Source: Actinomycetota bacterium (lineage in GTDB: Bacteria > Actinomycetota > Actinomycetes > Nanopelagicales > Nanopelagicaceae). Taken from it: DNA of 64,000 bases. The translations under genes were made by a program, and so were the position numbers. The stretch lies in NCBI GenBank assembly GCA_009699205.1, contig WLOP01000001.1, positions 62,001 to 126,000 of the forward strand, given 5' to 3'. Of this stretch, positions 1 to 64,000 are shown piece by piece. Numbering within the stretch: position 1 is the stretch's first letter; each line of letters starts with the position of its first letter. The notes beneath the pieces were generated by a model. It did not search any database. It saw only the letters and a program-made list of their open reading frames with translations, and was not told where the DNA came from.

Positions 1-86
1 TGTAAACGACGCAGGAGATCACATGCTTTATATGCCGCAATCCCAGCACCAACGCCTAGAACTAATTCTTTTTTGGGCTCAGACAT
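1..86 (-). CDS. coaBC: CoaBC phosphopantothenoylcysteine decarboxylase/synthetase, N-terminal fragment
   Basis: Only the first 28 codons lie in the window; the gene runs off the left edge. Translation from the ATG at 86 gives MSEPKKELVLGVGAGIAAYK, followed by ACDLLRR. The G-x-x-G-G/A-I-A-A-Y-K pattern is the flavin-binding start of the CoaB/CoaC (Dfp) family, which makes 4'-phosphopantetheine for coenzyme A. It follows rpoZ by about 40 bases on the same strand; gmk-rpoZ-coaBC is the usual actinobacterial order, which supports the call despite the short fragment. Confidence 0.85.
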   Translation of the reverse strand, partial: MSEPKKELVLGVGAGIAAYKACDLLRRL

Positions 87-127
87 AGAGGTTCTCTTTT
101 ACGAAATGCGTGGGTGCAGAACGGTAA

Positions 128-376
128 CTACGCAGTAGGTTCGAGGTTTTCAATCGTAAGAAGGCCTTCGTTGATTTCACGAAGTGCAATCGACAAAGGT
201 TTCTCATGTACATGCGTTTCAACCAGCGGTCCTACATATTCCAAAAGACCTTCACCCAATTGCGAGTAGTAAGCGTTGATCTGACGAGCTCGCTTTGCTG
301 CGTACAAGACAAGGCTGTACTTGGAACCGCTCTTATCGAGAAGTTCGTCTATCGGTGGATTGGTAATGCCGTCCAT
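128..376 (-). CDS. rpoZ: RNA polymerase omega subunit
   Basis: 82 residues, the usual size for omega. The conserved N-terminal part reads [11 protein letters not shown], then [17 protein letters not shown], the segment that in this family latches onto the beta-prime C terminus and helps RNA polymerase assemble. The C-terminal half ([15 protein letters not shown]) is also typical of actinobacterial omega. A strong AGGAGG ribosome binding site lies just before the ATG at 376. It sits 8 bases after the mIHF-guanylate kinase gene and before coaBC, the standard order. Omega also forms part of the ppGpp site in some bacteria; a rel gene lies at 29835-32000, but no link can be read from the sequence. 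Confidence 0.95.
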
Positions 377-384
377 TAAGCCTC

Positions 385-1260
385 CTAGTGAGTGGCCAAG
401 GATACCAGCCGCGCGACAACGTTCTCGACCTCATCATTTACGAACACCAGATCGAACTCCTTGGCAGCAGCCATCTCATTTTGAGCCAATTCCAGGCGAT
501 GTGCTCGCCTTTCAGGAGTATCTGAGCCCCTGGCCTCTAAACGAGCAACCAGATGTTCCCAACTTGGCGGTTGAAGGAAGACCAAAATTGCTTCTTTACT
601 GTGAGCTTTCACTTGGAAAGCTCCTTCGACCTCAATCTCCAAAAGTACATTTCTGCCTTGAACAAGAGCTTCTTCAACCCCCTTGCGAGGGGTGCCGTAA
701 CGGGCTCCAGCAAAAGATGCCCATTCTAAGAATTCATCAGTTGAAATCCCTTGGTCGAAACGTTCATCAGAAAAAAAATAATAATCAACGCCCTCTATCT
801 CACCGACTCGTGGCGAGCGAGTAGTGGCTGAAACGGATACCCAGAAATCTGACACTTCACGAAGGCGGATAGCAACGGTGCTTTTACCCACACCACCCGG
901 TCCTGATAAAACTATAAGTTTGCCGCGAGAAAGAGGTTCTGACTTTCCCGCAAATTCTGTAACTAAATCTGCGGTTTGCTTAACTCCTAAGCCTTGAATT
1001 CTACGTGTTGCAGAAATTCCGAATCTTTCCATCATGCCTGCAGCACGGATTTTGCCCACCCCTGGTATTGATTCGAGCAGTTCGCTCACTTTCATTTTTG
1101 CAATGAAAGGATCGCTTTTAGCCAGAGCGAGAACATCGTCAATTGTGATCTCATTGTTTTTTACTCGAGCTTTAACTGCAGCCCGACTCTTGCGAGATAA
1201 CGCAGCTTTGCGCAAGGCCACTGCCCTTTGCTCCGGGGTCAAAATCGGAGGATTCGCCAT
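385..1260 (-). CDS. gmk: Fusion of mIHF nucleoid-associated protein with guanylate kinase
   Basis: 291 residues, about 100 more than a normal guanylate kinase. Residues 1-105 match the actinobacterial integration host factor family (mIHF/sIHF): [14 protein letters not shown], then [16 protein letters not shown], then TRRIQGLG. Residues 113-291 are a complete guanylate kinase: P-loop GPGGVGKST at 120-128, GMP-binding [17 protein letters not shown] near 146-162, and ARYGTP near 186-191. The kinase makes GDP from GMP; mIHF binds and bends DNA. In Mycobacterium and Streptomyces these are two adjacent genes in the same order. Here no stop or start separates them; the linker is roughly residues 104-112. 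A -10 hexamer six bases before the ATG suggests its own leaderless promoter inside the pyr operon. Confidence 0.92.
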
Positions 1261-1266
1261 TTCTCT

Positions 1267-1272
1267 AATCTA
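1267..1272 (-). promoter_or_regulatory. -10 element for leaderless mIHF-gmk transcript
   Basis: On the minus strand TAGATT is followed by exactly six bases and then the ATG at 1260. TANNNT is the actinobacterial -10 pattern and the spacing would place transcription start at the A of the ATG. No ribosome binding site is visible before this gene, unlike rpoZ just downstream. No convincing -35 was seen. Motif-based call. Confidence 0.5.
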
Positions 1273-1279
1273 TCGTTAA

Positions 1280-1990
1280 CTAGAGATTCTTATTAATCTG
1301 CTCGGATATCTCAGATGCCTTCTTGGCCATTGCCGAAGCGCCTTGCTTCCATAAACCTGTAATGGGGCGTCCGATAACTACATAAGAGGCTCCAAGAGCC
1401 ACAGCGGCTTCCGGTGTCATTGTGCGCGCTTGGTCATCAGAAACGCCATGGTCGGCAGGTCGGACTCCAGGAGTAATAATCGAGATACCAGGACCAACGG
1501 CTTCTCGTATCGCGACCACTTCTAACGGGGAACAAACTATTGCTGCCGCACCTGCTTTAACAGCCAATTTCGCCATATTTGTTGCAGTATCTAGCGCGCG
1601 ACCTGCAAATCCTATTTCCCCAATTTCGCTATCACTAAGAGAGGTTAAAACCGTCACCGCAGTTATCTCTACAAGAGGGGCGTTTTCAACGGCTGCAGAA
1701 ATCATCGCACTTCCTCCCGAAGCATGAACAGTGAGAAATCTAGGCGCGAGATCGGTCACCTGAGCAACCGCAGATGCAACAGTATTCGGTATGTCATGCA
1801 ATTTTAGATCCAGAAATAGATCAGCACCGGAAATCTCGCGTATCTTCCTGACTCCTTCAGGTCCAAATTTCAAAAAGAACTCTAAACCCAATTTGTATGC
1901 GGCAATATATTCACTTGTCGTTTCAATCCAATTACGCGCCATGTCTAGATCAGGTGTATCCACGGCCAAAATAATTCTTGGATTATTCAC
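1280..1990 (-). CDS. pyrF: Orotidine 5'-phosphate decarboxylase
   Basis: 236 residues. Converts OMP to UMP, the last step of de novo pyrimidine synthesis. The catalytic motif D-x-K-x-x-D-I is DLKLHDI at residues 61-67, supplying the Asp-Lys-Asp network; VIGRPIT near the C terminus is the phosphate-binding segment. The length and FLDLKLHDIPNTV pattern fit the short bacterial PyrF type rather than the longer mycobacterial one. It overlaps the end of pyrD by 8 nt, so it is probably translationally coupled and last of the pyr genes proper. Confidence 0.95.
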   Translation of the reverse strand: MNNPRIILAVDTPDLDMARNWIETTSEYIAAYKLGLEFFLKFGPEGVRKIREISGADLFLDLKLHDIPNTVASAVAQVTDLAPRFLTVHASGGSAMISAAVENAPLVEITAVTVLTSLSDSEIGEIGFAGRALDTATNMAKLAVKAGAAAIVCSPLEVVAIREAVGPGISIITPGVRPADHGVSDDQARTMTPEAAVALGASYVVIGRPITGLWKQGASAMAKKASEISEQINKNL

Positions 1991-2933
1991 CGTTCACCTC
2001 ATCATCTCTGTGAGCGAAACCAATCGCCTGACGCAAAGAGGTAAATCCCTTTTCAACGAGAAGTTGAGCCAACTCCCTCTGAATCCGTACTGTAGCCAAG
2101 GGATCGGAAAATGATGCAGTGCCGACAGAAATCCCGCTTGCTCCTGCAAGAACCATTTCAAAAGCATCAGAGCCGTTTCGGACTCCCCCCATTCCTAGAA
2201 TCGGGATATGCGGTAAGGCTTCATGTACTTGATAGATAGCGCGAACAGCAACTGGTCGTATTGCAGGACCTGAGAGTCCTCCAGTTTTCCCGCCGAGATG
2301 CGGTCTCATCGTTGATGTGTTGATCACCATTCCCAAAAGGGTGTTGATTAAAGCCAAACCATCTGCTCCGGCGTCAACAACTTCGCGTGCGATGGCAGCA
2401 ATATCTGTTACATCGGGCGAAAGTTTCGCGATGATAGGTAAATCTCCACCTAGAGTTCGACGCACACCTTCAATAACGGCGCGGGCAGATTCAGGGTGAC
2501 AAGCAAAAACTTGGCCGCGATTTTCAACATTGGGACATGAGATATTTACTTCAACTGCCGATAAACCAGTCACGGAACGAAGCTTTCTTGCCAAGACCGC
2601 ATACTCCTCAACAGTTTCACCTGCGATGGAAACGATAACTCGAGCCCCAGTGGATACAAGCCAAGGAATATCGTTGGCAAGGAAGGCATCAATACCGGGT
2701 CCTTGCAAACCTATTGAATTCAGCATTCCGCTAGGAGTTTCAGCCATCCGCGGCGTTGGACGCCCTAAACGAGGTTTGATCATGATGGATTTTGTTACCA
2801 CGCCGCCAATTTCATTGAGCGGAAAGAATTGAGAAAGCTCTCGTCCAGAACTCGCGCAACCGCTCGCCGTGAAAACGGGAAGCGGGAACCATGCATTTCC
2901 AAAACTCGTGGAGAAATCCAATTCAACGCTCAT
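1983..2933 (-). CDS. pyrD: Dihydroorotate dehydrogenase, class 1 (PyrDB type), catalytic subunit
   Basis: 316 residues from the ATG at 2933, chosen because it forms an ATGA overlap with the pyrK stop; an in-frame upstream start at 2957 would run 28 nt into pyrK. It oxidises dihydroorotate to orotate with FMN. The active-site cysteine is in NISCPNVENRG (Cys133), which marks class 1 enzymes; class 2 enzymes use serine. GMGGVRNGSDAFEMVLAG is the C-terminal FMN-phosphate site. The adjacent pyrK supports class 1B, a heterotetramer that passes electrons to NAD+ rather than directly to quinone. Flanked by pyrK and pyrF. Confidence 0.93.
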   Translation of the reverse strand: MSVELDFSTSFGNAWFPLPVFTASGCASSGRELSQFFPLNEIGGVVTKSIMIKPRLGRPTPRMAETPSGMLNSIGLQGPGIDAFLANDIPWLVSTGARVIVSIAGETVEEYAVLARKLRSVTGLSAVEVNISCPNVENRGQVFACHPESARAVIEGVRRTLGGDLPIIAKLSPDVTDIAAIAREVVDAGADGLALINTLLGMVINTSTMRPHLGGKTGGLSGPAIRPVAVRAIYQVHEALPHIPILGMGGVRNGSDAFEMVLAGASGISVGTASFSDPLATVRIQRELAQLLVEKGFTSLRQAIGFAHRDDEVNGE

Positions 2934-3766
2934 TGCGGCTGCCCTACCTGGTCCCAAAGAACTAGTTCACCGTCCATCACGGGGCCGTCAATGCATGACC
3001 GCACCATTGTGATATTTCCATCGCCGCCTTTGATGGGCAACACGCAGGTCATACATATGCCGATACCGCAAGCCATAGATTCTTCAACCGCGCATTGATG
3101 AACTATCTCGTTTCTCTTTGCAATGGTGGAGATAGCGGCCAACATCCCCATCGGGCCACATGAGTAAATAACATCTACTTCGCCATCTGCGATCAGCTGT
3201 TCCAAGGGATCGGTAACCCGTCCCATAATTCCAGTGCTTCCATCTTCGGTGTAAATTTTGAGCGAACTTACAGAGCGCTTGCCTTCTAGCGGAGCATAAA
3301 TCTTCGCAGCGGCGCTTGCTCCTAAAATCATATCTACCCTGCATCCTCTTGATTTAAGAAGTTCAGCTAAACCAAAAAGGGGCGCAGAACCATATCCTCC
3401 GCCAATAAGTAACGCGCGAACTGGATTTGTGGGAATACCAAAAGGTGTCCCTAACGGCGCCACCAGATCTATATGTGCGCCCTCTGGTTGAGAAATCAAC
3501 CATTTACTACCAGAACCATGTGGCGCAACAATCAGTTCCATTGTTCCGCCATATTCGCCTCTGTCTGAAATACGAGAGATTGCGAATGCTCGCCGAAGTA
3601 CCATAGCCGACGACGGACCTCCAACATTTATGGCAACAAAATTACCTGGCTTGCAATGCTTAACGACTTCTCCCACATTGAGAAGTATTTGATGGTATTG
3701 GCCAACCCTTTTATTACTTAATACAGTGGCCGTTACCTGCTCTGCGTGACGGTTAATTTGACCCAT
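2930..3766 (-). CDS. pyrK: Dihydroorotate dehydrogenase electron-transfer subunit
   Basis: About 278 residues from the ATG at 3766; another start at 3781 would overlap carB by 13 nt and neither has a clear ribosome binding site, so the start is uncertain. PyrK carries FAD and a [2Fe-2S] cluster and links PyrD to NAD+. The FAD domain shows RRAFAISR; the NAD domain has ALLIGGGYGSAPLFGLAE. The cluster cysteines are in MACGIGICMTC followed by a fourth near MVRSC, all present. Its place between carB and pyrD fixes the partner. Family relatives include sulfhydrogenase gamma subunits, but the operon makes PyrK the clear choice. Confidence 0.92.
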   Translation of the reverse strand: MGQINRHAEQVTATVLSNKRVGQYHQILLNVGEVVKHCKPGNFVAINVGGPSSAMVLRRAFAISRISDRGEYGGTMELIVAPHGSGSKWLISQPEGAHIDLVAPLGTPFGIPTNPVRALLIGGGYGSAPLFGLAELLKSRGCRVDMILGASAAAKIYAPLEGKRSVSSLKIYTEDGSTGIMGRVTDPLEQLIADGEVDVIYSCGPMGMLAAISTIAKRNEIVHQCAVEESMACGIGICMTCVLPIKGGDGNITMVRSCIDGPVMDGELVLWDQVGQPQ

Positions 3767-3768
3767 GA

Positions 3769-6700
3769 TTAACGCAACCATTCTTGCAATGGTTTAACTG
3801 TGAGTTCCCCTTGTTGTAGGGCGCGAATACCCGCAACAGCGGCGTTAAACCCAGCTGTTGTTGTAATACACGGAACAGATTTCTGGACCGCTGCTGTTCG
3901 TATCAGCCATCCATCTTGTCTAGTACCACGACCCACAGGAGTGTTAATCACGAGGTCAATACTTCCAGAATTAATGAAATCAACGATGGTTTTTTCACCG
4001 AAAGGACCCACCCCTTCGGAGTTCTTGCGTACTAAAGAGCACGGAACATCGTGTTCTTGCAGAAATTTCGCCGTACCAACAGTGGCTACAAGTGCAAAGC
4101 CCAATTCGATCAGCGCACGAGCCCCAGCCACACCATTCTCTTTATCTTTATCCGCAAGTGAAATAAAGGTGCGACCAGCCGCAGGTAGTGGGCCAAAAGC
4201 ACTGATTTGACTCTTTGCATAACTTTCACCGAAGGTGTCAGCTATCCCCATCACTTCACCAGTAGAACGCATTTCCGGCCCCAACACTGCATCTACACCA
4301 CGCCCATCACTTCTGCGGAAACGATTCCAGGGCAGGACCGCTTCCTTCACGGAAACACCACGCGCGACCCCGTCACCGGAAGCTGGCAGCGTTGCATCCA
4401 CACGAAGCTCTGCGATAGATACCCCCAGTGAAATTCGAGCTGCTGCTTTGGCAAGTGAGACGCCGGTAGCTTTACTCACAAATGGAACCGTTCGTGAAGC
4501 ACGTGGATTAGCTTCTAAGACATAAAGAATTTGCTCCGCCATGGCAAATTGAATATTAATCAATCCCCTTACGCCAACACTTTGAGCGATCTTATGAGTC
4601 GCTTTCCGAATCTCTGATAACTGAACGGTCGATAAAGTCATCGAAGGCAGAACGCATGCACTATCGCCGGAATGAATTCCTGCCTCTTCAATATGCTCCA
4701 TAACTCCACCCATGTAGAGCTCGTGCCCGTCATAGAGCGCATCAACATCTATTTCGATCGCCGAATCTAAGAAGCGGTCTACAAGAACTGGATGATCGGG
4801 AGTGATATCGGTAGCACGACTAATGAATCCACCTAATGAAGCATCATCGTAAACAATCTCCATGCCACGTCCACCAAGAACAAAGGATGGACGAACGAGG
4901 ACCGGATAACCAATTCTTTGTGCAATCAAAAGAGCCTCTTGCTGAGAAGAAGCCATACCAAATTCGGGTGCAGTTAAACCTTGTTCCAACAAAATGTTAC
5001 CGAATGCTCCACGTTCTTCAGCAAGATTTATCGCTTCAGGGCTTGTTCCTAGAATCGTTACTCCTGCTTCTTTGAGCGCCGCCGCCAAACCTAACGGTGT
5101 TTGTCCGCCCAGTTGAGTGATTACTCCTAATACAGGACCAGCCAAGGTTTCAGCATGTATCACTTCTAGAACATCTTCCAACGACAGCGGTTCAAAATAT
5201 AAACGATCGCTAGTGTCGTAATCTGTCGACACTGTCTCGGGATTGCAATTGATCATTACCGTTTCAAAACCATGTTTGCGCAGTTCGAAAGAGGCATGAA
5301 CGCACGAATAATCAAATTCTATTCCTTGACCAATTCTGTTCGGCCCACTACCAAGGATGATCACGGCTGGTTTTGTCCGTGCAACTACTTCGGTCTCATC
5401 CTCATAACTCGAGTAGTAATAAGGTGTAAAAGCCGCAAATTCCGCTGCACATGTATCTACTGTTTTGAATACAGGTCGAATATCTGCAAGATGTCGTTGT
5501 TTGCGGATTTCAACTTCAGAGCTTCCCCGTAAAGAGGCGATTTGTGCGTCCGAGAAACCATGAGTCTTGGCCTTGCGAAGAACTAGATCGGTAACTTCAC
5601 CACAGTTAGAAAGTTCACGTGCATAATCATTGATACTTTCGATCTGCTCAAGGAACCATCTATCAATCTTTGTTGCTTCATACACCTCTTCAATTGATGC
5701 GCCCAACCAAAGGGCTTGTTGCACCTCCTTCAGTCGATACTCTGTAGGAATTTGCATTGAAGATAGAAGCGCCATTTTGATTGATTCGGAACGCTCCTGA
5801 GGGAATGCGAAGGGAGCATTAGCTCTTTCTAATGAACGTAAAGCTTTCTGCAACGCCTCAGGGAACGAACGGCCGATAGCCATGGCCTCTCCGACACTCT
5901 TCATCGTCGTCGTTAACCTAGGATCAGCGTCTGGAAATTTCTCAAAAGCGAAACGTGGAACCTTGACAACAACATAATCCAATGTAGGTTCGAAAGAAGC
6001 TGGCGTGAGTTTAGTAATATCGTTCTGAATTTCATCTAGCGTATAGCCAATTGCCAATTTGGTTGCAATTTTCGCGATTGGAAAACCTGTCGCTTTTGAA
6101 GCCAAGGCACTTGAGCGCGACACTCTAGGATTCATTTCAATGACAATAATTCGCCCGTTGAGTGGATTTATTGCAAATTGAATATTGCACCCGCCGGTAT
6201 CAACACCCACTTCTCGAATGATATCCAAAGAAAGATTGCGCAGCTTCTGAAATTCAACATCAGTCAAAGTCATCGCAGGTGCAACAGTGATGGAATCGCC
6301 CGTATGCACGCCCATTGGATCGATGTTTTCGATACTACAAACTATTACCACGTTATCTTTGTGGTCTCGCATTACTTCGAGTTCAAATTCCTTCCAACCA
6401 ATAATTGATTCTTCGAGCAAAATTTCAGAAGTAGGGCTGTAACTCAATCCAGCGCCAGCAATCTGGCGAAGTTCGGATTCGTTGTAAGCAATCCCGGAAC
6501 CAAGGCCTCCCATCGTGAAGGAGGGTCGAACCACGACGGGATATTGGAGAGATTGTGCACCAGTGACGCACTCTTCCAGAGTATGACAAATAATAGATTG
6601 CGCGGACTCACCGCCAACTTTTGCAACGATTGCACGGAAGAGTTCGCGGTTTTCGCCACGTTTGATAGCTTCAACATCGGCACCGATAAGACGTACGTTA

Positions 6701-7032
6701 AAACGCGCCAAGGTGCCTTTTTCGAATAATCCTATTGCCGCATTTAAAGCCGTCTGTCCACCCAAAGTTGCCAGCACAGCATCTGGTCGCTCTCGTTCTA
6801 TCACGCGCTCCAAGAACTCAGGAGTGATGGGTTCTATATAAGTAGCATCGGCAAATTCTGGATCGGTCATTATTGTTGCTGGATTCGAATTAACAAGAAT
6901 TACCCTAATGCCCTCTTCACGAAGAACACGGCACGCCTGGGTACCGGAATAATCAAATTCACAAGCTTGGCCAATGACAATTGGCCCGCTTCCAATCACT
7001 AAAACACTATTGATACTCAGGTCTCTAGGCAT
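3769..7032 (-). CDS. carB: Carbamoyl-phosphate synthase large subunit
   Basis: 1087 residues from the ATG at 7032, which overlaps the carA stop as TGATG; an in-frame start at 7047 exists but would overlap carA further. Two homologous ATP-grasp halves are visible, starting with [20 protein letters not shown] and, in the second half, [20 protein letters not shown]. The first half makes carboxyphosphate and carbamate, the second carbamoyl phosphate; the C-terminal MGS-like domain (about the last 140 residues) binds allosteric effectors. Length is normal for the family. Lies between carA and pyrK; product feeds PyrB and arginine synthesis. Confidence 0.97.
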
Positions 7033-8150
7033 CAGAGAATCACCCACTGACCGGCCATCAAATCAATGAAACGATCAAATAGATAGGACGCATCGTGAGG
7101 GCCAGCTGCAGCTTCAGGGTGATATTGAACGCTGAACGCTGGCCTTTCTAATAGCGCCAAACCTTCAACAACTCCATCATTGAGAGAAAGGTGAGTGACT
7201 TCCCCAGGCCCATATACCGTCGTGAAAGTACCTTCGGTTGGCGCTTGCAATGCAAAGCCATGATTATGCGCGGTAATTTCAACTTTGCCCGTCGAACGGT
7301 CAATCACGGGTTGGTTGATTCCACGATGGCCAAATTGCAACTTATATGTTGAAAAACCTAAAGCTCTACCTAGGATTTGGTGCCCGAAACAAATGCCAAA
7401 TATAGGAATCTCTGCTCCCAGAATTTCTCGAACGATTTCTACAGTTTTATCCATCGAAGCCGGATCACCTGGACCGTTGGAGAGAAAAACACCATCTGGT
7501 GAATATGATTTGATCTCTTCAAAGCTCGAATTGTAAGGAAGAACGTGAACTTCAACTCCTCGTTCGCTCAATGCACGAGGAGTTGCTGCTTTGATTCCTA
7601 GATCTAACGCGACAACAGTAAAACGCTTTTCACCGATTGCCGGAACCACATAAGGCGATTTAGTCGATACATCAGCCACTAAATTTGCGCCCACCATCGT
7701 GGGGCTCTTACGTACAGCGATTACCATCTCTTCGCGGGTCATTTCTAGACCAGAAAATATACCAACACGCATCGAACCGCGGTCCCTTAGGTGGCGCGTA
7801 ATGGCTCGTGTATCTACTCCCTGAATACATACGATTCCTTCTTCAATTAACCATTCTTCGAGGGAACCTGTACTACGCCAATTACTAGTAACCGGGGATG
7901 GGTTACGGACTACGAAACCAGATACCCAGATCTTCTCAGATTCATGATCGTGTGGATTCACGCCAGTATTTCCGATATGTGGCGCCGTCATCACCACAAC
8001 CTGTTTATGATACGAAGGATCCGTCAAAGTTTCCTGATAACCAGTCATTCCTGTCGCGAAAACCGCCTCACCGAAAGTCTCTCCGGAAGCGCCCCAACTT
8101 TCCCCTTCGAATATTCGACCATCATCCAAAACCAAATATGCACTAGCCAT
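7032..8150 (-). CDS. carA: Carbamoyl-phosphate synthase small (glutaminase) subunit
   Basis: 372 residues. Class I glutamine amidotransferase that delivers ammonia to CarB. The N-terminal CarA domain ([19 protein letters not shown]) is followed by the GATase domain with the nucleophile elbow [12 protein letters not shown] and the catalytic His-Glu in [12 protein letters not shown]. All three catalytic residues are present. Overlaps pyrC by 8 nt upstream and carB by 1 nt downstream, consistent with strict coupling of the two subunits. Confidence 0.97.
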
Positions 8151-9423
8151 GTGTCACGTTTCCATTGAACATTGTTGCAATAACAACCCCGGGTAGTTCG
8201 AGCCCATGAAAAGGGGTATTGCGACTGCGAGACTTAACCAAATCACGATCTACCCGCCATGACAGCGAAGGGTTAACGATGGTGAGATTGGCTGGACTTC
8301 CCACCATTAAATCCAAACCTTGCTTCTCATATTTACCAATTTTTGCTGGGGCTATTGACATACGGTTAACTAAATCAGTCCACGTCATAAGCCCACTATC
8401 AATCATCGTTGCTTGGACAATTGAGAATGCAGTTTCTAATCCGATCATGCCAAACGCCGCCTCTTGCCATTCGCACTCTTTTGATTCAGTGGGATGTGGC
8501 GCATGATCGGTGGAAACTATATCGATCGTGCCATCGGCTAAGCCTTCGCGTAACGCCATTACATCTGCTTGCGTACGCAAAGGTGGATTTACTTTGTACA
8601 CCGGATTATAAGAAATCGCTTCATCATCAGTGAGAAGCAAATGGTGTGGCGTAACCTCTGCAGTCACTTGAATTCCGCGAGCTTTTGCCCAGCGAACAAT
8701 CTCTACTCCACCAGCGGTAGTGAGATGACAAATATGAATCCGAGATTGAACGTGATCGGCAAGAAGTACATCGCGCGCGATTATCGCTTCTTCTGCCACT
8801 GCCGGCCATCCTCGCAAACCTAAACGCGAAGAAACTATTCCTTCATTCATCTGGGCGCCTTGCGTAAGATCGGGATCTTGCGCATGCTGAGCGATCACTC
8901 CATCAAATTGTTTGATGTACTCCAATGCGCGTCTCATGACCATGGGGTCAGCGACGCAATTTCCGTCATCGCTAAAAACTCTTACGCGCGCTGCTGATTG
9001 AGCCATAGCTCCGATCTCGGACAAACTTTTCCCTAGCAAACCTTGAGTAACTGCACCTATGGGAAATACATCGCACAGTCCAGCTTCTTGGCCTAATCTG
9101 AATACTTGTTCGACCACTCCTGCCGTATCGGCTACAGGGGATGTGTTTGCCATCGCCGATAGCGCTGTAAAACCTCCTGCAGCGCCACTGCGGGAACCCG
9201 AAAGAACTGTTTCAGTATCTTCACGACCGGGTTCGCGCAAATGAGTATGTAGATCCACGAAACCCGGTAAAACCAGAGAATTAGATGCATCTATAACAAT
9301 TGCCGAAGCGATTGCAGGATGGGTTATGGCGCTCCCCTTTTCTACGATCAGACCATCGGCGATATATAGATCGCGCTTAGATCCATCGGCAAGGGCTCCA
9401 CCTTTGATTAAATAATTGCTCAT
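8143..9423 (-). CDS. pyrC: Dihydroorotase
   Basis: 426 residues, the long (type I) bacterial dihydroorotase. Zinc ligands and substrate residues appear in order: [10 protein letters not shown] with [34 protein letters not shown] and the catalytic STDHAPH. It cyclises carbamoyl aspartate to dihydroorotate. Overlaps pyrB by 4 nt (ATGA) and carA by 8 nt. Type I enzymes often pair with PyrB; the adjacent pyrB is intact. Confidence 0.96.
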
Positions 9424-10373
9424 GAATTCACCGATGGTTCTTCCTCTTGTAGACCAGCCAATAACAGGTAAAGAACAGCCATTCGCACGCTTACGCCATT
9501 AGTTACCTGTTCAACGATTACTGACCGAGCGCTGTCGGCACAATCAGCTGTGATTTCAAGTCCGCGATTCATTGGACCCGGGTGCATGATAATCGCGCCA
9601 CTTTTAAGTGTTCGTAAGCGGTCTCGATTAAGACCAAAGAAGTGCGAATACTCACGTGGGTTCGGAAAGAAGAAATCATTCATTCGCTCTAACTGAACTC
9701 GCAACATCATCACAGCATCTACGATTGGCAAAACCGCATCCAAATCATAAGAAATCTGGACCGGCCAACTTTCTACTCCCACTGGAAGTAAGGTTGGCGG
9801 TGCGACCAAAATTACTTGCGCCCCTAAGAGCGTTAAAAGCTGAACATTAGAGCGAGCGACACGGGAATGAAGAATGTCTCCGACAATTGCAACTTGGAGC
9901 CCACGCAAATCTCCGGTACCTCCACCTAAATGTTTTCGAATCGTGAAAGCATCTAACAGCGCTTGCGTAGGATGTTCATGCGTTCCATCTCCAGCATTAA
10001 TAACTGAGCCTGACATCCATTCGGAATCGGCTAACCACTGAGCAGCCCCAGATGCGCTGTGGCGGATAATTACCGCATCAGCGCCCATGGCTTGCAAGGT
10101 TTGAGCTGTGTCCTTGAGTGATTCACCTTTACTCACACTCGAACCTTTAGCAGAAAAATTGATAACGTCGGCAGAAAGTCGCTTCGCTGCAGCTTCAAAA
10201 GAGATTCGTGTACGTGTGGAATCTTCCAGGAAAAGATTGACGATAGTACGACCACGCAAAGTGGGTAGTTTCTTGACGGAGCTGGCAGAAACACGCGACA
10301 TCTCTTGTGCTGTATCCAAGATACTCATCGCTGACGTGGGAGTTAGATCGGCGATGGAAAGTAGGTGCTTCAT
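9420..10373 (-). CDS. pyrB: Aspartate carbamoyltransferase catalytic subunit
   Basis: 317 residues. Joins carbamoyl phosphate and aspartate. The carbamoyl-phosphate loop is [17 protein letters not shown] and a second conserved patch is [18 protein letters not shown]. No pyrI regulatory subunit follows, so activity is probably not controlled by a PyrI partner; control is more likely through PyrR. Overlaps pyrR by 4 nt (ATGA). Confidence 0.97.
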
Positions 10374-10909
10374 GAGGCGCCACCTTGAGATTCGAGCAGA
10401 ACTTCATCGCAACCATCCATCTCCATGAGATGAACCTTTATGGATTGTGTGAGCGATGTGGGAAGGTTCTTACCAACGAAATCAGGACGTATGGGAAGTT
10501 GTCGATGTCCACGATCAACTAGTACTGCTAATTGAACACTTTTAGGACGGCCAATTTCTCCCAGTGCATCCAATGCGGCACGGATAGTTCGTCCAGAAAA
10601 GAGAACATCGTCAATCAAAACTACATCCCGTCCATCAATGCCCACAGAAGGGATATTGGTCGGCATCAACGCTCGTGGAGGTTGCATTCGCAGGTCATCG
10701 CGATGCAAAGTAATATCTAGAGTCCCTAGGGGAACAGTCGCTGATTCAATGGTGGCAATATTGCTGGCAATCCTCTGGGCTAGATGGACGCCTCGAGTGG
10801 GGATTCCAAGGAGAACTAGGGACTGTGAACCACTATTGCGTTCTAGAATCTCATGGGAAATGCGCATGAGGGCTCGCGTGATATCCGCGGCAGGCAGGGC
10901 TACGCTCAT
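10370..10909 (-). CDS. pyrR: PyrR pyrimidine operon regulator / uracil phosphoribosyltransferase
   Basis: 179 residues, normal for PyrR. The PRPP-binding motif [20 protein letters not shown] is intact, so phosphoribosyltransferase activity is plausible. PyrR binds UMP/UTP and a specific RNA loop in pyr leaders to shut down expression when pyrimidines are plentiful. First gene of the pyr operon, with a strong GGGGAAGGAG ribosome binding site that directly follows a candidate PyrR-binding loop at 10922-10939, so autoregulation at translation is likely. Divergent from bldD, as in Streptomyces. Confidence 0.96.
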
Positions 10910-10913
10910 TAAA

Positions 10914-10940
10914 GCTCCTTCCCCGCCTCGCAGGACGGGT
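10914..10940 (-). promoter_or_regulatory. PyrR-binding RNA loop overlapping the pyrR ribosome binding site
   Basis: Read as RNA on the minus strand, 10939-10922 is CCCGUCCUGCGAGGCGGG. It fits the Bacillus PyrR consensus A-R-U-C-C-N-G-N-G-A-G-G-Y-U at every position except the closing A-U pair, which is replaced by C-G and so keeps pairing. CCCG pairs with CGGG below, CC with GG above. The GGGGAAGGAG ribosome binding site begins within the 3' arm, so PyrR binding could block ribosomes. No transcription terminator is visible between it and pyrR, which favours translational rather than attenuator control, as described for mycobacterial PyrR. Confidence 0.7.
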
Positions 10941-10961
10941 CTTAAAGGATTTTCAGTGGCG

Positions 10962-10967
10962 ATACTA
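10962..10967 (-). promoter_or_regulatory. Candidate extended -10 promoter element of the pyr operon
   Basis: Minus strand TGCTAGTAT (TG-N-TAGTAT) lies about 52 bases before the pyrR ATG. It would start transcription near 10955 and give a leader of about 46 nt that contains the whole PyrR loop. The -35 region is weak, in keeping with an extended -10. Motif-based only. Confidence 0.4.
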
Positions 10968-11014
10968 GCAGGGATCCTTGTGGAGAACTCTCTCAGGTGG
11001 ATGGCGTTTCTCTC

Positions 11015-11020
11015 TATCCT
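11015..11020 (+). promoter_or_regulatory. -10 element for leaderless bldD transcript
   Basis: TATCCT is followed by six bases and the ATG at 11027; there is no ribosome binding site in that gap. It fits the actinobacterial TANNNT pattern with transcription starting at the A of the ATG. This supports 11027 rather than the in-frame GTG at 10997 as the start. The divergent pyrR promoter is about 50 bases away. Confidence 0.5.
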
Positions 11021-11026
11021 GCGAAA

Positions 11027-11530
11027 ATGTCAGAAACCACGAAATTCTTCAACCAACCAGATAGCGCATATGTAGCCCAAAGATTGCGGTCGATACGTCG
11101 GGCACGAAAATGGACCTTGCAGGATGTCGAACGCGAAAGTAAAGGTGCAATCAAAGCTATCGTCCTAGGCTCTTATGAACGAGGCGACCGATCTGTGAGC
11201 GTTAAGAAAGCCATCGAACTAGCTACCTTTTACGACCTCCCCGTGACGCAACTTTTCCAGGATGTTCCTAGCGCTAACGAAGAAAGTCTCACAGAGGTAC
11301 TCCTGGTAATTGATTTGCGCAGCGCGGCTAGATTAGCGCCAACAGTGGCCGCAAATTACGCACTCATCTCCTATCTGAAAGCCATCACTCAGCGGCGCAT
11401 GGATTGGAATGGAGAAATTCTCTCCCTCAGAAAGAGCGATCTCTCCAACATTGCACTCATTGTGGGCATGAGCGATGAAGAAACGCTCCGCTGGTTGCAG
11501 AACAACCGATTACTCATTACCAGCGATTAA
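11027..11530 (+). CDS. bldD: BldD-family transcriptional regulator with c-di-GMP signature
   Basis: 167 residues from the ATG at 11027, the same length as Streptomyces BldD. Residues 14-75 form the helix-turn-helix domain ([17 protein letters not shown], then [20 protein letters not shown]), very close to BldD. In the C-terminal domain RMD at 124-126, eight residues, then RKSD at 135-138 exactly satisfies RxD-x8-RxxD, the motif by which BldD binds tetrameric cyclic di-GMP and dimerises. In Streptomyces BldD represses developmental genes; the targets here are unknown. Divergent from pyrR, the same neighbour as in Streptomyces. Ends in a 4-nt convergent overlap with nusB. Confidence 0.93.
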
Positions 11531-11949
11531 AGGGCTAAATCGCCTTTGATAGAAGAAATGCGCCCTAGAACGCCGTGAATGTACCCAGCCGATTCATCGG
11601 TGGAAAGCTCTTTCGCCAAATTCAAAGCTTCATCAATCGCAACAGCATCTGGAACTGCTTCATTCCAAAGAATTTCAAATATTGCTAAACGCAGTATGTT
11701 TCGATCAACGGTCGGGAGTCGATCCATATCCCAACCTTTTGCATAAGTGGCAATCAACTCGTCAATCTTTCTCCGGTGTTCAGAAACTCCTGAAATCAAC
11801 TCCGCAGCGAAGGAACGAATGGCAGGAAAATCAGGATCTGTTTCATTTGACACTCGAGTATCGAGAATTGTCATCGGAGAGGTTCCACGGATATCTGTTT
11901 CGAAGAGGATATCGAGAGCCTGCTTGCGAGCTTTACCTCTAGCGGACAC
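11527..11949 (-). CDS. nusB: Transcription antitermination factor NusB
   Basis: 140 residues, all-helical NusB family: ARKQALDILFETDIRG at the N terminus, then VDRNILRLAIFEIL and AIDEALNLAKELSTDESAGYIHGVLGRI. NusB with NusE (S10) binds boxA RNA and prevents termination in rRNA operons. The start is a GTG overlapping the efp stop (TAGTG), so it is coupled to efp; efp-nusB is the common actinobacterial order. Confidence 0.95.
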   Translation of the reverse strand: MSARGKARKQALDILFETDIRGTSPMTILDTRVSNETDPDFPAIRSFAAELISGVSEHRRKIDELIATYAKGWDMDRLPTVDRNILRLAIFEILWNEAVPDAVAIDEALNLAKELSTDESAGYIHGVLGRISSIKGDLAL

Positions 11950-12509
11950 TAGTTTGCGCGGCCGAGATAAGAACCGTCACGAGTATCAACAAGCACCTTT
12001 TCATCTTGTTTGATGAATAGTGGAACTTGAATTTCGATTCCCGTTTCGAGCGTCGCTGGTTTGGTGCCACCCGATGAGCGATCGCCTTGCAGGCCTGGCT
12101 CGGTGTAAGTAATAGTTAATGGGACTGATGCAGCTAATTCGATATACAAAGGGTTACCTTCATGCACAGCAACAATTGCATCGGTGTTCTCTAACATGTA
12201 GTTCGCAGCATCGCCTACTGTGGCGGTAGAAATCATCATTTGGTCATATGTCTTAGAATCCATAAAAACAAAATCTTCGCCATCACGGTAGAGATACTGC
12301 ATCTCTCTTTTTTCCAAGATAGCTACTTCGATTTTCACGCCTGCGTTAAGGGTGCGATCAATCACTTTGCCGGACATAACAGATTTAAGTTTTGTTCGCA
12401 CGAAAGCCGGTCCTTTACCTGGCTTTACATGCTGAAACTCCACCACATTCCATAGCTGGCCTTCGATATCTAAAGTCATACCGTTCTTTAAATCGTTTGT
12501 AGTTGCCAC
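11949..12509 (-). CDS. efp: Elongation factor P
   Basis: 186 residues with the three-domain EF-P architecture: [20 protein letters not shown], the loop [16 protein letters not shown] with the lysine at its tip, and the C-terminal [20 protein letters not shown] followed by [11 protein letters not shown] relieves ribosome stalling at polyproline stretches. No modification gene (epmA, earP or ymfI-like) is in the window. The start is GTG at 12509. Heads an efp-nusB pair downstream of aroQ. Confidence 0.97.
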
Positions 12510-12579
12510 GAGAAATCCATTCCTATGTTGAATCGGCAGAAGTACTTAGCAGGAGGTAAGGATACCCTCCCTTTTCACT

Positions 12580-13014
12580 CTATATTTTCATCAGCTTCTT
12601 CATGGCCTCCAGCGCCAGAATGTAAGATTGCGGTCCAAAACCCGAAATACTCCCTGTCGCAACGCTCGAAATAACGGAAAGATGCCTGAATTCCTCACGC
12701 GCTTTTGGGTTAGATAAGTGAACTTCAATGAGTGGTGCTTTTAACATGGCAGCAGCGTCACCAATAGCATACGAATAATGCGTGAAGGCAGCAGGATTGA
12801 AAATGACAGGCGTTTTGCTGTCAGCAGCTTCATGAAGCCAACCAATTATCTGCGCTTCGTCGTCGCTCTGACGTATATCTAGGTCAAGGCCAGACCCTGC
12901 TACGTGTGCTTGCAAAAGTTCAACAAGTTGACTGTAAGAAAGATCCCCATAGAGTGATGAATCTCGGATATCGAGGCGACCCAGATTCGGTCCATTAAGA
13001 ATAAGAATCTTCAT
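12580..13014 (-). CDS. aroQ: 3-dehydroquinate dehydratase, type II
   Basis: 144 residues from the ATG at 13014, which overlaps the aroB stop as ATGA; an ATG two codons earlier is less likely. Type II dehydroquinase: ILILNGPNLGRLDIRD, the lid region with catalytic Tyr in SSLYGDLSY, NPAAFTHYSYAI, and EVHLSNPKAREEFRHLS. Third step of the shikimate pathway. Last of the aroC-aroK-aroB-aroQ run. Confidence 0.96.
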   Translation of the reverse strand: MKILILNGPNLGRLDIRDSSLYGDLSYSQLVELLQAHVAGSGLDLDIRQSDDEAQIIGWLHEAADSKTPVIFNPAAFTHYSYAIGDAAAMLKAPLIEVHLSNPKAREEFRHLSVISSVATGSISGFGPQSYILALEAMKKLMKI

Positions 13015-14069
13015 TTGCATAGCCTCTCATAACTTAGAAATAAATCTTCGTCGCTAGGATTTTCGATGCGGAGTGTCTCGCCAATTTTGCTTAATCCTAC
13101 AAATCTGACCGCGTTGCCTCGGGCTTTCTTATCCAATGAAAGAGCGGGAAGTAAATCGGTCCATGCCCCCCTATCGTAAGAAATTGGCAAGGCTAATTTC
13201 TGCAAGATGGCGCGGTGGCGATCAACTGCCTCCTTGGAAAGCAAGCCCTTCACATTCGCTAATTCAGCAGCAAAGATCATTCCGATGGCAACCGCTTCCC
13301 CATGCCGAAGGTTATATTTACTATGTGTTTCCACTGCATGCCCGAGCGTATGGCCATAATTCAAAATCTCTCGAGCGAACCCTTCTTTAAAATCTGCGCT
13401 TACAACCTCTGCTTTAACCGCTACTGCTAGAGAAATAAGTTGCGAAGTTAATAGTCGACTGCTTCGAATCTCTGCCAAATTGTGCGTTTCAATAATCTCC
13501 AGAATGGAGGAATCAGAGATGAAACCGCACTTAACTACTTCAGCCAATCCTGCCGAAAAATCGCGATCGCTCAATGTTTCTAACCAGAGCTGATCTACGA
13601 GGACGCCTGACGGCGAGTGAAACGAACCAATCAAATTCTTTCCAAAAGGTGAATTGATCCCTGTCTTTCCACCTACAGAAGCGTCAACCATGCCCGCTAA
13701 AGTTGTGGGAACTGCGATCCAATCAATTCCGCGTAACCAAGTAGCAGAAGCGAAACCAACCACATCCGTTACTGCTCCGCCCCCGACAGCAACTACTAAA
13801 TCACTACGCGTTAATCCCGCTTGAGCAAATGAATCCCATAATTGGATAAGCGTCCGTGCTTGTTTAGCTTCTTCGCCCTCAGGGATATCTATTCGAACTA
13901 ACCCAGGTATCTCTGATATTGCGTTGTCTACCCTGCTCGCTAAATCGGAGGTGGTGAGAACCGCTACCCGAGTTCGGCCTTGACTTAAAAGTTGTAGCTC
14001 TTTTACCCATTCGCAATCTACAAATACATCGTAGGACCTCTCGGCGTTCACTCTAATTACTTCACTCAT
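13011..14069 (-). CDS. aroB: 3-dehydroquinate synthase
   Basis: 352 residues. Cyclises DAHP to dehydroquinate using NAD+ and a metal. NAD-binding VAVGGGAVTDVVGFASATW, GGKTGINSPFGKNLIGSF, and the metal-binding ILNYGHTLGHAVET with the later RHGEAVAIGM are all present. Overlaps aroK by 4 nt and aroQ by 4 nt. No DAHP synthase gene is in the window. Confidence 0.97.
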   Translation of the reverse strand: MSEVIRVNAERSYDVFVDCEWVKELQLLSQGRTRVAVLTTSDLASRVDNAISEIPGLVRIDIPEGEEAKQARTLIQLWDSFAQAGLTRSDLVVAVGGGAVTDVVGFASATWLRGIDWIAVPTTLAGMVDASVGGKTGINSPFGKNLIGSFHSPSGVLVDQLWLETLSDRDFSAGLAEVVKCGFISDSSILEIIETHNLAEIRSSRLLTSQLISLAVAVKAEVVSADFKEGFAREILNYGHTLGHAVETHSKYNLRHGEAVAIGMIFAAELANVKGLLSKEAVDRHRAILQKLALPISYDRGAWTDLLPALSLDKKARGNAVRFVGLSKIGETLRIENPSDEDLFLSYERLCK

Positions 14070-14575
14070 GAATTTACCTTCGCCAGAAGAGTTTGCACAA
14101 CTTTCGCGACGGAATCATCTCCGACATTCACAATTGATGTGGCCAATGTTTCATAAATTGGTCGACGAATCTCCATGAGCGCACTCCATTGCTGGCGCGG
14201 ATTACCCAATAGCAAAGGTCGATCTCGATTGAAACCTATCCGCGGGGCTGCAACAGCTAGCGGTACATCTAAAAAGAAGACCATCGCTCCACTACCGGCA
14301 ATACTTTTCTGGACGTTCGCTGATAGAACAGCTCCGCCACCTAATGATAGGACGCCAGAGAATGTAGTTATCGAATCCAAGCAGATACGCTCTTCGATTT
14401 TCCGGAATACTTCTTCGCCATCATCTACGAAAATTTCTGAAATACTTTTGCCCTGATCCCTAACAATCAAATGATCTGTATCAGCGAAGTCCACTTCCAA
14501 TTTCTTAGCTAATGAGCGCCCCACGCTACTTTTCCCAGCTCCAGGCGGTCCAATCAGAATAATACGATGCGTCAT
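14066..14575 (-). CDS. aroK: Shikimate kinase
   Basis: 169 residues. P-loop GPPGAGKSSVGRSLA near residues 8-22, shikimate-binding FADTDHLI and LGGGAVLS, and the lid arginines in FNRDRPLL. Phosphorylates shikimate with ATP. Lies 5 bases after aroC and overlaps aroB by 4 nt. Confidence 0.96.
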   Translation of the reverse strand: MTHRIILIGPPGAGKSSVGRSLAKKLEVDFADTDHLIVRDQGKSISEIFVDDGEEVFRKIEERICLDSITTFSGVLSLGGGAVLSANVQKSIAGSGAMVFFLDVPLAVAAPRIGFNRDRPLLLGNPRQQWSALMEIRRPIYETLATSIVNVGDDSVAKVVQTLLAKVNS

Positions 14576-14580
14576 GATTT

Positions 14581-15762
14581 CTACTTAAGGGTGATATTTG
14601 CCATGTAGGCTTCAAAATTGCGTCGCGTTTCTTGCACGCTATCTCCGCCAAATTTGTCTAATACCGCTTGAGCCAGAACAAGGGCCACCATTGCTTCAGC
14701 CACAACGCCAGCAGCAGGAACAGCGCACACATCTGATCTTTGATTGATCGCCTTAGCTGGTTGGTTTGTCGCAAAATCAATAGTGTCTAATGCGCGAGGT
14801 ACAGTCGAAATTGGCTTCATGGCTGCACGGACACGAAGGATTTCCCCGTTAGACATTCCGCCTTCGGTTCCACCGGCACGATCGGTACGACGGCGAACTT
14901 CTCCATCTACACCTCGTTCGATTTCATCATGGGCTACCGAACCGCGTCGCGTAGCTGTAAGAAAACCATCACCAATTTCTACGCCTTTGATAGCTTGAAT
15001 CCCCATCACTGCAGCCGCTAACTGTGAATCTAACCTACGATCGGCATGTACATGAGAGCCCAATCCTGGCGGGACATCAAAAACTAAAACTTCAATTACT
15101 CCACCGAGAGTGTCCCCCTCGGAATGAGCCAGTTCAATCTCAGCGATCATCGCTGCGCTAGTTTTAGGGTCTGCACAGCGAACCGGATCAGAATCAATAC
15201 GATTCATGGAATCTCGCGCAGGTAACGCTGTTCCCTCAGGAACTCGCGCTGCGCCTATAGATAAAACATGGCTGAGAATAGTGATTCCCACACTCTGTTC
15301 CAGAAACGCTCTAGCAACAGCTCCCAACGCAACTCGCGCAGCGGTTTCACGCGCACTTGCTCTTTCAAGGACTGGACGCGCATCGTTAAAATCATATTTC
15401 TGCATTCCGACAAGATCAGCATGTCCAGGGCGAGGTCGAGTCAACGGGGCATTGCGCGCCAGACCTGAAATTTCCTCTGACGGAACCGGGTCTGCAGACA
15501 TAATCTTTTCCCATTTTGGCCACTCGGAGTTAGCAATAGAGATTGAAATCGGTCCACCTTGTGTAAGGCCTAAACGAATTCCACCGACGATCGAAATCTT
15601 ATCGGCTTCAAAACTTTGACGAGCACCGCGACCAACACCTAATCGGCGGCGTGCTAAATGAAAATCGATATCTTTGCTCTCCACTTTTACCGAAGCTGGA
15701 ATGCCTTCTAGAATTGCAGAGAGAGTTTCTCCGTGGGATTCACCTGCTGTCAGCCAACGCAT
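14581..15762 (-). CDS. aroC: Chorismate synthase
   Basis: 393 residues. Uses reduced FMN to eliminate phosphate from EPSP. Signatures: [18 protein letters not shown] at the start, [35 protein letters not shown], and the C-terminal [20 protein letters not shown]. Length is typical of actinobacteria. No separate flavin reductase is nearby. First of aroC-K-B-Q, following the prepilin peptidase gene by 4 bases. Confidence 0.97.
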
Positions 15763-15766
15763 TGGC

Positions 15767-16246
15767 TTATTGTGTCAGATGCGACCATACTCCCGCGGCG
15801 AAATAGCTGATGCTGCCCAAGAATATTGCAGGAGCGAAGGCGATTCGTTGCGAAAAAGTGCGATCTCTACAGAAACCCAGCAACCCTTGAAGCCCGCCAC
15901 ATAGCAATATCCAGATGATGGCTTGCCAAGGATTGCTTTCGGTCAGGTAGGACAGATCGAAACCTACGATAGGCAGTAATTTTATGTCACCGGCTCCGAT
16001 GCTGCTTTCAAAGCAGCAATAAACAACGAAAGAGAGTACGAAGAGCAAGGCTCCGAAAATCAGTGATTTCTGACATTGAAAATATCGCTTGTGCAGAACC
16101 GAATCAATCCCAATTAATGTGACCGAAAGAGAAGCGAATACCAGCAAATCAGTATTGCGAATCCGATGAAAACGCAAGTCATAAAATGATATCCGCAAGG
16201 CAAAGAACACAATGGTTATACCAAGTGCAATCCGGACTAAATTCAT
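15767..16246 (-). CDS. Prepilin peptidase (A24 family) without methyltransferase domain
   Basis: 159 residues, a membrane aspartic protease of the type IV prepilin peptidase family. The first catalytic Asp is in [12 protein letters not shown] near residue 23, the second in the GxGD motif [11 protein letters not shown] near residue 87. Several hydrophobic segments span the rest. It lacks the N-terminal cysteine-rich methyltransferase domain of PilD, as is common for actinobacterial TadV/CpaA-like enzymes. No pilin or Tad/Flp assembly gene is in the window, so the substrate is unknown. It is inserted between aroE and aroC and has its own -10 element. Confidence 0.8.
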
Positions 16247-16252
16247 CCTTAC

Positions 16253-16258
16253 AACTTA
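16253..16258 (-). promoter_or_regulatory. -10 element for leaderless prepilin peptidase transcript
   Basis: Minus strand TAAGTT followed by GTAAGG (six bases) and the ATG at 16246. It fits the TANNNT-N6-start pattern. GTAAGG could alternatively be read as a ribosome binding site but it abuts the ATG, too close to work normally. Confidence 0.45.
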
Positions 16259-16302
16259 ACAACGATTAACACATCAAATATGAAGCTAGCACTGAATGTG
16301 TA

Positions 16303-17118
16303 TCAATTACCTAACGAGGCAAGAGCGGCCTGCCTCATCAATGGCCAAAGCGCCTGCGCATCGCATGGCTCACGAGTAAATAGTTCTATCTGACTTATGG
16401 CTTGTCCGATAAGAAGCTCCAGCCCATCTATCCTTGCCCCTGCATCTGTGCTCCAATGCTTGAACAACTCGGTAGGCCAAGGATTATAAAGCGCTTCAAA
16501 TAAAACTCCGTTGGTAGGCAAATTTCCAGAATCAGTAAGCGAATCGGCAGCATGTGCGGGAGTTGTATTAATTAAAAGATCGCAATCGGGAAGGACGCTT
16601 CCCCACTCTAAGAATCTGATTTCAGAATGAAGTACCGACGATCTCATAGCTAATTCGCGATGAAAAGAACGATGAGCCACGAAAATCTCACATTCAGAAC
16701 TATCAACGGCGGCCGCTGCAGCGCGCGCTGTTGCCCCAGAACCAAGAATCACCACCCGTTTAGGATTAGTAATACCCGCGCGAACCAGCGCTGAATGAAA
16801 CCCTGCAACATCGGTGGAAGTTGCATGCCAACCAGAAACAATTTTCACCAGAGTGTTAGCTGAATTAATGCGAAGCGCCAAAGGATCCACAGTTGCAGCG
16901 ACCTCTATCGTTTCTTCTTTTAACGGCATCGTTAAGGAAAATCCCACCCATGAATCGTCAATCTTGGAGAGGAAATCCGGTAAAGATCCTGATGGCACTT
17001 CAATAGCGGAGTAATCAATCTCAACACCCAAAAACTTGTAGGCAGCCATATGAATTGTTGGCGAAAGCGAATGATGTATTGGTGATCCGAGTACCGCGGC
17101 TTTCAATGGAGAATTCAT
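16303..17118 (-). CDS. aroE: Shikimate dehydrogenase
   Basis: 271 residues. Reduces dehydroshikimate with NADPH. Shikimate-binding SPIHHSLSPTIHMAAY near residue 12, the catalytic Lys in LTMPLKEE, NSANTLVK, and the nucleotide site VVILGSGATARAAAAAV near residues 122-138. The C-terminal LLIGQAISQIELF is the usual ending. Overlaps mltG by 4 nt; mltG-aroE is a common actinobacterial pair. Confidence 0.95.
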   Translation of the reverse strand: MNSPLKAAVLGSPIHHSLSPTIHMAAYKFLGVEIDYSAIEVPSGSLPDFLSKIDDSWVGFSLTMPLKEETIEVAATVDPLALRINSANTLVKIVSGWHATSTDVAGFHSALVRAGITNPKRVVILGSGATARAAAAAVDSSECEIFVAHRSFHRELAMRSSVLHSEIRFLEWGSVLPDCDLLINTTPAHAADSLTDSGNLPTNGVLFEALYNPWPTELFKHWSTDAGARIDGLELLIGQAISQIELFTREPCDAQALWPLMRQAALASLGN

Positions 17119-18131
17119 TTGAAGACTCCATTGCGCAGATTTCTCTCGTACTCTGATTTCCAGCGGCTAAATTCAGAGTACTTAGATGTAAAACGGGTAT
17201 CCCCAGGAGCCACCGTTATGAAGAAGATCCAATCCCCTGATTCGGGTGTAATCGCTGCATCCATCGCCTTACGCCCTGGGTTTCCAATGGCCCCTGGTGG
17301 GAGACCCGTATGCAAGTAAGTGTTGTAAAGGGAAGGAATCTTTGTAGATGCTGTGCTTAAGAAAATCTGCCCTCGTACCTTCTTTATAAAATGTATTGAG
17401 GTATCAAATTCTAAAGGCATTCCCAGTTTCAAACGGTTACGGATTACTTGTGAAATCTTTCCAAAATCTTTTTCGTCGCCCTCTGCTTGCACTAACGAAG
17501 CAATAGTTAAAAGAGATTGAAAGGAAAAATCACTTGTACCGGAATAAATACCTGAAGCCTTCGCTTCTTCTGTGAAACGATCGACCATCTTCTGCAAGGC
17601 CAAGATAGCAGTGGTGCCTTTTGCGAAACTGTACTGCGCTGGGAAAAAAGTACCTTCTAGCGAAGTGATACCCGAAGGCAACTTCACCTGCAGAACAGAT
17701 TTATGAATATCTTTAGTCGAGATCCCATTCTTCTCTAGTTCGGCAAAAACTTCTGAGCTCCAAGAACCTTCTGCAATCTTCACAAGATTGGCAATCCTCT
17801 TGGAATCCAAAAGTTGATCTAGCGCAATTCTTGCTGGGATAGTTGCTGACAAACGGTGAGTGCCAGGTGCAATTGATGATGATCTGGGATCTGTAACAGC
17901 GAGGCCGAAGAAGGCGGCAGTGGATTTAATCACGCCCGCTTTCAATAAGATAGAAGCTATATCGCCACCTGAAGCACCTGCAGGGATCTCTACCAGAAGC
18001 TCATCTCCCTGATTGCTTACTAAGTAATCGGCAGGACCCTGAGGATGGGAGCGCACAAAGAAAATCGAAAAGGTGAGAAGAGCGATACACGTGAAAGCTA
18101 ATGCTAGGCGAACCTGCGGAGCTTTACTCAT
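17115..18131 (-). CDS. mltG: Endolytic murein transglycosylase MltG (YceG family)
   Basis: 338 residues. One N-terminal membrane helix (LALAFTCIALLTFSIFFV, about 9-26), a LysM-like region, then the YceG catalytic domain: the catalytic glutamate is in ASLVQAEGDEKDFGKIS, followed by VIRNRLKLGMPLEFDTSIHF and TYLHTGLPPGAIGNPG. It cleaves nascent glycan strands and is thought to set glycan length. Overlaps ruvX (8 nt) and aroE (4 nt). Confidence 0.93.
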   Translation of the reverse strand: MSKAPQVRLALAFTCIALLTFSIFFVRSHPQGPADYLVSNQGDELLVEIPAGASGGDIASILLKAGVIKSTAAFFGLAVTDPRSSSIAPGTHRLSATIPARIALDQLLDSKRIANLVKIAEGSWSSEVFAELEKNGISTKDIHKSVLQVKLPSGITSLEGTFFPAQYSFAKGTTAILALQKMVDRFTEEAKASGIYSGTSDFSFQSLLTIASLVQAEGDEKDFGKISQVIRNRLKLGMPLEFDTSIHFIKKVRGQIFLSTASTKIPSLYNTYLHTGLPPGAIGNPGRKAMDAAITPESGDWIFFITVAPGDTRFTSKYSEFSRWKSEYERNLRNGVFK

Positions 18132-18573
18132 TTTTGCCGCGCTTATTCAAACCTGCCTCAATTTCTAAGGCGAATTCAAGAATCCCCACTGCTGCCACCT
18201 GATCTATGACAGCTTTCGATTTCTTAGCGTTAATACCCACTTCCTGCAGTTTTCTTGCACCCGAAACGGTAGATAGGCGTTCGTCAATTAGCGTTACAGG
18301 TATTGCAAATTTCTCACCAAGAGTTTGTGCAAATTGCACCGCAGCATCGGTTGAATCGCTAGATTGTCCACCTAGATGTATCGGTTTGCCTACATAAATC
18401 TCAATTGGCTCTAAATCCGTAATCAAAGTATCTATTTGAAGCCAGAGATCGGTTGCGCCGGCTTGCAAGGTTGTCACAGGGGATGCAAAAATTCCATCTG
18501 GATCGCAGGCGGCGACCCCTATCCGCACTGAACCGAAATCAAAAGCTATACGTCTGCCTCTGCGCACTGTCAC
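18124..18573 (-). CDS. ruvX: RuvX/YqgF Holliday-junction resolvase-like nuclease
   Basis: 149 residues. RNase H-like fold with the first acidic residue in [24 protein letters not shown], and the second motif [15 protein letters not shown]. The family is linked to pre-16S rRNA maturation and junction processing. Sits between alaS and mltG with 4-nt and 8-nt overlaps, the usual alaS-ruvX-mltG order. Confidence 0.93.
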
Positions 18574-21245
18574 TCACCAGCAAGTGCCGAAACAATGGCG
18601 GATAAACAATCGGATACCTTGGCCACGTCGACTCCACCACCTTGCGCAAAATCATCTTTACCGCCGCCACCCCCACCAAGAATTGTTGACCCGATCTTTA
18701 CAAGTGCACCTGCTTTGACTCCTGAAGTACGAGCGCTTTCGCTGGTAGCAACGACCAGAATGGGTTTTTCTTGATTGATGCTGACAAGGGCTACTACAGA
18801 ATTGCTGCTACGTGCACGCAAATCCAGTGCAATCTTACGTAGATCCTCACCAGAAATGCCATCAGATAAATGCTCGGCAATTACGGAAATGGATCCCACT
18901 TGACGTGTCTTGGCTGCTATCTCATCAACCTGGGCAAAGGCTTGAGCGGAACGAAGCGCCGCCAAATCTTTCTCGGCATCGCGTAATTTAGAGAGAAGAT
19001 CAGAAATTCTTTCAGGAAGATCTTCAGGTTGCGCACCCTTGATCATCTGAGTTAAAGAGTCCAGAAGGAAATGTTCACGCGCTAAGAACTTATAGGCGTC
19101 TGTACCTACAAGTGCTTCTACGCGGCGCACACCCGCACCAATTGAAGATTCGCCCAATAATTTAACAATCCCCAATTGCCCAGCTCGTGAAACGTGAGTG
19201 CCACCGCAAAGTTCGCGAGCCCAGTCGCCAACGCTTACAACACGTACTCTCTCGCCATATTTTTCGCCGAATAGAGCCATGGCCCCGATCTTCTTGGCCT
19301 CCGCTTGGGACATTACTTCGGCGGAAACTTCCCAATCTTGAAGAAGCAGAGAATTAACTCGCGATTCAACTTCATTAAGAGTCGCGAGAGAAACGGCTCC
19401 GGTTGCAGGGAAATCAAAACGGAACCTGCCAGGTGAGTTCTCGGAACCCGCTTGTGTAGCGGTTTCCCCCAAGATTTCGCGGAAAGCTTTATGAACCATA
19501 TGGGTGGCTGTATGTGCACGTGATATTGCATCACGTCGCTCTCCATCAATTTGCGCCAAAACTTCAACGGCTGTTTCCACATTTCCGGCGACCACGCGTC
19601 CACGATGCACGAAGAGTCCAGGCACTGGAGTTTGAACATCATCAATCTCGATCTTCGAACCATCGCTCAATGTGATGAAACCACCATCAGCTAATTGGCC
19701 TCCTCCTTCTGCGTAGAAAGGAGTCCTATTCAAAACAATTTCCACTGCGTCACCATTAGTTGCCGAAGAAACTACTACGCCATCTACCAAAATCGCATTA
19801 ATCTTCGATTCGCTAGAAAGATTCTGGTAACCAATGAATTCAGTAGCCCCGGTTGCGTCGGCAATTTTGCGGTATTGGGTGAGATCGGTGTGACCGCTTT
19901 TCTTAGCTTTTGAATCCGCCTTTGCTCGATCTCGTTGTTCTTTCATTAATCGACGGAATGCTTCTTCGTCAACTTGCAAACCTTGTTCTTGCGCCATTTC
20001 TAAAGTTAAATCAAATGGAAAACCGTAGGTATCATGCAATTTGAAAACTGAATCGCCAGGCAAAACCTTGCCACCAGTCTTCTTAACCTCGCTACTTGCG
20101 ACGTCAAAAATCAATGTTCCGCTCTTGAGAGTCTGTAAAAATGTCTCTTCTTCTGATGTGGCCACACTCAAAATCCTTGTAGAATCCTGGCGTAGTTCAG
20201 GATACTGATCCCCCATCGCTGCGATCGATGCATTTACTAACTCTGACATCACCACATCGTGGGAACCGAGCAAGCGCATATTTCTGATAGTCCTACGCAT
20301 CATGCGCCGTAAAACATATCCTCGACCTTCATTGCCCGGTGTGACTCCATCACCAATCAACATAGCTGCCGTGCGCGCATGGTCGGCGATTACTCTAAGG
20401 AATACATCAGATTGCTGGGACTTTCCATACACTGCCCCAGAGAGCGCGCTGGCTCGATCTAGAATCTGGCGCGTGGTATCGATTTCGTAAATATTTTCTA
20501 CACCTTGCAATAAAGCTGCAGTTCGTTCGAGTCCTAAGCCGGTATCAATACTTTTAGCTGGTAATTCACCCACGATCGGGAAATCATCTTTTGTGCCGCC
20601 CTGGCCACGTTCATTCTGCATGAATACAAGATTCCAAATTTCCAAGTATCGATCTTCATCGGCAATCGGCCCACCCTCTTTGCCATAAGCGGGCCCACGA
20701 TCGTAATAAATCTCTGAACAAGGTCCACATGGTCCAGGAACCCCCATCGACCAGTAATTATCTGCCATCCCTCGGCGCTGAATACGATCTTTAGGAATGC
20801 CAATCTTTTTATGCCAAATATCAGCTGCTTCATCATCATCTAAGTAAACGGTCACCCAGAGTCGCTCAGGTGGAAAACCATAACCACCATCACTTGTAGC
20901 CCTTGTCAACAATTCCCAAGCTAGAGCTATAGCCCCTTCCTTAAAATAGTCACCAAAGGAAAAATTTCCGCACATCTGAAAAAAAGATGCGTGGCGAGTT
21001 GTCTTGCCTACTTCATCTATATCTAACGTTCGGACACATTTCTGAACAGATGTAGCCCTCTTGTACGGCGGTTTTACTTCGCCCAGAAAAAAGGGCTTAA
21101 AAGGAACCATGCCAGCATTAACGAGAAGAAGATTTGGATCGTCGGCAATTAAGGAAGCCGAAGGGACGACAGTATGTTCAAGTCCCTGCCGATTGCCTGA
21201 TTCAAAAAATTTTAGCCAACGAGAACGTACTTCCGCTGATTCCAC
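18570..21245 (-). CDS. alaS: Alanyl-tRNA synthetase
   Basis: 891 residues, full length. Catalytic domain [16 protein letters not shown], the tRNA-recognition region, editing domain with zinc ligands in [11 protein letters not shown] and [13 protein letters not shown], and the C-terminal DHH-like C-Ala domain ending in [18 protein letters not shown]. Charges tRNA-Ala and hydrolyses mischarged Ser/Gly. Heads the alaS-ruvX-mltG-aroE run, 9 bases after the DUF948 gene. Confidence 0.98.
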
Positions 21246-21254
21246 AGTGCCAGG

Positions 21255-21617
21255 CTATTCTGATTTGTTCTTGCGGCTGCGAGATTTACCCATTTGCGCT
21301 GCGCTCAAAAGAATTCCTACCGCCTTCACTGCGGGGCCGCCTTTGTCAAGGAAGCTTGATGCAACATCTGAAACTTTTGCGCTCACCTCTTCAGCGTTCT
21401 TGGTGATGCGATTGAGGCTTTGCAGAGGACCATTAACCAAACTTACTGTGGTGGTTACTTCCTCCAATAAAGGAGTGGTCTCTTCTGTCATAGTTTTCAA
21501 AGAGGCTTTCGCTTCATCGATGAGTCTGCCAAATCTAATCACTGCATAACTAATTGCCACGGCAATGACAAGCAAAGAGCACGCTGCGATAATCGTTGCA
21601 ACTCCACCTGGACCCAT
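21255..21617 (-). CDS. DUF948-family membrane-anchored protein
   Basis: 120 residues. One N-terminal membrane segment (GVATIIAACSLLVIAVAISYA, trimmed here to the core at about 5-24), then an amphipathic helical region rich in T, V and E (about 30-95) resembling the DUF948 family, and a basic tail KSRSRKNKSE. Function is not known. A DUF948 gene just before alaS is a recurring actinobacterial arrangement. The ribosome binding site AAAGG lies 8 bases before the ATG. Confidence 0.75.
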   Translation of the reverse strand: MGPGGVATIIAACSLLVIAVAISYAVIRFGRLIDEAKASLKTMTEETTPLLEEVTTTVSLVNGPLQSLNRITKNAEEVSAKVSDVASSFLDKGGPAVKAVGILLSAAQMGKSRSRKNKSE

Positions 21618-21667
21618 GATCTAGCCTTTCGCTCAATGTTTATACCTCTGCTACTAGCCTACCTGAA

Positions 21668-23926
21668 CTAGCTCAGAGATATCGTTGGAATTACCACGTC
21701 CGGAGTGCGATGTTCCCGATGAGCCACCAAGGAAGCGCTGTGGTAACTCTCTATTTTGGCTAGGAAAAGTGGATCTTTATAAGGGCGACCGTCAACTATC
21801 GAACCTTGCAACCCATCAATCACTGCAGCCACATCTTCGCCAGAGAGCGTTTTATGTGTTTCCAAAGCGTGCGCCAAAGCAAGAACTTCATTGCGATTTT
21901 CTTTGAGAATTTCTTGCGCCCGATTTAACAACCCAGCCAAATTATCTTCGATTCGATCCGCTAGTGCCCGTCGCATTTCCTTCGCAGAATCATCTTTACC
22001 TTTACCGCCACCGGGGGCTCCCACTTCAAAACGACGATTGGATGCGTGGGAGGAAATTGTTGACCCCATTCCCCAGTGCCCTTCCATCAAACTCGCTATG
22101 GTAGTTGCGCTCTCAAGATCACCTGAAACGCCAGATGAATTATCTCCATCGAAGAACATACGTTCACCTGCAAGGGATGCAAGCGAGACAAGGATGTCGG
22201 ATTGGTATTCACTACGCCAACGGGTGAACTGATCATCAGGTGGGATGCTTGCAACCATTCCCAGATAGTCAGAACCTTTCTCGATTGTTGCCAAATCGAT
22301 AGCCATATGTTGGCGCATTCTGTGGGCCATCACGGCATGGCAAGCTTCATGAACAGCGACGGCATGACGCTCTCTCTCGATATATTCGACATCTTCGGAG
22401 GGTCCAAGTTCCTTGAGCTGTTTCGCTTTTATAACATCAGGCCATGTAATCGAAGTTCTTCCACCACGGATTGCTGTAATCAGAGCTTCATTAATCGTGT
22501 CCTTGATTGTTGCTCCCGTTGCGTACGGGGTAATCGTCGCCAATTTATCAATCTCTACTTCTGACAAAGAATGCGAGACTTTCGCTAAATAACCTTCATA
22601 AGTTCGTACCCGACCAGCTTTACTTGGATAACCAACTCGGTACATGCGATCAATTCGACCAGGACGCAAAAGAGCTTCATCAAGCGCTTCTGGCATATTG
22701 GTAGCCATCACAACCAAAATTCGATATTTCGGTGGATTCTTCGGTCTCATCCCTAAAGTGCGGCGAACAATTCTGTTGAAGAACCCTCGAGGTTTCTTCA
22801 AACCAGATAACTCTGTAAGTAAAGCTTGAAGGGTTCCCATTCCGCCACCATTGCCGCCTCCGGCAGCTCCTCCAACGACGAAACTTTCGCGAACAAGTAG
22901 AGATGCAGCCGCCTCCGACAAATAGGTACCACCGTGGCATTGATCCCCAAAAATATTCAAACCTTGGCGTTGTTGTCCACCTGATGAAATTGACCCTCTA
23001 TTACCCAAAGAATCAGCTTCGTCAAAGAAAACAACTACGCCGCCATAACGAAGGGCTAACTTACGCAATTTGCGGAAAAGAGATTTAACTTTCAATACGC
23101 CAACACCGAAGAACATATTGGTAAAAGCGCCCGGATCAACGAAAACGAATGGTTTGCCCGTTTCGCCAGCAATTGATTCGGCCATTAAAGTCTTTCCTGT
23201 ACCTGGAGGCCCCCAGAGCAAAATACCGCCAGGAACGTATCCCCCGTGTTTTTCAATCTCTTCAGGCTTCTCCAAAAACATAAGGTTTTCGCGGATTCTG
23301 TTAAGAACGTGATCTTGTCCCCATACATCCGTAAATCTTGTCCGGATATCATCAGGGAAATATGTGTCAACGCCGCCTCGACTTAAGAACCAGAACATGG
23401 CACCGAACTGAATGATGATGAAAAAGACAGCAAATAATAGTTGCCCGAGCATTGGCATGGCGCTCCATAGCGCCTTCGGGGCCAAGAAGAGTGCCTTTAC
23501 TGGGGTTTCTTTATAGATAGCTCCAAGAACAATGGCAAGGAGAAAAACTAAAAGAACTCCCTTGATCACTCTAGACAAACGGTAACGAGTCCAATCGCTT
23601 AAACGATGTAAAGCGGAATCAACGAAGGAGAAATATTTCTGCCAAATACCGTGATACGGAGCCGCCACTTCGGCCGCTATAAAATGGATCTGTCGAATCA
23701 ATTCGACAATCGCAATCAAAAGTAACCACGCATGGCTTCTCTCAATCTCAATACATGCATCTTGAAAATTCAATAGCGGATTGTCGGCCATCGAGGCCCA
23801 TACGAGGACGAGGAAGACAATTGCGAAAAGAAGCAGGAATTTTGTTCGATCGTAAAGAGAGAGGTGGATACGTGTAGTTCGATCAGTGTCGCGAGTACGA
23901 CTTGTTTGAGAATCTATCGGATTCAT
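21668..23926 (-). CDS. FtsH-like membrane AAA+ zinc protease with glycine-rich insertion
   Basis: 752 residues. Up to four hydrophobic segments lie before residue 190 (about 29-46, 66-82, 122-138, 160-181). The AAA+ domain has Walker A GPPGTGKT at 239-246, Walker B VVFFDEAD at 298-305 and ATNMPEALDEALLRPGRIDR at 408-427. The M41 protease domain has HEACH at 526-530 and the third zinc-ligand region SGDLESATTIAS with Asp603. All catalytic residues are present. Unlike classical FtsH it has about 45 extra residues after Walker B, ending in GGAAGGGNGGGMG, and about 25 basic residues before sensor 1. Probably a divergent quality-control protease. Overlaps the lipoprotein gene by 1 nt. Confidence 0.85.
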   Translation of the reverse strand: MNPIDSQTSRTRDTDRTTRIHLSLYDRTKFLLLFAIVFLVLVWASMADNPLLNFQDACIEIERSHAWLLLIAIVELIRQIHFIAAEVAAPYHGIWQKYFSFVDSALHRLSDWTRYRLSRVIKGVLLVFLLAIVLGAIYKETPVKALFLAPKALWSAMPMLGQLLFAVFFIIIQFGAMFWFLSRGGVDTYFPDDIRTRFTDVWGQDHVLNRIRENLMFLEKPEEIEKHGGYVPGGILLWGPPGTGKTLMAESIAGETGKPFVFVDPGAFTNMFFGVGVLKVKSLFRKLRKLALRYGGVVVFFDEADSLGNRGSISSGGQQRQGLNIFGDQCHGGTYLSEAAASLLVRESFVVGGAAGGGNGGGMGTLQALLTELSGLKKPRGFFNRIVRRTLGMRPKNPPKYRILVVMATNMPEALDEALLRPGRIDRMYRVGYPSKAGRVRTYEGYLAKVSHSLSEVEIDKLATITPYATGATIKDTINEALITAIRGGRTSITWPDVIKAKQLKELGPSEDVEYIERERHAVAVHEACHAVMAHRMRQHMAIDLATIEKGSDYLGMVASIPPDDQFTRWRSEYQSDILVSLASLAGERMFFDGDNSSGVSGDLESATTIASLMEGHWGMGSTISSHASNRRFEVGAPGGGKGKDDSAKEMRRALADRIEDNLAGLLNRAQEILKENRNEVLALAHALETHKTLSGEDVAAVIDGLQGSIVDGRPYKDPLFLAKIESYHSASLVAHREHRTPDVVIPTISLS

Positions 23927-24570
23927 TATGCTCCCCTAACAGTAAATGAATCTGAGATCGCGGTGATCTCCTTTTTGTTCTTGTTATAACAAGCGCTCGA
24001 ACATCGAATGATAAATACGTAGATGGTGGAACGATCGTTCGAAACCATGGCGGTTTGATCAACAGTCTGAGAAACACCTGATTTCACAAAACTGTAAATC
24101 GTCCTGATACCACTGGCAGCTTTCTCAACGACCTCATAATCATCAATCAGTGTAAATTTCGGGGTTTGAGCCGTTGGATTGAGATACCAATCCGTAATAG
24201 GGACTACTAAATCACGCAGGTTGTTATAGGAAATTGAATTAATCTCCTCCGGGAAAAGTCTACGAACGCGAGCAAATGCCAAAGGTGCATCAGTGGCCTG
24301 GAATCCAAAAATCTCTTTAGCTCCCACTTTTGCCTTGGGAGAAAATCCCACCTGCCAATTAACCATGGCCAATTTTTCAGCAGCACCGTCTTGGGTAGAT
24401 TTTGCTTCATACGCATTCAGTGAAGAAGTGGCGATTTCATTCCAGGAATATGGAACAGTGAAATAGACCCCATCTGCCTTTGATGAACCGTATTTTTGTG
24501 TCGGTTGACCGCATCCTGCAAGAAGGGCAAGAACTGCGACACAAAGAGTTGCTCTCCTTTTGCGAAGCAT
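23926..24570 (-). CDS. Predicted lipoprotein of unknown function
   Basis: 214 residues. Signal peptide with lipobox LALLAGCGQ (lipidated Cys near residue 20), then a region beginning YFTVPYSWNEIATSSLNAYE and ending IRCSSACYNKNKKEITAISDSF. I recognise no family. Shared transcription with the FtsH-like protease downstream (TAATG overlap) and aspS upstream suggests an envelope role, perhaps as an adaptor or substrate, but nothing in the sequence shows it. Confidence 0.75.
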   Translation of the reverse strand: MLRKRRATLCVAVLALLAGCGQPTQKYGSSKADGVYFTVPYSWNEIATSSLNAYEAKSTQDGAAEKLAMVNWQVGFSPKAKVGAKEIFGFQATDAPLAFARVRRLFPEEINSISYNNLRDLVVPITDWYLNPTAQTPKFTLIDDYEVVEKAASGIRTIYSFVKSGVSQTVDQTAMVSNDRSTIYVFIIRCSSACYNKNKKEITAISDSFTVRGA

Positions 24571-24573
24571 TAA

Positions 24574-26316
24574 CTATTTTTCTGCCTTGGCAGTTGCGTC
24601 AATTCCTGACTCGCGACGTTGCGCCACAGTAATTGGCGTAGGCGCGCCCGTAAGAGGATCGCCTCCGCTTGCAGTTTTCGGGAATGCGATCACTTCGCGA
24701 ATCGAATCTGACCCACTAAGTAATGCGCAGACACGATCGAGCCCTAAGGCAATTCCTCCATGAGGAGGAGGGCCGTAATTAAAGGCTTCCAGTAAGAATC
24801 CAAACTTACTCACTGCCTCTTCATCACTAAGGCCAATGACATCGAAAACCTTCTTCTGAACGAGGCGATCGTGAATACGAATCGACCCGCCACCCAATTC
24901 AGTGCCATTGAGCACGATGTCGTACGCGTAAGCAAGGGCATGTGCGGGATCGGATGCAAAGGTGTCAAGGAACTCAGGTTTGGGTCCAGTAAATGGATGA
25001 TGTACTGCAGTCCAGCCGCCATTGTCAGTTGGTTCAAACATAGGTGCATCAACAACCCAGAGAAATTCCCATGCAGTTGGATCTATCAGCTCACAGCGTC
25101 GGCCAATTTCATTTCTGACCGCACCAAGAAGATTTTGAGAAGCACTGGTATCGCCCGCTGCGAAAAAGATTGCATCCCCTGGTTTAGCGCCTACCTCTTT
25201 TGCCACACCGGCGATTTCTGATTCTGAAAGATTCTTAGCGACAGGGCCGCCGAGTGTTCCATCTTCATTAACAAGAATGTAAGCAAGACCTTTTGCGCCA
25301 CGAGCTTTAGCCCATTCTTGCCAAGCGTCGAGTTCGCGACGAGGCGAGGAAGCGCCCCCAGGCATAACTACGGCACCCACATAATCCGCTTGGAAAACTC
25401 GGAAAGAGGTGCGGGCGAAGAAATTAGTCATCTCTGTTAGCTCGAGACCAAACCTCATATCAGGTTTATCCGAACCAAAGCGAGCCATTGCATCTGCATA
25501 AGTCATTCTCTTGATCGGCAATGGAATTTCGAAGTGTGCCACTTCCTTCCATACTTGATGGAGAATTCTTTCTGCAACTAACAAAATATCCTCTTGGTCG
25601 ATAAAGGACATTTCGATATCAAGTTGAGTGAATTCTGGCTGCCTATCAGCGCGGAAATCTTCATCACGGAAACAGCGTGCAATCTGATAGTACTTCTCCA
25701 TTCCGGCAACCATCAATAATTGTTTGAAAAGTTGCGGAGACTGAGGAAGCGCATACCAATTACCCGGTTGCAAACGAACAGGTACCAGAAAATCACGGGC
25801 ACCTTCTGGAGTAGAACGCGTGAGATAAGGAGTTTCGATATCTAAGAATTCTTGTGAATCTAAAACTTTACGAATAACAGAGGTTACTTTAGAGCGCAAT
25901 CGCAAATTCGCTGCTGGTTTTTCGCGCCGTAAGTCAAGATAGCGATAGCGCAAGCGCACTTCTTCGCTAATTCCTGCGTCATTGCCGCTATCAACCGGGA
26001 ATGGTAGAGCAGCGGCTTCACTCAGAACAATAACCTCGTCGGCCATAATCTCGATATCACCAGTGGGTAGATCAGGGTTTTCGTTGCCTTCTGGACGCAC
26101 TACAACTGCTCCCACAATCTTTAAGCACCACTCTGCTCGCAGGGCGCTAGCGATTGCTTCGTCTCGGATAACTACCTGCACAAATCCTGAGGCATCACGA
26201 AGATCGATAAAGGCAACTCCTCCATGATCACGGCGACGCGAAACCCACCCTGCCAAATGCACAGTTGTTCCGGCATCACTCTTACGAAGTGCGCCTGCTT
26301 GGTGGGTACGTAACAT
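24574..26316 (-). CDS. aspS: Aspartyl-tRNA synthetase
   Basis: 580 residues, bacterial type. OB-fold anticodon domain ([19 protein letters not shown]), class II motif 2 with [19 protein letters not shown], the GAD insertion in the middle, and motif 3 [20 protein letters not shown]. No gatCAB genes are in the window, so whether it also charges tRNA-Asn cannot be judged. Follows hisS as in many actinobacteria. Confidence 0.97.
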
Positions 26317-26353
26317 CTAATACTCCAAAAATTCTGGTTGCATATGAATCAAC

Positions 26354-27619
26354 CTAACGTCCGTCAAGAGCTTGGCGTAGCGCCTGCGGTAAAGAGGACA
26401 GCGTAACGGAGAAGGTTGTTCCAGTCTTCATCTCCTTTAATTCCACGCTACCGGTAGATAATTCGGAATCCCCCAAAATAACGACAAACGGCGCTCCGTT
26501 CTTATCCGCTCGTTTCATGGCATTCTTTAAAACTTTCTCTCCAAATGCAATTTCTACGCTAATGCCTTCGCTCTTCACGTTCTGGGCAGTAATCAAAGCT
26601 TGGACTTTGGCCATCTCACCCAAGGCAATCAGATACAGATCGCTATGAGTGGGAGTTGATGGTTGAAGGCCCTCAGCTTCTACGGCCAGAAGAGCACGGT
26701 CGATTCCTAGTCCAAAACCAATTCCGGTGAGTGGTTGACCACCGATTTCTTCCATCAAACCGTCATACCTGCCACCGCCGCCAATTCCTGACTGTGCGCC
26801 GAGAAGATCGTGAACAAATTCGAAGGTGGTACCGGTGTAGTAATCCAATCCTCGAACCATCCGCGGATTGATTTCGAATTCGATATGTAGAGCCTGTAAG
26901 TATTTTTGCACTGTTTCAAAATGTACACGCGATTCATCCGAAAGATAATCGAGAAGTTTAGGCGCCTCCTGCATTTGCAAGCGCACTTGCGGACGCTTGT
27001 CATCAAATATACGCAAAGGATTTAACTTAACTCTCTCCTTGGTAGATTCATCTAGGTCAAGCGTGGAGATGTATTTCAACAGATCAATTCGATGCGCCGC
27101 TCGTGATTGACGATCGCCCAGTGAAGTTATTTCCAATCTAAATTTCTTTAAACCAAGGTTTTTGAATCCTTCATATGCGATAGAAATAACTTCGGCATCT
27201 AGCGCTGGGTCATCGGACCCCACTGCTTCGATTCCCACTGAATAGAATTGACGGTATCGTCCAGCTTGCGGCCGCTCAGCCCTAAAAAACGCTCCGGCAT
27301 ACCAAATCTTCACTGGCAAAGATGCACGATCTAAATTATGTTCGATAATCGCACGTAACGCCCCTACGGTTCCCTCTGGACGTAAAGTGATGGATCTCCC
27401 GCCACGATCTTCAAATGTATACATCTCTTTGCTCACTACATCAGTAGAAGCGCCAACTCCACGAGTAAAAAGTTCAGTATCTTCAAAAATTGGCAATTCA
27501 AGCAAGTTGTATCCCGCAAGTTTGGCAGGGGCTACCAACGTTTCTCTCACCCATTCAAAAGCCAATGAACGCGGAGGGAAATATTCGCTTACGCCCTTTG
27601 GCGCTTGGTACTGAGTCAA
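26354..27619 (-). CDS. hisS: Histidyl-tRNA synthetase
   Basis: 421 residues. Class II synthetase: APKGVSEYFPPRSLAFEWV, motif 1 region with LRPEGTVGALRAIIEH, motif 2 FRAERPQAGRYRQFYSVGIE, histidine motifs RGLDYYTGTTFEFV and GGGGRYDGL, and motif 3 GIGFGLGIDRALLA. Overlaps the MBL hydrolase gene by 4 nt. Confidence 0.97.
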   Translation of the reverse strand: MTQYQAPKGVSEYFPPRSLAFEWVRETLVAPAKLAGYNLLELPIFEDTELFTRGVGASTDVVSKEMYTFEDRGGRSITLRPEGTVGALRAIIEHNLDRASLPVKIWYAGAFFRAERPQAGRYRQFYSVGIEAVGSDDPALDAEVISIAYEGFKNLGLKKFRLEITSLGDRQSRAAHRIDLLKYISTLDLDESTKERVKLNPLRIFDDKRPQVRLQMQEAPKLLDYLSDESRVHFETVQKYLQALHIEFEINPRMVRGLDYYTGTTFEFVHDLLGAQSGIGGGGRYDGLMEEIGGQPLTGIGFGLGIDRALLAVEAEGLQPSTPTHSDLYLIALGEMAKVQALITAQNVKSEGISVEIAFGEKVLKNAMKRADKNGAPFVVILGDSELSTGSVELKEMKTGTTFSVTLSSLPQALRQALDGR

Positions 27620-28299
27620 AACTTCCCCGATCTCTTCTGCCCCGGCTTGATATATTTCTGCAGATACGGGTTGGTCATCCGCTCTTGCCCAATTGTACTT
27701 TCTCGCCCGTGTCCAGGGAGCACTCGCATGGCATCTGGCAAAGGTAAAATTCTCTTTTCTAAGGTCTTCTCCATATCCTCGGCAGAACCCGAAGGCAGAT
27801 CGGTTCTTCCAATAGATCCGGCAAAAAGAACATCACCGCTCACAAGGATTTCCTCTCCAAAAAGGAAAATCATGGAACCACGTGTATGTCCCGGGGCGTG
27901 GATTGCACGGAAGTCCAACCCTGCAATAGATAAATTTTCTCCACTTTTGATAATTCGAAGATCGGTGGGTTCAAAGAACTCCATATCTTTTACGCTCTCT
28001 GAAAACTGCGGGCTGAGCGCTTTTGAAGGATGAGTGAGAAGTTCACGGTCTTCGTAATGAATATATGCAGGTATTCCGTAACCCTCGCATAAAGGAAAAA
28101 TAGAAAATGTGTGATCAAGGTGTCCATGAGTGATGAGCGCAGCGATTGGCTTAAGGCCAAAACGAGCAGTTACTTGCTCAATTTGAGGGGTGACATCTGG
28201 CATCCCTGGATCGATAACGATGCATTCCTCTCCGGCGCCAGTAGCCAAAATCCAGCAATTGGTCCCAAAAGCTGGCGCAGCGAAAGAGGTTACAAGCAC
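27616..28299 (-). CDS. MBL-fold metallo-hydrolase (glyoxalase II-like)
   Basis: 227 residues. Binuclear metal site motif THGHLDHTF, then HAPGHTRGSMIFLF and VLPGHGRESTIGQE, the order of the metallo-beta-lactamase fold. The start is GTG with GGAGGGG upstream. Such proteins upstream of hisS are common in actinobacteria; the substrate is unknown (glutathione-type thioester hydrolase is only one possibility, and actinobacteria rarely use glutathione). Confidence 0.82.
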   Translation of the reverse strand: MLVTSFAAPAFGTNCWILATGAGEECIVIDPGMPDVTPQIEQVTARFGLKPIAALITHGHLDHTFSIFPLCEGYGIPAYIHYEDRELLTHPSKALSPQFSESVKDMEFFEPTDLRIIKSGENLSIAGLDFRAIHAPGHTRGSMIFLFGEEILVSGDVLFAGSIGRTDLPSGSAEDMEKTLEKRILPLPDAMRVLPGHGRESTIGQERMTNPYLQKYIKPGQKRSGKF

Positions 28300-28417
28300 C
28301 TTTCCCCTCCTTACCTATTTTGGCTAACTTTGAGCGTGAGTTCACCTTTGGATACGGGTTTCATCCAATGAGGTAGACAGGGTACCTTTACCTACGCAAC
28401 ACAACCCCATCCCTCAC

Positions 28418-28481
28418 GGTGAAGGCTCAGAAAGCTTTCACCAACGCACTTCGTTAGCGACGGTCTGCAGAAGACCTAACG
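28418..28481 (+). ncRNA. Two consecutive hairpins in the leader of the DUF349 gene
   Basis: Hairpin 1 (28418-28442): GGTGAAGGCT and AGCTTTCACC pair over 10 bp with one G-U, loop CAGAA. Hairpin 2 (28452-28481): CGTTA pairs with TAACG and, after a 5-nt bulge, GGTCT pairs with AGACC around GCAGA. The ribosome binding site GAAAGGA follows and the ATG is at 28498. Neither hairpin has a U tract, so they are not simple terminators. A structured 5' leader, possibly regulatory, is the best reading. The upstream part (28300-28417) has no gene. Confidence 0.5.
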
Positions 28482-28497
28482 CACCGAAAGGAAAATC

Positions 28498-29838
28498 ATG
28501 ACCGAAACACTTCCATCATCACCAGTGGCATCACCAGTGGCATCACCAACGGCAACACCAGTGGCATCACCAGCATCAGCCCTTATCGGAGATCCAGCAC
28601 AATTTGGGCGAGTTGGCGAAGATGGAACGGTATATGTGCGAACTCCTGAGGGCGAAAAAGCGGTTGGTTCCTACCCAGGCAAAACAGCTGAAGAGGCTCT
28701 AGCGTATTTCGTCAGAAAATTTGAAGCACTTGCATCCGAAGTTGCTCTGCTCGCAGCCCGCATCACAAGTGGCGCGATGGTTCCATCTGATGCAGCAGTA
28801 GCCGTTAACAAATTGCGTCACCATGTGAAAGAACTCAATGGAGTGGGCGATCTCGCCGCGCTAGCAGCAGCGGTCGAACAAATTCCTCTCTTAGTGGAGG
28901 ATCATCGCGGAGTATATGAAGCTAAAAAGGCTGCCGAGAACGCCGCCAAGGAAGCTCACCGCGTTCAAGTTTTGATTGAAAAAGAGAAACTCGTCTCTGA
29001 AGCAGAATCTCTCGCAGATTCTGAAAGCTGGAAAGTCACCGGCGACAGATTGAAAACTTTGCTCGATGAATGGAAGGTCGCACCACGCCTGGACAAGAAA
29101 ACAGATGCCGATCTTTGGAAGCGTTTCTCCTCTTCTCGTAATAAATTTGATAAAAAACGTCGTACGCACTTTGCCAGTTTGGATGCTGAACAGAGCAAGG
29201 TAGCTTCAGCGAAATCTGAGCTCGTTCTCGAGGCCGAGAAATTAGCAACATCCACGGACTGGGTTGCTACAGCGCGCCGATTTAAAACTTTGATGGATTC
29301 ATGGAAGGCCACAGGGCGTGGCAAAAAGGGTGACGACGCGAAATTATGGGGAAGATTCAAAGCTGCTCAAGATCAATTCTTCACAGCCAAGAATGCGGAC
29401 TTACTCAAAAGAGATGAGCTTATGGGCAAGAACCTCGCCAAGCGCGAAACGCTCATCCTTGAAATTGAAAACCTTTTACCTATCGCTGATTTAGAAGAAG
29501 CTAAAAAGAGCTTCCGCGAATTAGCTAGGCAGTGGGAGAAAATCGGTATGACCCAGCGCGATAAGCGTGCAACTTTTGACGCACGCTTCGCAGCTGTGGA
29601 GAAAGAAATTAAAACTGCTGAAGCTGATCGTTGGCGCAAAACCGATCCTGCCGCTAAGAATCGCGCCATGGAGGTTGTTAAACAATTAAGCGATGCCGTG
29701 GACAATTACGATAAACAAGCTCTCAAGGCAGAAGCTGCTGGCAGCTCAAAGAAGGCAACTGAAGCACGTGAATCAGCTTCGGCACGCCGAGTCTGGCTCG
29801 CTGAAGCTGAGAAAAATCTGGCGGAATTTACTAACTAA
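28498..29838 (+). CDS. DUF349 domain protein
   Basis: 446 residues. The first 30 are low complexity (SPVA/SPTA repeats). Residues about 150-390 contain three DUF349 helical units, seen as [37 protein letters not shown] and [16 protein letters not shown]. The protein is rich in charged, coiled-coil-like helices. DUF349 proteins are widespread in actinobacteria with no settled function; one relative in Bacillus/E. coli surveys was tied to envelope or stress phenotypes, which cannot be tested here. Single-gene unit with a structured leader, ending in a 4-nt convergent overlap with rel. Confidence 0.85.
28519..28578 (+). repeat. 12-bp tandem repeat, about five copies, coding
   Basis: TCACCAGTGGCA occurs at 28519-28530 and 28531-28542, with variants at 28543-28554 and 28555-28566 and a decayed copy after. 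It encodes [20 protein letters not shown] at the N terminus of the DUF349 protein. Copy-number change would keep the frame. Confidence 0.85.
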
Positions 29839-32000
29839 TTGTTGTTTGTTCTGTACACGTCGTAAACACCTTCAATGCTCCGCACTGCATTCAAGACTGC
29901 ATCGAGATGAATCGCATCTGCCATTTCAAAGGTGAAGCGCGAAATCGCAATCCGATCTTTTGTAGTGCTCACCGCTGCACTCAGAATATTTACATGTTGA
30001 TCAGATAGCGTTCTCGTCACGTCCGATAACAACCGCGAACGATCCAACGCTTCGACTTGGATATTCACCAAGAAAACACTTGCAGCTCCGGCTAGCCAAG
30101 AAACGCCGACAATACGATCCGCCTGGTGGAGTTGTAAATCTTCTGCATTAACGCAATCCTCGCGATGAACCGACACTCCGCTGCCCTTTGTAATAAATCC
30201 CGTGATCGCATCTCCTGGGACCGGAGTGCAACAACGCGCGAGCTTAACCAATACGTCATCTATTCCTGACACTTCGATGGCGCTGCTGGATCGACGTGTA
30301 GTCGGTATTCCCGCTCCGATTCTTACAACATCCATGGTTACTTCAGGGTGCGAATCTTCAACTCCCATAGTTGCAATTAACTTATCGATTACTGAAACCG
30401 CTGAGATATGCCCATCGCCTACAGCCGAATAGAGGGCGGAAATATCCGTATAGCGAAGTTCGTGCGCTAACTCCAAGAGTGATTGACCAGCAAAAATCTT
30501 CTGAAGCGGTAAACCAGCTTTTCGCATCTGTCGCGCTATCGATTCTTTACCCGCATCAACTGCTTCTTCTCTTCGCTCTTTGCTAAACCATGCCTTGATC
30601 TTTGACCTAGCTCGAGGACTTTTTACGAAATTCAACCAATCGCGACTCGGATTCGCGCTGTCGTTTTTGTTCGTAAGGATTTCAACGACATCGCCATTAA
30701 TTAACGCCGACTCTAAAGGAATCAGGCGACCATTAACTTTTGCCCCGACACATCGATCGCCAACTTGCGTATGTACCGCATAAGCAAAATCCACTGGAGT
30801 GGATCCACCAGGCAGAGCAATTACGTTGCCTTTCGGAGTAAAAACGAAAACTTCCGGCGTTCCAAGGTCGAATCGAAGCGCTTCCAAAAATTCACTAGGG
30901 TCGGAAGTCTCTTGCTGCCATTCGTGTAGTTGGCGCAACCAGAGCATTTCAGGTGAATTCTTGCTATCTGCGCCTTCCTTGTATTTCCAATGCGCGGCAA
31001 TACCGTATTCAGCACGTGTGTGCATGTCATAGGTACGTATTTGAATTTCAATCGCTTTGCCGGTGGGGCCGATCACTGTTGTGTGTAACGATTGATAGAG
31101 GTTGAATTTTGGCATTGCAATGTAATCTTTGAAACGGCCTGGAACTGGCGACCATCGTGAGTGGATAGCTCCCAAAACCGCATAACAATCTCTCACATCT
31201 TCAACCAGCACACGGATTCCAACCAGATCATAAATATCATTGAAATCGCGTCCACGCACGACCATCTTTTGATACACGCTAAAGAAGTGCTTCTGCCGAC
31301 CAGTAACCGTTGCTTCAATCTTATCTTTAAGCAGATCTTCTCGAATCTGAGATATAGCATCCACACTCAACGCTTCACGCGAAGGATCTCGTTCTGCTAC
31401 TAAACGAGCGATTTCTTGAAACTTTTTCGGTTCTAGTACTTCAAAAGAGAGATCCTCTAATTCCCATTTAATCGCATTCATTCCTAGGCGGTGTGCGAGA
31501 GGCGCATAGATATCTAAAGTTTCGCGAGCTTTCCTTTCCGCTGAATCTGGATCGACAAATTTCCATGTACGGGCATTATGCAATCGGTCAGCTAACTTGA
31601 TTACCAATACTCGGATATCACGTGACATCGCCACGACCATTTTGCGAACCGTTTCAGCTTCGGCAGTCGGTCCGTACGTCAATTTATCCAACTTCGTGAC
31701 GCCGTCGACTAAATTGCTCACTTCCGCACCGAAATCTTGCTTCATTTGAGTGAGCGAATATTGCGTATCTTCCACGGTGTCATGTAATAGCGCCGCGATT
31801 ATCGTTTCTGAATTTAGACCAAGTTCTGCAAGAATCTCAGCAACGGCGACTGGATGGGTGATGTACTCATCCCCCGACTTACGCATTTGGCCAGCGTGCG
31901 CCGTTTCGGCCACAGTAAATGCCCTTTCAACATCTGCGACTTTCGCCAAGGGATGATGCTCTACCAAAGTTGCAAGCAGAGGGGCAATCAACGTGTTCAT
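29835..32000 (-). CDS. rel: Bifunctional (p)ppGpp synthetase/hydrolase Rel
   Basis: 721 residues. HD hydrolase domain with [22 protein letters not shown] and [12 protein letters not shown]; synthetase domain with [36 protein letters not shown] domain [20 protein letters not shown]-terminal ACT domain. Both active sites look intact, so this is the long Rel that makes and degrades ppGpp at the ribosome. Its likely leaderless promoter separates it from secF upstream. In many actinobacteria apt lies between secF and rel; it is absent here. Confidence 0.97.
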
Positions 32001-32007
32001 GCAAGCA

Positions 32008-32013
32008 AGCCTA
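32008..32013 (-). promoter_or_regulatory. -10 element for rel
   Basis: Minus strand TAGGCT followed by seven bases and the ATG at 32000, with no ribosome binding site between. The spacing is one base longer than at other genes in the window but still compatible with a leaderless transcript. It lies in the 27-base gap after secF. Confidence 0.4.
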
Positions 32014-32027
32014 CTTGAGGCTCCTAA

Positions 32028-33092
32028 TTAACGTCTGCGATTGCGTTTTGGTTGGTTGCGTGGACCACGCTTGGTGGCAATTGCAGCCCCACCATCTACA
32101 GATGCGTTGTTCGCCACCGCTGCTTGGACCAAAGTTTTGCCAGCAATACGTTTGGCAAGAGCCTGCATCGCTGGTTCGCGTTCACGCAATACAGCCAAAA
32201 GCGGCGTTGCAATGAAAATCGAAGAATACGTTCCAGTGGCCAAACCGATAAAGAGGGCAAGAGATAAATCTTTGAGAGTTCCAGCACCTAAGAAACCAGC
32301 TCCCACAAAGAGGATCGATCCCACGGGCAAAAGTGCAATGAGTGAAGTATTAAAAGATCTCACCAATGTCTGATTGACAGCTAAGTTAGCTGCCTGAGAG
32401 TAAGTCATCTTGGAAGTGCTCGTGATGGTGCGTGTGTTTTCGCGAACTTTGTCGAAAACTACGACTGTGTCGTAAAGCGAGTAACCCAAGATCGTTAAGA
32501 ATCCGATCACCGTCGCCGGCGTTACATCGAATCCAACCAAAGCGTAAATTCCTACGGTGATAAACACGTCATGAATAACAGCAACGATTGCTGCAATGGC
32601 CATTTTTGGTTCAAATGCCATTGCCAAATAAAGCAGAACAACAATCAAGAAACCGAATAACCCATAGAGCGCCTTGCGAGTAATTTCCTTACCCCAAGAA
32701 GGACCAACAATTTGTGTGTCAATGGCATCAGTGAGGATCCCGAATTTTGCAGCAAGAGCATCTTGAACTTGATTGGATTGCGCAGTCGTTAAAGCTCCTG
32801 TTTGAACACGAACCTTATCGCCACCAATCTTTTGAATGATGGTCTCCCCTGGTATACCAGTTGCATCAACAGCAGCACGAGCTTGCTCAACAGTAATCCC
32901 CGCTTTATTGACTGTGTACGAAGAGCCACCCTTGAATTCGATCCCGAGGTGTAAACCTTGGAAAGAAAGCGCAAAAATAGAAGCGATAATAAAGATGCCT
33001 GAGATGGCATACCAACGACGACGCTTCCCGATGAAATCTACAGAAGTTTCTCCGCGATAAAGACGACCGCCAATGCCTGAAAGTTTCGACAT
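32028..33092 (-). CDS. secF: Protein translocase subunit SecF
   Basis: 354 residues. Six membrane segments with the periplasmic P1 domain after the first; conserved GIEFKGGSSYTV near residue 50 and TILGYSLYDTVVVFDKVREN in the second half. With SecD it uses the proton gradient to help complete protein export. The basic tail KRGPRNQPKRNRRR is typical. Lies 2 bases after secD. Confidence 0.96.
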   Translation of the reverse strand: MSKLSGIGGRLYRGETSVDFIGKRRRWYAISGIFIIASIFALSFQGLHLGIEFKGGSSYTVNKAGITVEQARAAVDATGIPGETIIQKIGGDKVRVQTGALTTAQSNQVQDALAAKFGILTDAIDTQIVGPSWGKEITRKALYGLFGFLIVVLLYLAMAFEPKMAIAAIVAVIHDVFITVGIYALVGFDVTPATVIGFLTILGYSLYDTVVVFDKVRENTRTITSTSKMTYSQAANLAVNQTLVRSFNTSLIALLPVGSILFVGAGFLGAGTLKDLSLALFIGLATGTYSSIFIATPLLAVLREREPAMQALAKRIAGKTLVQAAVANNASVDGGAAIATKRGPRNQPKRNRRR

Positions 33093-33094
33093 GG

Positions 33095-34621
33095 TTATGC
33101 CTCCTTAGTTACGGTGGTTGGTACGAGAACGCCGAGACTTTTCGCCGAGAATCCAGAGAGCGGATGACCCGAACTATAAAAACGCATCTTTGCAATCAAA
33201 GTAACGATTGGCTTGGTGAATACAAAGACCACGAAGAGGTCGATGAGGGTCGTGAGGCCCAAAGTGAATGCAAATCCACGCACGCCGCCGACAGCAAATA
33301 GATAGAGAAGCGCAGCAGCAATAATCGAAACGAAGTCAGCCACGATGATTGTGCGTCGCGCCCTCAACCACCCTGATTCAACTGCCGAACGTAAAGATCG
33401 ACCCTCGCGAACTTCATCACGGATGCGCTCAAAGTAAACAATAAAGGAGTCGGCGGTAATTCCAATGGCCACAATCGCTCCGGCAATGCCTGCCAAAGTC
33501 AGAGTGAAACCTAACCATTTACCCAGCAACAAGAAAAGTAGATAAGTGAGGGAACCAGCTATGAGGAGTGAGCCCACAGAAACAATTCCAAGTCCGCGAT
33601 AGTAGAGAAGTGAGTAGAGAACTACGAGTCCTAAACCTAGGAAACCTGCCAATAACCCAGCACGTAATTGATCAGAACCTAGCGTTGGTGAAATCTGCTG
33701 AACCTCTCCACGGTCGAATGCAAGTGGGAGCGCACCATATTTGAGAACGTTGGCAAGATCTTCGGCTTCCAATTGCGTGAAGCTTCCGGTGATTTGAGCA
33801 CTACCTGAAGTTATCGCTTCATTGATACGTGGGGCTGAAACAACTAATCCATCGAGAACAATTGCTACTTCATTCTCGGGAGCGGTGAGCGTGACAACTC
33901 GTGAAGTCATGGTGCCAAATGCTTTAGTTCCGTCATTATCAAAAGTGAGAAGTACGTACCAACCACTGCCACTGCTCTGGTTAATCGAAGCAGACGCTTT
34001 GGAAACCTGGCGACCTAAAACTTCTGCAGGTCCCAGAATGAATTTAGAAGTACCTGCGCGATCGCAAGCAACAATTTGCGCGGTTGCCACATCGCTACCT
34101 GTACCTTGACGGTTGGCAGCAAGAGTGCAATCAAGGGCTGCATACTTTGCATTTGTATCAGCGCTCACTCCTGCAGGAGGCGTTGCAACACTCCCCGTCG
34201 TTGGCGTCGCGGCTGGAGCTCCTGAAACTAATACTTGACGAAATCTCAATTCTGCAGTCTGTCCAACGAGATCAACAACACGGCGGCCCGTGTCTCCCGG
34301 AACTGAAATTACAATCTGGCGATTGACGCCACTTCCTTGGGCAGTCACTTCACTTTCAGCAACTCCTAATGAGTTCACGCGTTGGCGAATAATCGACACT
34401 GCTTGATCTATCGCAGCGTTAGTAACTTTTCCACTTTCGCCTTCTGCCAAACGTGGTTGAAGGGTCACGCTTGTACCGCCTCGCAGATCTAAGCCGAGTT
34501 TGACGGCAGTTGCTCCTTGGATGAAAACCAAGGCTAGGAGCGCTAAAAGAACGAGCGCGGTTATGGCCAGGGATCTACCTGGGCGCGAAGCCGCTTTAGG
34601 TGTGCGAGAAGTGGAGGACAT
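33095..34621 (-). CDS. secD: Protein translocase subunit SecD
   Basis: 508 residues. N-terminal helix (LAITALVLLALLALVFI), GLDLRGGTSVTLQP, the P1 domain with actinobacterial inserts (P/A/T-rich around residues 140-160), then GITADSFIVYFERIRDEVREG and YLFAVGGVRGFAFTLGLTT in the C-terminal membrane part. Partner of SecF. It directly follows ruvB, with no room for yajC (11 bases). Confidence 0.96.
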   Translation of the reverse strand: MSSTSRTPKAASRPGRSLAITALVLLALLALVFIQGATAVKLGLDLRGGTSVTLQPRLAEGESGKVTNAAIDQAVSIIRQRVNSLGVAESEVTAQGSGVNRQIVISVPGDTGRRVVDLVGQTAELRFRQVLVSGAPAATPTTGSVATPPAGVSADTNAKYAALDCTLAANRQGTGSDVATAQIVACDRAGTSKFILGPAEVLGRQVSKASASINQSSGSGWYVLLTFDNDGTKAFGTMTSRVVTLTAPENEVAIVLDGLVVSAPRINEAITSGSAQITGSFTQLEAEDLANVLKYGALPLAFDRGEVQQISPTLGSDQLRAGLLAGFLGLGLVVLYSLLYYRGLGIVSVGSLLIAGSLTYLLFLLLGKWLGFTLTLAGIAGAIVAIGITADSFIVYFERIRDEVREGRSLRSAVESGWLRARRTIIVADFVSIIAAALLYLFAVGGVRGFAFTLGLTTLIDLFVVFVFTKPIVTLIAKMRFYSSGHPLSGFSAKSLGVLVPTTVTKEA

Positions 34622-34632
34622 GAGAGATGAGT

Positions 34633-35700
34633 CTAGGCATCTTCTTCGGATGTGTCGAAAATGAAAGCGGTTTGCTGGCTCACATGCGCGGGAGGTTCGT
34701 GGCCAACATGGCGCCAGCCCAGAGCCGTAGCAATACGTCCTCGGGGGGTGCGGGCCATAAATCCGTTTCGGACCAAGAAAGGCTCAGCAACAGCCTCTAC
34801 CGTCTCTGTTTCCTCGCCAACGGCGATGGCAAGAGTGGAAAGACCCACGGGACCACCATTAAATCGCTCGACCAACGCCAACAGAACCGAACGGTCTAAG
34901 CGGTCAAGCCCCATTTCATCAACTTCGTACATTTCTAACGCTGCCAGCGCATGGAGATTGGTTAAACGTTGGTCACCTTGCACTTGCGCAAAATCTCGAA
35001 CGCGACGAAGCAGACGATTTGCGATACGTGGGGTACCGCGAGAGCGACCGGCAATCTGTTCAATAGCGGCATCATCAATCTCGACCTTAAGCAACGCCGA
35101 ACTTCGCTTAAGCACTCGAGCGATTTCGCCTTCATCGTAGAAATCTAAATGGGCAGTAAATCCGAAACGATCGCGCAGAGGACTCGGTAATAAACCCGCC
35201 CTCGTTGTCGCCCCCACTAAAGTGAAGTGCGGAAGTTGCAAAGGAATCGCAGTTGCCCCCGGGCCCTTACCTACTACTACATCGACTCGGAAATCTTCCA
35301 TCGCCAGATAGAGCAACTCCTCCGCGGGTCGCGGTAACCGATGAATTTCATCGAGAAAGAAAATCTCACCTTCCACTAACGAAGATAAAATTGCGGCAAG
35401 GTCTCCTGCGTGAGTTATTGCAGGACCGCTAGAGATTCGAATCGGTGCTTGCATCTCACTTGCCAGGATGAGCGCAAGAGTAGTTTTACCGAGGCCCGGC
35501 GGACCAGATAATAAAATATGGTCAGAAGGCGAACCTCTGTGTCGGGCAGCAGTTAAAAGAACATCAATTTGATCACGTACACGTTGTTGGCCAATAAATT
35601 CATCTAAAGACTTTGGACGCAAAGCATTCTCTGCCGCACTTTCTGTATTCGCCATCGCTGGGGCAACTAAACGTTCTTCTCCATCTAATGGAACGGTCAT
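34633..35700 (-). CDS. ruvB: Holliday junction branch-migration helicase RuvB
   Basis: 355 residues. AAA+ ATPase: [18 protein letters not shown], Walker [13 protein letters not shown], Walker B FLDEIHRL, sensor [18 protein letters not shown], and the C-terminal winged helix [13 protein letters not shown]. Drives branch migration with RuvA. Overlaps ruvA by 4 nt (ATGA). Confidence 0.98.
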
Positions 35701-36305
35701 CCCCTACGACCTCCAGCAAGTGCGCGCTTGAGAAGATCTCCCAAAGGAACAGATTCTGGATCTTCATCACTTTCGCGCATCTCGGTAACCATCTGAGAAA
35801 TCGCGTTATCTGCTTCTTTGCTGCTGAAACCTAAACCGATAAGCGCACTCGATAATTGTTCTCTCCATAAAGGTAGATGGCTGATCAATTTTCCAGACGT
35901 TGCCAACGAAGGTAACTTTCCTTTAAGTTCCAAAATTAAACGTTGTGCGCCTTTGCGTCCGATTCCGGGCACGCGCTCAATTGCTGCCACATCCTCTTGG
36001 GTAATAGCGCGAGCCAAATCATCGGGTGAAAGTACGGCAACCATCGACATCGCCACTTTAGGGCCAATACCCGAAACTGTTTGCACTAATTCAAACACTG
36101 TACGAGATTGCTCATCTAAAAATCCAAAAAGGGTTAAGGAGTCTTCGCGAACAACTAAAGCTGTGAACACTTGAGCTTCGGAACCCACAGTAAGCGTTGC
36201 CGCGGTAATGGGTGTAACTAGAATAGAAAACCCGACTCCGCCGACCTCTAAAACAATACGATCAACGTTAGCTGAACGAACTCGACCGAAAAGTAATGAA
36301 ATCAT
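35697..36305 (-). CDS. ruvA: Holliday junction DNA-binding protein RuvA
   Basis: 202 residues. OB-fold N terminus ([20 protein letters not shown]), two helix-hairpin-helix motifs ([13 protein letters not shown] and [16 protein letters not shown]), and the C-terminal RuvB-binding domain [15 protein letters not shown]. Overlaps ruvC and ruvB by 4 nt each. Confidence 0.97.
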
Positions 36306-36841
36306 TGTGCACGCAATTTCATTAGCCTAGATTTCTCAGCCACTACCGCATTTTTCAAACGCGAACTCGAACTGCCTCGCCATAGATGGCAAATCGCAAG
36401 TGCCAGAGCATCAGTACTATCAACGGGTTTAGGAATTGTTTCGAGTGCGAGAAGCCTTCGTACCATTTCTGCTACTTGTGCTTTATTCGCTCGGCCAGAC
36501 CCCGTCACTGCAGCTTTAACTTCACTTGGCGTATGCATGACCACAGGGATCTCACTCTTAGCTGCAACTAATAACGCGATACCCGCTGCCTGCGCAGTAC
36601 CCATAACAGTTCGCACGTTGTGCTGAGAGAAAACTCGTTCCACCGCTATAACATCTGGTTTGTAGGTAGCAACCCATTGTTGCAGTTCGGATTCCAGTTG
36701 TAGCAAACGTTCTGCAAGGGCCAGTTCGGAAGAAGTTTGAATAACGCCCACCCCAACCAGGCGCATGGATGAACCCACTTCACCTTCAATAACTCCTACG
36801 CCGCAACGGGTTAAACCAGGATCAACTCCTAGAACTCGCAC
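36302..36841 (-). CDS. ruvC: Crossover junction endonuclease RuvC
   Basis: 179 residues. RNase H fold with acidic residues in [16 protein letters not shown] (Asp7), IAVERVFSQ, and the C-terminal [12 protein letters not shown]. Resolves Holliday junctions. First of ruvCAB, 4 bases after yebC. Confidence 0.97.
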
Positions 36842-36845
36842 GTGA

Positions 36846-37598
36846 TCAACCTAAGCTCGCCATAACTTCATCGGAAACATCAAAATTCCCATACACATTT
36901 TGAACGTCATCCAACTCTTCGATGGCTTCAATCAGAGCAAAAACTTTCTGAGCGCCTTCAACATCAAGAGGGATTGACATCGATGGCAAAAATGAGGTTT
37001 CTGCCGATTCGTAATCTATTCCAGCGCTCTGAAGTGCTGAACGCACAGCGACCAAATCATTGGTTTCGCTCACAATTTCAAATGAATCACCGATGTCGTT
37101 TACTTCTTCGGCTCCAGCTTCAAGGACTGCTTCCAAAATCTTCTCTTCATTTACTGTCGCACTCTTATTTGTGATAACTACACCTTTGCGGCTAAATAGA
37201 TAAGCCACGGATCCTGGATCTCCCATGGAGCCACCATTGCGCGTTACTGCAAGGCGCACTTCCCCTGCAGCTCGATTTCGATTATCAGATAAGCATTCAA
37301 TCAATATTGCGACACCGTGTGGTCCATACCCTTCGTACATAATGGTTTGCCAGTCAGCAGCGCCAGATTCAAGGCCGGCACCCCGTTTAATCGCACGTTC
37401 GATATTGTCAGCGGGCATGGAATTCTTTTTGGCTTTAGCTACAGCATCAAAGAGCGTGGGATTGCCTGCTAAATCGGCCCCACCATTGCGCGCCGCAACT
37501 TCAATTGCTTTGATGAACTTTGCGAATGACTTAGCACGACGCGAATCAATAATCGCCTTCTTATGCTTGGTCGTCGCCCATTTGGAATGGCCAGACAT
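36846..37598 (-). CDS. YebC/PmpR-family protein
   Basis: 250 residues from the ATG at 37598, preceded by GGTGGGG; an ATG two codons upstream is possible. Family signature [20 protein letters not shown], then [11 protein letters not shown] and [14 protein letters not shown]. Family members are described as DNA-binding regulators and more recently as translation factors acting at polyproline stalls. Upstream of ruvCAB as in most actinobacteria. Confidence 0.95.
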
Positions 37599-37649
37599 AT
37601 TCACCCCACCCGAGATCCTTGAAGAAGCTAAATCTTCCTGACTCCAACT

Positions 37650-38258
37650 TTACTTGAAAGCGGGGCTCCCAGCACAAACCTGCTCAATGAAATAACGGTG
37701 TATTCGATTATCGCCCGTCAGTTCTGGATGAAATGAGGTAGCCAATATCCCATTTTGCCGCACAGCCACTGGATGGGAAGTTCCATCGCTACCTTTCACT
37801 GAAGCCAAAACCTGCACACCAGCACCAACCTCTTCAACCCACGGTGCTCTAATGAAAACTGCTCGCATAGGCGCAGGTGTAATTCCTGCAACAACCAGAT
37901 CGGATTCAAATGAATCAACCTGACGCCCAAATGCATTACGTCGGACAGTAATATCTAAACCGCCAAAAGTTTTTTGCTCTTTAGCGGCATCGATAATGCG
38001 ATCGGCCAACAAAATCATTCCAGCGCACGAACCGTAGACGGGCATTCCTGCGCTAATACGTTCGGCGATAAGGTCGAAAACATCAAAAACTTGCGCTAAA
38101 TGTGCGATGGTTGTTGATTCCCCGCCAGGGAGAATGAGCGCATCAATCGACTCTATCTCGGTTGTTCTACGTACAGAGATTGGATCAACTCCGCATTCTT
38201 CAAGAGCGCGCAGATGCTCTCGGATATCACCTTGTAGAGCGAGTACTCCGACTTTCAT
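37650..38258 (-). CDS. pdxT: PdxT glutaminase subunit of PLP synthase
   Basis: 202 residues. Class I amidotransferase: LALQGDIREHLRALEE, LILPGGESTTIA, nucleophile GSCAGMILLAD, and the His-Glu of SFHPELTGDNRIH. Supplies ammonia to PdxS. Follows pdxS by 6 bases. Confidence 0.96.
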   Translation of the reverse strand: MKVGVLALQGDIREHLRALEECGVDPISVRRTTEIESIDALILPGGESTTIAHLAQVFDVFDLIAERISAGMPVYGSCAGMILLADRIIDAAKEQKTFGGLDITVRRNAFGRQVDSFESDLVVAGITPAPMRAVFIRAPWVEEVGAGVQVLASVKGSDGTSHPVAVRQNGILATSFHPELTGDNRIHRYFIEQVCAGSPAFK

Positions 38259-38264
38259 CTGGTC

Positions 38265-39152
38265 TTACCAACCGCGGTCGGCAAGGCGATGAGGAACAGG
38301 GATATCAGCAACGTTGATTCCAACCATCGCATCCCCCAACCCTCGTGAAGCATCCGCGATAACTTTAGGATCATCGAAGAATGTTGTTGCCTTAACACAC
38401 GCTGCAGCGCGACGGGCAGGATCTCCCGATTTGAAAATACCGGATCCGATGAAAACTCCGTCGGCGCCCATATGCATCATCATCGCTGCATCGGCTGGAG
38501 TGGCAATTCCACCGGCAGTGAAAAGGACTACTGGGAGCTTGCCGCTGGCAGCAACTTCTTTCACCAATTCAAATGGAGCTTGCATTTCCTTAGCTGCAAC
38601 ATAAAGTTCATCTTCACGCATCGAAGTAAGGCGTCGGATTTCTCCACCGATTTCACGCATGTGCGTCACGGCATTGGAAACATCGCCAGTGCCCGCTTCA
38701 CCCTTGGATCGGATCATTGCAGCGCCTTCGTTGATACGGCGGAGCGCTTCACCTAAATTTGTTGCGCCACAAACAAAGGGCACAGTGAAATTCCATTTAT
38801 CAATATGATTCTTATAGTCGGCCGGCGTCAAAACTTCCGACTCGTCGATGTAATCAACACCTAGGCTCTGCAAAATTTGAGCTTCTACAAAATGTCCGAT
38901 GCGTGCCTTCGCCATGACGGGGATGGAAACAGCTGCTTTGATTTTCTCAATCATGTCCGGATCGGACATGCGAGCTACTCCACCTTGGGCTCGAATATCA
39001 GCTGGAACTCGTTCCAGAGCCATCACAGCAACCGCACCCGCGTCTTCTGCAATTTTCGCTTGTTCGGCGTTAACTACATCCATGATGACGCCGCCCTTAA
39101 GCATTTCTGCCATGCCGCGTTTTACTCGGGCGCTTCCAGTGGTCTGGGACAT
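38265..39152 (-). CDS. pdxS: PdxS pyridoxal 5'-phosphate synthase lyase subunit
   Basis: 295 residues. Very conserved: [35 protein letters not shown], the active-site Lys regions [15 protein letters not shown] and [16 protein letters not shown], and [20 protein letters not shown]. Forms PLP from ribose 5-phosphate, glyceraldehyde 3-phosphate and ammonia. Strong ribosome binding site AGAAGGAG. Its PLP is needed by PabC at 46548-47270. Confidence 0.98.
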
Positions 39153-39206
39153 TGTTGCTCCTTCTAGATCAAACTCATTGAAGTTCTGATATTTCCTGGG
39201 TACATA

Positions 39207-40244
39207 CTACTTTGTCGGCGAGGGACTCGCGCTCGCAGATGGAGTGACAGCCGGGTAGGTGAATATGGGCGGAGTATCGAGCAATGCCACCCATATTTGA
39301 CCAGCGGCGAAGCTTATTGGTGAGCCATCAGCAAGGGTCCACGTTGTTCCCGATGCAGCGTCCAAGCGTTGCCAATTGGCGGCAAATGACTTTCCATCGC
39401 GAAGGATGAAACCCGTTCCTTGGCCAATTGTTTTCGAAAGCGGAGTAATTCCTCCAACTTTGTCATGATAAATCGAATCGGTGATCGACACTAATTGAAT
39501 CACCAGAGTTGATGCGCCCAAGCGAACCCCATCACTATCAACATCGGGCTTGCCTTGATAATCCAGGAGCCAGCGCTTTTCTCTCTTTGACCAATGCGCT
39601 TTATAAGTTACCGCTGGCCACTGGAATTTGGCCATCGTAATTGTCGTGCCTCCTGCAGGTTTCTTACCGAAAGTCCAGCCCATGGGCTTTGAAATAGCGA
39701 TCGGGCTCTTATCTTTAGCAACTTTCGCCAAGAGCAAATCCGCACGTAGCACCATGTTGTAAGGCGCATAACGAGAAGAATCCCGTGTATAAATCGTGGG
39801 AGATTCATGTTGAGCTCCAAAATTTTCCAAATCCGCAGCATCGATCACTGGATACATTTTGGATTGTGCTCCCGAAAATGCAAATGCCACGTGACCGTAT
39901 TGAGAAAGTAAATCAATATCGCTGATTCGCGCGCTACGAACTGGACCCACGTGCGTCGGAATCTTGGAAGCGAAAATTGCAGCTAAACGAGTTTCGCCCC
40001 CTTCAACTTGCTCAATATAAACAACATCTGCACCCTGTAAACCAATCTGTGGGTGAGCAGGATTGGAATCATCGATTTTTACCGCCAGCACAGGACCATC
40101 TGTGCCTTCCATACCTGTAAGAGAGTTTTTGATTATTGGCGTGGGAGATGGTGTGGGAGATGTCGTATTACCACTCCCGCCACATCCAGTTAAGAGAAGT
40201 GTGGGAATCGTAAAAGCTAGAACCCATTTACTTCTATAAATCAT
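39207..40244 (-). CDS. DUF3048 lipoprotein (YerB-like)
   Basis: 345 residues from the ATG at 40244; an upstream in-frame extension lies inside the neighbouring gene and lacks a signal sequence. Lipobox LLLTGCGG with Cys near residue 21, a T/S/P linker, then two DUF3048 parts: GPVLAVKIDDSNPAHPQIGL with VGPVRSARISDIDLL, and a C-terminal part including TDSIYHDKVGG and GTTWTLADGSPISFAAGQIW. Function unknown; YerB-type proteins are surface lipoproteins. Overlaps the LemA-like gene by 11 nt and ends the PIM cluster. Confidence 0.85.
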   Translation of the reverse strand: MIYRSKWVLAFTIPTLLLTGCGGSGNTTSPTPSPTPIIKNSLTGMEGTDGPVLAVKIDDSNPAHPQIGLQGADVVYIEQVEGGETRLAAIFASKIPTHVGPVRSARISDIDLLSQYGHVAFAFSGAQSKMYPVIDAADLENFGAQHESPTIYTRDSSRYAPYNMVLRADLLLAKVAKDKSPIAISKPMGWTFGKKPAGGTTITMAKFQWPAVTYKAHWSKREKRWLLDYQGKPDVDSDGVRLGASTLVIQLVSITDSIYHDKVGGITPLSKTIGQGTGFILRDGKSFAANWQRLDAASGTTWTLADGSPISFAAGQIWVALLDTPPIFTYPAVTPSASASPSPTK

Positions 40245-40737
40245 CGTCTTCGAATTCGTGAGTGATCGGTAGTGGAGCCGTTCCAGCCAGCCTGAATAAT
40301 TTGAAAACAATCTTCTTGCGGACCGATATCGTCCGAGCAACTGCATCAAGATGGATTGCAACACCTACCTTTATCTTCTCGGTGAGTAGTGACAATTCTT
40401 CAAGGAGCGCTTTTTCAGCAGATGGGGATTGCCCTTCCAGATCTCCATGTAATAACTTTAGTGCGCTTGATAAACCAGATTCAGCGAAAGATCGTCCCCG
40501 CATATCTGCTTCTCGAGCCTGGTAGGCCGCAGCCATTAAAATAAGTGAGGATGCCGGATCGGCTAATTCGCTATGAGCAAGCTCTAGAGCCACAGCAGCT
40601 CTGCGTTGTAAGAGACCATCTAAGTTTGCCCAACTTGTTTCAACACGATGGTGCAATCTATCCAAACGCGTCGCAGAGAAAGAGAGATACCAAAGAAAGA
40701 GTAGGAGAAGAAGGCCCAGAGTTAACCCGGTTTTCAT
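40234..40737 (-). CDS. LemA-like membrane protein
   Basis: 167 residues. One N-terminal helix (GLTLGLLLLLFLWYLSF), then RLDRLHHRVETSWANLDGLL, which resembles the LemA region where a heptad-rich helix follows the anchor, and a long helical stretch. The tail FKLFRLAGTAPLPITHEFED recurs, as far as I recall, in actinobacterial proteins located after pimA. Function unknown. 1-nt junction with pimA suggests co-expression with phosphatidylinositol mannoside synthesis. Confidence 0.6.
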   Translation of the reverse strand: MKTGLTLGLLLLLFLWYLSFSATRLDRLHHRVETSWANLDGLLQRRAAVALELAHSELADPASSLILMAAAYQAREADMRGRSFAESGLSSALKLLHGDLEGQSPSAEKALLEELSLLTEKIKVGVAIHLDAVARTISVRKKIVFKLFRLAGTAPLPITHEFEDDDL

Positions 40738-41921
40738 TATTTCTCGGACTCCCTATTGAGCAATCGACTCCAGCTGCGTGTATCAGAGGCTAGCCGAACT
40801 TTCTCGCTTCCTACGATTGCCATCTCGTACACCGAGAAAATTTGTTCGGCGACGTTCTCCCAATCGAAAATTTCCGCATGCGCTTTACCCGCCCGAGCCA
40901 ATGAATCTCTCTTCGAATCATCACGCATCAGATCAATGATGGTCTTTGCTAAATCTTGAGAATCTTCACTTTTGAAGAGCGCTCCAAATTCTCCATTTCC
41001 CAACATTGATTCAAAAGCTGGAATATCACTTGCGATGACGCAAGAACCAGAGGCCATCGCTTCTGCAAGGATGATTCCGAAAGATTCTCCGCCAGTATTA
41101 GGTGCGACATAAACCGATATCGAAGAGAAGAAATCCGCTTTCTCTTTCTCGGTTAATCGCCCTAAGAAAGTAACTCGACTACGCAATTGCGGATCTACCG
41201 TTTCCATCGCCTCATCTATATCCCCCGGACCGGCCACAAGAACGCGGACTCCTGGAACAAATCGTGCAATGACTGGAATTGCTTCAAGAAGAACTGATAA
41301 ACCTTTACGTGGTTCTTCGAATCTGCCGATGAAACCTATTGTTTCGTTGCTCCATTTTTCAAGAATATCGCCATCGCGGAATTTATTGGCGTAGATCCCA
41401 TTAGGTATGACGATTGCATCTGTCTCGAGATGCTCCGTCAAAGTTAAACGGGCAGCCTCGCTCACAGCAATACGCACAGATAGCTTTTCGATTACAGGTT
41501 CAAGAATTGGACCAATTGCAAAGATTGCTCTCTGCCGCTTAGCCGCTGCGTGGAAAGTCCCCACCATTGGCCCCTCTGCCGCCCAGCAGGCAAGAAGAGA
41601 TAAGGATGGAATTGCAGGCTCATGCAAATGCAATAAATCAAAATCTCCTTGCGCGATCCACTGGCGCACTCGAGAAAACGCAATTGGCCCAAATAACACA
41701 CGGGCCACCGCGCCGTTATAAGGAATAGCGATTGGTTTACCTGCAGAGACTACATATTCCGGCAAAGATTCTTCATCGGCACATGGCGCAAGAACCGAAA
41801 CGCTATGCCCATGAGCAATCAAGTACTCGGCAAGATCGCGAATATGGTTCTGTACTCCCCCGGGCGCATCCCATCCGTAAGGACACACAATTCCAATTTT
41901 GAGAGGTTTGAGATTAGCCAT
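40737..41921 (-). CDS. pimA: Phosphatidyl-myo-inositol alpha-mannosyltransferase PimA
   Basis: 394 residues from the ATG at 41921 (8-nt overlap with patA); in-frame sequence upstream lies inside patA. GT4 family, GT-B fold: KIGIVCPYGWDAPGGVQNHI at the start, DLLHLHEPAIPS, FIGRFEEPRKGLSVLLEAI and the nucleotide-sugar site GESFGIILAEAMASGSCVIA. Transfers mannose from GDP-mannose to phosphatidylinositol at the inner leaflet. The order pgsA-patA-pimA is that of mycobacteria and Streptomyces. Confidence 0.93.
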   Translation of the reverse strand: MANLKPLKIGIVCPYGWDAPGGVQNHIRDLAEYLIAHGHSVSVLAPCADEESLPEYVVSAGKPIAIPYNGAVARVLFGPIAFSRVRQWIAQGDFDLLHLHEPAIPSLSLLACWAAEGPMVGTFHAAAKRQRAIFAIGPILEPVIEKLSVRIAVSEAARLTLTEHLETDAIVIPNGIYANKFRDGDILEKWSNETIGFIGRFEEPRKGLSVLLEAIPVIARFVPGVRVLVAGPGDIDEAMETVDPQLRSRVTFLGRLTEKEKADFFSSISVYVAPNTGGESFGIILAEAMASGSCVIASDIPAFESMLGNGEFGALFKSEDSQDLAKTIIDLMRDDSKRDSLARAGKAHAEIFDWENVAEQIFSVYEMAIVGSEKVRLASDTRSWSRLLNRESEK

Positions 41922-42816
41922 CGGAACGCTCCGTGAAATCTCCATCAATCCAAATTCTTTGCAACATATGCCAATCCTGTGGGTATGCAGAAATACCTCG
42001 CGCGAATTCGTCGGCACAATTTTGGACTATTTTCTGCACCTTCTCCTCTTGTGTCCCAGTTGTTGGAATCTCTACTTGCGTGAACTCAATGTGGATCCCT
42101 TTCCTTCTATACGAAACAAAAGCGGTGATTAAAGGTGCACCAGTTTTGATCGCCAACACAGCTGGTCCCGCTGGCATTCTGGCCTTGCCAGCAAAGAAAT
42201 CTACGGTGATCCCCGATTTAGAGAGATCGCGATCGGCTACAAGGGCGATCAAGTGCCCTTCGCGTAAACGTTGGGCTAAAACCGCGATGACCCGACCATC
42301 TACAGGTAGTACTTCCATACCCATCGCTTCTCGATAAGAAAGAAATCTTTGGAAGAGAGCATCTGGCTTAACTCGCTCGGCAACAGTTACTAGCTTGATG
42401 CCTTTATCGCAAAAATAGGCTCCGGCATGATCCCAGTTTCCAGCGTGCGGTAATGAAACAATCACTCCACGTTTAGCAGCTATAGCATCAAGCAGAAGAT
42501 TCTCATTAACTACTTCAACGGTGTCAATCGTGCGACTTCGTGACCAATCGGGAAATCTAAAGGTGTCACACCAGTAACGCATCGCCGAACGCATGGAGAT
42601 CCCCAAAAGCACCGCGATTTCAGAAGACTTGGCATCTGGCTTGACTCTCACCAAATTGCTACGTAAACGTTGAATCCCTTTGCCATTCCTCTTAACAGCA
42701 AAATCCGCCACGAAATCAAAGAATCGGTAGGCAGTATTTTCCGGAAGCCATCGAACTACCCTCCACGCAGAAAAATAAAGAGCGACAGATGCGCCTTCTT
42801 TTAAGTTTTCAAACAT
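41914..42816 (-). CDS. patA: PIM acyltransferase PatA (HtrB/LpxL-like)
   Basis: 300 residues from the ATG at 42816; a TTG seven codons upstream would overlap pgsA. Lysophospholipid acyltransferase family with the HX4D motif in SLPHAGNWDHAGAYF, LIALVADRDLSKSG and RMPAGPAVLAIKTGAPLI. It acylates the mannose of PIM. N-terminal region is amphipathic, as expected for a peripheral membrane enzyme. Between pgsA and pimA. Confidence 0.9.
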   Translation of the reverse strand: MFENLKEGASVALYFSAWRVVRWLPENTAYRFFDFVADFAVKRNGKGIQRLRSNLVRVKPDAKSSEIAVLLGISMRSAMRYWCDTFRFPDWSRSRTIDTVEVVNENLLLDAIAAKRGVIVSLPHAGNWDHAGAYFCDKGIKLVTVAERVKPDALFQRFLSYREAMGMEVLPVDGRVIAVLAQRLREGHLIALVADRDLSKSGITVDFFAGKARMPAGPAVLAIKTGAPLITAFVSYRRKGIHIEFTQVEIPTTGTQEEKVQKIVQNCADEFARGISAYPQDWHMLQRIWIDGDFTERSDG

Positions 42817-42817
42817 A

Positions 42818-43411
42818 TTAAAGCGCCCGCTTAACAATAAATATTCTCTGCAGAACAGTGATTACGCCTAATACAAGAAGTACCCACATACATATAGCTA
42901 AAGCGAAATTGACACCCAAACCCTCGAGCCCAATACCTAATAAGGCGATCATCAAACGTTCGGTCCGTTCTGCAATGCCACCTGTGCACTGAATATCCAT
43001 CGATTCAGCTTTTGCACGGATATACGGAATCAACGACCCGGTGGCCAGCGCAATGACGACCACTGGCACCAATGGATCTGCGCTTCTGTTGAGAGCGATG
43101 ATTACTCCGATGAATATGGATGCATCGGCAATTCGATCGATGGTTGAATCCAAGAATCCGCCCCAAGGGCTTGCACCCTTCTGTGAAATTCTTGCCATCG
43201 TCCCGTCAAAAAGGTCACTTAATGAAAATAGACAGATCAGAACAGTGCCTAAGAAAAATTCCGAGCGAGGATAGAAATAGGAGGCAGTGAGCACAACCGC
43301 GGTGGCACCAAAAAATGTGACAGTATTTGGCGTAAGCCCCAATTTGAGCGCGCCCTTAGCCGCAGGCGTAATGGCTCGCGTCACCGCCGGCTTGAATATT
43401 GAACTAATCAT
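42818..43411 (-). CDS. pgsA: Phosphatidylinositol phosphate synthase (CDP-alcohol phosphatidyltransferase)
   Basis: 197 residues from the ATG at 43411, preceded by GGGAGGCG; in-frame sequence further upstream would run into the divergent gene. The CDP-OH-P motif D-x-x-D-G-x-x-A-R-x8-G-x3-D-x3-D is complete: DLFDGTMARISQKG then GGFLDSTIDRIAD. Five to six membrane helices. Context with patA and pimA indicates transfer to inositol 1-phosphate (PIP synthase), as in mycobacterial PgsA1, rather than glycerol phosphate. Confidence 0.92.
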   Translation of the reverse strand: MISSIFKPAVTRAITPAAKGALKLGLTPNTVTFFGATAVVLTASYFYPRSEFFLGTVLICLFSLSDLFDGTMARISQKGASPWGGFLDSTIDRIADASIFIGVIIALNRSADPLVPVVVIALATGSLIPYIRAKAESMDIQCTGGIAERTERLMIALLGIGLEGLGVNFALAICMWVLLVLGVITVLQRIFIVKRAL

Positions 43412-43423
43412 CGCCTCCCATCG

Positions 43424-43429
43424 TAGGCT
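43424..43429 (+). promoter_or_regulatory. -10 element for leaderless EF-G-like gene
   Basis: TAGGCT, six bases, then the GTG start at 43436. A TTGAAC lies at 43399-43404, 19 bases upstream, as a possible -35. No ribosome binding site is present on this strand. Confidence 0.45.
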
Positions 43430-43435
43430 GAGCAC

Positions 43436-44023
43436 GTGCCCACGCCAATTCTTTCCGAAGTTAAAATCGCGGTTTTCGGCCACTCAAGCGCGAATCCCGC
43501 AGGCATTGCCCATCTATTTGGCGCGTTAGTTGTCTCGTCAACCGAAACTGAATGTGACCTTGCAATATTCACTGTCAATCCTGCTGATGGAATCGATCAA
43601 AAAACCATCGATGATTGGGAAGCGCTCAACGATCGATTGGTTCCGCGGCTTGTTCTTGTTACTGAACTGGATGAGAGCGAAAGCGATTTTGATGACGCTG
43701 TCATGCTGGCTAATAGAGTTTTTGACAAAACCGTTACTCCTTTTCTGGTTTTGCACAATAACGATGGGACCGCTTGCGCGTTAATTTCAATGCAAGATCT
43801 TTCGATCATTGATTACTCTGTTACGCCGCCTCAGGTTATTGAAAGCGACCCTGATCATAAGATTTTGGTTTCCGAATTTCAGAAAGAATATCTCGAAGAA
43901 ATTGAGATGATGGGCGAGAACGCATTTGAAGCTGGGTTACTCTTTCCCGCTATTCCTATTTGGCCTGACCGCGAAATCGGTGTGGATATAGTTCGAAAAT
44001 ATATTTCGCGTTTAGCGCACTAA
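43436..44023 (+). CDS. Degenerate EF-G domain I protein (predicted pseudo-GTPase)
   Basis: 195 residues with a GTG start. The layout follows EF-G domain I: a P-loop position FGHSSANPAG (about 14-23), DLAIFTVNPADGIDQKT (41-57), PRLVLVTELDESESDFDD (70-87) where EF-G has the NKMD element, and the EF-G insert region EFQKEYLEEIEMMGENAFEA (147-166), ending IGVDIVRKYISRL like the end of domain I. The P-loop Gly-Lys-Thr, the switch II DxPG and the Asn-Lys of NKxD are all gone, and domains II-V are absent. It is therefore unlikely to hydrolyse GTP. Lies alone between divergent pgsA and convergent HIT phosphorylase genes. Function unknown; resemblance judged by eye. Confidence 0.6.
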   Translation: MPTPILSEVKIAVFGHSSANPAGIAHLFGALVVSSTETECDLAIFTVNPADGIDQKTIDDWEALNDRLVPRLVLVTELDESESDFDDAVMLANRVFDKTVTPFLVLHNNDGTACALISMQDLSIIDYSVTPPQVIESDPDHKILVSEFQKEYLEEIEMMGENAFEAGLLFPAIPIWPDREIGVDIVRKYISRLAH

Positions 44024-44551
44024 TTACCAAGCAGCGGCAAGATCATCTCTAGTTTGACCTAAAAGTTGAGGCAAAGTTTTTGTTTTGCCGATAATTGGCA
44101 TGAAATTGGAATCTCCCGCCCAACGCGGAACCACATGTTGATGGATATGTTCGGCAACTCCAGCTCCTGATACTGCTCCCTGGTTCATTCCTAGATTGAA
44201 TCCTTCTGGCCGAGCAACTTTACGAAGTGTTTCCATCGCATGCACGGTCATATCTGACATCTCGATACGCTCTGACGGAGTTAAATCGGTTATATCTGCC
44301 ACATGTCTAAATGCGCACACAAGTAAATGCCCGACGTTATATGGATACAAATTCATCACCACGAACATTTCTTTTCCGCGTGCGACAATAAGTCCTTCCT
44401 CATCGCCCATCGTTGGAATTCTGCAGAACGGGCAAGCGCTCTCGTTACCTGGTAGTGGGCGATTTTCGCCTTTGAGATAGTCCATGCGGTGTGGAGTCCA
44501 TAAGCGCTCCCATGAATCTGGCATTCCTGCCCCGCCGGTAATTTCGGTCAT
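44024..44551 (-). CDS. HIT-family Ap4A phosphorylase-like protein
   Basis: 175 residues. Histidine triad AEHIHQHVVPRW, with a zinc-type CPFC motif near residue 40, and GHLLVCAFRHVADITDL. Matches the mycobacterial Rv2613c type, an Ap4A phosphorylase, in motif and place: thrS-HIT-pgsA order is conserved. Follows thrS by 2 bases. Synthetases such as ThrRS can make Ap4A as a by-product, so the pairing may be functional (inference). Confidence 0.88.
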   Translation of the reverse strand: MTEITGGAGMPDSWERLWTPHRMDYLKGENRPLPGNESACPFCRIPTMGDEEGLIVARGKEMFVVMNLYPYNVGHLLVCAFRHVADITDLTPSERIEMSDMTVHAMETLRKVARPEGFNLGMNQGAVSGAGVAEHIHQHVVPRWAGDSNFMPIIGKTKTLPQLLGQTRDDLAAAW

Positions 44552-44553
44552 AG

Positions 44554-46542
44554 TTAAATCTGTTGCCGCGAGAGAACAGTTTGCTTTATTTGTGCAATTG
44601 CATCTGCAATTAGAATCCCGTTGCTTTGATCCCCATTGCGATATCTAAAAGAAACCGCACCCGCATTTTGATCTTCTTCACCGGCAATAATCATGTACGG
44701 AATCTTCTGCATCTGAGCGTTGCGAACCTTCTTCTGCATACGATCGTCCGAAGCATCTAGTTCTGCACGAATACCGTTGCGTTTGAGCTCTGCGACAACA
44801 CCCTGAAGGTACGGCGTGAAGGCATCAGCTACAGGAATAGCGACCGCCTGAACTGGCGCTAACCAAGGTGGGAACGCGCCCGCGTAATGCTCTGTTAACA
44901 CTCCAAAAAATCTTTCAATAGAACCAAAAAGCGCGCGGTGAATCATGACGGGCCGTTGACGAGATCCATCACTTGCCACGTATTCCAAATCAAAACGTTG
45001 CGGTAATTGGAAATCCACTTGAATTGTAGACATCTGCCAGGTCCGTCCAATGGCATCTTTTGCTTGTACCGAAATCTTCGGGCCATAAAATGCTGCACCG
45101 CCAGCATCCAGAACAAGTTCAAGGTTCTGGCGACCAGCAGCATCACGAAGCGCTTGCGTCGCGTTTTCCCAGTCACCATCTTCGCCTACGAATTTTTGCT
45201 CATTTTTTGTGGAGAGTTCTAGGTAGAAATCGGTAAGACCGTAATCACGGAGAAGATTCAAAACGAATGTGAGAAGTGAATCGAGTTCGCCCACCATCTG
45301 TTCGGCGGTGCAATAAATATGTGCGTCGTCCTGAGTAAAACCTCTGGCTCGAGTAATCCCATGCAGCACACCTGATTTTTCATAGCGATATACCGTGCCA
45401 AATTCAAAGAGACGCAACGGCAATTCGCGGTATGAACGTCCGCGAGAACTGTAAATAAGATTATGGAATGGGCAGTTCATGGGTTTCATGTAGTACTGCT
45501 GACCCGCGCGTTTGATAGTGCCGTCAGAATGCAATTCTTCATCCAAAATCATTGGAGGGTACATACCCTCTGAATACCAATCTAGATGCCCAGATTTTTC
45601 AAAGAGTGCAGCTTTTGTAATATGTGGTGAGTAAACGAACTCGTAACCCTCTTCTTCGTGGCGGATACGCGAGTAATCTTCCATCGCTCTACGAATGATC
45701 CCGCCTTTAGGATGAAAAACAGCTAACCCTGACCCAATTTCTTCTGGAAATGAGAATAGATCTAGCTCTGCACCAAGACGACGGTGATCACGCTTCTCTG
45801 CTTCAATCAAGAATGCAAGATAGGTTTCTAGATCTTCCGGCGAAGCCCAAGCCGTTCCATAAATTCGTTGCAACATCGGGTTCTTCTCTGACCCGCGCCA
45901 GTACGCACCAGCGCTGCGCATCAATTTAAAGGCAGGGATAACTTTCGTCGAAGGAAGATGCGGGCCTCGGCATAAGTCGCCCCAGACAGGCTGTCCATCC
46001 CTACCCAAATTGTCGTAAATAGTAAGTTCTGCTCCGCCAACCTCAACGCTGGATTCGTCACCTGCATCAGATTTTATTCCTACTAATTCACACTTGTAAG
46101 GTTCGGAAGCTAATTCGGTCAGAGCTTGCGCTTCAGTGACAACACGTCTGCGGAAACGCTGTCCATCTTTAATAATCTTCTTCATCGCACTTTCCAGCTT
46201 GAGAAGATCTTCTGGAGTGAATGGCTTCTCCGGATCGAAGTCGTAATAGAAACCGTCGGTAATCGGAGGTCCAATACCTAACTTAGTGCCAGGGAAAACT
46301 TGTTGAACTGCTTGTGCTAAAACGTGAGCAGTGGAGTGGCGAAGAACCGAGAGACCTTCAGCGGATGTAATGGAAACTGATTCAATGGCGTCACCTTCGG
46401 AAAGCTCACTCCACAAATCCTTGAGAATCCCATTGATCTTGCAGACCACCACGTTCTTGTCTTCTTGGAATAAATGGGTAGGCCGCTGATCCTCCTCAAC
46501 TTTCTGAGGGTCACCGTTCACGGTAATCGATATCTGCGCCAT
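44554..46542 (-). CDS. thrS: Threonyl-tRNA synthetase
   Basis: 662 residues. N-terminal TGS domain, editing domain with [19 protein letters not shown] and the second His-rich region in the SAD domain, class II core with zinc ligands in [27 protein letters not shown] and [13 protein letters not shown], and an anticodon-binding C terminus. Full length with editing retained. Follows pabC by 5 bases. Confidence 0.98.
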
Positions 46543-46547
46543 GAGAT

Positions 46548-47270
46548 TTAGTCTATCGAAAGAGCGAGAATGGTTTCGCGCAATTTCTCGGTTAAATCCT
46601 CCGAAATTTCTAGCGGTCGTTCATCCAGATAGGCCACGGGCTGGGCACCTTTGAGGCTTGAGAGTAAATAGATAGCTTCAATAGATTCGAGATCAGAACC
46701 CATGTGCTGGGCTTCCAGTAATTGAGAGTTAGCGACCAAAGCTCCACGGATAATTCCGGGTAGCGCGCCAGATTCCAAGCGAGGAGTAGTCCATTTGCCA
46801 TTGATTTTCAAAGCAAGATTTGCAACCGCAGTTTCGCAAATCTCCCCTTGCGAATTCAATCTGATCGCATCATCAAACCCTGCTGCGTGAGCAGAATCAA
46901 GAAGGGAAATATTTGCAGAGTACGGTAGCGATTTGGTACCAACTAAGCTATTAGTTTCATCAAGTTGGCTGCCTCCCGACATCAACCGTGCAGGCACAAG
47001 CCATTCTTGATATTTCTCATGAACCATACGAATTTCTCCATCACAGAAAAGAGTTAAGCGAAGGCGCCCTGCTGATGATGAAACTAGATTTCCAGCTAAG
47101 TAGTTGCGAACCTCTACCTGCAATTCATCTATTGACGGCGTTGAAATAGCAGAGTTCGCTGCCGAATTGGTTAAACGCAGTAAATGGGATCGCAGAAACT
47201 GAGGATGGCCAGATATAGTTTTGATCGTTTCAAAGAATCCTTCACCATAAGGGAATTCTAGATTTCTCAT
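46548..47270 (-). CDS. pabC: Aminodeoxychorismate lyase (class IV PLP aminotransferase fold)
   Basis: 240 residues from the ATG at 47270, which overlaps the pabB stop (ATGA). PLP fold type [15 protein letters not shown] at the start, the probable Schiff-base lysine in [14 protein letters not shown], and [18 protein letters not shown] with [10 protein letters not shown] near the end. Releases pyruvate from aminodeoxychorismate to give 4-aminobenzoate. Branched-chain aminotransferase is the alternative; coupling to pabB decides for PabC. Confidence 0.88.
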
Positions 47271-48307
47271 ATCGCCCCACCAGAAATCGATAGTAATCTC
47301 GATGCCTTTAAAACTGTTTCTTCCCATTCACCAGTGCTATCACTGCCCCAAGTGATACCGGCTCCTGTTCCGAATCGTAAGAATTCATCGCCTTGATTCC
47401 AGAAAATTCGAATCGCAACTGAGAGCAACGATTGGTCACCGTGAACCCACCCCAACGCGCCACAATAGGGACCGCGAGGAAGAACCTCTAGCTCGCTGAT
47501 TATTCTGACTGCCGAAGATTTAGGAGCGCCACTTACAGACCCAGGTGGCAAAATTGCGTTTGCAATATCTGCCCATGATGTCCCAACCAAAATCTCGCCT
47601 TGGACATCGGAGACCAAATGTGTGAGCCCCGGATGATCTTCGCTCACCAACAGGCGAGGAACAGTAACGCTACCTATTTGTGAAATTCTTCCCACATCAT
47701 TTCTAATCAGATCAACAATCATGATGTTTTCAGCTTTATCTTTCTCCCCAAAGTATTCCGACCCAAGTGGATGTGTTCCCTTTATAGGTCCGGATGTAAT
47801 CCGACTTCCGTTGCGGCGAGCCAGAAGTTCCGGGGAGGCCGAAGCAATTTCCAACTCAGCTGTTCTTAAATAGCACCCGAATGGCGCTGGATTTTGTTCT
47901 TGAATTAAGTGCATCAAAGGTAAAAGCGAGGCTCCTTCAGCTAACGCAACCTTTAATTGCCTACATGCGTTAACTTGATAAACATCGCCCACAGAAATTC
48001 TTGAACGAATTTCTTCAACATAATTTTCATAGGAAGATTTATCAAGTGACGAGAGCCAGGTTCCGTTGATTTTTGCCCACGATTGCCGCGCCGTCGGCAG
48101 TGGAGCGTGCACAACTCTTTCAAATCGAGCACATATCCATTCACCTTCAAAAGTCGTACTCACCGCCCAAAAGTTGCCATCATCGAGGCAGGCGGGGTCT
48201 TTGCTGATTTCTTGTAAGCCGTAGGCCAAGAGCCCATCCATCCAAAAAAATGGTTCCTTTGCTCCTATTTCCACCGTGTAACCGTAGAGCCGTTTGCTCG
48301 TTTTCAC
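47267..48307 (-). CDS. pabB: Aminodeoxychorismate synthase component I
   Basis: About 346 residues from a GTG at 48307; the start is uncertain (a TTG at 48322 is possible, and an open frame reaching 48415 would cover tRNA-Gly and is rejected). Chorismate-binding fold: YVEEIRSRISVGDVYQVNAC, GPIKGTHPLGS, MIVDLIRNDVGRISQIGSV and PPGSVSGAPKSSAVRII. The GPIKGT lysine marks PabB rather than anthranilate synthase TrpE. No PabA glutaminase is present here; it may lie elsewhere or be shared with TrpG. Coupled to pabC for folate precursor synthesis. Confidence 0.88.
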   Translation of the reverse strand: MKTSKRLYGYTVEIGAKEPFFWMDGLLAYGLQEISKDPACLDDGNFWAVSTTFEGEWICARFERVVHAPLPTARQSWAKINGTWLSSLDKSSYENYVEEIRSRISVGDVYQVNACRQLKVALAEGASLLPLMHLIQEQNPAPFGCYLRTAELEIASASPELLARRNGSRITSGPIKGTHPLGSEYFGEKDKAENIMIVDLIRNDVGRISQIGSVTVPRLLVSEDHPGLTHLVSDVQGEILVGTSWADIANAILPPGSVSGAPKSSAVRIISELEVLPRGPYCGALGWVHGDQSLLSVAIRIFWNQGDEFLRFGTGAGITWGSDSTGEWEETVLKASRLLSISGGAI

Positions 48308-48377
48308 CTCACTTTGGCGCAAGAGCCTTACGTAAGATAGATTTCGCCCACCACGAAACGAGCAATCGCCAGTGTGT

Positions 48378-48450
48378 GCGGACGTAGCGCAGTTGGTAGC
48401 GCACCACCTTGCCAAGGTGGATGTCGCGGGTTCGAGTCCCGTCGTCCGCT
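48378..48450 (+). tRNA. tRNA-Gly (GCC)
   Basis: 73 nt. Acceptor stem GCGGACG/CGTCCGC, anticodon stem CCACC/GGTGG around TTGCCAA with anticodon GCC at 48411-48413, and T-loop GGGTTCGAGTCCC. Discriminator T; CCA is not encoded. Confidence 0.97.
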
Positions 48451-48468
48451 CTGATGCGTAATTTCCAT

Positions 48469-48539
48469 GGTCGGGTGGCCGAGAGGCGAGGCTCAGGACT
48501 GCAAATCCTGCTACACGGGTTCAAATCCCGTCCCGACCT
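48469..48539 (+). tRNA. tRNA-Cys (GCA)
   Basis: 71 nt. Acceptor GGTCGGG/CCCGACC, anticodon stem CAGGA/TCCTG around CTGCAAA with anticodon GCA at 48501-48503, T arm GGGTTCAAATCCC, discriminator T. CCA is not encoded. Starts 18 nt after tRNA-Gly. Confidence 0.97.
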
Positions 48540-48583
48540 CCACGCTTACATAACTTTTCTATGAACTATGAAAGGCTTATGAA

Positions 48584-48937
48584 ATGGCATCAACGGAATT
48601 AGAAAAATCCGATCGTCCTTGGGGCCGATATGAAGTCTTGCAAGAAAGCCACACGCATAAAGTTAAATGCATCTGGGTTTCTCCAGGAAAACGTCTCTCT
48701 TACCAACGCCATAAACATCGTGCAGAACATTGGTACATCGTGCAAGGCAGCGCTGAAGTAATGCTCGACGGAATCACATCTCATCCCCTACCCGGTGCCA
48801 CCGTAGATGTAGCAATGGGACAACTACATCGCATCACAAACATAGGGTCCGACGAAGTTATTTTTGTTGAAGTGCAAACTGGAAGCTATTTTGGTGAAGA
48901 CGATATTGAGCGTGTTGAGGATGATTTCGGGCGCTAA
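48584..48937 (+). CDS. Cupin, mannose-6-phosphate isomerase type II-like
   Basis: 117 residues, one cupin domain. RPWGRYEVLQESHTHKVKCI, PGKRLSYQRHKHRAEHWYIV with the metal-binding His-His-Glu, and a second motif with GQLHRITN. This is the C-terminal isomerase half of ManC/AlgA-type enzymes as a stand-alone protein. It may interconvert fructose and mannose 6-phosphates, relevant to the GDP-mannose used by PimA, but that is inference. The ribosome binding site GAAAGG is 8 bases before the ATG. It is embedded between tRNA-Cys and tRNA-Val. Confidence 0.8.
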   Translation: MASTELEKSDRPWGRYEVLQESHTHKVKCIWVSPGKRLSYQRHKHRAEHWYIVQGSAEVMLDGITSHPLPGATVDVAMGQLHRITNIGSDEVIFVEVQTGSYFGEDDIERVEDDFGR

Positions 48938-48988
48938 CGGAAAGGAATACGTTCATATTTATTGGTGAGGTATGCTTCGCCACAGCAA

Positions 48989-49060
48989 GGATCGTTGGCT
49001 CAGCGGTAGAGCACCACATTGACATTGTGGGGGTCACTGGTTCGATCCCAGTACGGTCCA
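48989..49060 (+). tRNA. tRNA-Val (GAC)
   Basis: 72 nt. Acceptor GGATCGT/ACGGTCC (one T-G pair), anticodon stem CCACA/TGTGG around TTGACAT with anticodon GAC at 49021-49023, T arm CTGGTTCGATCCCAG, discriminator A. CCA is not encoded. Gly-Cys-Val clusters are common in actinobacteria; here the cupin gene separates Val from the others. Confidence 0.97.
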
Positions 49061-49091
49061 CTTTCACGCCTTGCTAATGAGAAGGTCAGGC

Positions 49092-49097
49092 TAAGAT
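49092..49097 (+). promoter_or_regulatory. -10 element for leaderless GNAT-lysE transcript
   Basis: TAAGAT, then six bases (TTCTAC), then the ATG at 49104. TTGCTA at 49071-49076 is a possible -35 with a short spacer. No ribosome binding site is seen. Confidence 0.5.
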
Positions 49098-49103
49098 TTC
49101 TAC

Positions 49104-49577
49104 ATGATTATCCGCGAAGCGCGCCTAGGTGATGCTTCAAAGATCCTGCAATTGATTCACGGCCTTGCAGATTATGAGAAGGCGCCCGAACAAGTGGTCG
49201 CCACCGTAGAGAAGATCGAAGAATCACTTTTTTGCGACGCGCCAGTAGCTTTCTGTTTACTTGCTGAAATCGAAGATGAGATTGTCGGCTTCGCCATTTG
49301 GTTTAAGAATTATTCAACGTGGTTAGGTGAACCAGGGATTTATCTGGAAGATCTCTATGTCGATTCCGCTTATCGCGCGCAAGGAATCGGAACCGCTCTG
49401 ATGAAACACTTAGCCCAGATGTGCGTGCATCTCGGTTATCGCAGATTCCAATGGTGGGTTCTGGATTGGAACAAACCGGCTATCGATTTCTATCAATCGA
49501 TCGGCGCCGAGCCCATGGATGAATGGACAGTCTTTCGATTATCCGGAAATGCACTCGCAGAATTCGCAAAATCTTAG
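49104..49577 (+). CDS. GNAT-family N-acetyltransferase
   Basis: 157 residues. GNAT fold: IIREARLGDASKILQLIHGL at the start, YLEDLYVDSAYRAQGIGTAL containing the acetyl-CoA pyrophosphate loop RAQGIG, and FQWWVLDWNKPAIDFYQSIG. Closest in pattern to diamine (spermidine) acetyltransferases, whose W-x-V-L-x-W-N motif is present, so a small amine substrate is plausible. The stop directly abuts the lysE-like start (49578), suggesting co-translation with an exporter. Confidence 0.85.
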   Translation: MIIREARLGDASKILQLIHGLADYEKAPEQVVATVEKIEESLFCDAPVAFCLLAEIEDEIVGFAIWFKNYSTWLGEPGIYLEDLYVDSAYRAQGIGTALMKHLAQMCVHLGYRRFQWWVLDWNKPAIDFYQSIGAEPMDEWTVFRLSGNALAEFAKS

Positions 49578-50213
49578 ATGCACAACCTCCTTAGAGAAAT
49601 CCCAGGCTTCTTCGCAGCCACTTTTCTACTGGCAATGGTCCCCGGACAGGGCGTGGCAATGGTTTTACGGCAATCAATTCTTGGAGGTTCTCGTTTAGCT
49701 CTCTTTGCGGTGCTCGGAAATAGCACTGGTCTATTCATTTGGGGAACTTTTAGCGCAATCGGCCTTTCAGCAATATTTATCTCCTCTCCCCTGGCTTTTT
49801 CAATCTTAAAATGGACAGGTGTATGCGTTCTAGTTCTCTTATCTCTGAAAACTTTCATACAACTGCGCAACGAATCTGGAAAATTTGATTTAACGCAAAA
49901 AGGGGACAGCTCTAAATTTGGTTCTTTTCGACTGGGATTAATCACAAATCTGACAAACGTGAAAGCCGCTGTTTTCGCCGTAGCTTTCCTTCCTCAGTTT
50001 GTTCCTGCTAACTTCTCGCTAGCGTGGGGAATTTTCATCTTCGGCTGTTTATGGCCTGTCGTATCAACTTCCTGGTATTTAATCCTTATTTGGACAGTTG
50101 ATAAATCCGCCAATGTGATTCAGAAGCCCATTGTTCGTAGAGTGCTCACAGGAGTATCGGCTATCGGGATTATGGTGCTTGCAATCGGTCTGGCTTTTAG
50201 CTCTTCCCGCTAA
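49578..50213 (+). CDS. LysE/RhtB-family exporter
   Basis: 211 residues with about six membrane helices. Typical N terminus LLAMVPGQGVAMVLRQSILGG, which resembles the GPG/PGP start of LysE proteins, and FRLGLITNLTNVKAAVFAVAFLPQFV in the middle. Exports amino acids or small amines; the substrate cannot be told. No gap to the GNAT gene. Ends in a 17-nt convergent overlap with the PAP2 gene. Confidence 0.85.
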   Translation: MHNLLREIPGFFAATFLLAMVPGQGVAMVLRQSILGGSRLALFAVLGNSTGLFIWGTFSAIGLSAIFISSPLAFSILKWTGVCVLVLLSLKTFIQLRNESGKFDLTQKGDSSKFGSFRLGLITNLTNVKAAVFAVAFLPQFVPANFSLAWGIFIFGCLWPVVSTSWYLILIWTVDKSANVIQKPIVRRVLTGVSAIGIMVLAIGLAFSSSR

Positions 50214-50856
50214 CGCTGACCGGAAGTGATGGTTTTTCTATCCAGAATGCCGTTATCCAGTAACACGTAAAGGCAACAAAGATTCCGCCATAAATATCGA
50301 TCACAAAATGCTGATGAAGAAAAACTGTTGCTGGCAGAATGAGAAAGAACCAAAAACCAAGCATGTACGAAGTACGAGGCGCTAAATGACGTAATCGCCA
50401 TAGAGCAATCATTGAGACAACCGACCATGTGACGTGATTTGAGGGAAATCCGTTGAGTGGTTGATCGTTGCCGTAAACCACATGCACCAAAATCCAATCA
50501 AAAACAGAATTACCAAGAACTGGCGTGCGGGGAACCTGCGTCTGGAAAAATGCATACGCAATATCCAAAGAAAGTTGACCCAAAATTATCGCTAAACCGT
50601 TAACAAGAAATGCCCTGAAACCTGCGATTCGCAAAGAGAGAATTGGGACAACGAATGCGGCCAGTAAATGGAAACTCAAGTATGGGATAACGAAAATCGA
50701 TACCACTGGGATCTTCGCATCTAGCCAGCCACGCATTACTAACGGTTCGTAAGAATAAGTTGCCTTATTAAATAACTCGTAACTTACGAATGCAAGAATG
50801 ATTCCAAAAAAAATTCCGTATACAGAATACTTTTCATTTCTGGACAGATCTTTCAT
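50197..50856 (-). CDS. PAP2-like membrane phosphatase/transferase
   Basis: 219 residues, about six membrane helices. PAP2 signatures in the inositolphosphotransferase (Aur1/Ipt1-like) form: NGFPSNHVTWSV in place of PSGH, and VFLHQHFVIDIYGG with the catalytic His-x3-Asp type ending. The first PAP2 motif (KxxxxxxRP) is not clear, so activity could be altered. May act on polyprenyl or inositol phospholipids. Single gene with a leaderless -10. Confidence 0.7.
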   Translation of the reverse strand: MKDLSRNEKYSVYGIFFGIILAFVSYELFNKATYSYEPLVMRGWLDAKIPVVSIFVIPYLSFHLLAAFVVPILSLRIAGFRAFLVNGLAIILGQLSLDIAYAFFQTQVPRTPVLGNSVFDWILVHVVYGNDQPLNGFPSNHVTWSVVSMIALWRLRHLAPRTSYMLGFWFFLILPATVFLHQHFVIDIYGGIFVAFTCYWITAFWIEKPSLPVSVSGKS

Positions 50857-50862
50857 GGACGA

Positions 50863-50868
50863 ATTCTA
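50863..50868 (-). promoter_or_regulatory. -10 element for leaderless PAP2 transcript
   Basis: Minus strand TAGAAT, then six bases (TCGTCC), then the ATG at 50856. A good TANNNT match with no ribosome binding site. Confidence 0.5.
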
Positions 50869-50941
50869 AGGCAAGCAACGCTTGTTATCAGGAATTAGCG
50901 CCCATCTACAAAGGGAGTTTTTGCAATTCAATCGAATATCG

Positions 50942-50970
50942 TTGACATTAGGGGCTCTAACAAGAAAACT
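50942..50970 (+). promoter_or_regulatory. Candidate promoter of the surface-protein operon
   Basis: TTGACA (50942-50947), 17 bases, AAAACT (50965-50970), six bases, ATG at 50977. The -35 is perfect, the -10 poor; spacing again predicts a leaderless transcript. Confidence 0.35.
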
Positions 50971-50976
50971 TCCGTC

Positions 50977-52461
50977 ATGGGAAAACGAGTGCTCAACGGT
51001 CTACTTCTTATCGTGGCTCTCATGCTTATGCTCCCAACCGGCCCTGCTCAAGCAGCAACCTCGATTTCCGAATCATCGCTTCCGCAAATTTTCGGGCTCT
51101 CCTTATATCCTGGAGAACCAGCTGTTTATGAAATCCAAGCCACGACGCATGAGAAAATAACTATCAAGTTTAGCGATGCAACTAGCAACATCTCCTTGCG
51201 CATTACTGAATGCATGTGCCAAGAAGGTAATAATATAGTGTCCCTGTCGAATAACGTACAAAACTCCTCACGAACTTATGAACTAGGTAAAGGCTTGTTT
51301 CGTTTTGAAATCGCTACTATTTCTTCAGCGGGGGCACCTGCTCCTGTCACTAGCGTTAAATTTGCGGTTTCGCGCGAAGTGATAGTGACCGCTGATCCTT
51401 CTCCCAAAACAAGCACCTCCCCGAAAGCTTCCAACTCTGCTAACCCAGTGTCCTCACCGAATACCACGCAACAGAATATTACGCGGATATCTGAAACTGC
51501 TCTCCCTCAACAAGTAGGGATTTCTTTATCCGTGGGACACAATGTTGTATATGAAATCATGATCACGAAAAAGGAAAAGATAACACTAAGTTTTGGCGAT
51601 TCAAGCAATAACGCATCTGTGCGAATGGCCTACGGAATGTGCGACACAACTAATTGTCCCGTAACAACTGTAGATAATGTCCAAACTCGAAATCTTACAA
51701 TCGATGTGCAACCCGGAACCTTCAGCATGGAGTTCAATATAGTTCCAGTAACAGGGAAAGATTCTCAAACAACTACTATGCAAATGGCAGTTGCTCGTAA
51801 CCAAACTGTATTGCCGAGTGCAACCCCCACCAATGAAATCACATCGACGCCCTCTTCAACACCCTCTTCAACAGCGACCAAATCGCCCACGCAATCCAGC
51901 ACTCAAAAACCAGAATCCCAAGTGACCCCAACTCCAGATGTATCTGCCCCGATAGCAGTTGCTACGCAATCGCCATCCGTCAGCAATTCTCCGATTCCGG
52001 AAAGTACATCAGTCCCTACACCGCAAACGATTTCACATGTACAGCAAGACGTGAGCGGAGTGGAAAACGGGGGCATCGCGCTACTCGGAGTACCTCTACA
52101 ACCTCAAGTTATCGGCGAAGATGGAATCATCACTCCAGCAGCTCCGCTCCCTGACTCTGGCGAACCTTTGCCTCCTGATGCCATCACCGTGACAGAAACT
52201 TTCAAGGGTCAACCAGGAGGAACCCTCTTCAATTCACCAGATATCGCTACTCCGGTTGAATTGATTGCTGTAGCGCTTCCATCCATAGTTCAAAAATTGC
52301 CTGGTTTATCAACTGGAATCCAAGCTGCAAATCGAGCTTTTGTTTCGTTAGAAAATATCGGAAATGACATGTCCCCAATAACACGTAAAAAAGCCAAAAA
52401 GATTCTGGTCACTACGATCATCGCTGGCCAGATGACAACAATAAGGAGAAAAACGTTATGA
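50977..52461 (+). CDS. Secreted or surface protein with two copies of an unknown domain
   Basis: 494 residues. Signal peptide (about 1-27, GPAQAA). A domain at 29-137 (ISESSLPQIFGLSLYPG) repeats at 169-278 (ISETALPQQVGISLSVG), each with VYEI, an EKIT strand and a closely spaced Cys pair (79/81 and 222/227). An S/T/P-rich stretch (about 280-350) contains a 12-bp tandem duplication. The C-terminal part has a hydrophobic PVELIAVALPSIVQKL and a basic end. I recognise no family. Its stop overlaps the start of a 58-residue membrane protein (ATGA), so the two are probably made together. Confidence 0.75.
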   Translation: MGKRVLNGLLLIVALMLMLPTGPAQAATSISESSLPQIFGLSLYPGEPAVYEIQATTHEKITIKFSDATSNISLRITECMCQEGNNIVSLSNNVQNSSRTYELGKGLFRFEIATISSAGAPAPVTSVKFAVSREVIVTADPSPKTSTSPKASNSANPVSSPNTTQQNITRISETALPQQVGISLSVGHNVVYEIMITKKEKITLSFGDSSNNASVRMAYGMCDTTNCPVTTVDNVQTRNLTIDVQPGTFSMEFNIVPVTGKDSQTTTMQMAVARNQTVLPSATPTNEITSTPSSTPSSTATKSPTQSSTQKPESQVTPTPDVSAPIAVATQSPSVSNSPIPESTSVPTPQTISHVQQDVSGVENGGIALLGVPLQPQVIGEDGIITPAAPLPDSGEPLPPDAITVTETFKGQPGGTLFNSPDIATPVELIAVALPSIVQKLPGLSTGIQAANRAFVSLENIGNDMSPITRKKAKKILVTTIIAGQMTTIRRKTL

Positions 52462-52634
52462 AATTCTTTAAAGACGCTCTCGTTGATCTTGCGAATCAAA
52501 TTTGGCACCTACTAGGTTTCTTCGCAGCCTGGCTAGTGCTCACAGGTTCAGCAAAACGCGTTGTAGGTTGGGCGATACTTATTGGCCTCATACTTTGGGT
52601 CGCCACGCTTCGCATCCGCACTCAAAAGCATTGA
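52458..52634 (+). CDS. Small two-helix membrane protein (58 residues)
   Basis: Starts at the ATG at 52458 with the ribosome binding site AAGGAG 9 bases before, inside the end of the surface-protein gene. Two hydrophobic segments: WHLLGFFAAWLVLTG (about 21-35) and VVGWAILIGLILWVATL (about 39-55), ending in basic RIRTQKH. No family recognised. The stop overlaps the TTG start of the EamA gene (TTGA). The tight coupling on both sides argues that this short frame is real. Confidence 0.65.
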   Translation: MKFFKDALVDLANQIWHLLGFFAAWLVLTGSAKRVVGWAILIGLILWVATLRIRTQKH

Positions 52635-53548
52635 GGGCTGCAACTGCTGATGCAAAGCGTAAGGAAATCTTAGGACTGATCTACGCCCTTATCGGTATCT
52701 TCTTTTTCTCGCTCTCCTTGCCGCTCACTAAAATGGCTATCGATGGTTTCAATCCGATTTTCACTGCTTTTGTTCGACCTGTAATTGCGGCAACTTTAGC
52801 CGTTCCTCTTCTCATCGCCTTCAAAGCCCCAAAATTTCCGCAAGCACATTTACGGGCCTTCCTATTCACTATTTTTGGTGGGGTGTTTATTTGGCCGATA
52901 TTTATAGCCTCGGCGCTCAATAGAACAACATCAGCACATGTAGCGATCATCGTTTCGATCATGCCCTTGAGCACAGCTATTTTCGCAGTCTTACGCACCA
53001 AGCAAACTGTTTCATGGCAATTTTGGGCAGCTTCTGTTTTAGGAACGGCGCTCCTGGTGCTTTTCGCAATTAGTAGAGGCGGCGCCGCTGATGCCGATCC
53101 AATAGCTGATCTCTTCACTTTGATCGCGGTAATTGCGTCTTCAATGTGTTATGTGGAAGGCGCACAATTAACTCAAGTAATGCCGGGTTGGCAAGTAATT
53201 TCATGGGTCGTAATTCTCGCTCTACCGATTTGCATTCCAGCTTCGTTCATTGCATGGGTACTCACGCATCACAATCACGTGATAACTACTAGGTCCGTCG
53301 TTGGGCTTTTGGGTATTGGATATTCTTCAATGTATATCGGGTTCATAGCTTGGTACCGAGGTTTAAAGGATGCCGGAACGGCGCATGGTTCTCAGGTACA
53401 GCAGGTTCAAGCGATTTTGACGCTAGGTTGGTCAGCGCTACTTCTGCACGAAAAAGTAACAACACCTATGGTTCTTATAGCTTGTGGTGTTATCGGAGCA
53501 GTTTTATGGGCACTTATTTCGCGTCAGCGAATTCCTGTAATTTCCTGA
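52631..53548 (+). CDS. EamA/DMT-family transporter
   Basis: 305 residues from the TTG at 52631, chosen because earlier in-frame sequence lies within the 58-residue gene and is not transporter-like. Ten membrane helices in two EamA halves: GLIYALIGIFFFSLSLPLTK with RPVIAATLAVPLL in the first, and MYIGFIAWYRGLKDAGTAHG with QQVQAILTLGWSALLL in the second. Probably exports a metabolite; the substrate is unknown. Last of the coupled trio. Ends with a 25-nt convergent overlap with the hydrolase gene. Confidence 0.85.
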   Translation: MRAATADAKRKEILGLIYALIGIFFFSLSLPLTKMAIDGFNPIFTAFVRPVIAATLAVPLLIAFKAPKFPQAHLRAFLFTIFGGVFIWPIFIASALNRTTSAHVAIIVSIMPLSTAIFAVLRTKQTVSWQFWAASVLGTALLVLFAISRGGAADADPIADLFTLIAVIASSMCYVEGAQLTQVMPGWQVISWVVILALPICIPASFIAWVLTHHNHVITTRSVVGLLGIGYSSMYIGFIAWYRGLKDAGTAHGSQVQQVQAILTLGWSALLLHEKVTTPMVLIACGVIGAVLWALISRQRIPVIS

Positions 53549-54300
53549 ACGAAAAGTAAAGAATTTTCGAAAATCTGATCAGCGTCATAATCAATTGTTG
53601 CAACATGATAACTGTTGAGTAATTCAACTCGTTGTTTGCGGGCGCTCCCAATTTCTGCCATCACAATCTCAGTGTTAGAAACTGTAAGCACGTGATCATC
53701 TTTACTATGAAATAGCAGAAGTGGCTTCTTGATCGAACCAAGAGTGGATCTTGAACTTTTTAGCAATCTATTAAGTTGCACGACTCCTCGAGTTGGAAGG
53801 GCGTCATACCCATACTCAGAAATATTTGGTCGCTTAATATCGTCTCCGACTGAAGGTAAACTTGCTTTTAATCGAGCAATTACTGGGGCAAACTTAATAG
53901 CAAGCCCGGGGATATGAATCATCGGGTTAACGAGAACAATTCCGTCAATTTTCTCTCCATGGTGTGCCGAGACGTATAGCGAGGTACCGCCCCCCATAGA
54001 GAGTCCAAATATGAAAACCGAATCGCACGTTTTGTGAAGTTCATCTATCTCTTCAACAACTCTTGCGGGCCATTGCTCCCAGGTAACTTGATTCAAATCC
54101 TCCCAACGGGTTCCGTGACCAGGAAGCCTTGGTAGACGAACGGTGTAACCTCGCGCTGCGAAAAATTCGGCCCAAGAACGCATCGATGCAGGTGACCCAG
54201 TAAACCCGTGAACAAAAACGATTCCAATTTTTCCCGTTACACCGCTTCCACGACGTGCAAAATCATCGACTAAGCCTTCGGGTGCGTTCTCAACGCTCAT
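53524..54300 (-). CDS. Alpha/beta hydrolase (monoacylglycerol lipase/carboxylesterase type)
   Basis: 258 residues. IGIVFVHGFTGSPASMRSWA with the oxyanion region HGF, the nucleophile elbow FGLSMGGGTSLYV, Asp in LLFHSKDDHVLT and His in NSYHVATIDYD: a complete Ser-Asp-His triad. Pattern close to Est30-type carboxylesterases and bacterial monoacylglycerol lipases. Leaderless -10 upstream, divergent from dnaQ-like. Confidence 0.87.
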   Translation of the reverse strand: MSVENAPEGLVDDFARRGSGVTGKIGIVFVHGFTGSPASMRSWAEFFAARGYTVRLPRLPGHGTRWEDLNQVTWEQWPARVVEEIDELHKTCDSVFIFGLSMGGGTSLYVSAHHGEKIDGIVLVNPMIHIPGLAIKFAPVIARLKASLPSVGDDIKRPNISEYGYDALPTRGVVQLNRLLKSSRSTLGSIKKPLLLFHSKDDHVLTVSNTEIVMAEIGSARKQRVELLNSYHVATIDYDADQIFENSLLFVQEITGIR

Positions 54301-54306
54301 AGAAAT

Positions 54307-54312
54307 AGCGTA
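54307..54312 (-). promoter_or_regulatory. -10 element for leaderless hydrolase transcript
   Basis: Minus strand TACGCT, six bases (ATTTCT), then the ATG at 54300. Lies 34 bases from the divergent dnaQ-like -10, so the two promoters share their upstream DNA. Confidence 0.5.
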
Positions 54313-54340
54313 GACCTGAGTCCCTGTCGCATCAATGCCC

Positions 54341-54346
54341 TAGGGT
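54341..54346 (+). promoter_or_regulatory. -10 element for leaderless DnaQ-like transcript
   Basis: TAGGGT, six bases (TCAAAC), then the ATG at 54353. No ribosome binding site. Confidence 0.5.
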
Positions 54347-54352
54347 TCAAAC

Positions 54353-54961
54353 ATGACTAGCACGCTATCGGAGACAACCTTTGTCGTGCTTGACTTAGAA
54401 ACTTCTGGCGGTTCCCCCAAACACGGTGCTGCAATTACCGAAATTGGCGCCGTGAAAGTTCGTGGTGGCCATGTCATAGAGGAATTCCAGATGCTGGTAA
54501 ATCCTGGGCATGCTCTTCCGGAGTTCATCACAGATCTGACCGGCATCACCGACTCTATGCTTGCAAATGCCCCGTCAGTAGCATTGGCGCTTCCAACTTT
54601 TTTAGAATTTATTGGTCACCCATCAGAATCGGTTCTTGTTGCCCACAATGCACCTTTCGATATTGGTTTTCTTAAATCCGCGGCCGCCAACCTTGAAATT
54701 GCGTGGCCTGATTATTCGATAATCGACACGGTTCGCATTTCCCGGCATGTACTCACTCTCGAGGATGTTCCCAATTGTTCGCTATCGACCTTATCTGAAT
54801 TCTTCGGGACCGTTACTACTCCCAACCACAGAGCGCTCGAAGATGCTCGAGCGACTGTTGATGTGTTGCACGCAATCTTCGAACGTTTAGGCACTTTCAA
54901 CGTTACTCATTTAGATCAATTAGAAAAACTTAATCGCCAGAGATCTCCGAGGTTAAAGTAA
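54353..54961 (+). CDS. DnaQ-like DEDDh 3'-5' exonuclease
   Basis: 202 residues. ExoI TFVVLDLETSGGSPKHG (Asp-Glu), ExoII VAHNAPFDIGFLKSA (Asp), ExoIII NHRALEDARATVDVL (His, Asp): all five DEDDh residues are present. It is the exonuclease domain alone, like DNA polymerase III epsilon subunits or the DinG/UvrC-fused versions, so proofreading or RNA/DNA trimming is possible. Ends in a 32-nt convergent overlap with trpD, the longest in the window. Confidence 0.88.
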   Translation: MTSTLSETTFVVLDLETSGGSPKHGAAITEIGAVKVRGGHVIEEFQMLVNPGHALPEFITDLTGITDSMLANAPSVALALPTFLEFIGHPSESVLVAHNAPFDIGFLKSAAANLEIAWPDYSIIDTVRISRHVLTLEDVPNCSLSTLSEFFGTVTTPNHRALEDARATVDVLHAIFERLGTFNVTHLDQLEKLNRQRSPRLK

Positions 54962-55976
54962 CCCAGCGCTCGAGCAGTTCCTGCGCTGCTCCAGAATCTA
55001 TAGCGGCAGTGGCTGCAGCTACGCCTTCACGTAGTCGAGTATCTAGGTCAAGATTGGTTTTACCTTCAAAGGCTGCGATTGCTGCGCCAGCGTTAAGGAT
55101 TACCGCATCGCGTGGGGCCCCTCGCTCGCCAGCAAAAATTGCCGAAGTGATGCGCGCATTTTCCGCGGCATCTCCGCCAACGAGAGCTTCTATAGGAGAT
55201 CTATCAATACCGAAATCTTGAGGATCAATTAAAGATGAATCAATGCGTCCATCTCCGATAGTCAAAACAGTAGTTGTCGTAGCTAAAGTGATTTCATCAA
55301 GGCCGTCATCCCCTCGGAAAACAAACCCATCAACTCCACGTGTTGCTAAAACCTCAGCCATTAAAAGATGCATGGCTGGATTTGCCACACCAACAGCCGC
55401 GGCCTTCGGTTGTGCGGGATTGGCTAAAGGTCCCAAAATATTGAAAATGGTTGGCACACCAAGTTCTTTCCGAGCTGGGGCGGCAAAGCGCATAGCGGGA
55501 TGAAATACTGGAGCAAAACAGAATCCGATACCCAGTTCTGCAACGCAGCGTTCGACACCTTCCCCATCAAGAGTGATTACGACGCCTAAGGCTTCCAGCA
55601 AATCTGCGGATCCAGATTTAGACGAGGCAGCTCGATTCCCGTGTTTAACCACGCGCGCCCCTGCCGAGGCAGCAACAATCGCCGAAGTTGTTGAAATATT
55701 TATCGTATGAGCGCCATCACCACCTGTACCGACAGTGTCAACTGCGCGCTCTGAAATTTGTATAGGGGCGCAATGACGGTACATCTCTTCGACAAGAGCG
55801 CTAACTTCATCGGCTGATTCGCCCTTGGCCTTAAGAGCTAAAAGAAATCTCTTTATATTTGCAAGATCTGCTCGTCCATCAAGGATCTCTTTCATAGCCC
55901 ATTGAATTTGGGCTGGCAAAAGATCGGAGAAACTTTCTAAGATTTCGACATTTTCGTCCCAGGAAAAAACGGTCAT
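54930..55976 (-). CDS. trpD: Anthranilate phosphoribosyltransferase
   Basis: 348 residues. PRPP-binding VDTVGTGGDGAHTINISTTS, KHGNRAASSKSGSADLLEAL, and GPLANPAQPKAAAVGV. Second step of tryptophan synthesis. It stands apart from other trp genes, next to cytochrome genes, as in Streptomyces where trpD lies beside qcrCAB. No ribosome binding site is obvious; TATAAA lies about 20 bases upstream. Confidence 0.96.
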   Translation of the reverse strand: MTVFSWDENVEILESFSDLLPAQIQWAMKEILDGRADLANIKRFLLALKAKGESADEVSALVEEMYRHCAPIQISERAVDTVGTGGDGAHTINISTTSAIVAASAGARVVKHGNRAASSKSGSADLLEALGVVITLDGEGVERCVAELGIGFCFAPVFHPAMRFAAPARKELGVPTIFNILGPLANPAQPKAAAVGVANPAMHLLMAEVLATRGVDGFVFRGDDGLDEITLATTTTVLTIGDGRIDSSLIDPQDFGIDRSPIEALVGGDAAENARITSAIFAGERGAPRDAVILNAGAAIAAFEGKTNLDLDTRLREGVAAATAAIDSGAAQELLERWVTLTSEISGD

Positions 55977-55996
55977 GGAATCAATGCCAGAACAAT

Positions 55997-56407
55997 TTAT
56001 AGATGAGGCGTTGAAGCAAGAGCGAGAAGTGCGCCCACGCGCTTTGCTAGAGTAAATGGATCAACGGGATGAACGAGGATTGCATCAGCGCGAGACCACG
56101 CACCTAGCCAAGCATCATCGGCGCGACCCACATACACAATTACCGGTGGTGCATTAAATACTTCATCCTTAATTTGTCGGCAGATCCCGAGTCCGCCTTC
56201 AGGAGCGGCTTCTCCATCGAGAATAATCGCATCTACACGATTGGCATCAAGGAAACTGTGCAAAGCAGGGCCTGTCGCAAATTCAATAATTTCATGTGGC
56301 GCCGATTCCGGGGAAATCCGAGAGCCCAAGGCAGCCCTTATTGAAGCTCGCACAGTGGCATCATCGGAATAGAGAACGATGGTGAGAGTTTTAGACGAAT
56401 CTGACAT
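55997..56407 (-). CDS. Receiver-like (pseudo-receiver) domain protein
   Basis: 136 residues, one CheY-like domain. Acidic residues appear in VLYSDDATVR, the phosphoacceptor position in AIILDGEAAPEGG, and helix 4/strand 5 in VIVYVGRADD; but the conserved Lys of the KP motif is replaced (AILVHPVDP), and there is no output domain or kinase nearby. Likely a phosphorylation-independent signalling or adaptor protein. Divergent from ctaE, a position shared in other actinobacteria as far as I recall. Confidence 0.65.
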   Translation of the reverse strand: MSDSSKTLTIVLYSDDATVRASIRAALGSRISPESAPHEIIEFATGPALHSFLDANRVDAIILDGEAAPEGGLGICRQIKDEVFNAPPVIVYVGRADDAWLGAWSRADAILVHPVDPFTLAKRVGALLALASTPHL

Positions 56408-56413
56408 GTACGT

Positions 56414-56419
56414 AGTCTA
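56414..56419 (-). promoter_or_regulatory. -10 element for leaderless receiver-like gene
   Basis: Minus strand TAGACT, six bases (ACGTAC), then the ATG at 56407. The remaining gap to ctaE (56420-56564) holds the ctaE ribosome binding site and no recognisable gene or redox-regulator site. Confidence 0.5.
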
Positions 56420-56564
56420 ATCCGAGGCAACTTCTCTGTCTCTTATCTAGCTCTTGGCCAGGTCCAAGGTTAAGTGACCTCTCTCACCGAAAAATAGGGC
56501 CACCTCGGGGAGTTAGAGCGCGATTAAGGAGAATTTTCCGCGTGAATAGGAGAGGATATCCCCC

Positions 56565-57191
56565 ATGTCCAGCGCAACTGCCACGGCCCCTCGGGTCAAC
56601 CGCCCAAACCTCGTTGCAGTAGGAACGATCGTTTGGCTCTCCAGTGAATTAATGTTTTTCGCCGCACTCTTCGCGATGTATTTCACTACGCGCGCAGTGC
56701 AAGGTCCTTCAGTCTGGGCGCAATCAACAGAGATACTCAATATCCCTTTTGCCGCGATTAACACAACCGTGTTGGTTCTTTCATCTGTTACCTGTCAATT
56801 TGGCGTATTCGCTGCAGAACGTTTTCAATTCAAGCGCACTGAATCAATATTTAAATTTTCCAAATGGGGAATGCAAGAATGGTTTGTACTCACATTCTTG
56901 ATGGGCGCATTTTTCGTTGGCGGGCAAATCTTCGAATATGTAAATCTTGTTGGCGAAGGATTGACTATGTCTTCGCGCGCCTATGGATCTGTTTTCTATA
57001 TCGCTACAGGTTTCCACGGACTTCACGTAACAGGCGGCCTTGTAGCCTTCTTGCTCGTGCTCTTGCGGGTCAAGAAAGCTCGTCGATTTGGACATTCCCA
57101 GGCAACTACAGCCATTGTTGTTTCGTACTACTGGCACTTTGTTGACGTTGTATGGATCGCCCTTTTTTCCGCTATCTATCTAATTAAGTAA
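56565..57191 (+). CDS. ctaE: Cytochrome c oxidase subunit III
   Basis: 208 residues, five membrane helices: [20 protein letters not shown] at the start and [20 protein letters not shown] later, with [19 protein letters not shown] at the end, the classic subunit III ending. Ribosome binding site AGGAGAGG. Core subunit of the aa3 oxidase; first gene of ctaE-qcrCAB. Confidence 0.96.
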
Positions 57192-57208
57192 TCGAAAGGA
57201 ACTCCTTC

Positions 57209-57997
57209 GTGAAGTCTTTATCGCGATACCGCAAACATCGCTACGCAAGCCCTTTACTACTGGTTTTTGCGCTCTTCATGATTGGAACTACTTTTTCGGT
57301 TGCCAGTGCAAGCACAAAGGAATCAGTGAATTTTGCCAGGAGCGCTGCAATAGATGAAGGTAAACAAATCTTTCTCAAAGGCTGCTCCTCATGCCACGGC
57401 CTCAACGCCGAAGGCGGAAAAATAGCCCCCTCACTCATTGGAGTCGGCGCAGCCTCAGTTGATTTTCAAGTGGGCACAGGCCGTATGCCAATGGCCGATA
57501 TGACCGTGCAAGCAATGCGCAAAAAACCCGCATACACCGCTGAAGAAGTAGCAGCACTTGCGGTATACGTAGCGTCTCTTGCTCCAGGACCTGCAATCCC
57601 TGGCGACGAGATTCTCACTTATGAACGTGATGGAAATACCGCGCAAGGCGGCGAACTATTTCGTACCAACTGCGCAATGTGCCATAACTTTGCCGGCCAA
57701 GGTGGTGCCCTCAGCCAAGGAAAATTTGCGCCAACGTTGATGGGTGTAGAACCAAAAGAAATTTATGAAGCGCTCATCACTGGACCGCAATCAATGCCAG
57801 TTTTCTCAGACAAGATTATTACCCCCGCCGAAAAACTCTCCATAATCAAGTGGATTAAAGCAGCAGAAGTAGAACCAAGTTTGGGCGGCGCAGCTCTTGG
57901 TCGCGTTGGCCCTGTAACAGAAGGATTATTGATTTGGACCCTCGGACTCGGACTGCTTATCGGTATTGCAGTCTGGCTAGCAACGAAAGCGAGATAG
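57209..57997 (+). CDS. qcrC: Di-haem cytochrome c subunit QcrC
   Basis: 262 residues with a GTG start and AAAGGAAC upstream. N-terminal membrane/signal segment, two CxxCH haem sites (CSSCHG near residue 56 and CAMCHN near residue 157) and a C-terminal membrane anchor LLIWTLGLGLLIGIAVWL. In Actinobacteria QcrC links the bc complex directly to the aa3 oxidase, replacing soluble cytochrome c. Between ctaE and qcrA. Confidence 0.96.
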   Translation: MKSLSRYRKHRYASPLLLVFALFMIGTTFSVASASTKESVNFARSAAIDEGKQIFLKGCSSCHGLNAEGGKIAPSLIGVGAASVDFQVGTGRMPMADMTVQAMRKKPAYTAEEVAALAVYVASLAPGPAIPGDEILTYERDGNTAQGGELFRTNCAMCHNFAGQGGALSQGKFAPTLMGVEPKEIYEALITGPQSMPVFSDKIITPAEKLSIIKWIKAAEVEPSLGGAALGRVGPVTEGLLIWTLGLGLLIGIAVWLATKAR

Positions 57998-58000
57998 TTA

Positions 58001-58993
58001 ATGTCACACGAAGTTGCGAACCTTTCTGATCCGGGATTGCCGGCCCACGTACATCGTGCAGCCGATTCCGACCCCAAAGCCGAAAAGAAAGCTGAGCGAC
58101 AGGTAGCAACGCTCTTTGGTTTATCGGCAGTGGGAACAATTCTCTTCATCGTCTCCTACATCTATATCCCTCTTGATCTTTTTATCTTTGTCCCCATTCT
58201 CGGTTCAACTAATGCGCACCAACTTTCCCTAGGTTTAGGTCTAGCAATCTCCTTACTCTGTATCGGACTTGGGGCGGTGCATTGGGCTAAAACGTTAATG
58301 CCAGATAACGAAGTCATCGCACAACGTCATGAGTTCCGCTCACCAGAAAGTGAAAGAAAAGAATTTGTTGCAGCGGCTAAAGAGGGCGCCAATGCAGCAG
58401 GGCTTGGACGTCGCTCTCTCATCAAACGCTCACTAGGGCTTTCTCTCGGGCTTGTTGGCCTCTCTCCTCTTTTACTCCTCCGCGATTTGGGCCCACTTCC
58501 TGGCAAAGAATTAGAGAAGACAAGTTGGAAAACTGGTACTCGTCTGGTCACCGATCCGGGAAACCGACCAATCAAACCTTCGGATCTTGAAGTTGGCGCA
58601 GTTGCGCAAGTACTTCCACAACTCAATCCTGACGAAGAACGAACTCTCAATAACATCGGTAAAGATGCCGTGCTGCTCATCCGTTTGCGTGTTGAAGATT
58701 TCCAATTATCTCCCGAGCGTTTAGCTTGGACTCACGAAGGAATCATCGCCTTCTCCAAGATTTGTTCGCACATGGGATGTGCTGTTGCACTCTACGAACA
58801 GCAAACTAAACATTTGCTCTGCCCTTGCCATCAATCCACTTTCGATGTTCCGCGAGCAGCAAAAGTGATCTTCGGCCCAGCCGCCCGTCCACTGCCGCAA
58901 CTAGCAATCACTGTGGATACTGAAGGTTATCTCGTAGCACAGAAACCATTCACTGAACCAGTCGGACCGAGTTTCTGGGAGCGTTCATCATGA
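58001..58993 (+). CDS. qcrA: Rieske iron-sulfur subunit QcrA
   Basis: 330 residues, long actinobacterial type. Three membrane segments (about 40-60, 65-90, 140-160), with a twin-arginine-like RRSLIKRSLG before the third. The [2Fe-2S] ligands are in CSHMGCAV and LCPCHQSTFD, giving the Cys-His pairs. Overlaps qcrB by 4 nt (ATGA). Confidence 0.95.
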   Translation: MSHEVANLSDPGLPAHVHRAADSDPKAEKKAERQVATLFGLSAVGTILFIVSYIYIPLDLFIFVPILGSTNAHQLSLGLGLAISLLCIGLGAVHWAKTLMPDNEVIAQRHEFRSPESERKEFVAAAKEGANAAGLGRRSLIKRSLGLSLGLVGLSPLLLLRDLGPLPGKELEKTSWKTGTRLVTDPGNRPIKPSDLEVGAVAQVLPQLNPDEERTLNNIGKDAVLLIRLRVEDFQLSPERLAWTHEGIIAFSKICSHMGCAVALYEQQTKHLLCPCHQSTFDVPRAAKVIFGPAARPLPQLAITVDTEGYLVAQKPFTEPVGPSFWERSS

Positions 58994-60576
58994 CATCACG
59001 CCAAAAAACTGCCGCTTCAGTTGCTAATTATGTCGATGAACGCACAGGCGCTGCAGCATGGATGAAGAAGAATCTCACTAAGGTATTTCCTGATCACTGG
59101 TCATTTATGCTCGGTGAAGTTGCCCTTTACTCATTCATTATTCTCTTGCTCTCAGGCACTTTTCTTAGCCTCTGGTTTGATCCATCTCAGAGAGAAGTGC
59201 TATATCAAGGTGATTACCAACCACTCAGCGGGATAAAGATGTCCGCGGCTTACGCATCGACGCTTCATATCTCCTTTGATATTCGTGGCGGTTTGTTAAT
59301 GCGCCAAATTCACCATTGGGCAGCGCTGCTCTTTATGGCAGCCATCGTTGCTCACTTGCTCCGAGTTTTCTTTACAGGTGCCTTCCGCAAGCCTCGCGAA
59401 TTCAACTGGATTATTGGCGTGGGGCTGCTCACCCTTGGAATTGTTGAAGGCTTTTTAGGCTATTCATTACCGGATGACCTTCTCTCAGGAACTGGAATCC
59501 GTATCGCTGAAGCAATTATTCAGGCTCTCCCAGTTGTTGGCTCCTATCTTTCATTCTTCGCTTTTGGTGGAGCCTTTCCGGGCGAAGCATTTATCCCCCG
59601 TATCTTCACGGTGCACGTTCTTTTATTGCCTGGAATCTTTCTTGCTCTTATCACCGTGCACCTGATGCTCGTTTGGTACCAGAAGCACACTCAGTACCCA
59701 GGACCTGGACGCACTGAAAAGAACGTTGTTGGGTATCCCTTGATGCCGATTTATATGGCAAAAGCTGGCGGATTCTTCTTCATTGTCTTCGGTATTACAG
59801 CATTTCTTTCCGCTGTTGCTTCGATTAACCCCATCTGGCTCTATGGTCCTTATACGCCAGGACAAATCTCAGCAGGATCACAACCCGACTGGTATATGGG
59901 TTGGCTCGATGGACTTGTACGTATGGCCCCACCTATCGAAACGCATGCATTCGGCCACACGATCTCTTGGAATATTTTGATACCAGGTTTGATCGTCCCT
60001 GGAATTCTCTTCACTGGAATGGCCTTGTACCCATTCATTGAGAGCTGGTTGACTGGCGATAAGCGCGAACATCATCTCCTTGATCGTCCCCGCAATGCGC
60101 CCAACCGCACAGCACTTGGTGCGATGTCCCTAACATTTATCTTGGTCACTCTACTTAACGGTGGCAATGACATTGTTGCGACGCATTTCTCACTGACGAT
60201 TAATCAAATCATGTGGTTTAGCCGTTTCGGAATCCTGATTCTGCCTCCCATTGCATTCGTTATAACTAAACGACTATGCCTCTCACTTCAACGTGCAGAT
60301 CGTGACGTTGTCCTGCATGGGGTCGAATCTGGCACTCTCCTTCGTTTGCCCACTGGTGAATTTGTAGAGGTTCACACTCCCCTCACTGCGGAACAATCTT
60401 GGACCTTAACGCAGCACGAACAACGGCCAGCCCTAGAGCTGCCAGAGGAAGATAACCACGGGGTAGCCCGCGGGAAAGTTCTGCGCAATAAGCTCAGGAG
60501 CCGTATGAGCCGCGCCGCGGTCGAAGAGGTTACTAAACCCAACAGCGATGACATGAAAGAAATTGAAGGACACTAA
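58990..60576 (+). CDS. qcrB: Cytochrome b subunit QcrB
   Basis: 528 residues, long actinobacterial cytochrome b. Haem ligand helices: QIHHWAALLFMAAIVAHLLR and FTVHVLLLPGIFLALITVHL; quinol-site motif PDWYMGWLDG replaces PEWY, usual for this group. A soluble C-terminal tail of about 120 residues follows the last helix. With QcrA and QcrC it forms the bc1-aa3 supercomplex. A 45-base gap without a clear terminator follows. Confidence 0.96.
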   Translation: MTSRQKTAASVANYVDERTGAAAWMKKNLTKVFPDHWSFMLGEVALYSFIILLLSGTFLSLWFDPSQREVLYQGDYQPLSGIKMSAAYASTLHISFDIRGGLLMRQIHHWAALLFMAAIVAHLLRVFFTGAFRKPREFNWIIGVGLLTLGIVEGFLGYSLPDDLLSGTGIRIAEAIIQALPVVGSYLSFFAFGGAFPGEAFIPRIFTVHVLLLPGIFLALITVHLMLVWYQKHTQYPGPGRTEKNVVGYPLMPIYMAKAGGFFFIVFGITAFLSAVASINPIWLYGPYTPGQISAGSQPDWYMGWLDGLVRMAPPIETHAFGHTISWNILIPGLIVPGILFTGMALYPFIESWLTGDKREHHLLDRPRNAPNRTALGAMSLTFILVTLLNGGNDIVATHFSLTINQIMWFSRFGILILPPIAFVITKRLCLSLQRADRDVVLHGVESGTLLRLPTGEFVEVHTPLTAEQSWTLTQHEQRPALELPEEDNHGVARGKVLRNKLRSRMSRAAVEEVTKPNSDDMKEIEGH

Positions 60577-60609
60577 CCCCTCCTATTGATTTTTCATTTT
60601 TATGGCGGT

Positions 60610-60615
60610 TAATCT
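60610..60615 (+). promoter_or_regulatory. -10 element for leaderless propeller protein transcript
   Basis: TAATCT, six bases (GCGTCA), then the ATG at 60622. It gives this gene a promoter separate from qcrCAB; no ribosome binding site is visible. Confidence 0.5.
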
Positions 60616-60621
60616 GCGTCA

Positions 60622-62160
60622 ATGAAAAGCTCCTCCCTGAAGGTTTTGTCTATAGCAACCGCACTCGCGCTCTTCTCCTATCCGATCGCCCAAGGGGCCG
60701 CCAATACACCTGGAAGCAAATGCACGAAAGTTGGGGCCCTCGCCAAATCAGGAGCTACCCCTGTTAAGTGTGTGAAGAGCGGTAAGAAATCTATCTGGCA
60801 GAAAATTGTCACACCGAAACCAAAAGCGAGCACACCTGCAACTACTGCAACAACTCAACCTTCGACCAACCCTTCGCCATCAGCGACACCGGAGAACTCC
60901 CAGAATCCTCAAGAATCCAATCAGCCACCAATGCCCGGTAACCCATGTTCGTTGGAGGGTGAAGTTCAAAAAGTTGGTACAGGATCGATTGCTTGTACCG
61001 GTGGAACGTGGCAACCAGTGAACAATGGCAACAATTCCGGTGGCCCAGGAAATACCACTGCAGAAACAAAGGAAATTACTCAATGGGGCTACCTGAGTTC
61101 TATCACGAGTGGAAATGGTTTAGGAAACGTTTCAGATGCAGCCCTGGTCGAAGTTTCCCCAGGAACAATCCGTGTCTACTTTAAGAATGGCAATGACACA
61201 CAATCTCATCTTTCGGGGTTCGATAATTTCATTCACTCAGCTCTGTCTACCGATAGTGGTAAAACTTGGACCGTTGAAAGTGGAGTTCGAATGCAAGTCA
61301 CCTCCCCTGTCGAAGTTTTACCTAAGACAGGCGGTGGTTTTCAAGCTTGGGGCTGGGCGCATTCGCCATCTGGGGATTCCATGTACTACGCCGAATCTGC
61401 CGATGGATTAACTTTTACTCCAATCACAATTGCGGGTCTTGATATCAGCAAATGTAAAACATCTTCAGGCGCTGCCATGGGACCACTTGGAGATCCTGCA
61501 ATCGTAAAACTTGCAAATGGCACCTGGCTCCTGCATGCCCAAGGCTTCGGTGTCGGAAACACTGGCCCCACCTTTGCGCGTTGGGCATGTGTAGCTACTT
61601 CTACCGACGGTAAAAATTGGACACCGGTCCAATCCCTTTCTTATGGCGGAAACCCTGATGTTGAAACTAATCCCAACATCTATATGAATAAATCAGGGCA
61701 AGTGGAATGGATGTGGCCATCTCCCCTCGGAGTAATTACCAAATTGGGCGATGGAAGTACCTATGGGGATTCAATCACCTATATAAAAGCTGGTGACCCA
61801 GAGAGGCTCGATCTCTCCGATGGTACAGAATTATTCGCGATGGGCGGATTCGATGATCGCGCAGGTGGGGTCATTACCTTTGCCAAACGTTTAAGCAATA
61901 GTTACAACGTTTCATCTCTCATGGGAGGGCCATCCTCTGGAGGTTCCCCTAACTCTAAACTCACATGGAAGGTGAGCGGTACGAGCGAAGCTCAGATTAC
62001 TGTCTGGAATTTCTGCCTTAATAAGAAAGTTTCAGATATTTCAGGTGCAACCGTAGCCATGACCACTGTGAGCGGATCGGTAACTGTAATCGCGACCGAT
62101 CCGGCTAATACGCATTCATGTGTAGGAATACTCGTGGGACCCGAGAAGATAATTGGGTAA
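60622..62160 (+). CDS. Secreted beta-propeller (sialidase-like) protein with Cys-pair N-terminal modules
   Basis: 512 residues. Signal peptide (1-26). A small module with Cys34 and Cys50 (GSKCTKVGALAKSG then KCVKSGKKSIWQK), a T/P/S linker, a second Cys-pair region (NPCSLEG, then ACTGGTWQP), then from about 150 a propeller-like region with Asp-box motifs STDSGKTW (209-216), SADGLTF and STDGKNW (327-333). Such propellers occur in sialidases and other glycan-binding or hydrolysing proteins; catalytic residues cannot be assigned by eye. Probably an exported glycan-active or binding protein. Placed between qcrB and the ctaF/ctaD genes. Confidence 0.65.
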   Translation: MKSSSLKVLSIATALALFSYPIAQGAANTPGSKCTKVGALAKSGATPVKCVKSGKKSIWQKIVTPKPKASTPATTATTQPSTNPSPSATPENSQNPQESNQPPMPGNPCSLEGEVQKVGTGSIACTGGTWQPVNNGNNSGGPGNTTAETKEITQWGYLSSITSGNGLGNVSDAALVEVSPGTIRVYFKNGNDTQSHLSGFDNFIHSALSTDSGKTWTVESGVRMQVTSPVEVLPKTGGGFQAWGWAHSPSGDSMYYAESADGLTFTPITIAGLDISKCKTSSGAAMGPLGDPAIVKLANGTWLLHAQGFGVGNTGPTFARWACVATSTDGKNWTPVQSLSYGGNPDVETNPNIYMNKSGQVEWMWPSPLGVITKLGDGSTYGDSITYIKAGDPERLDLSDGTELFAMGGFDDRAGGVITFAKRLSNSYNVSSLMGGPSSGGSPNSKLTWKVSGTSEAQITVWNFCLNKKVSDISGATVAMTTVSGSVTVIATDPANTHSCVGILVGPEKIIG

Positions 62161-62175
62161 TTCCAACACTATTGC

Positions 62176-62661
62176 TTAAGCTAAGGATTCATCCAATGTG
62201 GGATCGTATGTGTCACCTGAAGTGTCGGGGTAATACACAATAAAGAAGTTGTTTGATGAGGTCCCTTTTTGTCCGTTAGCGGCTACGACAAGGACGCGAT
62301 ACTTAAATTCGCCATCGCAATAGACTCCATCGCAATAGGGATTGAAATCCAAAATTGCAGTCCCTTTTGCGTTCGTCTTTGCGGTTGATTCGGTTTTCCA
62401 TTTCTTGTCGAAAAACTGTAATCGAACTTCTCGGACCGGTTTGAAAGGTTTTATCGCAACGGAGATATAACAGCTCCAGTCGACCTCGGATTCGAAAAAG
62501 GCATACTCGCCTTCTTCATCATAATAATCAGAGCAATCACCGTTGATATAGTACGAAACTTTTTGAGCGGTAACCGCTGAAGCCAACGTTGGAGAGTTAT
62601 AGGAGATCGCAAATAAGAGAGCCACTAATAGGGCAATCCTTTTCTTACGAGCTAAAATCAT
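62176..62661 (-). CDS. Secreted protein of unknown function
   Basis: 161 residues from the ATG at 62661, with GGGAG upstream; in-frame sequence further upstream lies inside ctaF and lacks a signal peptide at its start. Signal peptide RIALLVALLFAISYNSPTLA. The mature part is rich in Tyr and Asp with six cysteines in pairs (GDCSDYY, DWSCYIS, PYCDGVYCDG), suggesting a small disulfide-bonded extracellular beta domain. No family recognised. Convergent with the propeller gene, 15 bases apart. Confidence 0.65.
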   Translation of the reverse strand: MILARKKRIALLVALLFAISYNSPTLASAVTAQKVSYYINGDCSDYYDEEGEYAFFESEVDWSCYISVAIKPFKPVREVRLQFFDKKWKTESTAKTNAKGTAILDFNPYCDGVYCDGEFKYRVLVVAANGQKGTSSNNFFIVYYPDTSGDTYDPTLDESLA

Positions 62662-62725
62662 TTTTTCTCCCTTTTCGCAGCAGGTATTAGCCAATCCTAA
62701 ACTGAGAATGAACTGAGAGCAAGCA

Positions 62726-63124
62726 TTAATGAGATGGCGAAGGCTTTTCATATTCAGTAACAAATCCAATGATGCTGATCACTAGCGCACCGACGGCAAT
62801 AAAGGTGAGCCACCATCCGATAATCAAACCTAACCCAGCAGCACAGGCAGATAAGGCCACTGGTAGGGGCCACCATGAGTGAGGGCTGTAGAACCCTAAT
62901 TCGCCTGCTCCATCTGCAATTTCGCCTTGAAGATTATCTTCGGGCAATACCCCACCTAATCGGCGGTGCGAGAACCAAAGGTAGAAGGCAACAAGGCCTG
63001 CGAGGGCACCACTCAAACCCATGGCGGTGATGCCAACCGCTTCGCCACCTATCTGCCAATAGATGATGGTCATCATAAAATAGAAGAGCGTTAAACCAAG
63101 AAAGAGACGGTAACTAACTTTCAT
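62726..63124 (-). CDS. ctaF: Cytochrome c oxidase subunit IV, actinobacterial type
   Basis: 132 residues from the ATG at 63124, four bases after the ctaD stop. Four membrane helices in two pairs: YRLFLGLTLFYFMMTIIYW and GITAMGLSGALAGLVAFYLW, then a polar region with GAGELGFYSPHSWWPLP, then two more. The F-x-P-x-S-x-W-P pattern is typical of CtaF. Small subunit of the aa3 oxidase. Confidence 0.92.
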   Translation of the reverse strand: MKVSYRLFLGLTLFYFMMTIIYWQIGGEAVGITAMGLSGALAGLVAFYLWFSHRRLGGVLPEDNLQGEIADGAGELGFYSPHSWWPLPVALSACAAGLGLIIGWWLTFIAVGALVISIIGFVTEYEKPSPSH

Positions 63125-63128
63125 CGGA

Positions 63129-64000
63129 TCAATGCCCTTCAGTCTTGATGTCGGGGTGATGGAGGTCAAAAGCCGGACGCTCGGTACGAATACGTGGCAT
63201 CGAAGTGAAGTTATGGCGAGGCGGTGGGCAAGACGTGGCCCATTCAAGAGAAGCTCCATGGCCCCAAGGATCGTCAACGTTCACCATTGGTGATTGGCGT
63301 GTGATCCACACGTTCACCAAAAAGGGAATCATCGACGCAGCCAGCAAGAAAGCGCCAATGGTAGAAATACCATTCATAAAGGTGAAGCCGTCGGTAGGCA
63401 AATAATCTGCATAACGACGAGGGAAGCCCTTAATTCCAAGCCAATGTTGAATGAGGAATGTGAGATGGAAACCGAAGAAGGTCATCCAGAAATGAACTTT
63501 GCCTAAGCGCTCATTGAGCATCTTGCCTGTCATCTTTGGCCACCAGAAATAGAACCCTGCGAACATCGCGAAAACAACGGTTCCGAACAAGACGTAATGA
63601 AAATGAGCTACCACGAAATATGAAGCTGAAACAGCAAAATCCAACGGTGGTGAAGCCAGAATAATTCCTGTCAAACCACCCATAAGGAAGGTAATAAGGA
63701 AGCCGACAGTCCATAGCATCGGAGTTTCGAAAGTTACTGAACCTCGCCACATAGTGCCGATCCAGTTGAAGAACTTAACGCCTGTCGGAACACCAATTAA
63801 GAAAGTCATGAACGAGAAGAAGGGAAGAAGTACTTGCCCTGTTGCAAATAAATGGTGAGCCCAGACGGATACAGAGAGAGCTGCAATCGCAATCGTTGCT
63901 GCGATAAGCCCTTTGTAACCGAAGATAGGTTTGCGGCTGAAAACCGGAAGAATTTCAGTGGCAATGCCAAAGAAAGGTAAGGCCAAAATATAGACCTCAG
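63129..64000 (-). CDS. ctaD: Cytochrome c oxidase subunit I, C-terminal part
   Basis: About 290 codons in the window; the gene continues past the right edge. The visible part begins at [20 protein letters not shown], placing the Tyr of the Tyr-His crosslink at the edge, then [10 protein letters not shown] (the Cu-B histidine pair), THE K-pathway-side [11 protein letters not shown], and [16 protein letters not shown] with the haem a and a3 histidines. Catalytic subunit of the terminal oxidase. ctaC and the N terminus of CtaD are presumably just outside the window. Confidence 0.97.

Follow-up and report, generated by a model that had tools for sequence, protein, structure and literature searches.

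In M. tuberculosis, mihF (Rv1388) is followed by gmk (Rv1389) and then by rpoZ, and mIHF is a free, very abundant and essential nucleoid protein (NAP) that is reported to rank among the ten most abundant proteins of this bacterium (PMC6155035). The sIHF protein of S. coelicolor (SCO1480; structures 4itq and 6bek) stands alone as well, with 107 aa and the sequence RRVRGLG. We analyzed a stretch of 64,000 nucleotides from a Nanopelagicales genome, hereafter the window, in which mIHF and guanylate kinase (Gmk) are encoded in the same order as in M. tuberculosis, with rpoZ downstream, but within one reading frame. A preliminary description of this DNA had stated that the two are separate adjacent genes in mycobacteria and Streptomyces; for other Actinobacteria, such an arrangement is borne out by M. 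tuberculosis and the split loci described below.

A single frame for mIHF and guanylate kinase

The locus comprises the following features.

385..1260, minus strand: mIHF-Gmk fusion gene, ATG start, 291 aa, conserved across the order
949..1260, minus strand: actinobacterial IHF domain, residues 1-104 (NF041260; 4itq/6tob by sequence; helical model of high pLDDT)
388..924, minus strand: guanylate kinase domain, residues 113-291 (TIGR03263; fold match to M. tuberculosis Gmk 1s4q/1znw)
925..948, minus strand: linker GKSEPLSR, residues 105-112 (8 residues), variable in relatives and within the lowest-confidence block of the model
880..906, minus strand: P-loop of the kinase (residues 119-127, SGPGGVGKS), with little or no variation among 44 fused proteins
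1000..1005, minus strand: Arg86-Arg87 of the RRxR motif, whose last Arg is Gln89 here (sequence comparison)
1280..1990, minus strand: pyrF, upstream neighbour (synteny)
128..376, minus strand: rpoZ (RNA polymerase omega), downstream neighbour (synteny)
1267..1272, minus strand: TAGATT, a -10-like hexamer (TANNNT) beginning 12 bases before the ATG, probably of a leaderless promoter

Both domains are complete, as had been proposed for residues 1-105 and 113-291, and the domain search placed both above curated cut-offs on one 291-aa protein. The NCBIfam profile for actinobacterial IHF, NF041260, matched residues 5-103 (E 6.4e-36; 122.9 bits vs a cut-off of 60; model positions 3-101 of 102), and that for guanylate kinase, TIGR03263, matched residues 113-289 (E 7.1e-63; 211.5 bits vs a cut-off of 160.45; model positions 1-178 of 180), so that both matches are full length. 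The Pfam matches, H2TH_5 (33-103) and Guanylate_kin (113-287), likewise exceeded their cut-offs. The closest solved structures are mIHF (6tob), S. coelicolor sIHF (4itq/6bek), which is the best sequence match to the N-terminal domain (E 4.4e-28) with RRVRGLG where the window has RRIQGLG, and M. tuberculosis Gmk, whose structures 1znw and 1s4q are the best matches to the kinase half.

No stop codon lies between the two domains in the window frame, and no in-frame ATG, GTG or TTG was found in the linker region, consistent with the earlier claim that neither a stop nor a ribosome binding site separates them. The frame holds the only Gmk and the only mIHF of the 1.42-Mb genome, which is 96% complete and in which no second, free copy of either was found. 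Unlike a stand-alone mIHF/sIHF of ~105 aa, the domain is thus fused to Gmk without a second copy; NF041260 is of the equivalog_domain type, which permits larger proteins. Since the genome keeps one HU-family protein (L133, G000:C10:38471-38740; an open frame of 176 codons vs a 90-position HU domain), mIHF-Gmk is not its sole nucleoid protein.

The AlphaFold2 model, built on 44 fused sequences, had a mean pLDDT of 92 and a pTM of 0.66, with an average of 67 in the block containing the linker. The predicted folds of both halves are intact, the Gmk half superposing on 1s4q/1znw, and no confident domain-domain packing was predicted; such values fit a flexible tether between two domains that each fold well. 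Neither the length nor the sequence of the linker is conserved among fused relatives, and no conserved cleavage motif was found in it across the 44 fused proteins. Several loci of the window's genus have linkers lacking ATG, GTG and TTG. Where the kinase begins in genus g9 and most of g11, AGGAG or GGAG precedes a TTG, ATG or GTG codon that is in frame (loci L049, L104, L042, L090, L091 and L092), and g12 retains an ATG near the old kinase start. Judging from these signals, a free kinase may be made as well in g9 and most of g11.

The gene order carB-pyrK-pyrD-pyrF-mihF/gmk-rpoZ is identical in fused and split genomes. Almost every locus from the window's genus and the sister genera (L004-L041) has a TANNNT hexamer at -12 from the ATG, and the loci that bear it have no clear Shine-Dalgarno sequence upstream of the ATG. 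This arrangement points to a probable leaderless transcript from a promoter inside the short pyrF-mihF gap. The loci of g8 and g15 (L084-L087, L097 and L098) share a GGTTTAATTA-like motif just upstream of their split mihF, which differs from the TANNNT found in the window's genus.

Distribution and origins of the fusion

The search of the order covered 296 genomes, 271 of which had a match. At all 150 places listed among the matches (150/150), a frame spanning both domains contained no internal stop, and complete one-contig genomes were among them. The fused state occurs in 11 of 17 genera (g1-g4, g9-g13, g16 and g17) and the two-gene state in the other six (g5, g6, g7, g8, g14 and g15), where the genes either overlap by a few bases or lie up to some tens of bases apart. 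Fused relatives carry one mIHF only. Because the fusion is conserved across the order, complete one-contig genomes included, chance, assembly error and an artefactual frameshift are excluded.

The basal genera of Nanopelagicales are split, and a further split group, g8/g15, is nested among fused genera in the tree. Holding all fused Nanopelagicales as one clade was rejected (AU p 0.033; 0% of bootstrap trees), which rules out one fusion event for the whole order without reversal. Either the gene fused once and was split again in g8/g15, or it fused two or three times; the backbone of this tree is weakly supported.

In the same class, a family designated f29, probably Microbacteriaceae, was fused in 25 of 25 intact loci from a sample of 26 genomes, the last locus being cut by contig ends; its genomes measure 2.8-4.4 Mb. 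Family f27 has all states: g82 and part of g96 are fused, g69, g77, g79, g110 and one member of g96 are split, and g56, g94 and g125 have no mIHF match at all. A normal Gmk together with no detectable mIHF was observed at L139, L140, L142, L146 and L148 of f27 and in genomes of families f43 and f5. Elsewhere in the phylum, mihF and gmk are often adjacent genes separated by one stop or more. Among the full-length places listed for the phylum sample, no fusion was found outside the class, and all those outside f29 and the window had at least one stop.

In a tree of carB, pyrK, pyrD, pyrF and rpoZ, f29 and f27 each neighboured a different split family and the fused Nanopelagicales took a third position, split rows separating the fused members of f29 and f27 from Nanopelagicales. 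Because this five-gene tree sets the three apart with split families between them, the fusion, on phylogenetic evidence, arose at least three times independently in the class. Each origin is read from the sequences as the loss of a stop (or of the frame) at a mihF-gmk junction that is ancient and closely spaced.

Constraint on the two halves

In the 44 fused proteins, the P-loop, the GMP site (SxTTRxPR, DY and YGT) and the later arginines of the kinase are invariant or nearly so. Tree lengths on a fixed topology gave Gmk/reference ratios of 0.87-1.47 across all groups, arguing that the kinase half evolves without acceleration in fused lineages. The corresponding mIHF/reference ratios were 1.34-2.16 in fused groups, 1.39 in split g8/g15, and 0.51, 0.97 and 0.63 in the other split groups; by these estimates the NAP half evolves roughly two to three times faster in fused lineages. 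As the mIHF ratio is raised and the Gmk ratio steady, mIHF appears to be under weaker or altered constraint, whereas the kinase does not. The fusion is not clearly the cause of the faster rate. Since g8/g15 share the tendency, and the mIHF of split f27/f32 members has 36-44% identity to that of the window, relaxed constraint on mIHF may have come first or made fusion possible, rather than being its consequence.

Within the mIHF half, R23, R26, G69, R86, G90, G92 and Q95 are invariant among the 44 fused proteins, and K30 and R72 are nearly so. The window retains the basic positions R23, R26, K30, K55, K57, K70, R72, R86 and R87, with Gln for the third Arg of RRxR, and the domain has a net charge of +8. 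These positions, in the long helix, the PGVGK turn and RRxR, are presumably DNA contacts. Almost every fused row has Gln, Ala or Gly in place of the last RRxR Arg, which the outgroups and the basal Nanopelagicales, all of them split, retain; replacement of this Arg may have weakened DNA binding.

Interpretation and comparison with known systems

We consider it probable that the gene encodes one bifunctional mIHF-Gmk protein and that the fusion chiefly represents operon compaction, nearly neutral in effect, through loss of a stop. The product would be a single ~32-kDa polypeptide, its N half the only mIHF-type nucleoid protein and its C half the only guanylate kinase, an essential enzyme converting GMP and ATP to GDP and ADP. 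Following the loss of the stop codon (or frame) at the abutting junction, both halves would function in the intact chain, with the flexible linker allowing each to act independently. If mIHF still binds DNA, the kinase would ride on DNA and the two activities would be locked at 1:1. The fusion would have been tolerated since the linker is flexible and the constraint on mIHF weak in these lineages. The preliminary description had suggested a neutral product of compaction, which agrees with recurrent fusion, a linker that varies and a faster-evolving mIHF half but sits less well with family f29; because f29 has the same fusion in genomes of 2.8-4.4 Mb, streamlining cannot by itself account for it.

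If both domains are functional, the kinase would, as a physical consequence, be tethered to the nucleoid. It is unlikely, though, that a DNA-tethered guanylate kinase has been repeatedly favoured by selection, with DNA-bound mIHF holding Gmk at the nucleoid, or DNA regulating the kinase, and the supply of GDP/GTP coupled to chromosome architecture. A fusion that arose independently in three or more lineages of the class and was long retained over most of the order would suit such a device, but the linker is conserved in neither length nor sequence, domain packing is not confidently predicted, the NAP half evolves faster rather than slower, f27 mixes fused, split and mIHF-less genomes, and adjacency by itself makes repeated fusion likely. 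The earlier suggestion that Gmk lies on the ppGpp path holds as a generic link only, the one RelA/SpoT protein of the genome being encoded some 30 kb from the fusion gene.

Cleavage of the chain after translation, or additional internal initiation, would leave the cell mainly with separate mIHF and Gmk. The AGGAG-type start codons at the kinase start in g9 and g11 and the ATG retained in g12 are compatible with this, but the start-free linkers of the window and several loci of its genus, and the lack of a conserved cleavage motif, make it quite unlikely. We regard as very unlikely that the mIHF half has stopped working as a NAP and survives as a decaying N-terminal extension of Gmk: its accelerated evolution in fused lineages, the lost third RRxR Arg and the missing mIHF matches in g56, g94 and g125 of f27 would be in keeping with decay, yet R23, R26 and R86 are invariant and K30 and R72 nearly so across the 44 sequences, the charge is +8, a confident helical fold is predicted, the family score is twice the cut-off, and this half is kept over most of the order.

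For a bifunctional protein, the forced 1:1 ratio would mean either that Gmk is as plentiful as a NAP or that mIHF has ceased to be an architectural protein of high abundance. Were the tethered kinase real, one molecule would couple guanine nucleotide supply with chromosome architecture. The repeated fusion, the nested split group and the loss of mIHF together provide a comparative system for studying what purpose mIHF abundance and mobility serve. The host group, Nanopelagicales, is among the most abundant bacterial groups of fresh water, and cultured members exist, making the question open to testing.

In the mainly open-access literature searched, no paper on a fusion of mIHF or a nucleoid protein with guanylate kinase was found. 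The mIHF-Gmk protein of f29 has the identical domain order in one frame and a single mIHF copy, as in the window, but differs by its independent origin and by an mIHF match that is more divergent and starts farther in from the N-terminus. M. tuberculosis, unlike the window, has two separate genes and proteins. Both families are already known, and the fusion is a curious variant of them, not a new kind of system.

Follow-up and report, generated by a model that had tools for sequence, protein, structure and literature searches.

A stand-alone pseudo-GTPase derived from domain I of EF-G2 in Candidatus Nanopelagicaceae

Pseudo-GTPases are known from eukaryotic examples, in which the G-domain fold serves as a binding scaffold after GTP binding has been lost. 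Among translation factors, the G' subdomain of EF-G touches the C-terminal domain of L12 (PMC7395135), whose patch for binding translational GTPases is basic and formed by helices 4 and 5 (PMC6753160); in EF-G1 of Mycobacterium tuberculosis (Mtb), the bL12-contact residues are E221, E225 and E228 (PMC8446442). Actinobacteria have a further relative, EF-G2 (FusA2; EFG II subfamily; NCBIfam NF009377; PDB entry 9k0z). Because EF-G2 of M. smegmatis binds guanine nucleotides without ribosome-dependent GTPase activity, the function of actinobacterial EF-G2 has been described as ambiguous (PMC3150367, PMC9067457). Pseudo-GTPases and EF-G2 are already known, and a stand-alone EF-G domain I is new to the literature that we searched, in which we found no description of such a protein or of an elongation-factor pseudo-GTPase.

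The gene described here belongs to Candidatus Nanopelagicaceae, the acI lineage, which is very abundant in freshwater and includes Candidatus Planktophila. It lies between two neighbours in the window, by which we mean the whole stretch of 64,000 nucleotides that was analysed:

43436..44023, plus strand: gene for the putative stand-alone EF-G2 domain I pseudo-GTPase, 195 aa, with GTG start and TAA stop (44021-44023)
42818..43411, minus strand: gene for a pgsA-like CDP-alcohol phosphatidyltransferase, the divergent neighbour, which adjoins full-length EF-G2 elsewhere too
44024..44551, minus strand: HIT-family gene, the convergent neighbour, followed by thrS; it also adjoins full-length EF-G2 elsewhere

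The open reading frame at 43436-44023 is real, and its 3' end directly abuts the HIT gene, which is encoded on the other strand. An initial annotation of this DNA had called the frame intact and the protein acidic, and both descriptions hold: the frame is unbroken and the net charge is -22 (mean -21.8, n = 51 sequences). The pgsA reading frame as listed spans 42818-43483; the ATG at 43411 is more likely to be its start than the listed GTG at 43483, which is internal to the neighbouring gene.

The best curated match of the 195-aa protein is NF009377, the model for the EF-G-like protein EF-G2 (E 7e-15, residues 40-157), at 54.5 bits and thus under the curated cut-off of 890 bits; the five-domain architecture of EF-G2 is absent. 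The best sequence match in the PDB is 9k0z, the EF-G2 bound 70S ribosome of M. smegmatis (E 5e-8). The Pfam GTP_EFTU match (E 6e-4) falls below the Pfam cut-off, and no dedicated NCBIfam or Pfam model for the short form was matched. Given an alignment of 51 sequences from its own clade (the window and 50 relatives), AlphaFold2 returned a model with a mean pLDDT of 89.0 and a pTM of 0.86. VIA-align superposed 192 residues of this model on residues 5-281 of S. aureus EF-G (Z 20.8, 2.6 A), all 50 of the 50 among the matches listed were EF-G family proteins, and Foldseek matched the model to EF-G and RF3 structures. Since the superposition takes in 192 residues, the entire protein is, as modelled, domain I with its G' insert, about 85 residues shorter. 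The domain I order proposed in the initial annotation agrees with the predicted structure, which did not turn out to have a different fold. The proposed EF-G parentage has to be amended: the origin from domain I stands, but with EF-G2 (FusA2) as the parent in place of the translocase EF-G.

Motifs were compared by aligning the short form with 15 full-length EF-G2 proteins; residue counts out of 25 refer to the clade of short forms. The elements concerned are the following:

43478..43498, plus strand: relic of the P-loop (G1), residues 15-21, GHSSANP, placed by alignment to EF-G2 and EF-G, with Lys and Thr lost
43661..43672, plus strand: relic of G4, residues 76-79, TELD, where full-length EF-G2 has TKLD, so that the lysine is lost
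43943..43969, plus strand: replacement of G5, residues 170-178, FPAIPIWPD, with P174 fixed in the short clade
43685..43915, plus strand: helix after G4 and G' insert, residues 84-160, consisting of helix DFDDAVMLANRVF, a sheet with the strands TPFLVLHNNDG and ALISMQDLSIIDY, and helix A_G'
43850..43918, plus strand: helix A_G' and its end, residues 139-161, modelled as helix at 139-159, with an acidic face at 140, 147, 151, 154 and 161

The P-loop GHSGAGKT of full-length EF-G2 has become GHSSANP in the window, the stretch that holds switch I and switch II is deleted, and the G4 region reads VTELD in the window and VTGLE in most relatives. Domains II-V are missing from the reading frame; a split gene that encodes them elsewhere was rejected, as no such separate reading frame is among the matches listed. 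The losses of the P-loop lysine, switch II, the NKxD residues and domains II-V that had been claimed from the sequence are all seen in the alignment, which adds switch I to the list. As to the helical insert, which was thought to be preserved, the G' sheet and its first helix, A_G', are indeed retained and, together with the helix that follows G4, count among the most conserved portions of the family; what is missing are the later G' helices. The protein therefore has none of the hallmarks of a translational GTPase (G1 lysine, switch I, switch II, N/TKxD in G4). It shows three marks of a pseudo-GTPase, namely a G-domain fold in the predicted model, the loss of the nucleotide-binding motifs and a gene under selection, and the stand-alone pseudo-GTPase from EF-G domain I that had been proposed is supported by the predicted fold and the lost motifs. 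It shares with domain I of canonical EF-G the fold and the acidic G' helix, which contacts bL12 in EF-G, and differs from EF-G in lacking the nucleotide site, the switches and the domains for translocation or recycling. From pseudo-GTPases in general it differs in stemming from a translation factor, through reduction in place of a bacterial gene.

According to tblastn searches with the neighbouring genes, the order around the slot is pgsA (divergent), EF-G2, then HIT and thrS (convergent). In other families of the class, full-length EF-G2 occupies the slot between pgsA and HIT in the same orientation (G037, G044, G046, G048, G049), and in G057, again from another family, the contig ends inside EF-G2 at the same slot; outside Ca. 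Nanopelagicaceae, families have mostly retained the full-length protein. Within Ca. Nanopelagicaceae, to which all 296 genomes searched from its taxonomic order belong, three states exist. Full-length EF-G2 is found in one genome of the 296, the deep-branching G033, in the same slot; an intermediate of about 325 aa occurs in one genus and fills the slot in G024; and the short form is present in 15 of 17 genera and in the slot of the remaining family genomes examined. In a tree of domain I, the short forms make up one clade (support 100/99), the intermediates adjoin it (94/82) and G033 stands separate. In a second tree, built from thrS, HIT and two transferases of the flanks, G033 and G024 lie outside a 100/100 clade of short-form genomes. 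A single basal reduction, together with survival of the intermediate in one genus, accounts for the contents of the slot and for both trees. The match to NF009377, the shared slot and the tree indicate common descent with EF-G2, of which the short form is the orthologue by position, tree and G' sequence, with the same domain I fold. At 195 aa versus about 720 aa, it has lost domains II-V, switches I and II, the P-loop lysine and the later G' helices. We regard it as almost certain that the gene is an actinobacterial EF-G2 that was cut down where it stood, at the base of Ca. Nanopelagicaceae, and now encodes a pseudo-GTPase.

Two genomes deserve separate mention. In G040 (family f5, genome of 1.4 Mb), canonical EF-G was found and no form of EF-G2, perhaps an independent loss. 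In G000, the 96%-complete assembly that contains the window, a clear match to EF-Tu or canonical EF-G was not found, which probably reflects an assembly gap at the str operon.

The intermediate form of about 325 aa was found in G024 and G088-G090, all of genus g5, at these loci:

L072 (G024), 5366-6430: intermediate-form locus
L131, L132, L135 and L142: further intermediate-form loci of the same genus

Like the short form, the intermediate has a degenerate domain I, with P-loop lysine and switches already lost, and sits in the same slot; unlike the short form, it keeps the later G' helices and carries a tail of about 100 aa. This tail resembles EF-G domain V by eye, not by statistical test. 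Alignment of the intermediate tails with hhalign gave no match to domain V, and the four tails came only 18th, 55th, 159th and 218th among 3,472 sequences, nearly all of them shuffled tails, when scored with a profile of EF-G2 domain V, so that we do not claim a domain V remnant.

The locus is present in 265 of the 296 family genomes and in all 17 genera. A search for orthologues between pgsA and HIT finds that the short forms fill one family, with the locus in 105 of 108 good-quality genomes. In 13 genomes without the locus that were checked, the adjacent HIT gene was missing as well (13/13); this check had no positive control of its own, though many further genomes of the family did yield HIT. 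Because HIT is missing too, these absences are best read as assembly gaps; real absence of the locus was rejected for these 13 genomes, among which no clean loss was seen. Median dN/dS of the short form is 0.078 and 0.072 in two divergence bands, the lower of which contains few pairs. This is similar to pgsA (0.063 and 0.074 in the same bands); the values for HIT are 0.045 and 0.039, and those for thrS 0.032 and 0.026. The short form is a working gene under strong purifying selection.

Just upstream of the start codon lies a promoter-like element:

43424..43429, plus strand: TAGGCT, a -10-like box that ends 6 nt before the GTG and overlaps TACGAT, a -10-like box on the other strand, for pgsA

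In 71 of 80 named relatives, TAGGCT keeps the same spacing of exactly 6 nt to the start codon, and in most cases it is embedded in the conserved CATCGTAGGCT. It looks like the -10 box of a leaderless promoter that overlaps one for pgsA, and judging from this conservation the gene probably does have the promoter of its own that was postulated for it. The stretch 43409-43436, between pgsA and the pseudo-GTPase gene, with its overlapping divergent boxes (TAGGCT on the plus strand, TACGAT on the minus strand) in conserved CATCGTAGGCT, is a candidate bidirectional, leaderless promoter.

What might a domain I do that appears unable to bind GTP in the usual way? A clue comes from helix A_G'. The bL12-contact residues E221, E225 and E228 of Mtb EF-G1 align to positions 154, 158 and 161 of the window protein. 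Position 154 is E in 13/25 members of the short clade and position 161 in 17/25, as compared to 15/15 full-length EF-G2 proteins for both, which means that the old contacts have relaxed; position 158 is variable in the short clade. Positions 140, 147 and 151 are invariably or almost invariably acidic; of these, E147 and E151 have become nearly fixed on the acidic face of the helix. The acid moment of helix A_G' is 4.4 in the short clade (permutation p 0.00015) and 2.6 in full-length EF-G2 (p 0.11). An acidic G' helix facing the stalk is thus found at p 0.00015, an outcome that exposed helices favour in any case. The moment points in the direction of the bL12-contact positions of EF-G (286 degrees each), a match that is partly forced, as exposed amphipathic helices turn their acids away from the core. 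Taken together, the alignment suggests that helix A_G' has been retained with an extended acidic stripe on its stalk-facing side.

We therefore favour, with a probability of about 0.4, a model in which the short form is a nucleotide-independent module that docks on bL12 via the G' helix. It would act as a binding module at the ribosomal GTPase-associated center, where the acidic face of A_G' would attach to the basic patch on the C-terminal domain of bL12 in the manner of the G' subdomain of EF-G. Without a GTP cycle and without domains II-V, translocation and ribosome splitting would be impossible. Instead, the protein could occupy or present the stalk and so tune the access of translational GTPases, or protect idle ribosomes, and its activity would be set by the amount that is made from its own leaderless promoter. 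A ribosomal partner, as envisaged in the initial annotation, is plausible. It is a more doubtful step to suppose that what matters of EF-G2 in Nanopelagicaceae is something that domain I does at the stalk without GTP, and that only this part has been kept.

The stalk model has a main rival. The whole protein is acidic, so that charge alone does not identify the partner, and old stalk binding by itself leaves the newly fixed F148 and P174 of the short clade unexplained. A different protein partner might be bound with no part played by the stalk: canonical EF-G, some other translational GTPase, or a protein outside the ribosomal machinery. The contact could be made by surfaces that were bared when domains II-V were lost, or by the remodelled nucleotide pocket. 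We consider such a partner somewhat less likely than stalk docking, and it has points in its favor: residues are newly fixed at the old pocket (P174 in 25/25, together with A172/I173) and on helix A_G' (F148 in 25/25), H107 and Y127 hardly vary and have no obvious role in EF-G, and D41, the EF-G counterpart of which makes a salt bridge to domain II (PMC8446442), is still D in 19/25. However, several genera and the intermediates no longer have D41, so no conserved partner resembling domain II is indicated, and the inherited neighbourhood does not suggest a partner gene.

The remodelled pocket might also hold a small ligand, such as an altered guanine nucleotide, ppGpp or another compound, which would make the protein a sensor. 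The G1 relic has kept its shape (G15 in 23/25, H16 in 18/25, A19 in 17/25), and the FPAIP that stands in place of G5 is strongly conserved. But the protein has lost the lysines of the P-loop and of G4 as well as both switches, and we recognized no motif for another ligand, which makes a sensor distinctly less probable than another protein partner.

A joint function with the neighbours, in PIM and phospholipid metabolism or in Ap4A metabolism (HIT), would suit a gene that sits between pgsA and HIT and has its divergent promoter region in common with pgsA; the initial annotation had raised regulation of the PIM or Ap4A functions. As full-length EF-G2 adjoins the same two genes in other families, the position reflects ancestry and gives no hint of what the short form does; the proposed regulation is not borne out, and we rejected the link as very improbable. 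Least likely of all is a decaying EF-G2 remnant on its way out of streamlined genomes, which the reduced genomes of the family and the stepwise shrinkage of the protein might suggest, but which is rejected on the dN/dS of 0.07-0.08, the presence of the locus in 105/108 good genomes and all 17 genera, the conserved promoter-like box and an origin that occurred once, at the root of a clade with 100/100 support, in line with the earlier argument against decay.

The retention of a domain I without nucleotide motifs in practically every genome with an assembled locus implies that some useful part of EF-G2 needs neither GTP nor domains II-V. From full-length protein to intermediate to short form, the family offers a traceable series in which a translation factor becomes a small pseudo-GTPase. 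If a stalk function without GTP is indeed what was kept of EF-G2, an elongation factor would have given rise to a novel class of small regulator that binds the stalk, or of protector for idle ribosomes, and the short form would also expose what EF-G2 does elsewhere in the Actinobacteria, for example in mycobacteria. With its 195 aa, the protein makes the question of EF-G2 function directly testable.

A swap for a hibernation factor is not indicated, because most genomes of the family still have HPF; it was not detected in several others. Where HPF was found in the family genomes (G000-G036), the reading frames are all short, with 109-153 aa versus 209-346 aa in other families.
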